NCBI RefSeq assembly: GCF_900104305.1
Contig: NZ_FNJC01000002.1
Span: 496,001 to 560,000, forward strand
Length of the DNA: 64,000 bases
From: Filomicrobium insigne
GTDB taxonomy: Bacteria > Pseudomonadota > Alphaproteobacteria > Rhizobiales > Hyphomicrobiaceae
Direction: 5' to 3'
Shown: one piece after another, positions 1 through 64,000 of the stretch
Layout of the letters: every line of letters begins with the position of its first letter
Position numbering within the stretch: position 1 is the stretch's first letter
Position numbers and translations under genes: made by a program
Notes under the pieces: generated by a model
Told to the model about the DNA's origin: nothing
Seen by the model: the letters and a program-made list of their open reading frames with translations, nothing else
Databases searched by the model: none

Positions 1-2575
<2,575 letters not shown>

Positions 2576-2756
2576 AAGCGAGCCTCTCTACGCACGTCGC
2601 TCTGAATCTGGCTCCCGCAAATGACCGGGAAAACCCAGAACGCATCGCGCCATGATAGACTCATTACCATTGCCGCCCAGAGCCAAACTCTGGCGCGACA
2701 TCGGCAGGTTCGCTTTTAGTAGATTTGGTCTTCCGACACGGCAGTCAATGGGCGCG

Positions 2757-3644
2757 TCAACCGCCCAACGACAGCTTAGGAAGGCTCTTCCACGCTTGTG
2801 ATAGCCAGGAGCCGCTATCCTCACGCGGCGCAAGACCATCCGAAGCGAGCAACGCATAAGCGTCCTTGTACCACTTCGAATTCGGGAAGTTGTGGCCAAG
2901 AACAGCAGCCGCTGTCTGCGCTTCCTGCTTAATACCCAACGCCATATAGGCTTCCGTCAAACGCATCAAAGCTTCTTCAACGTGTGCGGTCGTCTGGTAA
3001 TCCGTCACAACGGTTTTAAAGCGATTGATGGCCGCGATGTAGTTATTACGCTTGAGATAATAGCGTCCGACCTCCATCTCCGCGCCAGCCAAAGTATCTT
3101 GGGCGACGCGAATGCGGTTCTCCGCATCCTTGGCATAGGGACTGTCGGGATAGCGTGTTCGCAATGTCTGAAGTTCGGCCAGCGCCTTCCGAGTAGCGGA
3201 CTGATCCCGGTTTGGCCCCTTCATCTCGTCGAAGTAGGACGACGCGATAATGTGGTGGGCCAACGCCGCTTCTTTCGTACCGGGATGCATGGTCGTGTAG
3301 CGCTGTGCCGAAGCAACCGCCTCAGGCGCCTTACCGGCCTTGTAATAAGCATAGGCGGCCATCACAATCGCCCGCCGGGCTTCCGGGGCATAAGGGTGAT
3401 CGCGATCCAGATCTTCGAACTTCTTAGCCGCGCGTTCGTACTTGCCGCGCGACAATAGCGAGTCGGCCTCCGCGTACATCTTTCCCGGAGGATCAGGATT
3501 GAGCGCCTTTGAGATATCATTGGACGATGCACATCCAGCCAGCGCCAGGACGAGGCCAATTACGGCGCCCCCTGTCAGCTGCCGCAGGCGTACAACGCTG
3601 GCCCCGCGGACGTGAACTGGACTTTGCCGATTATGCAAGATCAT
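2757..3644 (-). CDS. bamD: Outer membrane assembly lipoprotein BamD
   Basis: BamD is the essential lipoprotein of the BAM complex that inserts beta-barrel proteins into the outer membrane. The chosen start (3644) gives 295 residues and follows GAGG about 10 bases upstream; the frame is open 20 codons further but without a better ribosome site. A signal peptide ends in a lipobox, LALAGC. The body is a set of TPR-like helical repeats (YAEADSLLSRGKYERAA, HPYAPEARRA, YPDSPYAKDA, HNFPNSKWYKDAY), as expected for the YfiO/ComL family. It lies downstream of lpxC but is separated from it by a terminator, so it probably has its own promoter. Confidence 0.95.
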   Translation of the reverse strand: MILHNRQSPVHVRGASVVRLRQLTGGAVIGLVLALAGCASSNDISKALNPDPPGKMYAEADSLLSRGKYERAAKKFEDLDRDHPYAPEARRAIVMAAYAYYKAGKAPEAVASAQRYTTMHPGTKEAALAHHIIASSYFDEMKGPNRDQSATRKALAELQTLRTRYPDSPYAKDAENRIRVAQDTLAGAEMEVGRYYLKRNNYIAAINRFKTVVTDYQTTAHVEEALMRLTEAYMALGIKQEAQTAAAVLGHNFPNSKWYKDAYALLASDGLAPREDSGSWLSQAWKSLPKLSLGG

Positions 3645-3892
3645 CCCTGCCCTACCTCGCGGCCTTGAAAGTCCCGCGATCCAAGGGAAAGCCCAAAGCC
3701 TCACCCAAGACCGGAAGTTTCAAAAAACTGCGCCTCTTTTCAAATTCTTCCCAGCCAGCCCGCATGACGCCGTGACTCGACATGCCAAGCGCCTAATCGA
3801 GGTCATTTAAAGGGCATTCTGCTCCGAAGCAAAGCATTTACCCCGTACCCATCACGTTATCCAGTGGACCCGGGTCGCGCCCCAGAACAACG

Positions 3893-3922
3893 ATTATCCT
3901 ATGTCAATTGAGACGATCCCAA
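3893..3922 (-). promoter_or_regulatory. Possible sigma-70-type promoter for bamD
   Basis: On the minus strand a TTGGGA hexamer (3922-3917) and GATAAT (3898-3893) are separated by 18 bp. A perfect TTGACA also lies in the spacer but has no good -10 partner. The site is about 250 bp upstream of the bamD start. This is consensus matching only. Confidence 0.3.
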
Positions 3923-3938
3923 AGCAGCAACACTATGG

Positions 3939-3960
3939 CAACGCGTAAAAAATCGCGTTG
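3939..3960. promoter_or_regulatory. Palindrome upstream of the bamD promoter candidate
   Basis: CAACGCG and CGCGTTG form perfect 7-bp arms around the 8-base A/T spacer TAAAAAAT. It lies just upstream of the candidate -35 element, a position that would suit a regulator site. The cognate regulator is unknown. Confidence 0.35.
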
Positions 3961-4095
3961 AAAGTAAAATTCACGCGTCCCTTGATGCATCCTGGAAACA
4001 GCTCCGGCGACGAAAAACGAGCCTCAAAGCCAATCAAAGCGCGCACGACGTTGGCTCATCTTGAAAGCCCGCCACAGAGGACGAAACCGCCCACA

Positions 4096-4124
4096 AACAA
4101 AAACCGCCTCCCAGTGGGAGGCGG
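4096..4124 (-). terminator. Rho-independent terminator of lpxC
   Basis: On the minus strand a perfect 9-bp GC-rich stem (CCGCCTCCC / GGGAGGCGG, 3-base loop) is followed by TTTTTGTTTG. It begins about 60 bases after the lpxC stop. Confidence 0.9.
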
Positions 4125-4186
4125 CTAAGTAAATCAAGAGACCTGGATTGCCACGTAGCGACACGCCGGCGCTTTGAAAGCCGGGT

Positions 4187-5131
4187 TTAATGCGTACCTT
4201 CGGCAAAAACTTCAGGGAAGCTGACATTGACAGGGACAACATCGCGGACGCGCGGAGCGTGAACGATGGTCCATGCATATTCGTCTGCGAGAAGCGCCTG
4301 CAAAACGGAAGCATTCAGGCGGTGACCACCACGAACTGAACGGTATTTGCAGAGCAGCGGATGGCCAGCTAACGAAAGATCACCAACCGCATCGAGCATT
4401 TTGTGACGCACGAACTCTTCAGGATATCGAAGCCCCTCAGGGTTCATCACCTTATCGTCGCCGATCGCCACCGTGTTGTTGAGGTTGGCACCCAGAGCCA
4501 AACCGTTCTTCCAGAGCCTTTCGACATCACTCATGAAACCGAACGTACGTGCCCGCGACAGCTCATTGCGGAACACACCCGGCGTCATTTCGTAAGCGAG
4601 GCGCTGACGGCCAATAAGCGGCGTGTCGAAATCAATCTCGATGTCGAGATGGAAGCCCGAGTGCGGCATAATTTCGCCGAAACAATCACCATCTTCGACT
4701 CGGATAGGCTTCAAGACTTTGATGTAGGTCCGTGGAGTCTGAAGCTCAGTTACCCCAACCTCATCGATCGCCTCGACGAACATGGCGGAACTACCGTCCA
4801 TGATCGGCACTTCCTTGCTATCGATCTCGATGTAGCAGTTGTCGATGGAAAGTCCGCGAAGAGCGGCAAGAAGATGTTCGACGGTACTCACAGTATTGCC
4901 GTGATCGTCGCCGATAACCGTACATAAGGTTAGATTTTTAACTTGCTGCACGTTAGCGGGGATGTCTGCGATGACTCTACCGCGTTTCGTGACTAAGAAA
5001 CGGAGGCCAGTATCAGCTTCTGCTGGATGAAGCGAAACCGATACTGGCGCTCCACTGTGCACCCCCGTGCCTGTGAGCTCGATCTCGCGCGCAATTGTAG
5101 TCTGACGCGCGCCGATGAATCGATTCGACAT
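4187..5131 (-). CDS. lpxC: UDP-3-O-acyl-N-acetylglucosamine deacetylase LpxC
   Basis: LpxC catalyses the committed, zinc-dependent step of lipid A synthesis. The start at 5131 (MSNRFIG, 314 residues) is preceded by GAGGGA at good spacing; an in-frame ATG ten codons upstream is less likely. Zinc ligands are H86 (in STVEHLL), H243 and D247 (HKMLDAVGD). E85 and H270 (RGGHRLNAS) correspond to the catalytic Glu/His of the E. coli enzyme. Full length for the family. It lies after ftsZ, the usual alphaproteobacterial order, but is bounded by terminators on both sides (after ftsZ and after lpxC), so it is probably transcribed alone. Confidence 0.98.
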   Translation of the reverse strand: MSNRFIGARQTTIAREIELTGTGVHSGAPVSVSLHPAEADTGLRFLVTKRGRVIADIPANVQQVKNLTLCTVIGDDHGNTVSTVEHLLAALRGLSIDNCYIEIDSKEVPIMDGSSAMFVEAIDEVGVTELQTPRTYIKVLKPIRVEDGDCFGEIMPHSGFHLDIEIDFDTPLIGRQRLAYEMTPGVFRNELSRARTFGFMSDVERLWKNGLALGANLNNTVAIGDDKVMNPEGLRYPEEFVRHKMLDAVGDLSLAGHPLLCKYRSVRGGHRLNASVLQALLADEYAWTIVHAPRVRDVVPVNVSFPEVFAEGTH

Positions 5132-5453
5132 GTCTGTCGTCCCTCGTATCTGCCCCGGCAAAGGTCGCCACTTCCCAGCCCCGGCGACCTGCCACCCCCG
5201 GTCGAAATTCCCTGCCTAAACCCTTTGGTGTTGGTTCTTGATTGGCGCTTCCCGGCGCTGCTCAAGAAGGTTCAGGAAGAGTGAACTTGACCGTTAACAA
5301 TTGAACGATACCCGCCAGCCACAGCCCGCACAAATCACGCTTTCTTACACTGTGTTACCTAATCGTTTCAGCGTGGATTGAGGGACAGAAAAGCTCTCCG
5401 CATCACCGGAGAGAGCGCCGGCGAGCGTTAAATTACCGTGACATTACAGAATG
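5132..5453 (-). other. 322-bp gap between ftsZ and lpxC
   Basis: Contains the ftsZ terminator (5388-5416) and presumably the lpxC promoter. A weak minus-strand candidate is TTGTGC, 17 bp, TATCGT. No gene is supported. Confidence 0.5.
5388..5416 (-). terminator. Rho-independent terminator after ftsZ
   Basis: On the minus strand the arms CTCTCCG and CGGAGAG (7 bp, 6-base loop) are followed by CTTTTCT. It lies about 40 bases past the ftsZ stop and marks the end of the dcw transcription unit. Confidence 0.8.
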
Positions 5454-7088
5454 TTACGACCGCCTACGCGTATCAGAACGCGACTGTCCGGATACTGAAG
5501 GTAATTCACTTCCAGCGACCAAATCATCCCGATCGCCAGCATCCTGAAAGCTTTCTTCGCTTGCCTGTGCGTCGTCAGAAAACGAATCACCTTGCCGCCA
5601 GCCCAAATTTGTCAGCCGTCCGAACAACGAGCTCATCCGCGCCGCTGCAGGTGAGCGCGCCTCTTCATCTCCGGTCCCCCCACGTTTAGCTCGATATTCG
5701 CGCTGTCCGACGATTGGAAAATCCTCGACTTGCGGCATCCGTGGCCCGCGTCGAATCTCTCTCGGGCGCTGCGGTGTGAATTGCCCCTGCCCCGCGGAGT
5801 TCTGGTGCCCACCGTCAGGCTGCCCCTGTTTGGGAGCACCACCAGGGAAAGGTGGCAACCCCTCTTCGATGACGACATTCCCAGGAGCCGTCCAAGCTCC
5901 CCGCTCACCCCGCTGTCCGCCACTGCTCGCAGGTGCGGAAAGTGTTTGCTGCATAGCCGCAGCGAGCTCACGCTCGAAATCTTTTTGCCCCTGCTCGGGC
6001 AAGGGCGGCGGATTGAATGCACCAGATCCGAACACACCACCGGACCTATCCGGGACCGGTGGCGGCATCTGATATTGATCGGAATATTGGTCGCCGTAAT
6101 CGCCTTCACCCGATTGGCCAACCCTATTGACCATGCCTGAAGCGACAATCGAAACTCTCACGCGATCACCAAGGCTTTCATCGAAGGTCGCGCCGACGAT
6201 GATATTCGCGTCGGGATCAACCTCTTTGCGAACCCGTGTCGCTGCTTCGTCGACTTCATAAAGCGTGAGATTCGGCCCGCCACTGATCGAAAGCAGCAAC
6301 CCCTTGGCGCCCTGAAGGCTGACATCATCGAGCAGCGGATTGTGGATAGCCTCTTCGGCCGCGGTTATCGCCCTGCTCTCGCCTTCAGCTTCGCCCGTTC
6401 CCATCATGGCAGCGCCCATGCCACTCATGACAGCACGAACATCCGCGAAATCAAGATTTATGAGGCCTTCCTTGACGATCAGATCGACGATGCAGGCAAC
6501 ACCGGAATAAAGAACCTGGTCCGCCAGCAAAAACGCTTCTGCGAACGTCGTTTTCTCATTCGCGATGCGGAACAAATTCTGGTTCGGAATGACGATCAGC
6601 GTATCGACGTTCTCGCGCAGCTCAGCGATACCCGTCTCGGCCATCCGCGCGCGGCGACTTCCCTCGAATTGGAAGGGTTTTGTAACGACGCCAACGGTCA
6701 AAATACCAAGTTCACGCGAGATGCGCGCAATCACGGAAGCTGCACCGGTGCCCGTACCACCACCCATACCGGCAGCGAGAAACACCATATGGGAACCGGT
6801 AATCTGCGCGCGAATCTCATCAATCGCTTCTTCCGCAGCAGCTTGGCCGATCTCGGGACGCGCGCCGGCACCCAAACCTTCCGTAAGGTTTGTGCCAAGT
6901 TGTATACGGTGTTCTGCACTGGAGGCAGCCAAAGCCTGCGCGTCGGTATTCGCCGCCACGAAATCGACGCCGGTCAACCCCGCCGCGATCATGTTATTGA
7001 TCGCGTTGCAGCCCGCACCGCCGATACCAATCACGGTTAGCCTGGGTCTCAGATCCGTGAGCTTTGGCAGTTGCAGATCAATGCTCAT
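5454..7088 (-). CDS. ftsZ: Cell division GTPase FtsZ
   Basis: FtsZ is the tubulin-like GTPase that forms the division ring. It has 544 residues: the N-terminal GTPase domain ([13 protein letters not shown] near 20, tubulin signature GMGGGTGTG near 108), the C-terminal core domain to about 320, and a long Pro/Gln/Gly-rich linker typical of alphaproteobacteria. The linker keeps PQVEDFPIV and a MSSLFGRL stretch seen in relatives. The protein then ends in [10 protein letters not shown] plus a basic tail instead of the usual EIPAFLRRQ-like C-terminal peptide that binds FtsA and other partners; see findings. Last gene of the dcw run, followed by a terminator; ftsA is 124 bp upstream. Confidence 0.98.
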
Positions 7089-7212
7089 CGCGTTCCCGCC
7101 TTGCCTGAAGCGGCCGCCCGGTCAAATGACGACCGGCCTCGTTGTTTATGTCTACAGCCCACGGCTTACCCCGCGCTAACGTCACAAGCCCGGCACTCCC
7201 GTAGAGAGCGCC

Positions 7213-8484
7213 TCACAAGGCCTCCATGAGCCACTGACCGACACGCCCCAGATAGCTCTTTGGCGGCGCTGATTTCGGAACATCATAGGCCATCGTCTCT
7301 GCCCCAGAGACCGTGCTGGCCATAAGCAAACCAGCCACGGTGGAAAAAGCAGGTGTCGACACGTTCTGCGGCAATCCTGAAATGGCCATAGGCCGGCCAA
7401 CACGAACCGGTGCGCCAAAAATATTTGCTGCATAGGGACCAATTCCGACAAGTTCGCTGCCGCCGCCGGTGAGAACGATTCGCCCGCAGGCATACGGACG
7501 CATGCCACTACGGTCGAGCTGCGTGGCCACGCGGGCCAGCAACGCCTCGACCCTGGGCGCCACGACACGGGCGAGTTGCGCCTTCGTCGCCTGATACAGC
7601 CCCCCGTCCTCCTCGTCCGCGAGCGCGTAAGAAAACGTCTCGTGCTCGTCCGATTGTGCTCCGATCATTGAACCATAAAGCGCCTTGATTCGCTCGGCCT
7701 CTGCAAGTGGCGTCTGCAATGCGCGAGCGATATCGTAAGTAATCAGGTCGGCTCCGAGCGGAATGACGCTCGCGTGCAGAAATTGGCCATTTGCGAAACA
7801 GGCGATCTTGGTTGTGCCGCCGCCGATATCAATGCACGTCACGCCCTGTCGCTGTTCTTCTTCGGTCGTGACAGCCAAAGCGCTTGCATAGGGCGACGCG
7901 ACGACACCGGAAATCGACAGATAGCAACGTTCGATCATGACCATCAGGTTGCGAAGAGGTGCCTCTTCCGCAGTCACCGTATGCAGATCGGCCGTCACAC
8001 GGCGCGCCGCCATTCCGCGGGGATCGCTGGCACCCGTGTTGCCATCGAGGCGATAACCGATGGTGTTCATATGCACGAGGCGCCGTCCGTCACGTTCTGC
8101 GAACGAGCGTCCTCCAGCCATCAGGCGGCCTATGTCCCCCGCCTCAACGACACCGCTCTCGATCTCCGCATTAGCTGCAAACGTCTGAGACTTGAGCTCA
8201 CCACAACCAACGCTGACGTGCACACCTTCCAGGGTGACGCCCGCCATGCGCTCAGCTTTGCCGATTGCCGCACGCGCGCAACGCTCTGCTTCGTCTAGAT
8301 CCGTGATGATTCCCGCTTGAGTACCGCGCGCAGGCTGCACACCCAGGCCAACGATCCGTATATTTGCTGGCCCGGCCTCTCCGGGAGATATAGCCGCTAT
8401 GAGACAAACGGTTTTGGAGCTGCCGACATCGACGACGCCGATGACACCGCGCCCTCTTACTTGTTGACGATCTGCTCTCAGCAC
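7213..8484 (-). CDS. ftsA: Cell division protein FtsA
   Basis: FtsA is the actin-like ATPase that tethers FtsZ filaments to the inner membrane. The frame opens at GTG 8508, but a second GTG at 8484 is preceded by GAGG at a spacing of six and is the better start (423 residues). Actin-fold phosphate motifs are visible: VVDVGSSKT and CIDIGGGTTK, and the later VLTGGGSEL. The C-terminus ends in an amphipathic helix (SYLGRVGQWLMEAL), the expected membrane anchor. It follows ftsQ by 57 bp and precedes ftsZ. Confidence 0.97.
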   Translation of the reverse strand: MLRADRQQVRGRGVIGVVDVGSSKTVCLIAAISPGEAGPANIRIVGLGVQPARGTQAGIITDLDEAERCARAAIGKAERMAGVTLEGVHVSVGCGELKSQTFAANAEIESGVVEAGDIGRLMAGGRSFAERDGRRLVHMNTIGYRLDGNTGASDPRGMAARRVTADLHTVTAEEAPLRNLMVMIERCYLSISGVVASPYASALAVTTEEEQRQGVTCIDIGGGTTKIACFANGQFLHASVIPLGADLITYDIARALQTPLAEAERIKALYGSMIGAQSDEHETFSYALADEEDGGLYQATKAQLARVVAPRVEALLARVATQLDRSGMRPYACGRIVLTGGGSELVGIGPYAANIFGAPVRVGRPMAISGLPQNVSTPAFSTVAGLLMASTVSGAETMAYDVPKSAPPKSYLGRVGQWLMEAL

Positions 8485-8541
8485 GTTCCACCTCAATGAT
8501 CTGAGCACGCTGGGACGCCTATCAGCCTCGCGCCCTCTGCT

Positions 8542-9468
8542 TTAGCCTGCCCGCATGATCAACTCACGAATACTCCGCGGCTCGACATCCGTACCGGCTT
8601 CTTTCACGAGAGTCCGAACAGCGATACGGCCAGAGGTCCGCACATCGATTACGGAATGCCCCGCGGCCAACACCGCGGCAAAGTCCGGCCACGCTTTGAG
8701 ATCCGCCAGAGCCGTGGCTTCGCCAGTTGCAGGCAACTCAATTTGATTCCCATCCACCAGATGCAACCGCCATCTACGGCCGGCGACACGCTCCGCCTGT
8801 TGCAGCGCTCCGGAAAGATCGGCATGCGCCGATAAAAGCGCCATGAGTGCCGAGGCTTCCTTCGCCGCACCCTCCCCGGCAATTTGAACAAGGCCGGATG
8901 GAGCGGTATGCCGCTCGGCAGCCGACAAGACCCGTCCCTCGCGATCAACGATCAACAGATCCTTTCCATGCTGCCACAACGCATACGGAACCCGTTCTGT
9001 TATCTCGACAATCATTTGATCCGGGTAAACGCGCGTGATCGACGCCCGCTCCACCCAGGACAACTCTTCAACCGCACGACGCGCCGCCGCAAAATCGAAG
9101 CTCAGAACAGATCGGGCCTTATCGAGTCCCAAGGCATCAAAGACATCGCCATCTGGCGTAAAACGATGACCCTTAAGCGTGACCTGATCGATGCCGAATC
9201 CACTCCAACCGACAACGCGATCCAACTCAGCACTGACTGAAGACATCGTCCGAGTCTGTTCTCCGCCTTGCGTCAGTATCCAGAACAAACCGATCCCGAC
9301 GAGCCCCGCAATGGCGATGCTTGTGACACGCAAAGCCACAGAAACCCGGCGTGGACGCGCCCGCTCGTTGGGCCAGTCATAATCAGGAAGGGAACCAGCA
9401 TCATCCGAATGAGGCGACGCTGCGCGAGCGCTCCTAAACAATCCGGAAAACGCACCTACCTGTTGCAA
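8542..9468 (-). CDS. ftsQ: Cell division protein FtsQ
   Basis: FtsQ is a bitopic membrane protein of the divisome that joins FtsL/FtsB and the septal synthase. It has 308 residues: a cytoplasmic N-terminal tail of about 45 residues, one membrane segment (ITSIAIAGLVGIGLFWIL), then the POTRA domain (GIDQVTLKGHRFT, about 95-165) and the FtsQ beta domain (WRLHLVDGNQIELP). The alphaproteobacterial family length is normal. Its start overlaps the end of ddl by 13 bp, so translation is probably coupled. Confidence 0.95.
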   Translation of the reverse strand: MQQVGAFSGLFRSARAASPHSDDAGSLPDYDWPNERARPRRVSVALRVTSIAIAGLVGIGLFWILTQGGEQTRTMSSVSAELDRVVGWSGFGIDQVTLKGHRFTPDGDVFDALGLDKARSVLSFDFAAARRAVEELSWVERASITRVYPDQMIVEITERVPYALWQHGKDLLIVDREGRVLSAAERHTAPSGLVQIAGEGAAKEASALMALLSAHADLSGALQQAERVAGRRWRLHLVDGNQIELPATGEATALADLKAWPDFAAVLAAGHSVIDVRTSGRIAVRTLVKEAGTDVEPRSIRELIMRAG

Positions 9469-10403
9469 CTTGCGTCCTCGATAATCCAGCGAACCAACTC
9501 ACCGAACGACCATCCTGCGTGGGCTGCGAGCTCCGGCACCAAAGAAGTCGTCGTCATACCTGGCTGGGTGTTAACCTCGAGGCACACCAGTTCACCGGTA
9601 CCGCCGGGCGTATCGTCAAAGCGGAAATCAGCTCTGCTCACGCCGCGGCACCCCAGCGCCTGATGCGCCGCCAATGTGCATTTCCGTATAGATTGGTAAA
9701 TATCTGGTGAAAGCTTTGCAGGAACTTGATGGCGAGACCCGCCAGCCCCGTATTTTGCCTGATAATCATAAAATTGGAGACCTTCGGCGGGCAAAATGTC
9801 GGTGACGTCGGTCACGAAATCACCAATGACCGCACACGTCAGTTCCCGACCAGCCACATAACGCTCGACCATCACCACGTCGTCCAGGTCGCCATCCTCA
9901 CCGATCCGAACGGGAGGCGGTTCGTCGGCCTTCTGCACGATAACGACGCCGACGCTGGAGCCCTCCGTCAGCGGCTTGACCACGTATGGCGGCGGTAGCG
10001 CATGTTCTGCCATGGCTTGCCGTCGTGTGACGATGACTGCGTTCGCAACAGGGATGCCGGCCGGCTTCATCACGGCTTTGGCCCGCTCTTTGTGCATAGC
10101 GAGTGCCGAGGAAAGAACGCCCGAATGAGTATAAGGAATTTCAAGGCATTCAAGAACGCCTTGCACGCAGCCGTCTTCACCGAACTTTCCGTGAAGCGCG
10201 TTGAAACAAGCTTGCGGCTTCACCTCGACGAGCCGCTGAGCGATGTCACGCGTGACATCGATCCGTGTGACCCGGTAGCCTTCGCCCTCCAACGCATCAG
10301 CCACCGCTGCACCCGAATTAAGGCTGACCTCCCGTTCGGCCGACCATCCGCCCATGAGAACGGCAATATGCTCAAACGTACGCGCTGGCGCTGGCCCGAT
10401 CAT
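9456..10403 (-). CDS. ddl: D-alanine--D-alanine ligase
   Basis: Ddl makes the D-Ala-D-Ala dipeptide used by MurF. It has 315 residues with an ATP-grasp fold: N-terminal substrate domain (VLMGGWSAEREVSLNSG), the HGKFGEDG stretch, the ATP-binding KPLTEGSSVGV segment and the C-terminal metal-binding LEVNTQPGMT. All are as in DdlB-type enzymes. It lies between murB and ftsQ, the common proteobacterial order. Confidence 0.97.
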   Translation of the reverse strand: MIGPAPARTFEHIAVLMGGWSAEREVSLNSGAAVADALEGEGYRVTRIDVTRDIAQRLVEVKPQACFNALHGKFGEDGCVQGVLECLEIPYTHSGVLSSALAMHKERAKAVMKPAGIPVANAVIVTRRQAMAEHALPPPYVVKPLTEGSSVGVVIVQKADEPPPVRIGEDGDLDDVVMVERYVAGRELTCAVIGDFVTDVTDILPAEGLQFYDYQAKYGAGGSRHQVPAKLSPDIYQSIRKCTLAAHQALGCRGVSRADFRFDDTPGGTGELVCLEVNTQPGMTTTSLVPELAAHAGWSFGELVRWIIEDASCNR

Positions 10404-10520
10404 TTGGTCTCCGCATTCGTTATCTGAGTGGAAGCTGCTACAGCTCTTTTAAACTGGGAACGGGACGGAGGAACAGCCCGCCCCTGAGAGGTCGCCGAGA
10501 ACAATCGAGCTGCAGCGTGA

Positions 10521-11501
10521 TTACTGTTTCCCAGCGCCCGTGTTGGAAAGCTCAGCTAACGCCTCACCGGTAGGGCGCCCTTCAACGGGCTCACCAAGCC
10601 GAATAATTTCCCAGTTGAGCGTCACTCCCGACGTCGCCTTCACACGTGCCCGGACGGTTTCGCCAAGACGTTCGACATCTTCCGCGGTCGCTTCGGCGTC
10701 ATTGATGAGGAAGTTGCAGTGCATTTCGGAGACCTTTGCCCCGCCGACACGTAGCCCGCGACACCCCGCCTGGTCGACCAGCTTCCACGCCGAATGACCA
10801 TTCGGGTTTTTGAAGGTCGATCCCCCCGTCCGTTCACGGATCGGCTGATTCTGCTCGCGATAGTCTGCGACCTCTTCCATCTGCTTAAGGATTTCGGATG
10901 GCTCTCCCGGCTGGCCACGGAACGTTGCTTGCGTGAAAATATAGTCGGCCGGAACACTACAATGGCGATAGGTGTACCCCATGTCCGCGACGCTGAGCTC
11001 ATGAACGTTTCCGGCCCGATCCACGGCGCGAACGTATTCCAGAACATCCTTCGTTTCGACACCATGCGCACCGGCATTCATCCGCAAGGCCCCGCCAATT
11101 GAACCGGGGATGCCACGGTAGAAATGTAGTCCCGCAATCCCAGCTTCTCCGGCCGCCCGCGCAACTTTGACATCCGGCACCGCAGTCCCGACTCTTAGAC
11201 GATCCGGCCCGAGAACCTCAATGGTTCCAAATCCCCGGCCAAGCCTAATGACAACACCGCGAACGCCGCCATCGCGAACAAGGAGATTGGAACCGAGGCC
11301 CATCGTAAAAACCGGAACGTCGGCCGGAATAGATTTCAGGAAATAGACGAGATCGGCTTCATCTGCAGGCGTGAACAAAACCTGAGCCGGCCCACCCACG
11401 CGAAACCACGTGATGTCCGATAACATCGCATTCGCGGATAGCCGACCGCGCAGATCTGGCAGGTTTTGCAGCCAATCGGAAGTGGGATCGGCAAAGGCCA
11501 C
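10521..11501 (-). CDS. murB: UDP-N-acetylenolpyruvoylglucosamine reductase MurB
   Basis: MurB is the FAD-dependent reductase that makes UDP-MurNAc using NADPH. It has 326 residues. FAD-binding features include [23 protein letters not shown] and the [16 protein letters not shown] motif. The catalytic Ser is expected in [10 protein letters not shown]. The C-terminal [15 protein letters not shown] is typical. The start codon is only 2 bases after the murC stop, so coupling is likely. Confidence 0.97.
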
Positions 11502-11503
11502 GA

Positions 11504-12934
11504 TTACTCTCCAGCCAAACGCGGCGCCTCACCCAGCCAGTCAGGCAAGGCATTGGCCCACTCAGTCGAATTCCCCGCACCCAGACAAACCACCATGTCT
11601 CCGGCGCGCCCGTTGCGCTGGATCATCGGCACAAGCTCTCTGGGCGAATCAATAGCCAGAACGGCCTTATGCCCCCGGCTACGGATACCTTCCGCCAACG
11701 TGTGCTGGTTGATCCCGTCGATTGGAGCTTCGCCCGCCGTATAGAGCGGCGCGACCACCACCGTATCAGCGTTGTAAAAGCAGCCACAGAAGTCATCGAA
11801 CAGGTCGCGGACCCGCGTATAACGGTGCGGCTCGACGACCGCGATGACCCGTCCTCGCGCTCCAGCGCGCGCTGCTTCCAGAACAGCCGCGATTTCCGCC
11901 GGATGGTGTCCGTAGTCATCAAAGATCGAGACACCGTTCCATTCGCCCATGAACTGAAACCGCCGTTTAACGCCCGCGAAGGTTAGCAGAGCGGCACGAA
12001 TTTCATCGTCGCTCGCACCTGCCGCCGCAGCGACCACAATCGAAGCCAGTGCGTTGAGCGCGTTGTGACGTCCGGGTGCCGGAACCCGAAGACCTTTAAG
12101 CGTTCGCGCACCACCCGGTACGCGCGCATTGAAAGCAACATCGAACACGCTGGAATGACCATCACTGGCAAGCGTCAACATCCGCGCATCGGCATCCTCG
12201 CCGCACCCGTACGTAACGATAGGTCGCCCATCGTGCTGCAAATTGAGACGCCTCAGCATGTCGGCGACAACCCCATGGTCGACGCATGCAACAAGCAGTC
12301 CGTAGAACGGCACTTGCCGTATAAACGTCTCATAGGCCGCGTGCATGGCTTCAACGCTGCCGAAAAAGTCTAGATGTTCCGGGTCGATATTCGTAATGAC
12401 GCCAATCTGGCTCGGCAGTCGCGTGAACGTACCGTCTGACTCGTCAGCCTCCACGATCATCCAGGGCCCACTACCGAGCCGGGCGTTCGACCCCCAGTTG
12501 TTGACGATACCCCCGGTGATGACCGTCGGATCAAGCCCAGTCTCCGCAAAGATGTGCGCGATGAGCGACGTCGTGGACGTTTTTCCGTGCGTGCCCGTCA
12601 CCGACACCGTCGAATAGAGCCGCATAAGCTCAGCGAGCATCTCAGCGCGCCTGATAATCGTCAGTCCCTTGGCGCGCGCCGCTTCCAATTCCGGATTACC
12701 AGCTTTGACAGCGCTAGAGATAACGACGTTCTTGGCGCCGACGAGATTGATCGCATCATGGCCGATAAAGACCCGGACGCCTTTGTCCCGCAAACGTTTG
12801 ACGTTCGGACTATCTTTCTGATCGCTACCCTGGACCGAATAGCCCATGGCGACCAGAATTTCGGCGATGGCGCTCATCCCGATGCCGCCAATGCCGATAA
12901 TATGAAAAGTCCCGAACTCACGGGGCATCTGCAT
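11504..12934 (-). CDS. murC: UDP-N-acetylmuramate--L-alanine ligase MurC
   Basis: MurC adds L-Ala to UDP-MurNAc. The start at 12934 ([10 protein letters not shown], 476 residues) puts the Rossmann motif [11 protein letters not shown] at the N-terminus as in the family; the longer open frame to 13036 adds 34 residues without homology. The P-loop is [11 protein letters not shown], followed by the Mur ligase central motif EADESDGTF and C-terminal [17 protein letters not shown] lies 11 bases upstream of the chosen ATG. A 127-bp gap separates it from murG. Confidence 0.96.
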
Positions 12935-13061
12935 GTCTTTGACTTTCCCCTCAGTATGATCCGAATCGCGCCCCCTGCGTTTCAGACTCTCATGAAATAC
13001 TTCTGATCCGCTGGCAAATCCCGGTGCAGATTGCACCGCAATCCGGCCGAATTATTTCCTA

Positions 13062-14186
13062 TCACGCCCCATGCGCCAGATTTTCGCGATGTGCGGCCAA
13101 TTCCTCGACCACGTCCGCCAACCTGGCAACGGCGTCCGGCCGTCCAAGCTCTTTGGCCGCATTCGCCGCCTGAACAAGATGGGTCGGCGAAGCAATCAAC
13201 GTACCAATTTCTCGGGCCCAAATCTCAGGCGTCAACTTATCCTGCTCGAAACACCAGGAAGCCCCCGCCTCAACCAACCGTGTCGCATTGTACAACTGGT
13301 CGTTGTCGACGGCATGCGGCAAGGGGACCAGAATCGAGGGACGGCCGATGACGGTCACTTCGGCGACAGTAGAGGCACCGGCCCGGGCGATCACAAGGTG
13401 CGATCGTGCCATAAGATCAGGCAAAGCCCCAAAAAAACTGGCAACCTCCGCAGCAATTCCGCTCTCCTGATACGCAGCGCGAACCCGGTCGACATCTTCC
13501 TCACGCGCCTGCTGCACAACGGACAACCGTACTCGCAGTTCCTGAGGCAACAACGCCAGAGCAGATGGAAGTACATCGGAGAAATAACGCGCACCCTGCG
13601 AACCACCGAATATCAAAACCTGAATCACGTCACCGGCCATCAGCGCCCAGTAAGGGCGCTCGGCAGCCTGAAGAACTTGATCGCGCACGGGATTACCCGT
13701 CAGCCGGACTTTGTCCGCGTTGCGCTCATCGATATATTTCACACGCTCAAACGACGTCGCGACAATGTCGACACGGCGCGCGAGGAGTCGGTTGGCCCGC
13801 CCTAAAACAGCGTTCTGCTCGTGCACCATCGTACGAACGCCGCGCAGTTTCGCCGCCACAAGAGGTGGGAACGCCGGATAACCGCCAAAGCCAACTACAA
13901 CGTCCGGCGAGATCTCCCCAAGCAGCTTGAGCGCTGAACCTATGCCTTTCGACAGCATCCAGCCTGTCCGGGCAATTTCGGTCGGCGCCTTGCTCACCAA
14001 CGTTGCGGACGAAATCTGATGAATAGACCGCGCAGGGAAATCGGTGCCGTAGCGATCCCCCCTCATATCGGTCACGAGATCGACAACGATGTTCCGGCGG
14101 CCTAATTCCTGGGCCAGCGCATAAGCCGGAAACAAATGCCCCCCGGTTCCTCCGGCGGCTAACAGCACGCGTAGCTCCTGAGCCAT
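13062..14186 (-). CDS. murG: UDP-GlcNAc:lipid I transferase MurG
   Basis: MurG is a peripheral GT-B glycosyltransferase that converts lipid I to lipid II on the inner face of the membrane. It has 374 residues with the N-terminal glycine-rich loop AAGGTGGHLFPA, the second G-loop IFGGSQGARYFSD, and the donor-binding RAGASTVAEVT and PLPHAVDNDQ motifs. Its ATG overlaps the ftsW stop by one base (TAATG). Confidence 0.97.
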   Translation of the reverse strand: MAQELRVLLAAGGTGGHLFPAYALAQELGRRNIVVDLVTDMRGDRYGTDFPARSIHQISSATLVSKAPTEIARTGWMLSKGIGSALKLLGEISPDVVVGFGGYPAFPPLVAAKLRGVRTMVHEQNAVLGRANRLLARRVDIVATSFERVKYIDERNADKVRLTGNPVRDQVLQAAERPYWALMAGDVIQVLIFGGSQGARYFSDVLPSALALLPQELRVRLSVVQQAREEDVDRVRAAYQESGIAAEVASFFGALPDLMARSHLVIARAGASTVAEVTVIGRPSILVPLPHAVDNDQLYNATRLVEAGASWCFEQDKLTPEIWAREIGTLIASPTHLVQAANAAKELGRPDAVARLADVVEELAAHRENLAHGA

Positions 14187-15370
14187 TACGCTTCTCTCCG
14201 CCTCTCGTTGCCCATATCAAACCCCTCCACGCGCGCAACGACCTTGGGCATCGTCAAGCGTGCCGGATCGGCCCGTCGCCGCGTTAGCGCCAGCAACATG
14301 CCCAGGGTGACGGAAATCGCAAGGATAGAAGAGCCTCCCGACGAAATGAAAGGCAGCGTCATACCTTTCGCCGGCAGCATTCCCGCGTTTACACCCATAT
14401 TGATCAAGGCCTGCAAGCCAAACATCAGCGCCAGTCCTTGGATGGCCAACCGATCCCCGCCCCGCGGCTCCCGTCCAGCAACCGAAAGCGCCTTGATAAC
14501 GATGAAGCCGAACAAAGCGAGTAGGGCAAGACACGCGAGCACTCCGTACTCCTCGGCAACAACCGAAAAAATGAAATCAGTGTGTGCATCTGGGAACTTT
14601 GTCTTGATTGTCCCTTCACCCGGTCCGCGACCAAAGAACCCGCCTTCCGTGAAGGACTGCATTGCACGCGCCAGCTGAGAATTCTCCTCGGGCGACGGTG
14701 CAAGAAAACGTTCGATACGCACACGCACGTGGTCAAATAATACATATCCGCTAGCTGCAACCGCGAGACCAACGCCAGCGAGCACTCCCGCGCCAATCGC
14801 CGGAAGCCCAGCCAGCAGGTACATCAGCCCCCAGACCAGACCGATCAAGAGAGTTTGCCCGAAATCAGGCTGCAGCATCAGCAGCCCTGCGAGGATAACC
14901 AGCAGCACAATCGCCAATGGTAACGCCGGCATATCCGAACGTTTGTGCGCTTCTGCCAGCAGCCATCCGGACACGACAACGAAAGCGGGCTTAGCGATTT
15001 CTGACGGCTGCATCGAGAAACCACCGACGAATAGCCATCGACGCGCTCCGTTGATAAGCGGACTTTGAAAATAGACCCACACCAACGTACAAAACGAGAT
15101 GAACAGGAGAGCGACGGCCAGTCGCCGTATGGTCTCTGGTTTAAGAAAAGACAGAAACAGGATGATCCCGAGCCCGGCTGCCGAAAAAATGAGATGACGA
15201 TTGAAAAAGTAGAACGTTGGCAGGTTCTTCTTGATCGCAACAGCCGGACTAGCCGCCAGAGACAGCATCAACCCAATCAACATCAACGCGAGAATCGCTG
15301 ACAAGAGCACCCGGTCGACAGTAAACCACCACGCGGCAAGCTTGCTTCGGTCTGCCCGCGAGAAGCTCAT
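14186..15370 (-). CDS. ftsW: SEDS peptidoglycan polymerase FtsW
   Basis: FtsW is the septal glycan-strand polymerase that works with FtsI. It has 394 residues and about ten membrane segments. SEDS landmarks are [48 protein letters not shown] and the C-terminal [10 protein letters not shown]. It overlaps murD by four bases and murG by one. Confidence 0.97.
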
Positions 15371-16842
15371 ACCGTTCCTCGGCTTTTGCTCACCCCTGGT
15401 AGCATCTCGACGATCCTGCGAAAGGCATCTCCGCGTTCCTCGAAGTTCCGGAACTGATCAAAAGACGCACACGCCGGTGAAAACAGGACAACCGTCTCAC
15501 ACCCACGCTCAAGCCCAGCATCATGGGCCGCCGCCGTCACGGCCGCTTCCAGAGAACCACAACGGACGTAATCGACCTGCCCCTCCAAAGTCTGAGCGAA
15601 CGCGTCCTCTGCTTCACCAATCAGATAGGCGCGTCTAATTCGCCCGAAATGCGGCGCGAGCGACGTAATTCCCCCGCTTTTTGCGCGTCCCCCGGCAATC
15701 CAATAGATATCACCTTGAAACGACGCCAACGCCTTATCTGTCGAGTCAGCATTGGTCGCTTTGGAATCGTTGATGAAAAGAACCTGGTCCGTCTGTCCGA
15801 CCTGCTCCATGCGATGCGCAAGACCTGGAAAACTCTTCAGCGCTTGAGCGATTCTCTCGATATCCCAGATCCGGTGCGGAACCCCATTCACGGTGAGTTC
15901 GACCTCACCTCGATCCGCCAGTTCCTGCAGAGCCCGCAATGCCCCCAAAGCGGCCAGCGCATTTTGCACATTGTGTGCGCCCCGCAATGACGGGATGCCA
16001 TCGAGCTGCACCACCTCCTCGCTGGTGGCGTAGGAACCTGATTTCTCGTGCACAAAAAGGCTTGAGCCAATGGCGTAGAGCCTGGGCACCAGAACCGCCC
16101 CCCGACCTACGGTGATCGGATAAAGCCGGCCGCTGTCTTCCAGACGCGCTGCCACCTGCCCCGTCCATTTGTCGTCAATCGCGACGACAGCGGCGTCAGC
16201 TGCGGAGACCAGGCGCTCCTTAACGCTGGCGTAGTGCTCTATCGTTCCATGGCGATCGAGATGATCCGGCGTCACGTTCAGGAGCACACCAACGCTCGGA
16301 TGAACCGAGGGTGTCAGATCAATTTGATAAGATGACATTTCAACGACGTACACACGATCCTGCGCGGGCGGCTCTAACGTGAGGATCGCCTTACCGATAT
16401 TGCCGCCCATCTGAGTGTCGAAACCAAGTTCGCGAAGCAGATGTGCGATGAGAGCCGTTGTCGTCGATTTTCCGTTCGTGCCGGTGATCGCGATAAAAGC
16501 AGATTTCGGCGCAACCATCGCACGCGCGCGGCAGAACAATTCAACATCGCCGATGACCTCAACACCCGCTTCGCGTGCCTTCACGACGGTCCAATGCGGC
16601 TCCGGATGTGTCAGAGGTACGCCCGGCGCCAGAATGAGCGCTGCAAATGTTGTCCAGTCAGCTGAGGAAAGATCGACAACCTTGAAGCCCGAAGCTGCCG
16701 CCGCCTCGCGCGCAGCAACGCCATCGTCCCAGACCGCGACGTCAGCGCCGCCCGCAACCAGCGACTGCGCAGCCGCCACGCCCGAACCGCCCAGCCCGAA
16801 GACGGCAACCGTCTTGCCCGCAAACGTCATCGCGCGAATCAT
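15367..16842 (-). CDS. murD: UDP-N-acetylmuramoylalanine--D-glutamate ligase MurD
   Basis: MurD adds D-Glu to UDP-MurNAc-L-Ala in the cytoplasm. It has 491 residues; the second Met (residue 5) is also a possible start. Motifs are [11 protein letters not shown] (N-terminal UDP-binding domain), [11 protein letters not shown] (P-loop), [11 protein letters not shown] and the C-terminal [13 protein letters not shown]. It lies 36 bp after mraY and overlaps ftsW by four bases (ATGA). Confidence 0.97.
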
Positions 16843-16878
16843 AAGCGTATTTTATCCGATTTCCGCTGGAACCCTGGG

Positions 16879-17961
16879 TTAGCGCAATTTCAGCGTCGCG
16901 AGCCCGATCAAGGCCAGAACAACAGAAATAATCCAGAAGCGAACGACCACCGTCGATTCCTTCCAGCCCTTCTGCTCGTAGTGGTGATGCAGTGGGGCCA
17001 TTCGGAACACGCGCTTGCCGGTCATCTTGAACGAAGCCACCTGGATAATCACCGACAGTGTTTCCAAGACGAACAACCCGCCGACGATAGCCAGAACGAT
17101 TTCATGCTTGGTGATAACCGCGATCGACCCCAGCGCGCCCCCGAGAGCCAAAGAGCCGGTGTCCCCCATGAAGATCATTGCTGGCGGGGCATTGAACCAC
17201 AAGAACCCAAGGCCCGCCCCGATCAACGCCCCGCAGATAATTGCGAGCTCACCCGTACCATTGATGAAATGGATCTGGAGATAGCCGGCGAACTTCGCGT
17301 TGCCCGAAAGGTAAGCGATCAAACCGAACGTCGCGGCAGCGATCATCACCGGCACGATGGCGAGACCATCAAGGCCATCGGTGAGATTGACAGCGTTGCC
17401 AGCTCCCGCGATGACCAGCACGCCGAGCAAAATAAAGAACGGCCCCAACTCAACGAGCACGTTTTTAAAGAACGGCACCGCAAGGCTCGTAGCGAACTCA
17501 GGCGCGGCGATCTGAGTAAAGGCATAGGCCGCAACAGCCGCGACGAGCAATTCCGCACCGAGCCGGACCCGCCCCGAAAAGCCGGATGCCGTTTGCTTGG
17601 TGACCTTGAGATAGTCGTCATAAAAGCCGATGGCGCCGAAAGCCATCGTCACTCCGAGCACGATCCAGACGTAGCCATTCTGCAGGTTCGCCCACAATAA
17701 GGTGGATACCAGCACCCCCGAAAGGATCATCAGGCCGCCCATGGTCGGCGTACCACGTTTGGCAAGGTGGCTTTGCGGACCATCTTCTCGGATCGGCTGA
17801 CCCTTGCCCTGTTTGACGCGCAGCATGTCAATGATGCCGGGCCCGAACAACATCACAAAGACCAACGCGGTGAAGATCGCCCCACCGGTTCGGAATGTGA
17901 TGTAACGAAAGACGTTGAGCGGACCGATATTGTCCGAGAAGTTCACCAGTTCATAGAGCAT
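16879..17961 (-). CDS. mraY: Phospho-MurNAc-pentapeptide transferase MraY
   Basis: MraY transfers phospho-MurNAc-pentapeptide to undecaprenyl phosphate to make lipid I. It has 360 residues and ten predicted membrane segments. Family motifs are [31 protein letters not shown] (catalytic Asp cluster), [12 protein letters not shown] and [10 protein letters not shown]. The length and order are as expected. It lies 52 bp after murF. Confidence 0.98.
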
Positions 17962-18013
17962 CCCGGCCTCACATCCCTGCCCGCTTCATTCCGTATTCAG
18001 TCCTACCTATCTG

Positions 18014-19474
18014 TCACACGCCGTCTGCCACAGTGGCATAGTGCTGCTTCAGCGCCCCCACGAGAGGAACCATCGCCGACCCGTTGGACCCTTTCACCAT
18101 CACGATGTCGCCAGAATGCAAGGTCTCCAGCAAAGGCTCCCGCAATCCGTCCGACGTCGCCGCCCACTGGCCCTGCATATCTGCAGGCAGATCGTAATAC
18201 AGAGCTGCCATGTTCGATCCGCACGCAAAAACCAGATCAGCCTTAGCCGCGTCAATGATCTCCTTCAGGCCTCGGTGCAATTCTTCGGCTTTATCACCTA
18301 GTTCCAGCATATCGCCCAACACCAGAACCAGCCGGCCGTGCTCATCGCTGCGCGCTTGCCCTGCCGTCGTTATAGCCGCGGCCATAGAAGCCGGGTTCGC
18401 GTTGTAGCTCTCATCAATCAGCAGGATGTTTCCTCTGGAGAGGGAAAGAAGCGTTCGCTCACCACGACCATGCAGAGCCGGAAGCTCCGCCAGTCCCTTC
18501 GCAGCCGACGCGACATCTCCACCCACGGCATCCACCGCAAGAAGGGCGGCGAGCGAGTTCTCTGCTATATGCCGACCGGCGAGCGCAATCTGATAAGTCA
18601 CGGTATCGCTCGACGGAAACTCCGCGAGGATCCTCTGTCCTTCCATGCCATCACGCGCTCGCCGCCCGCAATCAATCAGCGCCGCATCGGGCTCCCCCTC
18701 AGCATCCCCAAATGTCAGGATTCGGCTGGCGCTGGACTGAGCCCGTGTACGCAGCCGCTCGAAATGCAGATTATCTTGATTGAGGATAGCAACGCCATCA
18801 GGTTCAAGCCCGGCGAAGATTTCTCCCTTCGCGTCTGCGATTTCCTCTTCGCTCGCGAAGTTACCCAGATGCGCCGAAAGCACATTCAGAACAATCGCAA
18901 CATGAGGCCGCACCAACTTAGTCAGCGGCGTGATTTCACCCCCATGGCTCATGCCGATCTCGAACACCCCAAAACGGGTATCTGCAGGCATTCGCGCCAG
19001 GGTCAACGGCACCCCCCAATGATTATTGAATGACTTATCGCCGGCATGAGTAACACCGAGCCGGCCGAACGCAGCGCGCAACATATCCTTGGTGGTCGTC
19101 TTGCCGGAACTACCCGTCACCGCGACAACGCGCGCTTCCGGAGCTAGCCGTGAACGAGCCGCACGACCGATATTCTCCAGTGCCACCAACGTGTCAGCGA
19201 CCCGGATCAGCGGACCGTCGCCCGCTTTGCGCTGATACTGCGTCTCGACAATTGCCCCAGCAGCTCCAGCTGCAAAGGCCTTGGAGACAAAGTCATGGCC
19301 ATCGCGCTTGTCTTTCAGCGCAACGAAAACATCACCCGGTGAAATTTCCCGGCTATCCAACGAAAAACCAAAGACGTCCTTCTCGGGCGTACCGTCAAGT
19401 TCGCCGCCCGCGGCCAAGACCAGCGCGTCCCAATCCCAAAGCGGCCCGCGCTCGTTTCGCACATCAACTTCCAC
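18014..19474 (-). CDS. murF: UDP-MurNAc-tripeptide--D-Ala-D-Ala ligase MurF
   Basis: MurF joins D-Ala-D-Ala to the UDP-MurNAc tripeptide. The frame is open to 19594, but that would overlap murE by 131 bases. The GTG at 19474 has AGAAGGG upstream at good spacing and overlaps the murE end by only 11 bases, giving 486 residues starting MEVDVRNERG, close to family length. Motifs are GVFVALKDKRDGHDF, the P-loop TGSSGKTTTKDM, NNHWGVPLTLAR, and IDESYNANPASM. An alternative ATG at 19531 cannot be excluded. Confidence 0.94.
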   Translation of the reverse strand: MEVDVRNERGPLWDWDALVLAAGGELDGTPEKDVFGFSLDSREISPGDVFVALKDKRDGHDFVSKAFAAGAAGAIVETQYQRKAGDGPLIRVADTLVALENIGRAARSRLAPEARVVAVTGSSGKTTTKDMLRAAFGRLGVTHAGDKSFNNHWGVPLTLARMPADTRFGVFEIGMSHGGEITPLTKLVRPHVAIVLNVLSAHLGNFASEEEIADAKGEIFAGLEPDGVAILNQDNLHFERLRTRAQSSASRILTFGDAEGEPDAALIDCGRRARDGMEGQRILAEFPSSDTVTYQIALAGRHIAENSLAALLAVDAVGGDVASAAKGLAELPALHGRGERTLLSLSRGNILLIDESYNANPASMAAAITTAGQARSDEHGRLVLVLGDMLELGDKAEELHRGLKEIIDAAKADLVFACGSNMAALYYDLPADMQGQWAATSDGLREPLLETLHSGDIVMVKGSNGSAMVPLVGALKQHYATVADGV

Positions 19475-20957
19475 GCGGTACCCTTCTGATTTCGCCAAAA
19501 TTGTTTTCGATCGCCCCCTCCGCGACGTCATGATCAGAGAACGGCAGAACGCAATCACCGATGATCTGGCCGGTTTCGTGACCCTTGCCCGCAATCACGA
19601 CAATATCGCCGCGTCCAAGATCCGTGATGGCCGCCTCGATGGCCTCGCGGCGATCCCCGATCTCCCAGACGATCGCGCTTGATGAGGTCCCGACGCCTAC
19701 GAGCACAGCAGCACGGATGGCCGCTGCCGATTCACTACGCGGGTTGTCGTCTGTCACGATCACAACATCAGCCTTCTCCGCTGCAATCGCCCCCATGATG
19801 GGCCGCTTTCCAGCATCCCGGTCCCCACCGCAACCGAAAACACATACCACACGACCGGCAGCCATGGGTCGCACCCCATCGAGCGCCGCTGCAAGGGCCT
19901 CTGGCTTGTGCGCATAGTCAACGACCACCAAACCACCTCGGACTTCACCCACGATGTCGAGGCGCCCTTTCACACCCGTCAAACCCTCAAGCGCCTGTGC
20001 GCAAGCCTTAATGTCGAGACCTGTCGCAGCCGCAAGCCCCGCCGCCACCAAGGCATTCTCGACCTGATAACCACCGACCAGAGGCAACCAAATCGAAACC
20101 TCGTCACCACCAACAGCCAGATGGAGACGTTGCGCAAATCCCTCCGGGATCGCCTCAAGCAAACGGATCGTCTCCCCCTCGCGGCCAACCGTACGCACAT
20201 CGAGCCCGCATGCACGCGCAACATCGCGAACGTCGCCGCTACGGGCGCCATCCATATTGATGACGACAGGCTGCCCCTTGGCCAAAAGCTCTGTGAAAAG
20301 ACGCATCTTGGCTGCGAAATAAGCTTCGGTATCAGTGTGATAATCGAGATGATCCCGCCCCAGATTTGTGAACGCAGCGGCAGTCAGCTTCACACCATCG
20401 AGGCGATGCTGATCAAGACCATGCGAAGACGCCTCGAAGGCGATATGCGTGACGCCCTCGTCCGCAAGCCCCGCGAGGCTTTGATGCAGGCTTAGAGGGT
20501 CTGGCGTCGTCAAAGACCCATAAACACCACCATCCGGCTTCACGAGGCCAATCGTGCCCAGCGACGCTGCCTTGAGGCCTTGCGACGCAAAAATCTGGCG
20601 CGTGAATTCCACAACGGAGGTTTTGCCGCTGGTTCCTGTAACCGCGACGGCCACATCTGGCTGCGCGCCATAGAACCGCGCTGCTATCCTCGCAAGGGTA
20701 CGCCGCGGGTTATCCGTGCGGAGGACCGGCACACTCAACTCACCGACATCCGCTCCAGTCCCGACAAGAACCGCAGCCGCCCCCGCTTCCACCGCCTTGC
20801 CGACAAACTGCGCGCCATCGGCACGCGCACCGGGCAACGCCGCGAACAGAAAGCCCGGAGAAACCGTCCGGCTATCCAGGCTCAATCCGCGAATAAAGAT
20901 CTCTTTCGCGCCAGGCGACACGGAAATTTCAGGTTCGAGAAGATGGGAGAGCTGCAT
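19464..20957 (-). CDS. murE: UDP-MurNAc-L-Ala-D-Glu--meso-diaminopimelate ligase MurE
   Basis: MurE adds the third stem residue. It has 497 residues with FAALPGARADGA (N-terminal domain), P-loop TGTSGKTSVVEF, NLGRDHLDYH and C-terminal VDYAHKPEAL. The meso-DAP specificity motif is DNPRSE (VIVTDDNPRSESAA), consistent with Gram-negative peptidoglycan. It starts 131 bp after ftsI and overlaps the murF start by 11 bases. Confidence 0.97.
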   Translation of the reverse strand: MQLSHLLEPEISVSPGAKEIFIRGLSLDSRTVSPGFLFAALPGARADGAQFVGKAVEAGAAAVLVGTGADVGELSVPVLRTDNPRRTLARIAARFYGAQPDVAVAVTGTSGKTSVVEFTRQIFASQGLKAASLGTIGLVKPDGGVYGSLTTPDPLSLHQSLAGLADEGVTHIAFEASSHGLDQHRLDGVKLTAAAFTNLGRDHLDYHTDTEAYFAAKMRLFTELLAKGQPVVINMDGARSGDVRDVARACGLDVRTVGREGETIRLLEAIPEGFAQRLHLAVGGDEVSIWLPLVGGYQVENALVAAGLAAATGLDIKACAQALEGLTGVKGRLDIVGEVRGGLVVVDYAHKPEALAAALDGVRPMAAGRVVCVFGCGGDRDAGKRPIMGAIAAEKADVVIVTDDNPRSESAAAIRAAVLVGVGTSSSAIVWEIGDRREAIEAAITDLGRGDIVVIAGKGHETGQIIGDCVLPFSDHDVAEGAIENNFGEIRRVPRGS

Positions 20958-21088
20958 CAGCGTCGATCAAAAACCCGTTGGGGCGCTTCGAGCCGCTCTC
21001 GACAAGCGACCGGTTTACGGCGGCAATCAATCTCTTATTGTGGCGCGCCTGAGGCGTCAAACGCGCCACGATACTTCAAAACATCATT

Positions 21089-22777
21089 TTAGGGCGTTTC
21101 TGAGCGCGACATGACGTCAAGCTGCGGCGCAATCCGGGCAATGATCTTGGCCGTGACCGGAGCAGCGTTCCGTCCGGCAGTAATCTGCATGGACGTCTCC
21201 TTTATTGGCTGCGGCTCGAACAAGGAGACCAACGTCACGTATTTCGGATTGCTCATCGGAAAAGCAGCGAAGAAAGAAGAGATTACCGACTTCTCCTTAT
21301 AACCGCCCTTGCCCGGTAGCTCCGCGGTCCCCGTCTTACCTCCAACTTCCAAACCAGGCACGTTGGCGCGCCGCCCGGTCCCATCCCTTTCCGTCACGTT
21401 ACTGCGCATCAACGCATTGAATTGTCTACTTGTTTCTTCGGAAATTACGCGTTCCCCATCGCTTTCGCTCCCAGTCGGACGGCGCAGATAGGTCGGCTGA
21501 ATGCGTTTGCCACCATTGACGAGAGAAGCAGCTGCCGCCGCAAACTGTAGAGGCGTAACCGCAATCCCATGACCATAGGAGCGAGTGACGGTCTCTACAG
21601 CTTCCCAACGCTCGGGCAACTGGACATCCGCGACACTTCCAGCCTCCGTTTTCATCGCACCTGTAAGACCAATGCGCTGGAAGAATTCCTTTTGCCGCCC
21701 GGCGCCAAGATCAAGCGCCAGCATACCAGCCCCCACATTCGATGACCGCCGGAACACCTCGGCAACACTTAGGATTCGTCCAATAGGATGACTATCCGTA
21801 ATCGTAAAACCACCAACACTCAGCGGCTTACGGACGTCAACGGGCGTATCCAGCGTGAACTTTCCCGAGTCCATCGCCATCGCCACCGTGAACATCTTGA
21901 ATATAGATCCAAGTTCGAAAGTACCACCACTCAGACGATCCATCGTTTCACGCTCCAGCGATGGAACGAGCGGATCGACACCGGGCAGCGAGGCTGCCGC
22001 CAGGATCTCCCCACTTTTGGCATCCATCACCAGTCCAACGGCAGCCCGCGCTTCATACGTTGCCATTGCCGCAGCGAGTTCCTCCTCAACCGCGTGTTGA
22101 ACGCCAATATCAAGGGATAGCTGCACCGGCGGCCGGTTCGAGAGGTTGGGCGTATGAACGGGATCGACCTGTCCATTTTCGTCTAGAAAACGTTCAATTC
22201 CGGCAATGCCTTTATTGTCGATATCGACATAGCCAAGCACATGCCCCGCAAGCGTTCCGCTCGGATAAGCGCGCTTGAGCTCATTCCTGAATTCGATGCC
22301 CGGCAGACCCAGATTGTGAATAGCCTCCGCTTGCCGCGTGGAGGTTCCTCGCCGTATCCAAACGAAGCGCTTGTCGCGATCCGCAAGGCTTTTGCGCAGT
22401 TCTGCCTGATTAAGTCCTGGCAAAACATGCCCAAGCTTTTCCGCCAGTTCGTCCTTATCGACCACCAGAGCCGGATCAGCGAACAATGAAGGCATAATGA
22501 GATCGCTGGCCAGCAATTGACCATTGCGATCGACAATGTCAGGCCGCGCAAAGGCAATCGCCATTGGCTGGCTCATTGAGACAGAAACCTCGCCCTGTCC
22601 CAGGATCGCCAGACGAACGAGTTGACCAGCGACGAGTGCAAAAGCCAGCATGACGCCCGCGATGGCCGCGACAGCGCGAATCCGCACTAGATACGCCTCA
22701 CTTACACGGTCTCTCTTCGCGTTCGCGGCAAGAGCACGGTCCGGCAAGCCGGGCGTGATGATGATCCCGCTCGTCAT
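21089..22777 (-). CDS. ftsI: Septal peptidoglycan transpeptidase FtsI (PBP3)
   Basis: FtsI crosslinks septal peptidoglycan together with FtsW. It has 562 residues: a short cytoplasmic tail, one membrane segment (AAIAGVMLAFALVAGQLV), a PBP dimer domain, and a C-terminal transpeptidase domain. The active-site motifs are SIFK (S291, K294), SSN and KTGT (VGGKTGTAEL). The first motif is preceded by FELG where PGS is more usual, but the catalytic residues are intact. The start overlaps the ftsL stop by four bases. Confidence 0.97.
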   Translation of the reverse strand: MTSGIIITPGLPDRALAANAKRDRVSEAYLVRIRAVAAIAGVMLAFALVAGQLVRLAILGQGEVSVSMSQPMAIAFARPDIVDRNGQLLASDLIMPSLFADPALVVDKDELAEKLGHVLPGLNQAELRKSLADRDKRFVWIRRGTSTRQAEAIHNLGLPGIEFRNELKRAYPSGTLAGHVLGYVDIDNKGIAGIERFLDENGQVDPVHTPNLSNRPPVQLSLDIGVQHAVEEELAAAMATYEARAAVGLVMDAKSGEILAAASLPGVDPLVPSLERETMDRLSGGTFELGSIFKMFTVAMAMDSGKFTLDTPVDVRKPLSVGGFTITDSHPIGRILSVAEVFRRSSNVGAGMLALDLGAGRQKEFFQRIGLTGAMKTEAGSVADVQLPERWEAVETVTRSYGHGIAVTPLQFAAAAASLVNGGKRIQPTYLRRPTGSESDGERVISEETSRQFNALMRSNVTERDGTGRRANVPGLEVGGKTGTAELPGKGGYKEKSVISSFFAAFPMSNPKYVTLVSLFEPQPIKETSMQITAGRNAAPVTAKIIARIAPQLDVMSRSETP

Positions 22778-23088
22778 CGCGATGACCCTGCAGCCTCCCG
22801 CGTCTCATTTGGCAGCGCTGCCAAATGGCTCTCAACGTCAGGCTCCGTGAATTGGTCTTCGCGTGCCGGTGCGAGCCCCATAGCGCGCGCTGCCGGCCCG
22901 ATAACCTCGGGTCTTGCTGCGAGTGCCCGGTCGGCTTTGAGAATTGCAATGTCTTGCCGGATCTTCTCGAGACGCCGCTCTTGCGCCTGAACCTGCTCGG
23001 CAAAATCGCGCGTATCGTAATTGATGGCATACAAACGGAAGGCGCTAATCAGCATAAGCGCCGCTGCGCCAATCATCAAAATACGCAT
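22774..23088 (-). CDS. ftsL: Cell division protein FtsL-like
   Basis: A 104-residue bitopic protein read from ATG 23088, preceded by GAGGG. An N-terminal membrane segment (MRILMIGAAALMLISAF) is followed by a periplasmic coiled coil (FAEQVQAQERRLEKIRQDIAIL), the layout of FtsL, which recruits FtsB/FtsI/FtsW. Similarity is mainly structural, but the position between rsmH and ftsI is diagnostic. The longer frame to 23148 would overlap rsmH. Confidence 0.88.
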   Translation of the reverse strand: MRILMIGAAALMLISAFRLYAINYDTRDFAEQVQAQERRLEKIRQDIAILKADRALAARPEVIGPAARAMGLAPAREDQFTEPDVESHLAALPNETREAAGSSR

Positions 23089-23113
23089 GGCGGTACCCTC
23101 GCCGTTACAAACG

Positions 23114-24184
23114 CTACTTGGCGAGCCCCGGAACGCCGAGATCGGCAAACTCGATTTCCCACGGCTCAGCCGCTGTCCGCACGCCCGCCCTCAAACGCGC
23201 CGATCTGGCACGCGGATTGACCTGCGTTTCACCTTTAGAAGAGGTTAACGGCCGAGGGTTAACAATTCGAAAACTCGGAGCGCGCAATTCGATTGAACTT
23301 TGCGGAATGTGCCGCGAGCCCTGGCCGGACCTGCCGCCACGTGATGCTAAAAATCGTTTAACGATCCGGTCTTCCAGGGAATGAAAGGTTACCAACACGA
23401 GCCTGCCGCCCGGTTTGAGCAAGCGTTCAGCTCCGAAGAGCCCCCTCAGGAGCTGCCCCAGTTCATCGTTCACAAAAATTCTCAGTGCCTGAAACGTGCG
23501 CGTTGCGGGGTGCCGGCCATCGGGCTTACCGCCCCCCAAAACCTTCGCAACCACATCTGCCAGATCGAGGGTGCGCGTGAACGGCTCCTGCACCCGCCGC
23601 GCAACAATTGCCCGCGCGATTGCCCGGGAGCGCCTCTCTTCTCCGTATTGAAAGAGAATGTCCGCAATGCGCGCTTCATCGAACGTGTTGACGACATCCG
23701 CCGCTGACAACCCTTCTTCCGCGAGGCCCTCGCCCGGCGCGCTAAACATGCGCATGTCGAGAGGACCTTCTGATTGGAAAGAAAAGCCGCGCTCGGCTTC
23801 ATCGAGCTGCATGGACGAAACGCCGAGATCAAAAACCACCCCGTCGAACTGGCCCACGAAGCGATCTTGTGTCTCCGGATCTTCTGCCCAATCGAGAAGC
23901 TGGCCAAACGGTGCCAGGCGAAGCTCCAAGGCTCCGCCGCGAGAAGCCACCAGATCAGCTCCGGCCGCTACCGCGGAAGGATCGCGGTCGAACGCCAACA
24001 CTTGGCAATCGGCCGCGTCCAGAATTGCTGAAGTATAGCCGCCGGCCCCAAAGGTGGCGTCGATGTAGCGCTCGCCGCTCTTAGGCTGAAGAGCCTCGAG
24101 GACTTCCGAGAGAAGCACGGGAATGTGCCGATCCCGATTTGGATCGCCCTTTCCCCGCTGGTCCGACCCGCGTCGCGGCGTCAT
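23114..24184 (-). CDS. rsmH: 16S rRNA m4C1402 methyltransferase RsmH (MraW)
   Basis: RsmH methylates N4 of C1402 in 16S rRNA using SAM. It has 356 residues. Motifs include HIPVLLSEVLEAL, IDATFGAGGYTSAIL (SAM-binding motif I), VFDLGVSSMQLDEAERGFSF, and the C-terminal LVTFHSLEDRIVKRF. It overlaps mraZ by four bases (ATGA), as in most bacteria. Confidence 0.97.
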   Translation of the reverse strand: MTPRRGSDQRGKGDPNRDRHIPVLLSEVLEALQPKSGERYIDATFGAGGYTSAILDAADCQVLAFDRDPSAVAAGADLVASRGGALELRLAPFGQLLDWAEDPETQDRFVGQFDGVVFDLGVSSMQLDEAERGFSFQSEGPLDMRMFSAPGEGLAEEGLSAADVVNTFDEARIADILFQYGEERRSRAIARAIVARRVQEPFTRTLDLADVVAKVLGGGKPDGRHPATRTFQALRIFVNDELGQLLRGLFGAERLLKPGGRLVLVTFHSLEDRIVKRFLASRGGRSGQGSRHIPQSSIELRAPSFRIVNPRPLTSSKGETQVNPRARSARLRAGVRTAAEPWEIEFADLGVPGLAK

Positions 24185-24669
24185 TCCCGTGCTCCCTCGT
24201 CCCCGCCGTCGTCTGCCCCTGGCTTGCGCCCGAATAGCTTGCGAGTTTCTCTAACTTTTGCGCGGGCGCGATTGCGCCGCTCTTCGAATTGGCCCGGTTC
24301 CCACATTTGAAACTTCTCGCCAAGACCGACAAAGGCGACGTGGCTCGTGAGGCCCGCGTGCGCCCTAAGCCCCTCAGGAAGGACGATGCGTCCGTCCCCG
24401 TCGATCGAGAGAACCTGGACGTCGCCGTAAAGCGCGACAGATAGCTCGTCCCGCTCATCTGAATAGTCCGGCAGATCCGCGAGCAGACCATCGATCTTCT
24501 TCGCAAGTCTCTCGCCGCCTGCATCGAGTGCCGGAGCATCAAGTGAAGGATAACAGTAGATGCCGCCGGCGTAGCCGTCACGTTCAAGTACTGCGCGGAA
24601 GGGAGCAGGAATCGAGACCCGTCCCTTGCTGTCGATCTTATTGACGAATGTCGAGACAAAACGGTCCAT
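24181..24669 (-). CDS. mraZ: Transcriptional regulator MraZ
   Basis: MraZ is an AbrB-fold DNA-binding protein that in E. coli represses its own dcw operon. It has 162 residues. The two SpoVT/AbrB-like halves carry the SKGRVSIPAPFR and DGRIVLPEGLR motifs (DxxGR signature). It is the first gene of the dcw operon. A phased TGG repeat array that may be its target lies about 185 bp upstream (24843-24886). Confidence 0.96.
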   Translation of the reverse strand: MDRFVSTFVNKIDSKGRVSIPAPFRAVLERDGYAGGIYCYPSLDAPALDAGGERLAKKIDGLLADLPDYSDERDELSVALYGDVQVLSIDGDGRIVLPEGLRAHAGLTSHVAFVGLGEKFQMWEPGQFEERRNRARAKVRETRKLFGRKPGADDGGDEGARE

Positions 24670-25050
24670 CCCCTGATTGCCGACCTCAACCTCGACGCAT
24701 CACTTAAACTCCTGAAGCCACCTCACATGCCCGTCACCGGCCCGCTTGATGACCCGCGCACCGGCCGGAGACCGTGGCGGTCGCGAGTGCCTTGGCCCTC
24801 TCTCAAGGTACGCGCCCTGCCACGGCCCTTGCCCGGTGCGGACGGGCATATATGGGATCACATGGAATTTTATGGGTGTCAATGGTTTCTTAAGCAATTT
24901 ACACGGGCCAAAGCGGGCTATCGCGCTTTCAACCTGAGCGTCGCAGAAAAGCCGCACACTGTTCACGGCAACCGCAAGAATGCTGCAGCCGTTAAGGGCT
25001 TGGCATGAATTCCTCGCGTAAATCGCAATGGGACAGGGAAAGGCTGTTGC
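24670..25050. other. 380-bp intergenic region between mraZ and the divergent hydrolase
   Basis: Control region of the dcw operon. It holds the phased TGG array at 24843-24886 with an embedded minus-strand TTGACA at 24882-24877. That hexamer has no good -10 partner at 16-18 bp, so the exact promoter is not resolved. Short open frames here have no family match. Confidence 0.6.
24843..24886 (+). promoter_or_regulatory. Putative MraZ box array: 10-bp-phased TGG repeats
   Basis: On the plus strand TGGG (24853), TGGA (24863), TGGG (24873) and TGGT (24883) recur every exactly 10 bases, with a CGGG at 24843 in the same phase. MraZ is known to bind direct TGGG repeats with 10-bp spacing upstream of mraZ. 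Here the repeats lie on the strand opposite to the mraZ coding strand. Confidence 0.65.
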
Positions 25051-26010
25051 GTGGCGTTGGGGTTGGGAATGCCGACTACGATGGGGCGCCGGTTCACGGG
25101 GAGCACCCTCGTGAGGTTGGTGTGCATAATTATTTGCGCTGGAATGCTATGGACGGCGCCGGATGCGTCCGCCGGCCCGCGACGATATATGGTCGCGCTA
25201 TCGGTGCCCGGGCAAGAACAGGTGGCCCTATACGCCGAGGAGTATGGCAAAGGTCGTCCGCTGCTGCTGTTACACGGCCTCGGTGCATCCACCTACACGT
25301 GGCGCAATCTCATTCCGAGCCTTGCACAAAAGCATCGCGTCATTGCCATCGACTTGAAGGGCTTTGGCCGCTCGCAAAAACCTTACAATAATGCCTATTC
25401 CATCCATGACCACGCCGCATTGGTGAGCGCCTTCATTCGCAAACGCGGCCTGCGTGATGTCACGCTTATCGGGCATTCCTTCGGCGGCGCAGTCGCTTTG
25501 ATGGTCACGCTGGAATTCAACCGGAAAGACCCCGGCCGCATTCGCGATCTCATCCTCATGAGCGCACCGGCCTACAATCAGCCATCGACTGAGTTTGTCC
25601 GCTTCATGCAAACACCGGTGTTGCCTTACGCAGCGCTAACGCTCATACCGCCAGAACTCTCCATCTGGCTCTCGCTCGACGCGACCGAAGCACAGCACAT
25701 AAGCATGGATGATATCAGCGCGTATGCGGAACCCTTTTATGATCCCGCAGCCCGGCACGCTCTGATCACGACAGCCCGTCAAATAGTCCCTCGAGACCTC
25801 AAACGACTAACCGCACGCTACCCCACAATAAAACAGCGCACTTTGATCATCTGGTGCGATGGAGATACGACCGTCCCGCTCGCAACAGGCAAACATCTCG
25901 CCAAGGCCCTGCCCAACGCGAAACTGCAGGTACTGAACGGCTGCAGCCATGCCCCGCAACATGATCGCCCCCGCGCCGTATGGAACCTGATGCGCCGCTT
26001 TCTCTATTGA
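25051..26010 (+). CDS. Exported alpha/beta hydrolase
   Basis: An alpha/beta hydrolase of 319 residues from GTG 25051 (AGGGAAAGG lies 8 bases upstream); ATGs at 25069 and 25081 are alternatives. The N-terminus looks like a signal peptide or anchor (RLVCIIICAGMLWTAPDASA), so it probably acts outside the cytoplasm. Core motifs are LLLLHGLGAST (oxyanion region), GHSFGG with nucleophile S143, acid in WCDGDTTVP, and the histidine in GCSHAPQ. The substrate cannot be told from sequence; lipase/esterase activity is likely. It is transcribed away from mraZ. Confidence 0.85.
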   Translation: MALGLGMPTTMGRRFTGSTLVRLVCIIICAGMLWTAPDASAGPRRYMVALSVPGQEQVALYAEEYGKGRPLLLLHGLGASTYTWRNLIPSLAQKHRVIAIDLKGFGRSQKPYNNAYSIHDHAALVSAFIRKRGLRDVTLIGHSFGGAVALMVTLEFNRKDPGRIRDLILMSAPAYNQPSTEFVRFMQTPVLPYAALTLIPPELSIWLSLDATEAQHISMDDISAYAEPFYDPAARHALITTARQIVPRDLKRLTARYPTIKQRTLIIWCDGDTTVPLATGKHLAKALPNAKLQVLNGCSHAPQHDRPRAVWNLMRRFLY

Positions 26011-26047
26011 GGCGGCCCGAATAGCTTATCAAGAGGTGAAGATAATT

Positions 26048-26478
<431 letters not shown>

Positions 26479-26509
26479 AAATCACATAAGGGACCGTGAC
26501 GCGGCAACG

Positions 26510-27292
26510 TCAAGACACAATCGGCTCGCCGAGCGCTGCGATCAGGCGCTGTAAAGTAATAAATGTCGATACGTCGACCAGCCCATCGACACGTTCCTGT
26601 CGAAAATGACGTTGAAATGCAGCTACGACCGTTCGGGATTGCTTGTCGCTCTCGCCCGTAACCTCGATCCCATACCCGTAGCGTCTAAGAAGCGTCTGCG
26701 CCTGGGCAATACGATCCGCGTGCGCAGGGTTAGAGACGGCCTCCAAAACGGGCCCGACAGGCTCCGGATCGACCCAATGACCAATTCCAGCACGCGCCAA
26801 TCGCGCCCAATCGAACTTTTCGCCGGGGTCAATCTTCCGTCCCGGCGCAATATCCGAATGCGCCAACACCCGTTCCGGCGGAATGCCATTGCGCCCAATG
26901 ATGTCGGCCGAAAGCGCCTCGACCGCACGCATCTGCGCTTCGGGAAACTCTGGATAGCCGCCGTCATGTCCGGGATTGTGGATCTCAATGCCGATCGACG
27001 CCGAATTAATATCGCAATCGCCCTGCCATGAGCCGACGCCTGCATGCCAGGCCCGTTGCGACTCCGCCACCATCTGCCAGACCGTCCCGTCGGTATCGAT
27101 GACGTAGTGACAGGACACTTTGCTCTCAGGCCGCGAGAGCCAATCGATTGCCCGCGGACATGACGCGAGCCCCGTATAATGCATCAGCAGGATCGAGGCG
27201 CGCACCCCATGGCGGCGCGCCTCGAAGTTCGGTGAAGGATGGATACAGGTAACAAGCGGACTATCGCAATCCGCAAGGCGCAATTCACTCAC
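26510..27292 (-). CDS. N-acetylmuramoyl-L-alanine amidase (Amidase_2) with peptidoglycan-binding domain
   Basis: A 260-residue AmpD/AmiD-type zinc amidase that cleaves the MurNAc-L-Ala bond. The Amidase_2 domain (about 30-160) has zinc ligands H38 (LLMHYTG), H145 (AHSDIAPGRK) and D155 (KIDPGEKFDW), with E103 in GIEIHN as expected for catalysis. A C-terminal peptidoglycan-binding domain follows (about 190-255: RRYGYGIEV, VAAFQRHFR). No signal peptide is seen, so it may be a cytoplasmic anhydro-muropeptide recycling enzyme. It overlaps the upstream J-domain gene by 8 bp and lies just before rnpB. Confidence 0.93.
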   Translation of the reverse strand: MSELRLADCDSPLVTCIHPSPNFEARRHGVRASILLMHYTGLASCPRAIDWLSRPESKVSCHYVIDTDGTVWQMVAESQRAWHAGVGSWQGDCDINSASIGIEIHNPGHDGGYPEFPEAQMRAVEALSADIIGRNGIPPERVLAHSDIAPGRKIDPGEKFDWARLARAGIGHWVDPEPVGPVLEAVSNPAHADRIAQAQTLLRRYGYGIEVTGESDKQSRTVVAAFQRHFRQERVDGLVDVSTFITLQRLIAALGEPIVS

Positions 27293-27992
27293 ACGCCGCC
27301 TCCAGCTCGCGTGCCTTTACGATCGAATCGTAGGCAGCATTGATGGCGGCCAACTTGCGGTCTGCAAGAACAAGAAATTCCTGAGGTACACCCTCGGAAG
27401 CGAGCTTGTCGGGATGCGTCTCGCGCACAAGCGCTCTGTAACGCGCCTTCAAATCCTCGTCGGAAACATCCGGCGCGACACCGAGCACGCTATAGGGCGA
27501 CTGCTCATCACGTACAAACAGGCTCCGGATAGCCAGATACTCACGTTCGCTGAAGGAGAACTTCTCCGCCACAGTACGCAGGAACTGCTCCTCCGCCTTG
27601 TGCAGAACACCGTCGGCAGCAGCGATATTGAAAAGACATTCGAACACATCCCGAAGAAGTGCTCGGTCGTCGGCGAGCATATGCGCGATCCGTTCCGCAT
27701 AGGCGTCATATCCAGCGACGTCGCGCGACGCCAGCTCAAACACCCGCATCACGTTGCGCCGCTCTTCCGGCGGCACATAAAAACAGCGCTCAAAGGCCTG
27801 CGACTCTACGCTGACCGCCACCCCATCCGCCTTTGCCATTTTCGCAGCAAGCCCGACGAGAGCGATCGTGAAGGCAACTTGCTTGCCGCCAGTGGCGGGC
27901 GTCAACCAGGAATCAACGCGGGCCCGCAGCCCTGCCCAAAGACCGCGTAGCCAGCCTGTCCGGCCACCACCAATCAACGTACTCCAGTTCAT
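27285..27992 (-). CDS. TerB/DjlA-like co-chaperone with C-terminal J domain
   Basis: A 235-residue protein with a TerB-like helical domain (about 40-160, AAKMAKADGVAVS and FNIAAADGVLHKAE repeats) and a C-terminal J domain (YSVLGVAPDVSDEDLKARYR, with HPD in THPDKL). This is the DjlA arrangement. DjlA-type proteins stimulate DnaK at the membrane, but no clear transmembrane segment is seen at this N-terminus. It is co-transcribed with the amidase. Confidence 0.9.
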   Translation of the reverse strand: MNWSTLIGGGRTGWLRGLWAGLRARVDSWLTPATGGKQVAFTIALVGLAAKMAKADGVAVSVESQAFERCFYVPPEERRNVMRVFELASRDVAGYDAYAERIAHMLADDRALLRDVFECLFNIAAADGVLHKAEEQFLRTVAEKFSFSEREYLAIRSLFVRDEQSPYSVLGVAPDVSDEDLKARYRALVRETHPDKLASEGVPQEFLVLADRKLAAINAAYDSIVKARELEAACE

Positions 27993-28189
27993 TGCCTGTT
28001 GATAACCCGTTTTCCCAATGCCCTCAAAGTGAACATGTTTCCCTCAGAACAAATGGATGTGAAGCTTTATGTCACAATTTCGCTCTTCGTGATTTGACCG
28101 TGATCGTCTTCAACAATCACCATGCCGGTTAGGAATTATTAAGGGTTCAGCGCAAGCTTGTCTTCCAAGCGTGCGTTGAGTGGAGGGTA

Positions 28190-28342
28190 ATGATGAAGGG
28201 GCTTTTTCTGGCAGTAGCCTTTGCGGCGGTTGTAGCGATCTGGACTCTGAATGCTCGCGCCCAATTTCCAGCCTCAGATTTGAGCACCCCAAAAGGGGAG
28301 ATCACTCAATTCACGACCATCAAGGCGCCCCCTCAACGTTGA
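28190..28342 (+). CDS. Small exported protein, 50 residues
   Basis: Too short for usual gene calls. ATGATG at 28190 is preceded by GGAGGG at ideal spacing. The product has a signal peptide (KGLFLAVAFAAVVAIW, cut after NARA) and a mature part of about 26 residues (QFPASDLSTPKGEITQ and FTTIKAPPQR). The codon use resembles neighbours. No family is recognised and the function is unknown. The stop lies 64 bases before the hydantoinase start. Confidence 0.6.
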   Translation: MMKGLFLAVAFAAVVAIWTLNARAQFPASDLSTPKGEITQFTTIKAPPQR

Positions 28343-28406
28343 CTGTCATACCGTCACCAGCTAGCTGGTCTTCAGCAGATTGGCATGATGGGATGGCGGC
28401 TAGATA

Positions 28407-31400
28407 ATGACGAACACTGCATCGAGCCGCACCTCCAGATGGCAGTTCTGGATTGATCGCGGCGGAACGTTCACAGATATCGTCGCATATGGCCCGGAAG
28501 GCCGGATCGAGACACGCAAAGTCCTCTCCGAAAACCCTGGCGCTTATTCAGACGCAGCACTTGAAGGCGTCCGCCAAATTCTCGGCTTGAGCTCGGAATC
28601 CGCGATTCCCTCCGATCGCATCCGCAGCGTCAAGATGGGAACAACGGTCGCGACAAACGCTCTGTTGGAGCGCAAAGGCGAACCGACAGTATTGGTCATC
28701 TCCGCCGGGCTCGAAGATCATCTCGAAATCGGGTATCAAGCCCGCCCCCAGATTTTCGCCAAATCCATCGTCAAGCCGTCGATGCTGTATGCGCGAGCCA
28801 TCGGCGCGCACGAACGCATCCTCCCTAACGGGTCTGTACTAACCCCACTCAATGAAGAGCGCCTCAAACAAGACCTCACGCAGGCTCGCGAAGACGGTTT
28901 CACCTCCGTCGCCATCGCCTTCATGCACGCATATGCGCATCCAGACCACGAAACCCGAGCCGTAAAAATTGCCCGCGAATTAGGCTTCACCCAGATTTCA
29001 GCGAGTCACGAGGTTTCACCGCTCATCAAGTTCATCGCCCGTGGCGACACCACCGTGGCTGACGCTTATCTGAGCCCAATACTCCGCCGTTACGTAGATC
29101 GCGTGGCCGGCGCCTTGCTATCCGACAACGATGATGACGGCGCCACGTCAGAAGCCTCACGCTTGATGTTCATGGCTTCATCCGGCGGCCTCAAGGCTGC
29201 AGACCGCTTCCAGGGCCGTGACGCCATCTTGTCAGGACCCGCAGGCGGCATCGTCGGCATGGCGGAAACCGCACGACTGGCGGGTTTCGAACACGTCATT
29301 GGTTTCGACATGGGCGGAACCTCGACCGATGTGTCCCACTTTGCCGGCGAATACGAACGTACGTTCGAAACGGAAGTTGCCGGTGTGCGTATGCGCGCAC
29401 CCATGTTGCTGATCCATACCGTCGCGGCAGGCGGCGGCTCGATACTGCATTTCGACGGCCAGCGCTTCCAGGTCGGCCCCGATAGCGCCGGCGCCGATCC
29501 CGGCCCCAAAAGCTATCGCCGCGGCGGCCCCCTCACGGTGACTGATGCCAACGTCATGCTGGGCAAGCTAATCCCGGACCTCTTTCCCGCGATCTTCGGA
29601 CCTGGCCGTAACGAACGACTCGACCACAATGCCGTTAAAGCCGCCTTCACGGCGCTGGCAGACGAAGTAGGCGATGGCCGCTCTCCTGAACAGGTGGCCG
29701 ACGGCTTCATCCGCATCGCCATCGAGAACATGGCGAATGCCGTCAAAAAGATCTCGGTCGAACGCGGCCACGACGTCAGCCGCTACGCGCTCAATTGCTT
29801 CGGCGCTGCTGGAGGCCAACATGCATGCCTCATCGCCGATAATCTCGGGATCGACACCGTCCTCGTTCATCCGCTGTCGGGTCTTTTATCCGCTTACGGC
29901 ATCGGCCTAGCCAAGGTCCGCGCCAGTCGCGAGCAATCATTGGAAAAACTGCTCGAACCAGCCGCCATGCACGATGTCGAAAACATCGCTTGGCGTCTCG
30001 GCAATGACGTCACCGAAGAACTTCTCGATGAAGATGTCGAGCATGATGACATCGCTATTAGCACATTCGCTCATCTGAGATACGAAGGCTCCGACACCTC
30101 TTTCGCGGTGCCGCTCTCCGAACCTGGCATCATGCGCGACGACTTCGAAGCGGCCCACAAACAGCGTTTCGGATTTCTTTCCCCGGAAAAGCGCCTGTTC
30201 ATCGCGGCTATTGAAGTCGAAGCCGTCGGCGGCGGCAACGATCCTGAAACCATAGAAGCAAATGCCGGAACAAACACTGGGACGGCATCGCCGGTGATCA
30301 CACGCAAATCGCGCTTCTTTTCAAATGGCGCGTGGCACGATGCGAACGTCTTCACCCGCGCCGACCTCGCACCCGGCCACCACCTCATTGGCCCCGCAAT
30401 CGTCATCGAACCGCACCAGACAGTCGTCATTGAACCCGGCTGGCGCCTCGATGTCACGGCAAGGTCGCATCTTGTACTTGCGCGCCAGGAAGCCCGCGGT
30501 CGTCAAGCAGCGGATGCGAACGTCGATCCGGTACTCCTTGAGGTGTTCAGCAACCTGTTCATGGCTGTGGCCGAGCAGATGGGAGAAGCTCTCCGCCTGA
30601 CAGCGCAATCCGTGAACATCAAGGAACGTCTCGACTTTTCCTGCGCCGTATTCTCACCCGAAGGCGCACTCGTCGCCAACGCACCGCACGTACCGGTGCA
30701 CCTCGGCTCGATGGATGCCTCCGTCGAAACAGTCATCCGTCGGCAAGGAGCTAACATGCGTCCCGGTGACGTCTATATGTTGAACGCACCTTACGATGGC
30801 GGCACGCACCTACCCGATATCACCGTCATCACGCCGGTGTTCGACGACGCGGGTTCCGAAATCTTGTTCTTTGTTGCAAGCCGGGGCCACCATGAGGACA
30901 TCGGTGGCCTATCCCCCGGTTCCATGACCCCACGCGCCAAGACAATTGAGGAAGAAGGCGTGCTGATCGACTGCGTAAAGCTTGTTGACGATGGCCGCTT
31001 CCTCGAAGCCGAAGTCATGGCGCTCCTGACGGAAGCCAAGTATCCAGCCCGCCGGCCCGACAAAAATATCGCCGATCTGAAAGCACAAATTGCCGCCAAC
31101 GCCCGTGGGGCCGCCGAGATCGGAAAACTGCTCGCCCTCTACGGTCGCGAAGTTGTCCAGGCCTATATGGGTCACGTGCAGGACAATGCGGAGGAAAGCA
31201 TCCGCCGCCTGATTTCACGACTAAGCGACGGGCACCACCGGGTCGAAACAGATTCTGGTTCTGTCGTAGAGGTGACAATTAAAATCAATCGCGAAGCGCG
31301 CGAAGCCACAATCGACTTCACCGGCACATCTCCCGCACGCGATGATAATTTTAATGCCCCCGAACCCGTGACACGGGCTGCTGTTCTCTATGCCTTCCGC

Positions 31401-32060
31401 GTTATGGTCGATGAGCCCATACCTCTGAATGCAGGCTGCTTACGGCCGTTGAAAATTGTTGTACCGGAAGGCTCCATGTTGAAGCCGCGCTATCCGGCCG
31501 CCGTCGTTGCAGGCAACGTAGAGACCAGTCAGGTCGTAACCAATTGCCTGTTCGCGGCCTTACGCGGTTTGGGATCTTCGCAAGGCACAATGAACAACCT
31601 AACCTTCGGTGACGAAAATCGTCAGTACTACGAAACCATCTGTTCTGGCGCCCCAGCAGGACCTGATTTCGATGGAGCCGCCGCTGTCCAGGTCCACATG
31701 ACCAATACACGGTTGACCGATCCGGAAATTCTGGAACTACGCTATCCAGTCGTTCTTGAAGAGTTTTCAATCCGGCGCGGATCTGGAGGTGTTGGACGCC
31801 ATCGCGCCGGCGATGGCACTCGCCGTGTGATCCGTTTTCTAGAATCAATGCACAGCGCAATCTTGTCGGGCTACCGTCGCGTGCACCCGTTCGGTCTTGA
31901 AGGAGGTGAACCCGGCCAGATCGGCGCAAATAGCGTGCGACGAGTCGACGGAAACATCGAACATCTTAAGGGATGTGACGAAGCGGCTCTGAACCCCGGT
32001 GACGCCATCATCATTGAAACGCCAACAGGCGGTGGCTTCGGCCCGGCGAGCAGCGCTTGA
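28407..32060 (+). CDS. Fused hydantoinase/5-oxoprolinase (HyuA-HyuB)
   Basis: A 1217-residue single-chain enzyme of the ATP-dependent hydantoinase/5-oxoprolinase family. The HyuA half (about 1-690) carries [15 protein letters not shown] near the N-terminus and the actin-like phosphate motif [11 protein letters not shown]. The HyuB half (about 710-1217) starts near [20 protein letters not shown] and has [13 protein letters not shown] and HVPVHLGSM. The family opens 5-oxoproline (to glutamate) or hydantoins with ATP. The full-length fusion and its size match ATP-hydrolysing 5-oxoprolinase, but the substrate is not proven. It stands as a single gene. Confidence 0.93.
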
Positions 32061-32356
32061 CATCCTGACTTGCATGTCCTCTTCAACCCAAGCGCGGCAA
32101 TAGATTGTTAACCTTCCTCTTGACGGGCGCTTTACCAATATCCGAGACACTGCACGGGGCGCGCCGGATGCAAGTTAAACCGTCGCCAATGGGCAACTTC
32201 CCCTCATCAGATATGGCTTTAGGGGGCAAACGCTTTGCCGGAGATCGAGCAGCGGATAGAAAACATGCTTGATATCAGCGGCGTAAACCACGCTATTGAC
32301 GTTCAGCAAACGGACCTCGCAGGTTCTGGGCCGTTGCGCCGATATGGGGTCCTGAT
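32061..32356 (+). other. Gap between hydantoinase and trkH
   Basis: About 296 bp. It holds a possible 41-codon reading frame (32235-32360) that overlaps the trkH start. No terminator with a T-run is visible. Confidence 0.4.
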
Positions 32357-32360
32357 TTGA
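32235..32360 (+). CDS. Possible short coupled reading frame upstream of trkH
   Basis: A TTG-started frame of 41 codons (LPEIEQRIENMLDISGVNHA, ending GPLRRYGVLI) with codon use like real genes. Its TGA overlaps the TTG start of trkH. An internal ATG (residue 11) is a second possible start. It could be a translational leader or chance; no family match. Confidence 0.22.
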   Translation: MPEIEQRIENMLDISGVNHAIDVQQTDLAGSGPLRRYGVLI

Positions 32361-33802
32361 TCCAATTTCGTCCGATTCTTTTCGCACTGGGCCTGATCCT
32401 GTGCACCATTGCCGCCGCGATGGTGCTCCCGGCCGTCGTGGACGTGGCCGATGGCCACGAGGATTGGCGCGTCTTTTTCACCTCAGCCGTAGCGACGTTC
32501 TTCATCGGAGGTCTCCTGATCCTCGTCGCTTACGAGGACCAGCCCGCCCCTCTTGGCATCAAGGAAGGCTTCCTTCTGACGACGCTATGCTGGGTAACGG
32601 TGGCTGCTTTCGCCGCTGCACCTTTTGCCGGGCTCGGACTCGGATTCGCCGATGCATATTTCGAAGCGATGTCCGGACTGACAACCACGGGTTCAACAGT
32701 CCTGACCCAGCTCGACCAGCTTCCACGGGGTATCCTTCTCTGGCGAGCCATTCTCCAGGGACTTGGCGGCATCGGTATCATTCTGACCGCGATCATCATG
32801 CTGCCGTTCCTGCGGGTCGGCGGCATGCAGTTGTTCCAGATGGAAAGCTCAGATAAATCCGAAAAAGTTCTCCCGCGTGCCATCGAGCTGACATTGGCGA
32901 TCGCCGGCGTTTACGTCGGGCTCATCGTCGCGTGCATCGCGGTCTACATGGCACTCGGCATGACGCCATTCGATGCCATCTGTCATGGCCTTTCGACAGT
33001 CTCGACCGCGGGCTTCTCAACCCACGATGAGAGTTTCGGATTTTTCCGCTCGCCAGCGCTCGAGTGGGCTTGTGTCCTCTTCATGATTCTCGGCGCGCTG
33101 CCGTTCGTCGTTTACGTCAAAGCGATGCGCAATCACCCTGAAGCGCTGTGGCGCGACACGCAGGTTCGCGGCTTCCTGATGTTTCTCATTGGGCTGTGGC
33201 TGATCATGACATTCTGGCTGATCACGGCACGCGGCCTTGAGCCGACAACTGCGCTACGCATGTCGGCGTTCAACCTCACCTCCATCATGACGACCACGGG
33301 CTACGCCAGCTCCGACTACATGCAGTGGGGCCCCTTCGCCGTTGGCTTGTTCTTCCTCGTAACCTTTATCGGCGGCTGCGCTGGCTCTTCGGCAGGCGGC
33401 ATTAAGATTTATCGGCTTCAGGTCACCGCGCTTTTGACGCGAAGCCACTTCGTCCACCTCATGAGTCCCAACCGGGTCGTCACTCTCGTCTACAATGGCA
33501 AACGATTGCCAGCCGACGTGCCCTTCTCCGTCGTCGCGTTTTTGACAATCTACATGTCGACCGTCGGCATCTTCACCGTCGTCCTGTCGGCTATGGGCCT
33601 CGACTTCGTGACCGCCATGTCGTCGTCCGCCCAGGCTATTGGTAACGTCGGCCCCGGTCTCGGCGATATCGTCGGTCCAGCAGGCAACTTCTCAAGCCTG
33701 CCTGCCGCAGCAAAATGGGTCTTATCCTTCGCGATGCTGCTCGGCCGGCTCGAACTGTTCACCGTGCTCGTTCTATTCCGGATTGAATTTTGGCGGGGCT
33801 AG
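32357..33802 (+). CDS. trkH: Potassium uptake protein TrkH
   Basis: The membrane subunit of the Trk K+ transporter. It has 481 residues from a TTG start; no ATG or GTG exists between that TTG and the upstream in-frame stop. The four selectivity-filter loops of the TrkH/KtrB fold are visible: TTTGSTVL, STVSTAGFST, TTTGYASSDY and QAIGNVGPGLGD. TrkA, the cytoplasmic NAD-binding partner, is not next to it. The stop overlaps the convergent monooxygenase stop in a shared CTAG. Confidence 0.94.
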   Translation: MIQFRPILFALGLILCTIAAAMVLPAVVDVADGHEDWRVFFTSAVATFFIGGLLILVAYEDQPAPLGIKEGFLLTTLCWVTVAAFAAAPFAGLGLGFADAYFEAMSGLTTTGSTVLTQLDQLPRGILLWRAILQGLGGIGIILTAIIMLPFLRVGGMQLFQMESSDKSEKVLPRAIELTLAIAGVYVGLIVACIAVYMALGMTPFDAICHGLSTVSTAGFSTHDESFGFFRSPALEWACVLFMILGALPFVVYVKAMRNHPEALWRDTQVRGFLMFLIGLWLIMTFWLITARGLEPTTALRMSAFNLTSIMTTTGYASSDYMQWGPFAVGLFFLVTFIGGCAGSSAGGIKIYRLQVTALLTRSHFVHLMSPNRVVTLVYNGKRLPADVPFSVVAFLTIYMSTVGIFTVVLSAMGLDFVTAMSSSAQAIGNVGPGLGDIVGPAGNFSSLPAAAKWVLSFAMLLGRLELFTVLVLFRIEFWRG

Positions 33803-34983
33803 CCCTCATCGGGGTGCCAGCCGTAAAGCCAATCATATTGAGACAAAAGCATACCGGGAGGCGCAGCCTTCAGCGTAAGGTTACGCGCCGTCGCCAAGGC
33901 CCCTTGCAAATGATAGATGCGGCCGTTCTTCCGTGAGGCCCCCTGCACCCGAAGGACACGCTGTCGGCGAGCGAACTGATAGGCCGAAAACGCCGCGCTA
34001 ACGTCCTCATGTGCCGCCACGCACTGAGCGAGCACGAAACCATCCTCGAGCGCCATCACACCACCCTGCGCCAAAAATGGCAGAACCGGATGCGCTGCAT
34101 CACCAAGCAACGCCACACGCCCATTCACGAACGCGGGAGGTTCGGGCAAATCATAAAGTCCCCACTTCCGCCAATCTGAGACAGCAGAGACAAGATCCTG
34201 AAGAACAGGCGCAAAACTTCGCACACCCTCCCGCACCCACATCGGCAACACGTCCGCGCTCCAACCCGGTGCGGAGGACTCATCGTGCCGAACGACAACG
34301 AGTGCGAGTTCGCTTCCACCGCGCACGGGATAATGAACGACATGAGCCTTGTCCGAGAGCCAAAGCCCAACGTCGCTACTGGAAATCCCTGAGGGTACGT
34401 CCTCGATCCGCAGGACCGCGCGCGCCGCGCTACGATTTGAGAACACCAGCCTTCGTTCACCGAAAAATTGCGATCTCAAACCGGACCACAGGCCGTCCGC
34501 TGAAACTAGCCCCGCACCCTCTAGCCGGCTCCCATCTGCTGTTTCGGCACACACCGTGTCCGCACCCTGGGAGAGACCCGTTACCTCCGCGCCGGAGCTC
34601 AACGTGATCAATGGGCAATCACGTGCCGCATCGAGTAACGCAGCATGAAGATCGCCACGATGAAAGACCCAGTAGGGCGCTCCGTAGCGCCGTGCGATGT
34701 GATCACCCAGTGGTATCCGGCAAAGCACCCCACCGCTACGTCCATCATGGACACGAACAGCGTGTGGAATTCCAGCCTTGGATCGCAGCGCTTCACGAAG
34801 CCCGAGAAGAGCGAGCACATGCCCACCGTTAGGACCAATCTGAATGCCGGCGCCTTCGGTTGAAAATACCGTTCGCTTTTCGAAGACATGCGAAGCGAAA
34901 CCACGCCGAGCCAGGGCTAAAGCCGTTGCCAACCCACCAATACCGCCACCGGCGATGAGTAAGACACTATCAAATTTGCTCAT
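33799..34983 (-). CDS. FAD-dependent monooxygenase (salicylate hydroxylase type)
   Basis: A 394-residue group A flavoprotein aromatic hydroxylase. It has the Rossmann motif AGGGIGGLATALALARRGF at the N-terminus, the DG-type motif (VSADGLWSGLRSQ), and the FAD ribityl motif GDAAHPVLPFLAQGG. The nearest family members hydroxylate salicylate or 3-hydroxybenzoate with NAD(P)H. The substrate here is not known, and no ring-cleavage genes are nearby. Confidence 0.88.
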   Translation of the reverse strand: MSKFDSVLLIAGGGIGGLATALALARRGFASHVFEKRTVFSTEGAGIQIGPNGGHVLALLGLREALRSKAGIPHAVRVHDGRSGGVLCRIPLGDHIARRYGAPYWVFHRGDLHAALLDAARDCPLITLSSGAEVTGLSQGADTVCAETADGSRLEGAGLVSADGLWSGLRSQFFGERRLVFSNRSAARAVLRIEDVPSGISSSDVGLWLSDKAHVVHYPVRGGSELALVVVRHDESSAPGWSADVLPMWVREGVRSFAPVLQDLVSAVSDWRKWGLYDLPEPPAFVNGRVALLGDAAHPVLPFLAQGGVMALEDGFVLAQCVAAHEDVSAAFSAYQFARRQRVLRVQGASRKNGRIYHLQGALATARNLTLKAAPPGMLLSQYDWLYGWHPDEG

Positions 34984-35074
34984 CGGGGCTGCACAACATC
35001 ACGAGCGGCGGTTTCCAACGCACCGCGCAGCTCTTGATCCATCACCGCTCCCTACCGCGACGTCACTCGAATGC

Positions 35075-35329
35075 TCAGGCCGCGCGACCGGCGGCCTCGT
35101 GTACAATAGCACCAGCCGGAACGCTCTCTTCAGGCCCGAGTTGTGCATCATAAACGTAAAGCGTCGAGCAGTAGGGACAGATGATCTCGTTGTCTGTGCC
35201 CATATCGAGATAGACGTGAGGATGATCGTACGGGTCCCGCGCACCCATGCAGTTAAATTCCTTTACGCCGATGGAGATTCTCTCAACACCCTCATCGTTA
35301 GCGAAATGTGGAATGATATTGCCAGCCAT
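35075..35329 (-). CDS. Zinc-finger domain protein (zf-CHCC family)
   Basis: An 84-residue protein read from ATG 35329. It has Cys27 (FNCMGARD), a histidine in HPHVYLDM (H36 or H38), and Cys51/Cys54 (CPYCSTLYVY). This is the zf-CHCC pattern found in the mitochondrial complex I subunit NDUFS6 and its alphaproteobacterial homologues. A role with respiratory complex I is possible from the family, not shown here. It is divergent from the hydrolase at 35469. Confidence 0.88.
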   Translation of the reverse strand: MAGNIIPHFANDEGVERISIGVKEFNCMGARDPYDHPHVYLDMGTDNEIICPYCSTLYVYDAQLGPEESVPAGAIVHEAAGRAA

Positions 35330-35468
35330 GTCTCTCGCTGCTCTCGAAATTTTTGCGTCCAATACACGATAGCCGCCAGGCGATCGCGATGGTAGGGGAA
35401 CACATGCGCCGCTACGTCGCCGGGAACCATAACATCCCATCGTTCTCAACCAAAAAGGCCCGAGATTT

Positions 35469-36221
35469 ATGCAGACCTTCCAGTCCGATGGTGTCGAAAT
35501 CGCCTATCTCGACGAAGGGCACGGACCACCAATACTGCTCGTACACGGTTTTGCATCCAATGTCGCCATGAACTGGGCCGCAACGAATTGGCTCACGACC
35601 CTCACAAAGGCCGGAAGGCGCGTTATCGCCATCGACAATCGTGGCCACGGACAGAGCGAAAAGCTCTACGACACAGCACAATACGGGGCTCCCCTGATGG
35701 CGGAGGATTGCCGCCGTCTGCTCGACCATCTCCAGATCGAACGCGCTGATGTTATGGGATATTCGATGGGCGCACGCATATGTGCGTTCCTGGCCCTGGC
35801 GCATCCAACGCGGGTCCGCACCGCCATCTTCGCCGGATTGGGCTTCAACATGGTCCGCGGGATGGCCGGAACCGGGCCGATCGCCCATGCGCTCGAAGCT
35901 GACAGCATTGACGACGTTGCAAACCCGACGGCACGAACCTTCCGTGCATTCGCCGAGCAGACGAAAAGCGACCTGAAGGCGCTCGCCGCCTGCATTCGCT
36001 CAAGTCGCGACCCCATAACACGAGAGGATATCGCACGGATTTCGTGTCCCGTCCTCGTGGCCGTCGGCAGTGACGATGTAATCGGTGGTTCCGCAGTTGA
36101 ATTAGCTAAGCTGATCCCAGGGGCCGAAGCTTACGAAATTGCAGGGCGCGACCATATGAAGGCCGTCGGGGACGCGGGTTACAAAAAAGCTGTCTTGGAA
36201 TTTCTTTCGCGCAACGACTGA
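35469..36221 (+). CDS. Alpha/beta hydrolase
   Basis: A 250-residue cytoplasmic hydrolase without signal peptide. LLVHGFASNVAMNW, nucleophile S99 in GYSMGA, acid in VAVGSDDVIGG and histidine in GRDHMKAVGD complete the triad. The GYSMGA elbow and size are like enol-lactone or ester hydrolases. Substrate unknown. It is divergent from the zf-CHCC gene. Confidence 0.85.
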   Translation: MQTFQSDGVEIAYLDEGHGPPILLVHGFASNVAMNWAATNWLTTLTKAGRRVIAIDNRGHGQSEKLYDTAQYGAPLMAEDCRRLLDHLQIERADVMGYSMGARICAFLALAHPTRVRTAIFAGLGFNMVRGMAGTGPIAHALEADSIDDVANPTARTFRAFAEQTKSDLKALAACIRSSRDPITREDIARISCPVLVAVGSDDVIGGSAVELAKLIPGAEAYEIAGRDHMKAVGDAGYKKAVLEFLSRND

Positions 36222-36704
36222 CAAACCGGGGCGGCAACACCCTCGACAGACTGGCTCCTGCACAAACGAACGCAGTAAAGGCCCCAGCCAAGCCACCATG
36301 GGGATCCGTCAAAGACAAACGCGGGGAATGTCGACAGATCATCCGGTAGCAAAACAGCCGGAGCCTTTACACCATTCGCTCACACATTACGCGATACCTG
36401 CAACGCAATACGAGTGTGTTAGCCATCCAGTGGAACCCTGCGAACGCCGCACCCTAATCGCAAGCCTGGACAAGAGAAAAAATAGCACAAGCGGTCCCCA
36501 GAGTCCTGAGCTGCGAACACCACGCCACATTCGGCTGTGGATAAGCGGCGCTCTCGCGTTGCCAAACAATATATTTGATGAATGCGGCATACTGATTCAT
36601 GCCGCCGTAAGGCCGAAGTAAAGCCGGATTTTTAGGTCATTTCATCGTTTGGGGAAGGTGGGCGTTCACCGGATATTTAGCAGATTTCAGTAAACTCCCC
36701 ACCG
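36222..36704 (+). other. 483-bp intergenic region, no clear gene
   Basis: An open frame at 36328-36621 (97 codons, ATG preceded by CGGGGA) has no recognisable family and atypical composition, so it is not called. A perfect 7-bp-arm hairpin (GCGGCAT/ATGCCGC, 8-base loop) lies at 36584-36605. The promoter of the next lipoprotein gene must lie here too. Confidence 0.45.
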
Positions 36705-37373
36705 ATGTCAGTCCGTATACAAAGCGTAAACATATCAGCCTGCCTTCTCGTTGCGTTTCTCGCAGCCAGCTGTGGCACATCCACGAACTTCGTCGCCAAA
36801 TACGAACCTTGGCGCGCGGAGAGCGAAAGAGCGTGTCTGGCTGCCGGCGTCGTGCGCGAAAGTCCCTTTATTCGGACACGCTCAGCATTGGGCGGACCGA
36901 GTGTCTGCGGAGCGGAGCGTCCCTTTGAGATGTCGGCTGCCGATAACGGGCGCGTCGCAATGAGACCCGCTGCCCTCTTGCGATGCCCGATGATCAACCC
37001 AGTCGACGATTGGGTCCGCCGATCGGTTATTCCGGCCGCGCGTCACTATTTCAACGCCGACCTAGTGAGCATAAAAGTCGCCGCCTCTTACGGCTGTCGC
37101 CCCATGAACCACGTTTCAGGTGCCAAGCTTTCAGAACACGGCCACGCCAACGCTTTGGATGTATCGGGCTTCGAGCTTTCCAATGGCCGTACCATCAGCG
37201 TCACGCGTGGCTGGGGAGGGAGACCTGACGAAAGAGATTTCCTTCGCGTTGTACATCAAGGCGCCTGCCAGCGTTTCACAACAGTGCTCGGGCCCAACTA
37301 CGACAGCAATCACCACGATCATTTCCACATGGACCTCGCCCGTCGCGGCGGCACGCGAAAAGTCTGCCGCTAG
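36705..37373 (+). CDS. Extensin-like C-terminal domain lipoprotein
   Basis: A 222-residue lipoprotein. The signal peptide ends in a lipobox LAASC. The body is the extensin-like C-terminal domain (CRPMNHVSGAKLSEHGHANALDVSGF, then HHDHFHMDL), a fold related to the LAS/M15 D,D-peptidases. Candidate metal ligands are H133-area (SEHGHANALD) and the late HHDHFH. The family name comes from plant extensins but bacterial members are thought to act on the cell wall; the exact reaction is unproven. Confidence 0.88.
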   Translation: MSVRIQSVNISACLLVAFLAASCGTSTNFVAKYEPWRAESERACLAAGVVRESPFIRTRSALGGPSVCGAERPFEMSAADNGRVAMRPAALLRCPMINPVDDWVRRSVIPAARHYFNADLVSIKVAASYGCRPMNHVSGAKLSEHGHANALDVSGFELSNGRTISVTRGWGGRPDERDFLRVVHQGACQRFTTVLGPNYDSNHHDHFHMDLARRGGTRKVCR

Positions 37374-37489
37374 CAGAATGAACGGCGCCAGAAATATAAC
37401 GCAGTGCGAGCGCGCCGCGCTGCCGCACCCTGCTTGTTTGGAAAAAAGCAGCAAGCTATTAGGGCGGGCTGTTGTTTCCGGAGAAGCGC

Positions 37490-38041
37490 ATGAGCGACCC
37501 CACCCCTGAGACGCCTCGCAAAACGGGCGACCTCATAGAGGCATTTATCGAGAACTCACTGCTAGCGAGCCGATGGATCCTTGTCGTATTCTATCTCGGC
37601 CTAGCCATTTCTCTTGGTGTCTACGCGATCTCCTTCATCGCAAAGTCCGCGAAAGTCGCGACGAAAATATTTGTACTCAACGACAACGAAATCATCCTTG
37701 CGATGCTGGGATTGATCGACGCCTGCCTCGTTGCAAGCCTCATGGTGATGGTGATGCTGTCCGGCTATGAGAACTTTGTCAGCCGCCTCGATAAAGCGAG
37801 CAACAACGAACTCGGATGGCTTGGCAAGATCGATACCGGCAGCTTGAAGGTCAAAATCGCGTCCGCGATCGTTGCGATCTCATCCATTCATCTGCTGCAG
37901 GTGTTTCTCAACGCGCCTCAGTATGAGGACAGCAAAATTATGTGGTCGACGCTCATCCACTTGGCCTTCGTCGCCAGTGCCATTGCTCTAGCAATCGTCG
38001 ATCGCATCGCCCTCACCGCAAAACCCGCGAAGAAAAACTGA
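37490..38041 (+). CDS. YqhA/UPF0114 family membrane protein
   Basis: A 183-residue membrane protein from ATG 37490 (GGAG six bases upstream), with four membrane segments. Family landmarks are IENSLLASRWILVVFYLGL, DACLVASLMVMVMLSGYENFVS and the SKIMWSTLIHLAFV stretch. UPF0114 proteins have no defined function. It is followed by another small membrane protein gene at 38079, probably in one unit. Confidence 0.9.
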   Translation: MSDPTPETPRKTGDLIEAFIENSLLASRWILVVFYLGLAISLGVYAISFIAKSAKVATKIFVLNDNEIILAMLGLIDACLVASLMVMVMLSGYENFVSRLDKASNNELGWLGKIDTGSLKVKIASAIVAISSIHLLQVFLNAPQYEDSKIMWSTLIHLAFVASAIALAIVDRIALTAKPAKKN

Positions 38042-38078
38042 TCGTGGAACGCAGACATCCACAGGACGTTCTTCGCCC

Positions 38079-38621
38079 ATGCACGTTCATGGGATACGGC
38101 GCCGTTCGATAAGCTGTGACGTCGCGCTTTTCTTCGCTCTGCTTGCAACAGCCATCGCACTCGGGGCGGCACTCGCTCATGCGTTGGAATTACCCAACAA
38201 AATCGGCCTATCGGTCAGCGAGTACTTCACGGTCCAGCAAACCTATCGCGGCTGGAACCAGCTCGCTTACGTGCTGTTTCTCCAACTTATCGCGATAATG
38301 TCGGTCATCATCTTGGCGCGACACGCTCCCTATGTGCGCGGCTTCGCTATTCTCGCTCTGTTATGTCTGATTGCCGCCCAGGCCCTATTTTGGATCTATA
38401 CTTACCCGGCCAACGTAGCGACCGTGAACTGGACGAGCATTCCGCCGAACTGGGAGACATTGCGCCGGCAATGGGAATACTCCCACCTAGCCGGTGCAGC
38501 TTTGCAGCTTCTGGCAATGAGCGCCTTGATCATAGCGGCCCTCGCGCGCGGACGCGACCGGCAGGCTGAAAGCACGCATCACGTAACCATCAACTACGCG
38601 AAAACGTCTTCAGACCAATGA
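38079..38621 (+). CDS. Four-TM membrane protein, DUF1772-like
   Basis: A 180-residue protein with four membrane segments and a conserved-looking WNQLAY and WEYSHLAGA pattern with Pro-Ala-Asn near 105 ([11 protein letters not shown]). This layout resembles DUF1772/anthrone oxygenase-like proteins, but the match is by eye. Its end overlaps the convergent sugE stop region by about 32 bases. Confidence 0.55.
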
Positions 38622-38922
38622 CGCCGATCACAATCAAAGCAAGGCAAGCCAGTCTGATCGGATCGCGAGACTCACCGAAAAGAAACATTCCGAGGATTGC
38701 TGCGCCAAGAGCGCCAATACCCACCCACACGGCGTAAGCCGTACCGATAGGAAGATGCCGCGCGGCGATCGACAGCAGGTACATACTGATCACCATCGCC
38801 GATATCGTCAGAAGCGAAGGAACGAGTCGGCTAAAGCCCTCGGTGTACTTCAACCCGATCGCCCAACCGATCTCGATAACGCCGGCAATGATAAGGATAA
38901 TCCACGCCGTTTGCTGAGCCAT
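38590..38922 (-). CDS. sugE: Guanidinium exporter SugE/Gdx (SMR family)
   Basis: A 110-residue, four-TM small multidrug resistance protein. The membrane glutamate E17 ([15 protein letters not shown]) is the Gdx-type signature; Gdx proteins exchange protons for guanidinium. The C-terminal dimer-interface GxxxGEs pattern (FLFGESRDP) is present. The gene is preceded by a guanidine-II riboswitch (38941-38991), which supports the guanidinium role independently of the protein. Confidence 0.95.
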
Positions 38923-38940
38923 GACTGACCTCTACCGTCA

Positions 38941-38991
38941 GCCAGGTCGTCCCGGCTAAAGCGCCCAGAAAAACGCGAGGTCGTCCTCGCG
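38941..38991 (-). promoter_or_regulatory. Guanidine-II (mini-ykkC) riboswitch
   Basis: On the minus strand two hairpins with ACGA (ACGR) loops are seen: CGCGAGG-ACGA-CCTCGCG (38991-38974) and, after a 17-base linker, GCCGGG-ACGA-CCTGGC (38956-38941, one G-U pair). The second hairpin ends 18 bases before the sugE ATG, next to its AGAGG ribosome site. This is the known architecture of the guanidine-II riboswitch, which controls translation of guanidinium carriers. Confidence 0.95.
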
Positions 38992-39042
38992 GGCACACCA
39001 AGCTAGATAACCACCTTATTCGCAGGGTCAAGACAAACGAGC

Positions 39043-39070
39043 CCACACCGACATAATGCCGCCGGTGTGG
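39043..39070 (-). terminator. Hairpin between arylsulfatase and sugE
   Basis: Perfect 8-bp arms CCACACCG/CGGTGTGG with a 12-base loop lie about 40 bases downstream of the arylsulfatase stop. Only a weak T-rich tail (GTTTGTC) follows on the minus strand, so termination is uncertain. Confidence 0.4.
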
Positions 39071-39110
39071 ACCAACTCTCCCAGTTGAAGAGTGCGTTTC
39101 GAACCCAAAC

Positions 39111-41507
39111 CTATTTTATTGCGCGTTCCAAAACACTCTCCGGCTGACGCTCTACAGTGACGCCTTTGATCATCCCAGTGAATGCAAACGGTGACTGGTA
39201 CTCGTCGCTGTCTACGGGGGATACGGTATCCATCCCAACGTCAAAACCTTCAACCCCATAGGCAAAGGGAACGGTTCGCTCCACCCGCCCTTCTCCAACG
39301 TGCTGGCCATTCATCCGAAGCGTGACGTCCGCCGGTTTGCCTGCGCCAGCTTCAGTCGGCACAACGTCCACCTCGATTGTTGCCGCGCCAGCCGGAAGGG
39401 CTTCCGATGCCTGAACGGAATATTTCTCAACATCGAAAAAGTTGTATGTGAATACCGGCTTTCCATCGGCCACATAAAGTGACCAGCCCGAAGTGATACC
39501 GCCGATAGCGGCAATTACTCCCTCGGCATCCGAGTCATTCGCCTCCACATTCGCTGTAATCTTGAATGGAACACCATGCGTATTTAGGAACGCGGCTTCA
39601 TTTATCCCGGTCACACCCGCTCCGTATTCAACCGAATTAAGATGAGCCAACGGATTAGGTCGCAACGTCACATCGAACCGTTCCGACATTCTGTCATCGA
39701 GGGGCAGAACATTATATTTGCGGGCCTCTTCCATGAACGCGGACTTCAAGGCTTCGACCTTATCTGGGAACTGCTGCGCCAAATCATTCGCCTGTGTAAA
39801 GTCATCATTCAAATTGTAGAGTTCCCATTTGTCGGAATCGAAGTTTCCCTGAGCTCCTGCCGTTTCCCATGGCAGGCGCCCGTGTCGTGTGGTCGCCATC
39901 CAACCGTCCTTATAGATTCCTCGGTTCCCAAGCATTTCAAAATACTGCACCGTACGGTGAGATGGTGCGGCCTCGTCATCGAAGGCGTATTTCATGCTGA
40001 CACCTTCAATGGGTTTCTGCTCAACGCCATTGACGATGGTGGGCTCCGGAATACCCGCGGCTTCAAGAATTGTCGGAGCAATATCGATGACGTGATGAAA
40101 TTGCGTGCGTAACCCATCCTTGCTTTTCATGCCCTTAGGCCAGTGAACAATCAGTCCGTTGCGGGTCCCCCCAAAATGAGAAGCTACCTGCTTCGTCCAT
40201 TTAAAAGGGGCATCCGCAGCCCAGGCCCAACCGACGGGAACATGCGGTTCCGTTTCCGGCCCGCCAATTTCGTCGAATTTTTCCTTCAAGCCCTCAAGCC
40301 CAAGTTGAATGCCGTTTATGCTCGCAATTTCGTTGACCGTTCCTTCTAATCCGCCTTCAGCAGAAGCTCCGTTGTCCCCGACAATGAAGAAGATGAGCGT
40401 GTTATCGAGTTCACCCGCAGCCCGGACTGTATCAATCAGGCGTCCGACCTGAACATCGGTGTGCTCCAGAAATCCGGAGTAATTTTCCATCAAACGCTCA
40501 TAGATGCGTTTGGCATCTGCAGATTGATCGTCCCACGCTGGAATTTCATCAGGACGTGGTGTCAACTTTGCGTTTTCCGGAATGACGCCGAGCTGCTTTT
40601 GCCGTGCGAAGGTTTCTTCGCGGTACTTATCCCATCCCGCATCGAACTTGCCGCGGTACTTCTCCCGATACTCTTTGGGCACGTGGTGCGGCGCATGAAT
40701 CGCCCCCGTCGAATAATAGAGAAACCACGGCTTTTGAGGGTTTGTTGCATTGATCCGGTTAAGCCAACCGATGGCCTGATCGGTCATATCCTCAGTGAAA
40801 TGGTATCCCTGATCGGGCTGCTTCGGTTGCGCGACGGGTGACGTATTTTGATAAAGAACAGGATAAAACTGGCTCGTCTCGCCATTCATGAAGCCGTAGA
40901 AATTCTCAAATCCCCATGTTCGTCCCGTGGGCCAACGGTCGAAAGGCCCGGCCGGCGAAATTTCGTTTGCAGGCGTATTATGCCATTTTCCAAAGGCGGC
41001 AGTCGCGTACCCGTTGAGCCGCAAAACCTCCGGCAATCCGGCAGCAGAAGGTGGAACAATGCCGGTATAGCCGGGGTACCCTGTCCCCATCTCGATAATA
41101 ACGCCCGTTCCAACGCTGTGATGATTGCGCCCCGTTAAAAGCGCCGCGCGTGTAGGGGAGCAAAGGGCCGTGGTATGAAATTGGTTAAACACGATGCCGT
41201 CGCGTGCGAGGCGATCCATCGTCGCGGTCTTCACCGCACCTCCGAGCGTTCCGGCATGACCGAAACCCACATCGTCGAGCAAAATTACAAGGACGTTCGG
41301 AGCCCCCTCCGGTGCATGCACTTGGCGCGGAAAGTCAGGCGTCGAGTCCTTATACGTTTCGCCGATCTCCCCTTTGAAAGGCGCCTCAGGTCGAGGCAAT
41401 ACCGTGTCGGTACCAGCACCCGACGTCTGGGCAGAAGCAGGAAAAAAGAGAGCCGATAAGGCGAGGGTCGCAGCTCCAGCCAGGAGAGCCGAAAACTTTT
41501 CACGCAT
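39111..41507 (-). CDS. Periplasmic arylsulfatase
   Basis: A 798-residue type I sulfatase from ATG 41507 (GGAG 7 bases upstream); the frame is open 34 codons further but without a signal-peptide start. The signal peptide is MREKFSALLAGAATLALSAL, cut after ASA. The formylglycine motif is CSPTR (C116), followed by AALLTGR; D78/D79 in ILLDDVGFG are the calcium ligands. The C-terminal third contains a jelly-roll-like extension. Maturation needs a formylglycine-generating enzyme, which is not in the window. It probably releases sulfate from aryl or other sulfate esters; the substrate is unknown. Confidence 0.93.
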   Translation of the reverse strand: MREKFSALLAGAATLALSALFFPASAQTSGAGTDTVLPRPEAPFKGEIGETYKDSTPDFPRQVHAPEGAPNVLVILLDDVGFGHAGTLGGAVKTATMDRLARDGIVFNQFHTTALCSPTRAALLTGRNHHSVGTGVIIEMGTGYPGYTGIVPPSAAGLPEVLRLNGYATAAFGKWHNTPANEISPAGPFDRWPTGRTWGFENFYGFMNGETSQFYPVLYQNTSPVAQPKQPDQGYHFTEDMTDQAIGWLNRINATNPQKPWFLYYSTGAIHAPHHVPKEYREKYRGKFDAGWDKYREETFARQKQLGVIPENAKLTPRPDEIPAWDDQSADAKRIYERLMENYSGFLEHTDVQVGRLIDTVRAAGELDNTLIFFIVGDNGASAEGGLEGTVNEIASINGIQLGLEGLKEKFDEIGGPETEPHVPVGWAWAADAPFKWTKQVASHFGGTRNGLIVHWPKGMKSKDGLRTQFHHVIDIAPTILEAAGIPEPTIVNGVEQKPIEGVSMKYAFDDEAAPSHRTVQYFEMLGNRGIYKDGWMATTRHGRLPWETAGAQGNFDSDKWELYNLNDDFTQANDLAQQFPDKVEALKSAFMEEARKYNVLPLDDRMSERFDVTLRPNPLAHLNSVEYGAGVTGINEAAFLNTHGVPFKITANVEANDSDAEGVIAAIGGITSGWSLYVADGKPVFTYNFFDVEKYSVQASEALPAGAATIEVDVVPTEAGAGKPADVTLRMNGQHVGEGRVERTVPFAYGVEGFDVGMDTVSPVDSDEYQSPFAFTGMIKGVTVERQPESVLERAIK

Positions 41508-41765
41508 GGGAAAACTCCGCTCGAAGCGGTAGCGCCCATCCCCTTCCCTGCCGCCCCAACGCCGTTCGAGTTCAAGGGTTCCGCAAAAATCACGCGTCTG
41601 ATGAAACAAATTATATACGCAATAGACTGCAGTTACGACGTCGACTTAAAAAGCCATAGCAATAGCGTGCGAACACCCTCATACCCACCACGTAAAACTG
41701 GTGGACATCCTCTGAACGTCAATCTGAATACGAAAGTGTCCGACAAGCCTGCCGAAGATTTAGGA

Positions 41766-41788
41766 AAATTAGATCGGCTAACTAATTT
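41766..41788. repeat. AT-rich palindrome upstream of the GlsB-like gene
   Basis: AAATTAG and CTAATTT form perfect 7-bp arms around a 9-base spacer, about 80 bases before the GlsB-like start. It could be an operator; no other support. Confidence 0.3.
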
Positions 41789-41869
41789 CAAATACGGAGA
41801 ATTGACCGCGTCAAAATCGCGAGCGAAATTACTTTACGTCCAGCTCAATCAGCTTATCGGAAAACAACC

Positions 41870-42160
41870 ATGTCCATTTCCATCGACCAAATCATCGTCT
41901 GGGTGATCATCGGGATCATCGGCGGAAGCCTTGCAGGCCTGATTGTGCGTTGGGACAAGAAGGGATTCGGCCTAGCCTCGAATATCGCCCTGGGCCTCGT
42001 GGGCGCACTGGTCGGAGGAATGCTGTTCCGCCTCTTTGGCATCTGGCCAGACCTCGACAGAATCTCGATCTCACTGCGCGACATACTCGCGGCTGTCCTA
42101 GGCTCTCTCCTAGTGCTCTTGGCGAAATGGCTCTACGATCGCTACAAATCCACCCCGTGA
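41870..42160 (+). CDS. GlsB/YeaQ/YmgE family membrane protein
   Basis: A 96-residue protein with three membrane segments and the family GIIGGSLAGLIV, NIALGLVGALVGGMLF and ILAAVLGSLLVLLAKW stretches (transglycosylase-associated family, named for its genome position, not for activity). Members are often stress-induced. Its function is unknown. Confidence 0.88.
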   Translation: MSISIDQIIVWVIIGIIGGSLAGLIVRWDKKGFGLASNIALGLVGALVGGMLFRLFGIWPDLDRISISLRDILAAVLGSLLVLLAKWLYDRYKSTP

Positions 42161-42741
42161 CATAGAGCAAAAGGACATGTCACGGCCTCTGTCCCTTGAC
42201 CACATTTAGCCATAAGCCGCCCCAGATTAGATGTAGATGATAGACATGGCACATCTTACCGGCGCTTGGCTCTCGACGCACTGACAGGCCACGCCACAGT
42301 AGCCCGACGGTCGAGTTACCCAGACCTGGCGCGGCCCCTACGAGAGCGGGAATCAAGCGACCCGCGCCCCTGCCTACATCAGCGTAATCGGCCGAAACCC
42401 CGACAATCGCACGCATACGATCAGCAACTGGAACAGCAGGTTGTATGGGGCGCGAAAACGCGTCTGCGGGCATCGCTATCGGCCAAAATGTCACGATCTA
42501 CTGGGATAACTGAGGGTTATTTCCCTGGGTACCGCGCCATTCGGACCAAGCAGCTGTCAATGGGTCGCGCGTTATTCCCGAGAATTGCACTTGTGCAACT
42601 CATCTCATTAGGCTTTCGTAGTATGAGCGGCCCGATGGCCATCCGCATTTCAAGGCTCTTCTGGGTTGCGCAGCTGAAGAGATCGGATGATCGCGGACAG
42701 CCTCAGACCTACTGTCGAACGAAATGCAACCAGAGGTTATT
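42161..42741 (+). other. 580-bp intergenic region upstream of the aminotransferase
   Basis: No credible gene. Contains a perfect palindrome TTGCAC-TT-GTGCAA (42585-42598) and, earlier, an imperfect GGGATAAC/GTTATTTCCC hairpin near 42503. It must contain the aminotransferase promoter. Confidence 0.5.
42585..42598. promoter_or_regulatory. Palindrome upstream of the class V aminotransferase
   Basis: TTGCAC and GTGCAA are perfect 6-bp arms around TT, about 145 bases before the aminotransferase start. This size and symmetry fits a dimeric repressor or activator site; the regulator is unknown. Confidence 0.4.
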
Positions 42742-43971
42742 ATGACGATATACCCATCCCTCGAGATTCCGGCAACACTCGCCGCCGGGCCGGGCCCGGG
42801 CAATACCGATCCACGCGTGCTCGAACGCTTCGCCAAGACGGGCATTGCCGACCACATGCAAAAAGACGTTGTGCGCGGCATGATCGAAGCCAAAGAGATG
42901 TTGCGCGACCTCTGGGGAACCAAGAACGTCTACACGTATGGCGTCGCCGGCACCGGCTTCTCCGGTCTCGATTGCGTGCTCTCGATGATCCTGCCAGGCG
43001 ACAAGGTCGTCGCGTTCCCGAACGGTACGTTCTCCGGCATCGACAGCCTGACCATTCGCATGAAGGCTGCGACTGCCGAAGAATTGGCCGCCGACCCGCT
43101 CAATCCAAAGCCGGCGAGCGTCAGCATCATTGAAACGCCACATGGCCAGTCCGTGACGGGCGCAACCGTCGATGCGGCATTGGCTGAGCATAAGCCGATG
43201 TGGGCCTTCATGGCGCACTGGGAAACAGGCTCCGGCCGCATCAACGACCTCAAAGGTTTCTCAGATGCCTGCCTTAAGCATGGCGTAATGGGCATCGTTG
43301 ACGCCGTCTCCAGCCTCGGCGTCGCCGACTTCAACATCGATGACTATCCTGGCGTTGTCGCTTGGGCGTCGTGTCCGCAAAAGGGGGTTCTGTCCCTGCC
43401 GCTCACCTACGCGCCAGTGAGCTTCACCGACAAGGCCATCGATATGGTCAAGAAGCGCGGCTGCCGCACTTACGTGCACCACCCAATCCTCGACGCGCGT
43501 CACTGGGGCATCGTCGATGGTAAGGACGTGCCGAATGCCGTCTATCACCAGACGCATTCGTGCTACGCGATCGCCGCGTTCCATGAAGCGCTGCGCATTA
43601 TCCTCGGCTACGGACGTCGTCGGAAGGCTTCCGACTACGCCTACCACGAGAAAGCGCTGCGCCAGGCCGTTGAGAGCATGGGCTGCGAAGTAACCTCCGA
43701 CATGACGAGCCTCGTCGTTCTGAACCTCCCAGACAAGCTGCGGGGCAAAGAAAAGGACCTCGTCGCGAATGCACGCGCCAAAGGCTTCGGCATCTGGCCA
43801 ACTCTGTCTGAGCCTGTCCAGGTACGCATTGGCATCCTGAACCAGCTTTCAGCAGAGCAAATCGCGGAAATCGTCAACCGCTTCGCTGACGAAATGCTCG
43901 AAATGGGCGCAAATTTCGACAAGCAGAACGTTTTGAACGGTCTCAAGTCCTACTACGCACAAGCCGCTTAA
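42742..43971 (+). CDS. Class V PLP-dependent aminotransferase, substrate unresolved
   Basis: A 409-residue aminotransferase of the alanine-glyoxylate/serine-glyoxylate superfamily. The start at 42742 has AGAGG five bases upstream. Recognisable class V features are GPGPGNTDPRVL, IVDAVSSLGVADF, and a lysine (K214) in CPQKGVLSLP. Family members usually have a GSQKG-type sequence at the PLP lysine, so CPQK is unusual. It is expressed as a single gene after a long leader and followed by a strong GC hairpin. Glyoxylate or pyruvate aminotransfer is likely; which amino donor is used cannot be told. Confidence 0.85.
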   Translation: MTIYPSLEIPATLAAGPGPGNTDPRVLERFAKTGIADHMQKDVVRGMIEAKEMLRDLWGTKNVYTYGVAGTGFSGLDCVLSMILPGDKVVAFPNGTFSGIDSLTIRMKAATAEELAADPLNPKPASVSIIETPHGQSVTGATVDAALAEHKPMWAFMAHWETGSGRINDLKGFSDACLKHGVMGIVDAVSSLGVADFNIDDYPGVVAWASCPQKGVLSLPLTYAPVSFTDKAIDMVKKRGCRTYVHHPILDARHWGIVDGKDVPNAVYHQTHSCYAIAAFHEALRIILGYGRRRKASDYAYHEKALRQAVESMGCEVTSDMTSLVVLNLPDKLRGKEKDLVANARAKGFGIWPTLSEPVQVRIGILNQLSAEQIAEIVNRFADEMLEMGANFDKQNVLNGLKSYYAQAA

Positions 43972-43980
43972 GCGCTGAAG

Positions 43981-44004
43981 GGCCGGGCGTTGACGCGCCC
44001 GGCC
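43981..44004 (+). terminator. GC-rich hairpin between convergent genes
   Basis: Nine-bp perfect arms GGCCGGGCG/CGCCCGGCC with a 6-base loop start 10 bases after the aminotransferase stop. No T-run follows, so it may stabilise the 3' end or act with Rho. Confidence 0.5.
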
Positions 44005-44049
44005 TGCCACTCAAAACCCGCAGACGACCACTCACCCACCAAACACCTA

Positions 44050-45228
44050 TCAGCGTTCACCTGCCTTCGACGAAGGCAACGGCTCCGCGTTCGCATGAGC
44101 AGAACGCGCCAAGCCCGTCGCCCAAGGGATCAAAACCCTCAGCGCCTTCCCGAATGCACCATCCAGCGCTGCGACAGCGTCCGATGCGTCCGGCGCTGTT
44201 AGACCTGCCATCTCATGGATAACTCGCGATCCTAGAACCTTGCCGTCACTCGAAACGAGATTGGCGGAGATGTCGACATCGGCCTTGAGATCCGGTCCGG
44301 CGAGTATCGCGAAGGTCCGAATATCCAGGACCAACTGCAGGTCACTTTCCAACGCGTCTATCGGCCGGGTCACAGACCGAAAGCACTTCGTATTCTCAAG
44401 ACTTTCGATGACCTTGGCCTGAACAATAGCCGGAATAGCGTCCGCTAGCTCTCCATTGTCGAACGCATGAGGATCGGACAAAGCCCCCTTCACGGGAATC
44501 TTATTGTTGCTAAGGGACATCAACGCACTCGGATCAGGAACGACAAGCTGCTTGTCGATCGTCTGTGTGCAGGGCGGCAGGTCACGTACACCAGTCAAAC
44601 TGTAGACGGGGACAGGCGGCTTACCAGCCGTGCCACCCGTCATCCGCTCCAACCCCGCCAATATCCCATCAACCTTGTCGGAGTTTCGCGCCAAAGCCTG
44701 CGAGAACGTGCTGATATTACTGATAGCGTCGTGCAGAGGCGCCGAATTGTCAGAAAGAATTTTGTCAAGGTTCGACAAGGTGTCGCGTGCCGACTGAGTC
44801 AGCGTCTCACCGACGTTGGGCGCCGCCAGAAGAAGTGGTGTCTTACCATCAGACGCCGTCAAGACTGAAGCTTCAGCGCTCCCCCCGGAAAGAGCAACCA
44901 CAGGCGCTCCCGTCAATCCTTGAAAGTCGATACCGACCGTGGTGTCGCGCTTAACCGGTGTGAACGGATCAACAGCGATCGTTGCCATAACCTGCTTAGG
45001 TTGTTTGGGGTCGAGATCGAGAGACGTCACTTCACCAACCCGTATGCCATTGAACAGAACATTCGAACCGACGAGCAAACCTGAAACCGGACTTTCAAAG
45101 CGAATTTGGTAGGTCGCTCGTTGTCGAATGCCACCTGCACCCTGCAGCCAATACACGAAACCAAATCCAGCAATGATCACACCGAGTGCGAACAAACCGA
45201 TCAGCGCGTATCGTGCTCTTGTTTCCAT
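44050..45228 (-). CDS. Mla-type MCE protein fused to ABC-transport auxiliary domain
   Basis: A 392-residue membrane-anchored protein. One N-terminal membrane segment (ALIGLFALGVIIAGFGFVYW) is followed by an MCE/MlaD domain (about 40-115, VSGLLVGSNVLFNGIRVGEV and DFQGLTGAP), a helical linker (120-180), and a C-terminal domain resembling the PqiC/YmbA ABC-auxiliary family (about 190-370, YSLTGVRDLPPC, LDIRTFAILAG). MCE proteins carry phospholipids across the periplasm; the auxiliary domain is usually a separate outer-membrane lipoprotein. Last gene of the mlaE-mlaF-mlaD-like operon, nine bases after the ATPase gene. Confidence 0.85.
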   Translation of the reverse strand: METRARYALIGLFALGVIIAGFGFVYWLQGAGGIRQRATYQIRFESPVSGLLVGSNVLFNGIRVGEVTSLDLDPKQPKQVMATIAVDPFTPVKRDTTVGIDFQGLTGAPVVALSGGSAEASVLTASDGKTPLLLAAPNVGETLTQSARDTLSNLDKILSDNSAPLHDAISNISTFSQALARNSDKVDGILAGLERMTGGTAGKPPVPVYSLTGVRDLPPCTQTIDKQLVVPDPSALMSLSNNKIPVKGALSDPHAFDNGELADAIPAIVQAKVIESLENTKCFRSVTRPIDALESDLQLVLDIRTFAILAGPDLKADVDISANLVSSDGKVLGSRVIHEMAGLTAPDASDAVAALDGAFGKALRVLIPWATGLARSAHANAEPLPSSKAGER

Positions 45229-45237
45229 TTTCAGATC

Positions 45238-46014
45238 TCAACTGGCTGCATCGGAGACATGACTGCCAAGCTCACGCGTCCGACGTCCACGGAAGTAAGA
45301 CTTCACCCAGGGATGCGGCGATTCCAAAATGCTCTGGATCGACCCCGACGCCACGACCTTGCCGTCAGCAATGACACCAACACGGTCACAAACCGTATAG
45401 AGGCTGTCGAGATCATGGGTGATCATAAAAACGGTAAGCCCTAGCGTCTTCTGAAGCGTTCGGATCAGACTGTCGAAATCTCCAGCAGAGATGGGGTCGA
45501 GACCCGACGTCGGCTCATCGAGAAATACAAGTTCAGGGTCCATAGCAAGGGCGCGCGCCAACGCGGCACGCTTGATCATCCCCCCCGAAAGCTCGGAAGG
45601 GAGCTTGTCGTGATCGGTGGACTTGAGCCCCACCATTTCGAGCTTCACCCGCGCGATGTCATTCAACATGTCAGGCGTGAGATTCAGATACTCGCGCATG
45701 GGAAACTGAACGTTCTGAAGAACGCTCAAAGAGGAGAACAGCGCACCCTGCTGAAACAGAACCCCCCATCGTCGATTGATGGCTCGACGCTGGGTTTCCG
45801 TTGCCCCATTCAAGCGTACGCCCAAAACTTCAATCGTTCCCTGCCGCGCGTATAAAAGACCAATGATCGTTCGCAATAAGACAGACTTTCCGCTGCCCGA
45901 ACCGCCCACCAGTCCATAAATCTCACCGCGGTTCACATCCAAGTCTACGTGATCAAGGACGGTGCGATCACCGAAGCCCACCACAAGATCCCGTATCCTG
46001 ATGATTGGATCCAT
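45238..46014 (-). CDS. Mla-type ABC transporter ATPase (MlaF-like)
   Basis: A 258-residue ABC ATPase: Walker A GGSGSGKS, Q-loop near RRWGVLFQQG, signature LSGGMIKR (with SGGM as in MlaF), Walker B LVFLDEPTSG, and H-loop MITHDLDS. It drives lipid transport with the STAS-permease upstream (9 bp) and the MCE protein downstream (9 bp). Confidence 0.93.
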   Translation of the reverse strand: MDPIIRIRDLVVGFGDRTVLDHVDLDVNRGEIYGLVGGSGSGKSVLLRTIIGLLYARQGTIEVLGVRLNGATETQRRAINRRWGVLFQQGALFSSLSVLQNVQFPMREYLNLTPDMLNDIARVKLEMVGLKSTDHDKLPSELSGGMIKRAALARALAMDPELVFLDEPTSGLDPISAGDFDSLIRTLQKTLGLTVFMITHDLDSLYTVCDRVGVIADGKVVASGSIQSILESPHPWVKSYFRGRRTRELGSHVSDAAS

Positions 46015-46023
46015 GCGCTTGGC

Positions 46024-47178
46024 TCACATATCGATTGACGCAAAGAAGATGGCAAAAAGCCCATCAAGCACGATGACCAAGAAGATGGCCTTCACAACAG
46101 AGGCCGTAGTCTGCAATCCTAGCGATTCCGCACTGCCTTTAACCTGAAGGCCTTGAGCGCACGCCACAATCCCTATGACCAGTGCCATGAACGGCGCTTT
46201 GATCATTCCAACCTTGAAGTGCGTAATCGAGATTGCCTCCTTGAGCCGCGTAAGAAAAATTTCGGGGCTCATTCCGCCGTAGAGCCACGCCACCAACTGC
46301 GCGCCGTACAGTGCCGACATCGAACCGAGAAAGGTCAGGATCGGCAGCGCAATGACCAACGCAACGACACGCGGCAGAACCAACACCTCGACCGGATCGA
46401 GCCCCATAGTCTCTAGGGCATCGATTTCCTCACGCATCTTCATCGAGCCAAGCTCAGCTGTGTAGGAGCTTCCCGAACGCCCTGCGACCATGATCGCAAC
46501 AATCAGAACGCCGATCTCACGCAACACAAGAATGCCGACCATGTCCACGACGTAGACGTCGGCACCGAACTTGCGAAAGTGAAAGATCCCCTGTTGGGCG
46601 ATAATCCCGCCAATAAGAAATGTAATAAGAAGTATGATTGGCACAGCTTGCCAACCCACGCGATCAAGATGATGAACGGCAGACGTCAATCGAAAACGCA
46701 ATGGATGCAAAACAATGCGCCACACCGATGCACAGATCGCGCCAAGCATCGCAGCAAGCGCGACGAGGTCACTCCAGATTCCCGTTATGGCTCTTCCGAC
46801 ATTTGACAGGTAGTCGACGAGGGCGTTGCCGCGAACATTGACGGCCTGCGGCGCGACTATGGAACTGTCTACCTCTTCAAAAAGAGGGCGAAGGCGCTCA
46901 GCGAGGCCATTGACTGGGATATTCTTTTCAGGCCTACCACCCTGGTGCCGCAACCGCTCTAGAAAGACGGCGCCAAAGGTGTCGAGTTCCGCGACCGCGT
47001 TCAGGTCCAAAGCGGAAAGTGGTTCCTCAGCAATCCGGGCCGAGGCTCCTTCAACAAGGTCTTCAAGAGCATCGGCGTACGCGGCGGTCCAGTTGCCTGC
47101 CGCGACAAACACCACGCGTCCTTCCCGTCGCGAAAAGGTTAGGGTCGGAGAACTGCTCGATACCAGCGCAGAGTCCAT
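46024..47178 (-). CDS. MlaE-type permease fused to an N-terminal STAS domain
   Basis: A 384-residue protein read from ATG 47178; the frame is open 38 codons further without homology. An N-terminal STAS-like domain (about 10-110, LTFSRREGRVVFVAAGNW, ALDLNAVAELDTFGA) precedes the MlaE permease with five to six membrane segments. MlaE landmarks are VPIILLITFLIGGIIA and ELGSMKMREEIDALETMG. In E. coli STAS is a separate subunit (MlaB); here it is joined to the permease. Confidence 0.9.
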   Translation of the reverse strand: MDSALVSSSSPTLTFSRREGRVVFVAAGNWTAAYADALEDLVEGASARIAEEPLSALDLNAVAELDTFGAVFLERLRHQGGRPEKNIPVNGLAERLRPLFEEVDSSIVAPQAVNVRGNALVDYLSNVGRAITGIWSDLVALAAMLGAICASVWRIVLHPLRFRLTSAVHHLDRVGWQAVPIILLITFLIGGIIAQQGIFHFRKFGADVYVVDMVGILVLREIGVLIVAIMVAGRSGSSYTAELGSMKMREEIDALETMGLDPVEVLVLPRVVALVIALPILTFLGSMSALYGAQLVAWLYGGMSPEIFLTRLKEAISITHFKVGMIKAPFMALVIGIVACAQGLQVKGSAESLGLQTTASVVKAIFLVIVLDGLFAIFFASIDM

Positions 47179-47473
47179 GCGCGCTCTATTCCGTGTACAA
47201 GATATGCGGACGACGAATGATCTTATCGCTAGACAGCGCAGCGCCCTAGGTGGGGCGAGAGTAACATTAAAAAAGCGCCGTAATCTGCTCACGTCTTCGT
47301 GCGGCCAACCTAGGACCCGGCCTCGACGTAGAGGTCCTCCCCCTATCGGCTGACACGCGCCTGGCTCCTAGGATGCAGAAGCAGTCGCCGAACTGTTCCT
47401 GCGGCTGTACAGTCAGCCCAAAGAATCATGGACGGTCGAGCAAACATTCACCCCGTCGCTCTGAGGATCATGA

Positions 47474-48406
47474 GTGGTGACTTCACAGATGTTGATGCGC
47501 GTCGCGCCCTTGGTGTTCGTGGTTCTCTGGTCGACCGGTTTCATCGGCTCTCGGCTTGGCGCGCCGGACGCAGAGCCGTTCACATTCCTCTCGCTTCGAT
47601 TCTTGCTCGTGCTGGGATTATTGCTGCCCGTTGCACTATTTTTTCAGCAGCGAGCTGGCGGCTGGCACGAACGCGGGCACGCAATCGTCGTAGGCGCCCT
47701 CATACACGGCTTCTACCTCGGCGGAGTATTCTGGGCCATCCATCGGGAAATGCCTGCCGGGGTTGCCGCCCTCATCGTATCGCTACAGCCCATTATGACC
47801 TCGGTTCTTGCTGGGCCACTGCTCGGCGAACGTGTTTCGGCACAGAACTGGTTCGGTCTGGCGATCGGTCTTGTCGGGGCGATCCTAATCCTCGCCCCAA
47901 AGTTTGATCTCGCAACTTCTGCGGGCACGGGCATCAACGGTTACACGATCCTGGCGAGCGTGATTGCCCTCTGTGCCATCACCATGGGAACGCTCTACCA
48001 AAAGCGTTTCGCTACGCGCATCGATCTTTTGGTCGGTGCCGTGTGGCAGTACATCGGAGCCCTTATCATCGTTAGCGCTGGCGCGCTGTTATTCGAAACG
48101 CGCGAAGTGAACTGGACGCCGAACTTCATCTTCGCACTCGCGTGGCTGGTCCTCGTCCTTTCGATCGGGGCCATCTCGCTTTTGATGCTGCTCATCCGCC
48201 AAAACGCGGTAGCGACCGTCGCCGGCCTGTTCTACCTCGTACCGGGTGTCACTGCACTCATTGCTCATTTCATGTTCGGCGAAACGCTGGACCTGATGCA
48301 AATTTTCGGTCTCGTGCTCGCGACATTCGCTGTCTTGCTGACGACTCTCCGGAAAGAGAATCTCCGCTTCCTGCAACGGCGCCACCCTGCACCACCTGCC
48401 CCCTAG
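47474..48406 (+). CDS. EamA/DMT family transporter
   Basis: A 310-residue, ten-TM transporter with two EamA repeats (about 10-140 and 155-290). VFVVLWSTGFIGSRLGAP and the FTFLSLRFLLVL motif are typical of RhaT/EamA proteins. The GTG at 47474 is taken as start; ATGs at 47489 and 47495 are possible. It exports an unknown small metabolite. Divergent from the Mla operon, convergent with the methyltransferase. Confidence 0.9.
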   Translation: MVTSQMLMRVAPLVFVVLWSTGFIGSRLGAPDAEPFTFLSLRFLLVLGLLLPVALFFQQRAGGWHERGHAIVVGALIHGFYLGGVFWAIHREMPAGVAALIVSLQPIMTSVLAGPLLGERVSAQNWFGLAIGLVGAILILAPKFDLATSAGTGINGYTILASVIALCAITMGTLYQKRFATRIDLLVGAVWQYIGALIIVSAGALLFETREVNWTPNFIFALAWLVLVLSIGAISLLMLLIRQNAVATVAGLFYLVPGVTALIAHFMFGETLDLMQIFGLVLATFAVLLTTLRKENLRFLQRRHPAPPAP

Positions 48407-48420
48407 CCGCCGAACACCCG

Positions 48421-49119
48421 TCAAGCGTAGGCAACCCAGCCACGCCAGGTAAACGCCGCGTAGAAGAGCGTCACGTTCGAAAAGCCCGCCTCACGCAGAA
48501 GCGCCTCGTCCTGCTCCGGGGAGAACAGGGAAAGGCTAGCCTCGACCTTGGAACGTCCCTGCTCCACCTTCTCCGGATCTGCGCCCGAGGCAACCGCATA
48601 AGCAGCATATCGCGACAGCCACCGGCCGCGCTCACCATCGCCCTGGGGGAAACTCGAATGCGCAGCGACGAAGGGCGCACCGGGCTTGAGCCTGCGCTGA
48701 ATCTCGGCCTCTGTACGCCGCCGCTCGTCGGCATCGAGAAAATGCAAAGTCAGCAGGCACGTCGCGGCGTCGAAAGGCCCATCCGGCGCGTCGTCGATAT
48801 ATCCCTGTATCAGATGCACACGCGGTGAATGGTCTTTCAGCATGTGTTCGGCCAGTTTCAGCATCTCTGCCGACGGATCGACCCCGACGAATGACCAACC
48901 CGGCTGTTCCTCAGCCAGTGCTTTGATCTCAAGACCACCCCCAGCACCAAGGACGAGCACACGCGCATCCGCGGGAGCCTTCTCCGCAAGCATGATCCCG
49001 GTCATGCGATGAAGGGAGCTGTAGCCCGGCACAAAACGCGGCGGCCCTTCTGCGTATGTCGCCACATGCTCCGGATCGGAGAACGTTTCCAGTATCGCTT
49101 TAACGGAATCGTCGGCTCG
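48421..49119 (-). CDS. Class I SAM-dependent methyltransferase
   Basis: A 232-residue Rossmann methyltransferase from ATG 49119, preceded by GAGAGG. Motif I is VLVLGAGGGLEIKAL, motif II VGVDPSAEML, and DAATCLLTLHFL is motif IV. The size and sequence resemble UbiE/TehB-like small-molecule methyltransferases. Substrate unknown. The leader contains a perfect 13-bp inverted repeat (49140-49174), so regulated expression is likely. Confidence 0.88.
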   Translation of the reverse strand, partial: RADDSVKAILETFSDPEHVATYAEGPPRFVPGYSSLHRMTGIMLAEKAPADARVLVLGAGGGLEIKALAEEQPGWSFVGVDPSAEMLKLAEHMLKDHSPRVHLIQGYIDDAPDGPFDAATCLLTLHFLDADERRRTEAEIQRRLKPGAPFVAAHSSFPQGDGERGRWLSRYAAYAVASGADPEKVEQGRSKVEASLSLFSPEQDEALLREAGFSNVTLFYAAFTWRGWVAYA

Positions 49120-49139
49120 CATACATGACCTCTCGAGTT

Positions 49140-49174
49140 CCAAATCATGTAACATTTGATATTACATGATTTGG
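49140..49174. promoter_or_regulatory. 13-bp inverted repeat in the methyltransferase leader
   Basis: Perfect arms CCAAATCATGTAA and TTACATGATTTGG flank a 9-base centre, starting about 20 bases upstream of the methyltransferase ATG and just 28 bases past the stop of the upstream gene. As DNA it would be a good operator; as RNA it would form a 13-bp hairpin above the ribosome site. No T-run follows, so it is not a standard terminator. Confidence 0.6.
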
Positions 49175-49201
49175 AAGCGGTCAATGCGATGCAACAGGCG
49201 C

Positions 49202-50113
49202 TCAATTAACCTGACAGGTTTCCTCGTACTTACGGCAGGCATTACCATTGCCCTTATTGCATTGAGCCTGCCAGGTTTTGCAGCCCGGCTTCTTCCATGG
49301 TTCTACCTCAAAGCCCTGCTTGTCCTGACGCCAGACGCATTTGCCATTCCGCAGCTGGTAGCCTTTCTTGCAATAGCAATCACCCTCCGCACTGCGATAA
49401 GCGTTCTTTCCGCAATTCTGGAGCAGCACACACTCACCGTTCCGGAGTTTGTAGTTCTTGCCGCACACGAGGGGCTTCTTCTTTGCCTCCGTCGGCTTGG
49501 CTCTTGGCGGTGTTGAAGGCTTTGGGTTATCCGCATCGAGACGGAACAACTCTACCGTGGCCGGCTCGGCTGCAGGCAGGAAGATCTGCAGACAGTCTCC
49601 CGGACCGGTGGCGACCATCCAGGGATGAGTGCGATACGTATCGAACGTAATTTGCTCGCCGGGGTTCAGGCCGCCGTAGTCCTGCAGATTGCCCTCGAAG
49701 TCGATCCACAGGAAGGCGCGATACATCCCGGACTTGTTGACGAATGTGATCTTGGTTGGCTCGCTGGAGCTTTGCGAGCGCAACTCCGCGCGCTCAGAAC
49801 ATTGGCGTTCGGACGCTTTACCTGACGACACGACGGGGACGGTGGCGGGTTCCGACTGCCCGCCCATCTTCTTCAAGTAAGCGCGCGCCATATCGGCATA
49901 GAAGCCTGTCGGGTAGCTTGCTAGGAACGCGTTCCAGGCATCTGCCGTACCAAGCTCCTTAGCGACTTCGAATGCTTCTTTCGCGGCAACGGCGTCCGCA
50001 TCCTGCGCAAACGCCGAACCGCGACCCAAATCCTGGCCTGCGCTCCAGGGCTGAGAAACCATCGCTGAAAAAAACAGCAGGAACAAAACAGAACGCGAGA
50101 AAAACCACTGCAT
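49202..50113 (-). CDS. Secreted protein with VHL-beta-like domain and Cys-rich tail
   Basis: A 303-residue secreted protein. The signal peptide is within 1-36 (cut near AFA/QD). Residues 40-84 form a helical repeat (EAFEVAKELGTADAWNAF and YADMARAYLKKM). Residues 110-180 align with the beta domain of the von Hippel-Lindau tumour suppressor without gaps from W136 to W165: W136, Y146, T159, H163 and W165 correspond to human W88, Y98, S111, H115 and W117 of the hydroxyproline pocket. A Pro/Lys linker leads to a Cys-rich tail (215-303) with two LRNGxCV repeats. Bacterial VHL-beta-domain proteins occur in alphaproteobacteria; their ligand is unknown. Confidence 0.85.
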   Translation of the reverse strand: MQWFFSRSVLFLLFFSAMVSQPWSAGQDLGRGSAFAQDADAVAAKEAFEVAKELGTADAWNAFLASYPTGFYADMARAYLKKMGGQSEPATVPVVSSGKASERQCSERAELRSQSSSEPTKITFVNKSGMYRAFLWIDFEGNLQDYGGLNPGEQITFDTYRTHPWMVATGPGDCLQIFLPAAEPATVELFRLDADNPKPSTPPRAKPTEAKKKPLVCGKNYKLRNGECVLLQNCGKNAYRSAEGDCYCKKGYQLRNGKCVWRQDKQGFEVEPWKKPGCKTWQAQCNKGNGNACRKYEETCQVN

Positions 50114-50271
50114 TATTGAATATCCTGACTATGGCCACGCCATATGTGACCATAGTCAGCATAAGAACGATCAACAACGCGGTGGTGTCTCCACAGCATC
50201 GTCGACGAACTCATTTTCGCAAAAAATTCCCGAAAGGGGTGCCTTCAATCCGTTCGCACGTTCGTTGCTGA

Positions 50272-51159
50272 TCAGGACGCGCTTGCTTCCTGCCCTGCAA
50301 TCTTGTCCTGCGTCTTCGTATTGAAGTCATCAGCATCGTGCCGCTCGTGGAGCTGGCTCGACAGGCTTCCGGAGATGCGGTTGACCTTACGTCCGCGCGT
50401 CACGGCCGGGCGCTCAAAGATTGCATCAGCCCAACGCATCACGTTTTTGTACTCATGGACCGATAAGAACTCGGCTCCATCGTAGAGCCAGCCCTTCACA
50501 AGTCCGCCGTACCATGGAAACACCGCGATATCGGCAATCGTATAATTGTCGCCGGCAAGGTACGGGCTTTCGCCGAGGCGGCGGTCGAGCACATCCAGCT
50601 GACGCTTCGTTTCCATGGCGAAGCGGTCGATGGCGTACTCAATCTTGATGGGTGCATACGCGTAAAAGTGACCGAAGCCGCCGCCAAGATAAGGCGCGCT
50701 CCCCATCTGCCAGAACAGCCAGGACAGGCATTCCGTTCGCTCGCGCAGCTCTGTCGGTAAAAACGCACCGAACTTCTCCGCGAGATAAAGCAAGATGGCA
50801 CCGGACTCGAAAACACGAATAGGCTCCGGACCCGAGCGATCCATCAACGCCGGAATTTTCGAGTTCGGATTGACCTCAACGAACCCGCTTCCAAATTGCT
50901 CGCCGTCACCGATCCGAATGAGCCACGCGTCATATTCAGCACCGCTGTGGCCGAGCGCGAGCAACTCCTCCAGCATGATTGTGATCTTCTGGCCGTTCGG
51001 TGTTGCCTGCGAGTAGAGCTGAAGCGGATGCCGCCCGACAGGCAGCGCCTTCTCATGCGTCGGTCCAGCGATCGGCCGATTGGTGCTTGCGAACTTGCCG
51101 CCATTTGGCTTGTTCCAGGTCCAGACCTTCGGAGGTACATATTCGGGAGCGTTTGCCAT
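50272..51159 (-). CDS. yghU: YghU-type glutathione S-transferase
   Basis: A 295-residue GST of the Nu/YghU class, read from ATG 51159 (MANAPEYVPPKVW). The thioredoxin-like N-terminal domain has SQATPNGQKITIMLEEL and the cis-Pro NPNSKIPAL, followed by ESGAILLYLAE. The all-helical C-terminal domain follows (FGHFYAYAPIKIEYA, NYTIADIAVFPW). YghU in E. coli has disulfide-bond reductase activity with glutathione. Divergent from a TetR gene, which likely controls it. Confidence 0.92.
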   Translation of the reverse strand: MANAPEYVPPKVWTWNKPNGGKFASTNRPIAGPTHEKALPVGRHPLQLYSQATPNGQKITIMLEELLALGHSGAEYDAWLIRIGDGEQFGSGFVEVNPNSKIPALMDRSGPEPIRVFESGAILLYLAEKFGAFLPTELRERTECLSWLFWQMGSAPYLGGGFGHFYAYAPIKIEYAIDRFAMETKRQLDVLDRRLGESPYLAGDNYTIADIAVFPWYGGLVKGWLYDGAEFLSVHEYKNVMRWADAIFERPAVTRGRKVNRISGSLSSQLHERHDADDFNTKTQDKIAGQEASAS

Positions 51160-51192
51160 GGTTCGCTTCTTTTGAGCCGCCTGTAGCTTGTG

Positions 51193-51214
51193 TTTTAGTT
51201 CTATCGTTCTAAAA
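51193..51214. promoter_or_regulatory. Candidate TetR operator between GST and TetR genes
   Basis: TTTTAG and CTAAAA are mirror arms around a 10-base centre, with further GTTC/GTTC similarity inside. It lies 34 bases upstream of the GST start and 60 bases before the TetR start, as expected for a shared operator. Confidence 0.5.
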
Positions 51215-51273
51215 TGCAATGCAACGAGCCTTCTGACAAGACTCTGATAGCGCAAATGTGAGCAGGCGACGAA

Positions 51274-51861
51274 ATGGCAAGACCGCGACAGTTTGACGAA
51301 GAGGCTGTCCTCGACGCGGCAACCGAATGTTTCTGGAGCCGGGGCTATGAAGCAACCTCGGTCCGCGATCTGATCGAGACCACGGGCTTGACCGGCGCAA
51401 GCCTTTACAATGCATTCGGCGACAAACGCGCGCTCTATCAGAAAGCGCTCGATTACTACATCGAGGACAGCATTGCAGACCGGATACAGCGTTGCGAAGC
51501 TCTGCCGCCGCGCGAGGCGATCGGCGCATTCTTTGAAGAAGTATTGAAGCGCTCACTGAGCGACCGTCAGCATAAGGGATGCATGGTCGTGAACGCAGCC
51601 CTCGAAGTCGCCCCACACGATCCGGAATTCCGCAAAGTCGTCGCCACAGCCATGAAACGCGTCGAAACCTTCTTTCTCGACTGTGTGAAAGCCGGCCAGG
51701 CAAGCGGCACGATTACACGGTCAATCGAGGCCGACGATCTCGCAAGGCACCTCCTCGGCGTCCTGATGGGTATTCGCGTTCTCGCCCGCGCCCGCCCCGA
51801 ACGCGCCCTCCTCGAAGGCGTCCTAGCCCCAACCCTCGCGTTGTTGGCTCCCCGCGACTGA
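51274..51861 (+). CDS. TetR/AcrR family repressor
   Basis: A 195-residue regulator. The N-terminal HTH (EEAVLDAATECFWSRGYEA, TSVRDLIETTGLTGASLYNAFGDKRALY) is of the TetR type. The C-terminal ligand domain has GCMVVNAALEVAPHDPEF, as in TetR_C_16-like electrophile sensors. Divergent from yghU-like GST, so it probably represses itself and the GST gene. Confidence 0.92.
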   Translation: MARPRQFDEEAVLDAATECFWSRGYEATSVRDLIETTGLTGASLYNAFGDKRALYQKALDYYIEDSIADRIQRCEALPPREAIGAFFEEVLKRSLSDRQHKGCMVVNAALEVAPHDPEFRKVVATAMKRVETFFLDCVKAGQASGTITRSIEADDLARHLLGVLMGIRVLARARPERALLEGVLAPTLALLAPRD

Positions 51862-51907
51862 AGCGGAAGGACCTCCCGTCATTGCTCGGCCACCCGAGGG
51901 GCAGCCA

Positions 51908-52657
51908 TTACCCCGGCGTTGTAACGACCAACGGGCCGTTTCGTGTCACGACGATGGTGTGTTCGTACTGAACTGTCGGGGCCCGGGGATTGCTGTAAAG
52001 CGTCCAGTCATCATCACCGTCTTCGGCCCATTCGGCACCCAAGGACAGGAACGGCTCGACCGTGAACACAAGCCCGTCACCCATGATACGACGCTCGGAA
52101 GGGTTCGGCCACGTTGCGATCTCCGTCGGCTCTTCATGCAACGACAGGCCGACGCCGTGGCTCGCAAGGTTCCTCACGAGGGTGTACCGGTTCTTGCGTG
52201 CAAAATTGCCAATGGCTTGCCCAATCCCAGCGATCGGTTTGCCGGTTCCCACCTGCCGCAACCCCGTCCACATGGCCCGTCGCCCGTCTCGGCACAGACG
52301 TTCAATTGAGCGCGTAACGGGCGGCACGGCAAAGGAGGCACCGGTGTCTGCATAGAAGCCGCCCTTTTCAGCGGAAACGTCTATGTTGACGAGATCACCT
52401 TCCGCGATACGGCGCGGCCCCGGGATACCGTGGGCGATCTCCTCGTTCACGCTGATGCAGGTCGCTCCCGGAAATGCGTAGTCGAGTTCCGGAGCTGACC
52501 GTGCACCCTCAACGTCCAACAGACGACGGCCAATTTGATCAAGCTCAGCCGTCGTCATGCCTGGCTCTATAGCCTTGCCCATGGCCTCAAGCGTATTGGC
52601 TACGATACGTCCAATCTCCTTGAGCAGCTCCAAGCTGTCGTCGTCTGAAATGGTCAA
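51908..52657 (-). CDS. map: Methionine aminopeptidase, type I
   Basis: A 249-residue metallopeptidase that removes N-terminal Met from nascent proteins. The pita-bread fold ligands are seen in NIDVSAEKGGFYADTGASF (Asp/Asp), NLASHGVGLSLHEEP (His), FTVEPFLS (Glu) and VQYEHTIVV (Glu). Length normal. It could be a second Map if another copy exists elsewhere. Confidence 0.92.
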   Translation of the reverse strand: MTISDDDSLELLKEIGRIVANTLEAMGKAIEPGMTTAELDQIGRRLLDVEGARSAPELDYAFPGATCISVNEEIAHGIPGPRRIAEGDLVNIDVSAEKGGFYADTGASFAVPPVTRSIERLCRDGRRAMWTGLRQVGTGKPIAGIGQAIGNFARKNRYTLVRNLASHGVGLSLHEEPTEIATWPNPSERRIMGDGLVFTVEPFLSLGAEWAEDGDDDWTLYSNPRAPTVQYEHTIVVTRNGPLVVTTPG

Positions 52658-52745
52658 GTCTCTAGTCCTGTGAGCCTACGCAAGATATCTCCCCGCACAA
52701 CCCGTCGAAGATGCGCGCGCGATGAATTCCAAGCTCAAAGAGTAT

Positions 52746-52832
52746 TGGTGCGGACGGCGGGAGTCGAACCCGCACGGCGGTTAAGCCTCAGGATTTTAAG
52801 TCCTGTGTGTCTACCAGTTCCACCACGTCCGC
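52746..52832 (-). tRNA. tRNA-Leu (anticodon UAA)
   Basis: On the minus strand the acceptor strands GCGGACG/CGTCCGC, anticodon stem-loop CAGGA-CTTAAAA-TCCTG (anticodon TAA), a long variable arm and GGTTCGACTCCCGC T-arm are all present. The encoded CCA is at 52748-52746 (mature body 52749-52832). Confidence 0.97.
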
Positions 52833-52915
52833 TAAGCTCGGCACGCAAAGCCGAAGCGTTATCCGATACTCATCCTGCGCCACCGACACAAGAGTGTCCG
52901 CGAGAGCCGCGCAAA

Positions 52916-53677
52916 CTATACCGTTGACTTACGTTCGTCGACATCCTTCGTGCCGCCATAAAGCACCGCCGCGTGCAACAGCAGATAAAGCAGCGTCGCG
53001 TTGAGCACGTGCCACATGAAATGCGTCCCCACCCGTCCGTAGCCTTGCAGATACGTCGAAGCGCAAAGCGAGCGATCCACCGACCTCAAAGTGAGGGAAA
53101 GGGCGAAAACGACACCGCCGAAAAAGATCGGCCGCCAAGCTGGATGACGCTTCCAGGCCAAAGCCAGACCAAGCGCCAGCAACGCCACGAGAGCCGGCAG
53201 ATACCCCACCGAAGCGCTCCAACACGGACCGTTGCCACACCGTAGCGTCAGCGTCTGCCAGATAATCCCGGCAAACAGCGCCATGCCCAGCAGAGACAAG
53301 AACCAGTTCAACCGGAAAAAGCGATTCAGAACGTAGCCGAAGTAGAGCAGCATAAAGAGGCCGATCGGCGCGGTATCGGAGATCGCAGACCAGCGGTTCG
53401 CCAGCGTGTGGAACAGAAAACTTCCTGTTCCGATGACGAACACAAGAACGATCAGCACCAGATCGACAATGCGGCGCTGTCCACCGGCCCCACGGAGCCA
53501 CAGAAAGAGCGCCGCTAAAGCCGCCACATAGAACGCACCATTCGTGACGGCATTAATGGGCTCAGCCCAGAACTGCGCGTCACTTCCGCGCTCACAATAC
53601 GAAAAGATCGACTGATGCCAATGTCCCGGCGGGACCGCATCATCAAGCGCGCGCGCAAGTGTCTCGATCGCGTCCAT
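52916..53677 (-). CDS. Ceramidase-family seven-TM membrane protein
   Basis: A 253-residue, seven-TM protein of the alkaline ceramidase (CREST) family. The family N-terminal motif is YCERG (SYCERGSDAQFWAEPINAVTN). Zinc ligands by alignment to ACER3 are H90 (GSFLFHTLANRW), H219 and H223 (GTHFMWHVLN), with D101 (SAISDT) as the conserved Asp. If active, it would hydrolyse ceramide or a related amide. Some alphaproteobacteria make sphingolipids, but no ceramide synthesis gene is in the window. Confidence 0.88.
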   Translation of the reverse strand: MDAIETLARALDDAVPPGHWHQSIFSYCERGSDAQFWAEPINAVTNGAFYVAALAALFLWLRGAGGQRRIVDLVLIVLVFVIGTGSFLFHTLANRWSAISDTAPIGLFMLLYFGYVLNRFFRLNWFLSLLGMALFAGIIWQTLTLRCGNGPCWSASVGYLPALVALLALGLALAWKRHPAWRPIFFGGVVFALSLTLRSVDRSLCASTYLQGYGRVGTHFMWHVLNATLLYLLLHAAVLYGGTKDVDERKSTV

Positions 53678-53756
53678 ATCCGGTTCTTCGCTTGCCCCTC
53701 ACTTCGCACCTACGGCTGCAGCCGGCAACGAGCTGCCGCAGCCGAGGTTTCGTAGG

Positions 53757-55550
53757 CTAGTTCGCCTTCGGCGGCACTGCGACGCGAAGTGAAAGCTCAC
53801 GGAGTTGCTTGGAATCCACGTCGCCCGGAGCACCCATCAACAGATCTTGCGCCTGCTGGTTCATTGGGAACAACGAGACTTCACGCAGATTCTTCGCGTC
53901 AACCAATAGCATCACCATGCGATCGACACCCGCGGCCATGCCACCGTGCGGAGGCGCACCGTACTGGAACGCACGATAAAGACCGCCGAATCGCTCCTCG
54001 ACGACTTCCGGCCCCAGCCCCGCGATGGAGAACGCCTTGACCATCGCCGCAGGCAGATGGTTGCGGATGCCGCCGGACGCGATCTCAAAGCCGTTGCAGA
54101 CGATGTCGTACTGATAAGCCTTGAGCGCCAGCAGATCCTCGTCCGAGGTCGCCGCTTCCAGCGCCGCCAATCCACCCTGAGGCATCGAAAACGGGTTGTG
54201 CGAAAACTCGATCCGCTTTTCGTCTTCGTTCCACTCGTACATCGGGAAATCGACGATCCAGGCAAGGGCAAAGCGATCCTCATCGATCAGCTTCAACTCC
54301 TGACCGATCCGGTCTCTGGCTGCGCCCGCGAACTTGTAGAACTTCGACGGCGTGCCGGCAGCGAAAAACACCGCATCACCCGACTTCAAACCAAGCTGCA
54401 TGCGAATGGCTTCCGACCGTTCCGGTCCAATGTTCTTGCCGATCGGCCCGGCCGCTTCCTCGTCACGGTAGAAGATGTAGCCAAGGCCGGGTTGACCCTC
54501 GCCTTGCGCCCACGAATTCATCCGGTCACAGAACGCACGCGAGCCGCCCGTCGGCGCCGGAATAGCCCAAACGCGAACCTTCGGATCCTTCTCGATCATC
54601 CCCGCGAAGACTTTGAAACCAGAACCGCGGAAATGCTCCGTCACGTCCTGCATCTCGATCGGATTGCGCAAGTCGGGCTTGTCACTGCCGTATTTGGCGA
54701 TGGCGTCGTCGTACGCTATCCTCGGGAATGTCTCAGTGACCTTACGACCCTCAGCGAATTCCTCGAACACACCGCGGATGATCGGCTCCATCGTGGAGAA
54801 GATTTCTTCTTGCTCAACGAAGCTCATCTCGACGTCGAGCTGATAGAACTCGCCTGGGAGCCGGTCCGCGCGCGGGTCTTCATCGCGGAAACAGGGCGCA
54901 ATCTGGAAATACCGGTCGAAGCCCGAAACCATCAACAGCTGCTTGTAGATCTGCGGCGCCTGCGGAAGCGCGTAGAACTTGCCGACATGGAGACGCGACG
55001 GCACCAGGAAGTCGCGCGCCCCTTCCGGCGAAGAGGCTGTCAAAATAGGCGTTGAGAACTCGAAGAAACCGGCATCTTCCATGCGCCGCCGCATCGACTT
55101 GATGACAGCAAGACGGCGCATGATGTTTTCATGCAACGTCTCGCGGCGCAGATCGAGGAAGCGGTACTGCAAACGCAGGTCTTCGGGATAGTCCGGCTCA
55201 CCGAAAACCGGCACCGGAAGCTCCTTGGCTGCCGACAAAACTTCGATCTCGGTCGCATAAAGCTCGATCTCGCCGGTCGGTAGCTCGGCATTGACGGTTC
55301 CCTCTGGCCGTGCCCGCACGCGGGCGTCCACCCGAATAACCCATTCAGAGCGAACTGATTCGGCAACCTTGAACGCTGCGCTGTCAGGATCGGCGACAAC
55401 CTGCGTAAGCCCGTAGTGGTCACGCAAATCGATGAACAGCACGCCGCCGTGGTCGCGTACGCGGTGAACCCAGCCCGAAAGCCGCACATCAGCCCCGATA
55501 TCGGCGGCACGCAACGCGCCGCATGTATGCGTACGATAGCGATGTGTCAT
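53757..55550 (-). CDS. aspS: Aspartyl-tRNA synthetase
   Basis: A 597-residue bacterial-type class II synthetase from ATG 55550 ([14 protein letters not shown]); the open frame to 55661 adds 37 residues without homology. Order: OB-fold anticodon-binding domain ([20 protein letters not shown]), class II motif 2 ([16 protein letters not shown]), the GAD insertion domain, and motif 3 ([13 protein letters not shown]). Charges tRNA-Asp; alphaproteobacterial members may also charge tRNA-Asn. Confidence 0.97.
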
Positions 55551-55776
55551 CGCTTGAAATTCCTCTAACTTGGTGGAATCCGCCTCAGCCTCTGAGGCGG
55601 CCTTGAACCCGGACCGCGACATGGTGTGTCGACACATGAAATCCGGCGCGGAACAGCGCATGTAGGTGGCCGAAAGTCAAGGCCGATGGAGGCTCTTAAC
55701 TGAAACCCATCCCCGTGGGAAAATAACGCGTTCAGCCCGCGACAAACCGATTTCCTTGGTATATATGCCACATTGC

Positions 55777-56946
55777 ATGAAACTCATCACGACGCCCTCC
55801 GCCCTTCACGAACTCTGCCACACGCTCTCGTCCGCCGATTTCATCACGGTCGACACGGAATTTATGCGTGAACAGACCTATTGGCCCAAGCTGTGCCTGA
55901 TTCAGGTCGCCAGCGACGATGTCGAGGCGATCATTGATCCGTTGGCGCCGGACTTGGATCTGACGCCGCTCTGGTCGCTTATGACCGACAGCAAGATCAT
56001 GAAGGTTTTTCATGCGGCGCGTCAGGACATCGAGATTGTCCACATCGCGGCTGGCCGCGTGCCGAGCCCTGTGTTTGATACGCAGGTCGCTGCCATGGTC
56101 TGTGGCTTCGGAGAATCAATCAGCTACATCAACCTGACCAAGAAGATTACCGGCGCTGACCTCGACAAATCCTCGCGCTTCACCGATTGGTCTCGACGGC
56201 CACTCAGCGAAAAACAGCTTAACTACGCTCTTGGAGACGTCACGCACCTGCGGGATATCTATCGGCATCTGAAAAACGAGCTTGAGACGACAGGCAGGGC
56301 GTCTTGGCTGGATGAGGAAATGGGGACCCTCACCGCTTCCGAAACCTATGAGCAGAACCCGGAAACCGCTTGGCGGCGCCTAAAACTCAAGGTCCGTAAC
56401 CGCAAGGCCCTGGGCGTGTTGATGGAGCTTGCCGCGTGGCGCGAAACCGCGGCCCAAAACCAGGACGTTCCCCGCCAACGGATTATGCGCGATGACGCGC
56501 TTTACGATATCGCCAACCAATCGCCGACGTCGGTAGAACAACTCTCGGGATTGCGCTCACTCTCCGATGGGTTCGCGCGATCGGCCCGCGCCAAGGAGAT
56601 CGTCGCAGCCGTTCGTCGCGGCCTCGATCGCGATCCGTCGACCGTACCGCCACTAAGTCAGGGGCAACCCCTGTCGGCGGAAGCGACGGCCACACTCGAA
56701 CTCCTAAAAGTTCTATTGAAATCGGCTGCTGCGCGTCATCGCGTGGCCCCACGCCTCATCGCAGATGCCAGCGACCTGGAACGACTTGCGCGCGAAAACG
56801 AGCCTGACGTAGCGGCGTTGACGGGCTGGCGTCGTCAGCTTTTCGGTGAAGACGCCCTGCGATTGAAGAACGGCGAACTGGCTCTAACCCTGAAGGCCGG
56901 AGACGTGCGCATCGTGACCACCAACGATATCCGCGTTGAAACCTGA
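55777..56946 (+). CDS. rnd: Ribonuclease D
   Basis: A 389-residue 3'-5' exoribonuclease of the DEDD family that trims tRNA precursors. The start at 55777 (MKLITTPSA) is preferred by family alignment; 55765 is possible. Exo motifs are VDTEFMREQ (motif I), VFHAARQDIE (II) and YALGDVTHLRDIY (III). One HRDC domain follows (about 215-300, AAWRETAAQNQDVPRQRIM). Divergent from aspS, as in related genomes. Confidence 0.94.
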   Translation: MKLITTPSALHELCHTLSSADFITVDTEFMREQTYWPKLCLIQVASDDVEAIIDPLAPDLDLTPLWSLMTDSKIMKVFHAARQDIEIVHIAAGRVPSPVFDTQVAAMVCGFGESISYINLTKKITGADLDKSSRFTDWSRRPLSEKQLNYALGDVTHLRDIYRHLKNELETTGRASWLDEEMGTLTASETYEQNPETAWRRLKLKVRNRKALGVLMELAAWRETAAQNQDVPRQRIMRDDALYDIANQSPTSVEQLSGLRSLSDGFARSARAKEIVAAVRRGLDRDPSTVPPLSQGQPLSAEATATLELLKVLLKSAAARHRVAPRLIADASDLERLARENEPDVAALTGWRRQLFGEDALRLKNGELALTLKAGDVRIVTTNDIRVET

Positions 56947-56959
56947 CACCACCGGTGTA

Positions 56960-57865
56960 TTAGCGCGGCCCTGGATCGTAGCGATGCTTCTGCCGCCAGA
57001 CCGTGAAGAAATAGCTTAGCTCGTCATCGATCTCATTCGGGAGCACGATGCGTACCGTCACCATTTGATCGCCCGTATGACCGGTCTGACGGTTCTTTAC
57101 ACCCTTCCCCTTGAGACGAAATACCCGTCCGCCTGACGTACCCTTAGGCAACGTGAGCTGAACGCGGCCATTAATGGTGGCGACTTCGATTTTGCCCCCC
57201 AAAACAGCCTCGTCGATCGTAATCGGAACGTCGATGTGAATATCATCGTCAACACGCCGGAATCGTGTGTGCGGCCGAACCTTGATTTCCACCAGCGCGT
57301 CGCCCGGCTGACCGCCCCCAAGGCCTGGACCGCCTTTGCCCTTTAGGCGCAGAACCTGGCCATCGTGAACCCCTTCAGGCACCGTCAGATCCAGGACGCC
57401 GCCCTCCGGCATAGTTACTCGCTTTTTGACGCCGGTTATCGCCTCGACGAACTCGACATCAAGGGTATAGCGAACATCGGCACCACGCTTGGTAAAGCCG
57501 CCACCAGCGCCGGCATTACGGCGTCCGGAAAACATCTCGTCAAAAATGTCACCGAAACCAAACCCGCCAGCGAACCCGGACCCAGCGCTCGCACCTTGCG
57601 CCCCGCTGTATTGCGGATGCTGAAACCCGCGCCGAGGCTCGCCCTGTGCATTGATTTGTCCGGTATCATATAGCTTCCGCTTTGGCGGGTCCCCGAGGAT
57701 TTCATAGGCAGCCGAGACCTGCCGGAAACGGTCGGACGCCGTCTGATCCTGTGGATTAAGGTCGGGATGCAGCTCTTTCGCGAGCTTGCGGAAGGCACGG
57801 CGAATATCCTCGTCCGAAGCGTTCCTTTCAACGCCCAGAACCTCATACGGATCTATCACCGTCAT
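56960..57865 (-). CDS. CbpA-like DnaJ co-chaperone
   Basis: A 301-residue type II DnaJ protein. N-terminal J domain (YEVLGVERNASDEDIRRAFR, HPD in LHPDLNP), a Gly/Phe-rich linker (about 75-125) and a C-terminal substrate domain (VEFVEAITGVKKRV, IDVPITIDEAVLGG). The Cys-rich zinc finger of DnaJ is absent, as in CbpA. Convergent with rnd. Confidence 0.93.
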   Translation of the reverse strand: MTVIDPYEVLGVERNASDEDIRRAFRKLAKELHPDLNPQDQTASDRFRQVSAAYEILGDPPKRKLYDTGQINAQGEPRRGFQHPQYSGAQGASAGSGFAGGFGFGDIFDEMFSGRRNAGAGGGFTKRGADVRYTLDVEFVEAITGVKKRVTMPEGGVLDLTVPEGVHDGQVLRLKGKGGPGLGGGQPGDALVEIKVRPHTRFRRVDDDIHIDVPITIDEAVLGGKIEVATINGRVQLTLPKGTSGGRVFRLKGKGVKNRQTGHTGDQMVTVRIVLPNEIDDELSYFFTVWRQKHRYDPGPR

Positions 57866-57984
57866 CTAACGTGCCCCGAAACGATCAAGTCGGCATTGCC
57901 TCAATGTAACAACAATTGTGGCGGACCTGCGCTTAACATCTACCAGCGAGCCGCAATGCAATCAGTCCACACACATTTCTGAGG

Positions 57985-59520
57985 CTAGACGATACGCACT
58001 TCTGGCTTACGCGCGACAAGTTCGGCCAAAGTCGCAAACCGCCGACGCAACCGCTCGCCATCAAGAGCAGCTCGCGCACGCGGAATTGACAGGACCAAAG
58101 AGTCGCCGTTGTACGACAGAGGCGTATGACAAACAATTCCCGGCATGCCCGCCGACATCATATGTGCAACGCGAATTGCCGCGCCGAGCACCCGGGCGCG
58201 CAAAAGCGAACGCCGGCTGGCGGCAGCTTTGAGCCGTCCGGACAGTTGATCGTTACCCCCGGTTGATTGCCCTGCGTGCCGGAAATAAACGGCAAGTGCC
58301 AGGAAAATACGCCCTGGATGATCGATGCCGCTCAACGCAGCATGCGCCACCACGTTGAGGCTCTGTTCTCCGCGATAATCGGGATGCGCACGCCAACCGA
58401 TGTCCGACAAGAGGCATGCGGCACAGCGTAAGCGGCGTTCCTCAGGTGTTTCATCAAAACCCGGTCCCTCGAATAGCGGGTCCGTCCAGCTGCAAAGCTC
58501 CTGTGCATGCTCCGCCGAGCGGGAGCGCAATTTCGCGTAGTCCTGGCAAAAACTCAGAAGCGGGTCTCGGGCCATCTCCGCTGCCGACAGAAGATTGTAG
58601 ATGTAGCCCTCACGCACGCCGAAAACGGAGATCTGTACCTTTTGTGGAGCCAGCCGCACTAAGAGGCGCTCAAGAACAGCCGCCCCCATGGGAAGCACCT
58701 CACGCCGCGCTTTGGCCACCTCTGAAATGCCGCGCAGACTGGTGAGTTTCTTCGCCTTGCGGATCATCCCGGCGTAGTCGATCAGTTCCTGGGTGGGGAC
58801 CACATAACCGTGCATGACATGGAGGGGATAATCGATCTGCGCCATATGCATGGCAGCAATCGCGCGCCAGGTGCCGCCCACCGCATAGAATGTACGGTCC
58901 CGACCCTCCGGGAGCCAGTCGACACGATCGAGCTGTTCATCGATCAGACTCATGGCCTTGTCGATTTTGTTGCCCGTTGCGTCGATCAAACGCAGACCGC
59001 CGAGCGGTAATGTCGTCGCTCGGCGAAAGTCATTATCTCGCAGATCGATAAGTTCGAGGCTGCCACCGCCCAGGTCGCCAACGATACCATCAGGGTTGGA
59101 AATCCCCATGACGATACCCTGAGCGGCAAGCCGTGCTTCTTCTTCACCTGTAAGCACGCGAATAGGCGCGCCACATACGCTTTCACCCTCGTCGATAAAT
59201 GCAGCGCCATTTTCCGCTTCACGAGCTGCAGCCGTAGCAAACACCTGCAACGACTTGACCTTGAGAACGTCGGCAAGCGCGCGGAATCGCGCAAGGGCCC
59301 GGATAGCACGTTGGACAGCCTCGTCACCTAACCGACCCGTCGTCGCAACATTCCGTCCAAGACCGCACAGCACCTTCTCGTTGAACATCACGACTGGTGC
59401 GCGTGAAGCCCCCTCATAGACAACCAGCCGAACGGAGTTCGAACCGATATCGATCACAGCGAGAGGGGATAGATTCGAAGACCGACGCCGATCCTCGAAC
59501 AACTGCTTCACCAGCGTCAC
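57985..59520 (-). CDS. ppx: Exopolyphosphatase / pppGpp phosphohydrolase
   Basis: A 511-residue Ppx/GppA family protein. Actin-like motifs are [16 protein letters not shown] (phosphate 1), [10 protein letters not shown] (phosphate 2) and [13 protein letters not shown]-terminal HD-like helical region follows (about 330-511). It degrades polyphosphate or pppGpp. Its start overlaps the ppk1 stop by four bases, so polyphosphate synthesis and breakdown are co-expressed. Confidence 0.95.
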
Positions 59521-61736
59521 GCGTCTCCCCCCACTTCAGCCGCCTTTGCCACACCGCTAAAGCGACGCGGGAAGTGCTTCTGCAGAGCCTCTCCCCGCCC
59601 GGAAAGACTTGGATTCGTCATGAAATACTCATGCGCGTTGAAGGGTTCCTCTCCGCGTTCCGGCATTATGCGCTGCGACGAGCCATCAGGCAGGATGCGC
59701 CAGCTCTGCTGATTATCCTTGAGGTTGGCAACCATAATTTGATTGAGCACCTGCTCATGGACTGTCGCGTTGATAATCGGGGTCAATGCCTCAACCCGCC
59801 GATCCAAATTGCGCGGCATGAGATCCGCGGAGCTGATGTAGACGGCGGCTTGTGGCGATGGCAACCCCTTGCCTCGTCCGAAGCAATAGATTCGCGCGTG
59901 CTCCAGGAACCGGCCAACCATGCTCTTCGCGCGAATTCGCTCCGACAGCCCTGGCACCCCCGGACGAAGACAGCAGATGCCGCGTACGACCAGATCTATC
60001 TCCACGCCTGCTTGGCTCGCCTCATAGAGTTTATCGATGATCTGCGTATCGACCAGCGCGTTCATTTTGAGCCACATAGCCGCAGGCCTGCCGGCCTTGG
60101 CATACTCAATCTCCTCTTCGATGTGATCGAGAATGCGGCGCCGAATTCCGTACGGGCTTGCGGCCATGAGTTCCAGCTCACCTGGCTCTCCATAACCGGT
60201 CACGAAATTCAGAACACGTGTGACATCGCGCGCAATTTTGGGGTCATCGGTAAAAAGCGAGAGGTCGGTGTAAATTTTCGCGGTTTGTGGATGATAGTTG
60301 CCCGTCCCAATGTGCGAATAAGTGACAAGGTCACTGCCTTCCCGCCGCACAATGATGCCCAGCTTGGCGTGGGTCTTGAGCTCAATGAACCCATAGACAA
60401 CGTGGACGCCCGCCTTTTCGAGATCGCGCGCCCAACGAATGTTCGCCGCCTCGTCGAACCGTGCCTTGAGTTCTACGACAGCGGTAACGGACTTTCCTGC
60501 CTCGACAGCATCCTTGAGCGCTTCCACAATTGGACTGTCATTCGATGTCCGGTAAAGCGTCCATTTGATCGCCATCACGTTGGGATCGTTCACAGCCTGT
60601 CGTAGGTATTGCACCACGACATCGAACGACTCGTAGGGATGATGAACAACGAAATCTTTCGCCTTGATCGCCGCAAAGATGTTGCCGTCGAACTGGCGGA
60701 CACGCTCCGGGTAACGGATATTGAACGGCTTGAAGAGCAGATCAGGACGCTCAGGTGTGATGAGCTGTGTCGTATCGGCAAGGCCTAAAAGACCTGACTT
60801 CACAAACACCGCATCGTCACTCACGTCGAGTTCCTGGATCACAAGATGCCGCAAATTCTCCGGCATCCCCTGATCGATTTCGAGGCGAATGACATTGCCA
60901 CGCCGGCGCTGCTTCAGCAGCTCCTCGAAGGTAAGGACCAGATCTTCCGCTTCTTCTTCCAGCTCGATATCGCTATCACGCAAGACACGGAACGCCCCCT
61001 GAGACAGGATATTAAATCCTGGGAACAGCGTATCCATGAACATGCCGATCACGGACTCGACCCGGATGAACCGCATCTGATTTGCGTCATCCTTGTCGGT
61101 TCGCAGACGAATGAAGCGTGTAAGTTGACTCGATATCGGAACGAGGCCGTTCTGCCGCTTCCCTTTGGTCTTGTGCTCCATCAAGGCAGCTAACGTCAGC
61201 CCCTTGTTCGGGATGAAAGGAAACGGGTGCGCCGGATCGACCGCAATCGGCGTGAGCAGCGGGTAGATGTTCGACAAGAACTGATCACGCAGCGCCGTCT
61301 CTTCCTGCTCGGTCAGTTCATCAGGTCCCACAATGAAAATGCCGGCTTCTATCAGCTCTGTGTTCAGTCGGCTCCACGTCTCCTGCTTCTTGGCAACGAG
61401 ATCGTTGACGAATGCATTGATCTGCACAAGCTGCTGCGAAGGCGTCAGTCCATCCTTCGACAAGGAGGTCACGCCATTGATTATCTGGCCGTGGATACCA
61501 GCCACACGCACCATGTAAAATTCATCGAGATTTGAAGCGGAAATAGAAAGAAAGCGCAGCCGCTCGAGCAGCGGATGGCGTTCATTGCTCGCTTCCTCCA
61601 GCACTCGGCTATTAAACTGAAGCCAGGATAACTCCCGATTGTAATAGCGTGACCTACCCTCAAGTGCGACATCCCCTGACTCAGGTATCACTTGCGGTTC
61701 CGGTCTGACGGGAGGCGTTCCTTTGCTAACAGGCAT
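59517..61736 (-). CDS. ppk1: Polyphosphate kinase 1
   Basis: A 739-residue enzyme that makes polyphosphate from ATP. The four PPK1 domains are present ([16 protein letters not shown] at 34-49; [18 protein letters not shown]). The autophosphorylated histidine is H456 (KTHAKLG) and the second essential histidine H475 (SHIGTGN), matching E. coli H435/H454. It overlaps ppx and lies 253 bp after hdaA; that gap shows no gene. Confidence 0.96.
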
Positions 61737-61989
61737 TGTTATCTCCGCTCAGAAAGATCGTCTCTTGAACTGAATATCGAGCATACCCGCCACCTACCGA
61801 TTGGCCAGGTTCCCCGCGCTCAAAAGCCAGACCAAGCGTCACCACCCGGCCTTCTTACGGCATCGGCTTCTCAATTGGGACTCGGGAGTATTCGACCCGT
61901 TTAATCGAAGTGAATATCGGGCCACCCAATTGCCAGCTGGGGAATTTCTAAGCCTCCGGTGGCCGGGCGCGAGGACGAAGTCCCGGCTA

Positions 61990-62676
61990 CTATTTACCGC
62001 CGCTTGCCATCTGCTCCAATGCCGTCTGCGCAAGCGGCTTAGTCACCTTCCGATGCATCGCGAGTGCCAATCGATCAATTTCATCGACCACAGCGTTAGC
62101 TGCCTGCATCGACCGCTCCATACGTAGCGTCAGGAACTTCACAACGGCCGGTTCGACTGCCAGTTGCCGGTCGGCAAACAATTTTACCAGAACGGCCTGC
62201 AAGAGCGAATCGTCAGGAGCCTGTATCTCTGCGATTGGTAAAGCACGTGTCCGCGACCGAAGATCCGGCAGCGCCAACGTTAACTGCCCGGGTGCGACAC
62301 GCGACGTCATGAGCACCAATCCACGTCCCTGGCGAGCCATGTTGAGCAGATGGAACAGGACTTGCTCGTTGGCAACTCCCCGTTCCAAATCCTCCACCAC
62401 CAACGCGCCGGCCGTCTCCAGCTTACCAATCGCCTGTTCATTGAGGTCAGATGCAGCAATCAGATCAGAGCTGTGCGACAAGCGAAAGACATTCGCCAAA
62501 TGGCTCTTTCCAGAGCCTTGTGGGCCAATCAGAAGCAACGCGCTATGCGGCCACGCCTGAGGTTCATCAATGAGTTCGACCGCCGCAGCATTCGACTGGC
62601 TGATCAGAAAGTCTTCCCGATCCAGAGCCGAACGATGAGACAAATCCAGAGTCAGTTGGCGCGGAGCGGTCGTCAT
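61990..62676 (-). CDS. hdaA: HdaA, DnaA-related replication regulator
   Basis: A 228-residue AAA+ protein related to DnaA without the DNA-binding domain IV. The clamp-binding motif QLTLDL (residues 7-12) and P-loop GPQGSGKSHL (51-60) are intact. Hda with the sliding clamp inactivates DnaA-ATP after initiation; HdaA does so in Caulobacter. The block with ppk1/ppx is common in alphaproteobacteria. Confidence 0.92.
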   Translation of the reverse strand: MTTAPRQLTLDLSHRSALDREDFLISQSNAAAVELIDEPQAWPHSALLLIGPQGSGKSHLANVFRLSHSSDLIAASDLNEQAIGKLETAGALVVEDLERGVANEQVLFHLLNMARQGRGLVLMTSRVAPGQLTLALPDLRSRTRALPIAEIQAPDDSLLQAVLVKLFADRQLAVEPAVVKFLTLRMERSMQAANAVVDEIDRLALAMHRKVTKPLAQTALEQMASGGK

Positions 62677-62719
62677 GGCTTCGTTTGCATAAATCTTAGA
62701 TCAAGCGAAATGCTGTTCA

Positions 62720-63808
62720 TCAAACAGGCGGATCGCCCGGAGCAGCAGGTGCCTCTCCCGTATATACCGAACTGGCAAGATAGGCTTTCAGCCCATATCG
62801 GACGATAACACCCACTGCGGCCGCCAGCGGTACTGCAACAAGCGCCCCGACAATCCCAAATAGATAGCTAAACGCAAATAGGGCGAAGATCAGCCACACC
62901 GGATGTAATCCGATCTTTGAACCTACGATATTGGGACTAAGGATGCCGGCGTCGAGCGCTTGACCTGCCAGAAAAACACCGAGGACCAACATCACCGGCA
63001 GTGTATCGGGCCAGAACTGCAGCACCGCCAACGTCATCCCAATGAGTGTACCAATCGCCCAGCCGAGCACCGGTACGAACGCCAACACTCCTGTAGCAAA
63101 GCCGATAAGCGCCCCGTAGTGCAGGCCGACGGCCCACAAACTGAGCGCATAAAAGCAGCCAAGGATCAGACAAACCGTGCCTTGCCCGCGAATAAACGCA
63201 CTGACTGCACCGTTGATGTCACGTGCCATCTGACGCAAGGGTGCCGCATGCCCTCGCGGTAACCATCGGTCAACCTCGCCCAGCATACGCTTCCAGTCGA
63301 CCAGAAGATAAAACACAACAAGCGGCGTGATGAGGACCAACGACAGCACGTTGAAAAGCGCGCGTCCCTGCGTCCACAGCGATTGAGCAACCCAAGATGC
63401 AACGCCCTCCCAGTTCTCGGACAAAGAGGTGAGCACCGAGTTGAAAGCCTGAAGGGCTGCAGGAGAATGCGTTCCCAATTTCTCTTGAGCCCACGTTTGG
63501 AGAAGGTCCTGCAGCCGTTGCAGCTCGGTCGGTAAAGCATTCGCAAACTGCGTGACATGCTCCACAAGAACCGGCCCGACAAACACAATCACCAGCACAA
63601 TCGCGATGACGAGAAGCGCGACAATCGCAAGACAGCTGACCACGCGCGGCAAACCAATCCGTTCAAGCGCATCCGCTACCGGATTCAGCCCATAAGCAAA
63701 CAAAATGCCGAGTACGAAAGGTAGAAGAATCTCTTGCAGAAGTCCGATAAGCAAAACAAGGACCACCGCCGCAATCAGCCAGAACAGAGCTTGCTGCTCA
63801 ACACGCAT
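62720..63808 (-). CDS. AI-2E family (PerM-like) permease
   Basis: A 362-residue protein with about eight membrane segments (ALFWLIAAVVLVLLIGLL, AFVPVLGWAIGTLIGMTLAVL, FGIVGALVAVPLAAAVGVIVRYG). The central extracytoplasmic helical region lies at about 90-150. The AI-2E/UPF0118 family includes E. coli PerM and TqsA; the substrate is not known here. It ends 43 bases before hdaA, probably in one unit. Confidence 0.9.
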   Translation of the reverse strand: MRVEQQALFWLIAAVVLVLLIGLLQEILLPFVLGILFAYGLNPVADALERIGLPRVVSCLAIVALLVIAIVLVIVFVGPVLVEHVTQFANALPTELQRLQDLLQTWAQEKLGTHSPAALQAFNSVLTSLSENWEGVASWVAQSLWTQGRALFNVLSLVLITPLVVFYLLVDWKRMLGEVDRWLPRGHAAPLRQMARDINGAVSAFIRGQGTVCLILGCFYALSLWAVGLHYGALIGFATGVLAFVPVLGWAIGTLIGMTLAVLQFWPDTLPVMLVLGVFLAGQALDAGILSPNIVGSKIGLHPVWLIFALFAFSYLFGIVGALVAVPLAAAVGVIVRYGLKAYLASSVYTGEAPAAPGDPPV

Positions 63809-63840
63809 TGCCCAAGCCCCCCGTATGCCAGGCTAGAAGT

Positions 63841-64000
63841 TTAATCCCGCGACATATGCACCAGCCAACTGCGCAGGTACGCTACCAACGACAGGATGGT
63901 CAAAACTGCAGTGACCCACACAAGCCCCTGTCGATAGGCGCCAACATTAAGCATAAAGCCTTCATCCGCCAGCACCAATGCCGCAAGCGCCAATTGCGCA
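63841..64000 (-). CDS. CDP-alcohol phosphatidyltransferase, C-terminus only (cut by window edge)
   Basis: The last 52 codons of a membrane protein end at a TAA at 63841. The visible part (ALVLADEGFMLN, LVWVTAVLTILSLVAYL and RSWLVHMSRD) has a terminal hydrophobic segment with WVTAVLT as in PgsA-type phosphatidyltransferases. The family is inferred from this tail and from the common alphaproteobacterial order PgsA-like, permease, hdaA. The catalytic motif lies outside the window. Confidence 0.6.
   Translation of the reverse strand, partial: AQLALAALVLADEGFMLNVGAYRQGLVWVTAVLTILSLVAYLRSWLVHMSRD

Follow-up and report, generated by a model that had tools for sequence, protein, structure and literature searches.

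A predicted secreted protein of Filomicrobium insigne with a VHL beta domain and a pVHL-type pocket conserved among bacterial relatives

What could a bacterial protein bind with a pocket that, in human pVHL, recognises hydroxyproline? The question was raised by a gene of Filomicrobium insigne that lies within a window of 64,000 nucleotides, meaning the whole stretch of contig NZ_FNJC01000002.1 that was analysed. To our knowledge, the hydroxyproline pocket of VHL is usually discussed solely for animals and HIF. The gene and the regions of its product were assigned as follows.

49202-50113, minus strand: gene for a 303-residue, probably secreted protein with a VHL beta domain; ATG start, homologues in relatives 62-67% identical
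50123-50126, minus strand: AGGA, probable ribosome-binding site, 9 bases 5' of the ATG, read directly from the sequence
50003-50113, minus strand: predicted signal peptide region, residues 1-37, with a hydrophobic core at about 8-19 and a possible AFA-Q site in the hydropathy profile
49865-49981, minus strand: N-terminal segment AFEVAKELGTADAWNAFLASYPTGFYADMARAYLKKM, residues 45-83, probably a helical hairpin, delimited by comparison with several homologues that share it
49544-49801, minus strand: VHL beta domain with its framing cysteines, residues 105-190 (Pfam match 111-167), from Pfam, phmmer against the PDB and the PDB matches of the structure model
49214-49465, minus strand: Cys-rich C-terminal tail, residues 217-300, with 10 cysteines and two LRNGxCV motifs in the translation

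The first-pass annotation had described a secreted protein with a signal peptide. The hydropathy profile agreed with this description, showing a strongly hydrophobic stretch at the N-terminus followed by the possible cleavage site, and the protein is very probably exported from the cytoplasm. The Cys-rich tail and its two LRNGxCV repeats, also part of that description, were both found in the translation. Besides the 10 tail cysteines, the protein holds two that frame the VHL domain. In the nearest named relative, from a Hyphomicrobium MAG (L018), one of the two motifs is degenerate. The tail matched none of the Pfam and NCBIfam families searched, and an NCBIfam scan of the whole protein gave no match. 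Further copies of the N-terminal segment or the tail were not detected in the F. insigne genome at E<=0.001.

The VHL-like beta domain was recovered by an HMM search. Pfam VHL (PF01847) matched residues 111-167 with an E-value of 3.8e-10 and 40.1 bits, above the cut-off of 21, and was the sole Pfam domain reported in the protein. In a phmmer search against all PDB sequences, the 24 significant matches were all pVHL (best E 1.6e-6), and the sole remaining match listed had an E-value of 0.15. Residues 106-168 aligned with pVHL without gaps in this search. An ungapped alignment had previously been proposed for residues 110-180; this holds over the pocket, but the ungapped match ends near residue 168. 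An AlphaFold model calculated with a single homologue (L018) in the alignment was all-beta at low to moderate confidence (pLDDT 59), and a trimmed version gave a poor model (pLDDT 42). All 50 PDB matches listed for the pLDDT 59 model were pVHL or pVHL complexes, with a best E-value of 4.2e-5 and query TM values of 0.53-0.66. Structure searches in a viral library gave no match at E<=0.001. As far as comparisons of this kind reach, the assignment of the VHL beta domain is secure.

Five residues of the domain correspond to the pocket of pVHL. They are listed with their conservation in 84 bacterial domains, which comprised 81 distinct domains from 81 loci and three plasmid-borne ones, mostly from Hyphomicrobiales and including two from cyanobacteria.

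49706-49708, minus strand: W136, corresponding to pocket residue W88 of pVHL; W in 84/84
49676-49678, minus strand: Y146, corresponding to pocket residue Y98; Y in 60/84 (61 if a single Y98/N115 domain is counted)
49637-49639, minus strand: T159, corresponding to pocket residue S111; S or T in 83/84 (73 T, 10 S)
49625-49627, minus strand: H163, corresponding to pocket residue H115; H in 82/84
49619-49621, minus strand: W165, corresponding to pocket and core residue W117; W in 78/84, Phe in the rest

The match of these five residues, as originally proposed, was seen in the translation. Ser to Thr had been named as the only change. This is correct within the five, but nearby HIF contacts differ as well, with N67 replaced by S, R69 by S, R107 by I, P99 by G, I109 by F and H110 by D. 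Thr in place of Ser is a conservative exchange, but puts an extra methyl group inside the tight pocket. The hydroxyproline site of pVHL is formed by W88, Y98, H110, S111, H115 and W117; the hydroxyl is hydrogen-bonded by S111 and H115, the carbonyl bonded by Y98 and the amide by the backbone of H110 (review of VHL ligands, PMC9528729). Among animals, hardly any variation occurs at W88, Y98, I109, S111, H115 and W117 (PMC6650433). Compared with human pVHL (1LM8, 4AJY, 4AWJ), the window protein is alike in its beta domain, with 34% identity over 59 ungapped columns, and in the five pocket residues with Thr for Ser111. It differs in that it would be exported, is framed by cysteines, has no alpha domain that could be found and probably stands outside the ubiquitin pathway, and in that most HIF-flanking contacts outside the pocket are changed.

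Of 398 genomes sampled from the same order, 65 carried PF01847, spread over 33 of 141 genera; of 399 genomes sampled across the phylum, seven did. Thus, the domain is patchily distributed and enriched in this order. Plasmid-borne members were found in Nostoc sp. C057, with the hornwort Phaeoceros given as its source, Calothrix sp. NIES-4101 and Jannaschia sp. W003 (L082:3929-4291, L083:3944-4285 and L084:3635-4267). The cyanobacterial plasmid genes adjoin an integrase or resolvase gene; the Jannaschia gene directly follows a large gene with a VWD domain. Phage or viral carriage of the VHL gene was considered and rejected, with no match in phage records and no homologue in viral contig scans.

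Across the family, the pocket columns ranked among the best conserved of the 59 columns. W88 was in position 1, H115 in position 3, W117 in position 5-6 and S/T111 in position 7-8 at every redundancy cut-off, while Y98 ranked 14-19. The conservation of the pocket columns was significant, with Mann-Whitney p-values of 1e-4 to 1e-3 when kinship is ignored. The full pentad was present in 59-60 of the 84 domains and was intact in two stand-alone cyanobacterial domains, whereas Y98 was absent in 24 of the 84, across whole lineages. The pocket had been called mostly conserved in the window protein, and the column ranks extend this description to the family. Beyond the pocket, the HIF-peptide contacts N67, R69 and R107 were variable in bacterial domains; F91 and Y112 were mostly still aromatic.

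Two cysteines frame the domain.

49799-49801, minus strand: C105, conserved cysteine ahead of the domain; a cysteine at most 15 residues upstream in 78/81, invariant or nearly so
49592-49594, minus strand: C174 in the motif GPGDC, conserved cysteine past the domain; 80/81

They probably form a C105-C174 disulfide, which has no counterpart in pVHL and probably suits an oxidising compartment. The Elongin C-binding alpha domain was absent from the Pfam scan of the window protein, in which the beta domain alone was reported. With no alpha domain and a Cys-rich tail as the remainder, a role as ubiquitin (E3) ligase is unlikely.

Since the ligand-pocket residues are among the best preserved of the domain across bacteria, the protein is probably an extracellular binding module. 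In the reading that we favour with moderate confidence, it is an exported, disulfide-clamped VHL module whose pVHL-type pocket holds a small cyclic group, with no part in ubiquitin ligation. After export from the cytoplasm, the VHL beta domain, probably clamped by C105-C174, would act as the ligand-binding module. W136, Y146, T159, H163 and W165 would grip this group, for which a peptide's prolyl or 4-hydroxyprolyl residue, or else a ring of similar shape, is the most plausible candidate. Binding would take place within the envelope or extracellularly, and the regions on either side of the module (N-terminal segment, Cys-rich tail) may place or present it. The loss of Y98, the changed HIF contacts, the exchange of Ser for Thr, the lack of co-occurrence and of a telling neighbour described below, and the low confidence of the model were counted against this reading.

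The same five residues might instead be conserved for the beta-sandwich alone, leaving the bacterial domain with no functional pocket. W117 is part of the F76-W117-F119-F136 aromatic core of pVHL (PMC3688787), so its conservation alone is no argument for a ligand and may in part be structural. N78, G93 and F76, presumably conserved for structural reasons, reach about the same level as the pocket residues. However, S111 and H115 contact the ligand in pVHL, and no part of theirs in packing the core is known to us; their retention as bonders of the hydroxyproline hydroxyl was therefore counted for a ligand pocket. Y98 and W117 can also be lost jointly while the domain persists. All six domains that lack W117 also lack Y98 (Fisher 3.3e-4, relatedness ignored), and the losses of W117 required five changes on a tree of limited resolution. 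In three two-domain proteins (L041:1-2034, L060:2758-4017 and L073:2638-3606), one copy had an intact pentad and just the other had lost positions 98 and 117. The joint loss and these intact/degenerate pairs suggest a binding site that decays as a unit rather than a requirement of the fold. This pattern speaks for a working pocket rather than for a mere need of the fold and makes a functional ligand pocket in the bacterial domain likely, as judged from the alignments; conservation for the fold alone is accordingly unlikely in our estimate. A further explanation, which is possible at somewhat below even chances, is that the ligand of the pocket is neither proline nor hydroxyproline and that the domain serves as an envelope-protection or surface module for peptidoglycan, a glycan or an attacking enzyme of the lysozyme type. 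Among 78 proteins scanned, VHL domains were fused to MliC (4), LprI (3), SH3_3 (3), RicinB (1) and CVNH (1) domains, some of these matches lying below the Pfam cut-off. Such lysozyme-inhibitor, lectin and SH3 fusions suggest a function tied to the envelope or to lysozyme. The predominance of Thr over Ser at position 111 in bacterial domains, and the lack of association with hydroxylases or hydroxyproline epimerases, would also fit a different ligand. Against this explanation, the fusions are a minority and belong partly to one clade (MliC in f41), the window protein has none of these partner domains, and S/T111 and H115 are retained almost everywhere. LprI and MliC proteins resemble the window protein in being extracytoplasmic and in being fused to VHL domains in some homologues; they differ in that they are separate domains, neither of which was found in the window protein by Pfam.

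Hydroxyproline itself was considered with two co-occurrence tests over the 398 genomes of the order. P4H-type oxygenases (PF13640) were encoded by 28 of the 65 VHL-bearing genomes and by 125 of the 333 others, showing no association (p 0.41). The proline racemase/hydroxyproline 2-epimerase family (PF05544), taken as a sign of hydroxyproline scavenging, was likewise not associated, with 35 of 65 genomes compared to 180 of 333 (p 1.0), and it was absent from the F. insigne genome. Gene neighbourhoods of the VHL loci contained no recurrent partner with a function that names a ligand. These null results give no support for hydroxyproline, yet they are compatible with hydroxyproline from a host or the environment. 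It is very improbable that the bacterium reads hydroxyproline formed by a hydroxylase of its own, in the manner of an extracytoplasmic PHD-HIF-VHL pair. The F. insigne genome does encode two 2OG oxygenases that match PF13640, but these are a PKHD/PiuC-type dioxygenase and a protein with only weak resemblance to a cyclophane-peptide oxygenase. Furthermore, 37 genomes with VHL had no PF13640 match, and no oxygenase was among the recurrent neighbour families listed. For the small cyclic group held by the exported module, hydroxyproline is the best single guess, tentative and outweighed in probability by the remaining ligands combined. A broader proposal is more doubtful still: that, above all in Hyphomicrobiales, secreted, disulfide-clamped VHL domains read hydroxyproline proteins of plant, algal or animal walls and matrices independently of ubiquitin, possibly predating animal oxygen sensing.

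Bacterial members of PF01847 were known before, among them one secreted member (PMC9002001), and the first-pass annotation was right that the family exists in databases; it knew of no described function. Pfam holds a bacterial branch, and no description of a function was found for it. The secreted member, EMK97_00595 of Litorilituus sediminis, is alike in combining secretion with a bacterial VHL beta domain (PF01847), and its function is not established in the passages of PMC9002001 that concern it. Those passages propose a tumour-suppressor role by analogy and contain no analysis of the pocket or the family. Added here are the family-wide conservation of the pocket, the cysteines on both sides of the domain, the proteins that pair an intact with a degenerate copy, and the lack of association in the co-occurrence tests. 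If the pocket is selected in secreted bacterial proteins without HIF, ubiquitin or a linked hydroxylase, its recognition chemistry exists beyond oxygen sensing. The bacterial domain is small and maybe stabilised by a disulfide, and would be a testable binder of hydroxyproline or hydroxyproline-like groups. It is also a possible clue to the origin of the VHL domain.

Several observations were made on the surroundings of the domain in other homologues. In the three close relatives L018, L008 and L035, the VHL gene directly precedes dxs; in F. insigne it occupies another place, with dxs about 230 kb away. LprI and MliC are lysozyme-inhibitor domains from two unrelated families. The LprI fusions were L004, L015 and L016 and the MliC fusions were L021 and other f41 proteins, some of the fusion proteins also carrying SH3_3. 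A recurrent domain without a Pfam match, marked by a V/IPETD motif together with a conserved cysteine, was often located N-terminal to VHL (L003, L010, L012, L015, L020, L024, L040, L055 and others). A second recurrent partner region adjoining VHL, with a conserved W followed by yC and then W, was present in L029, L030, L033, L046, L047, L009 and L060.
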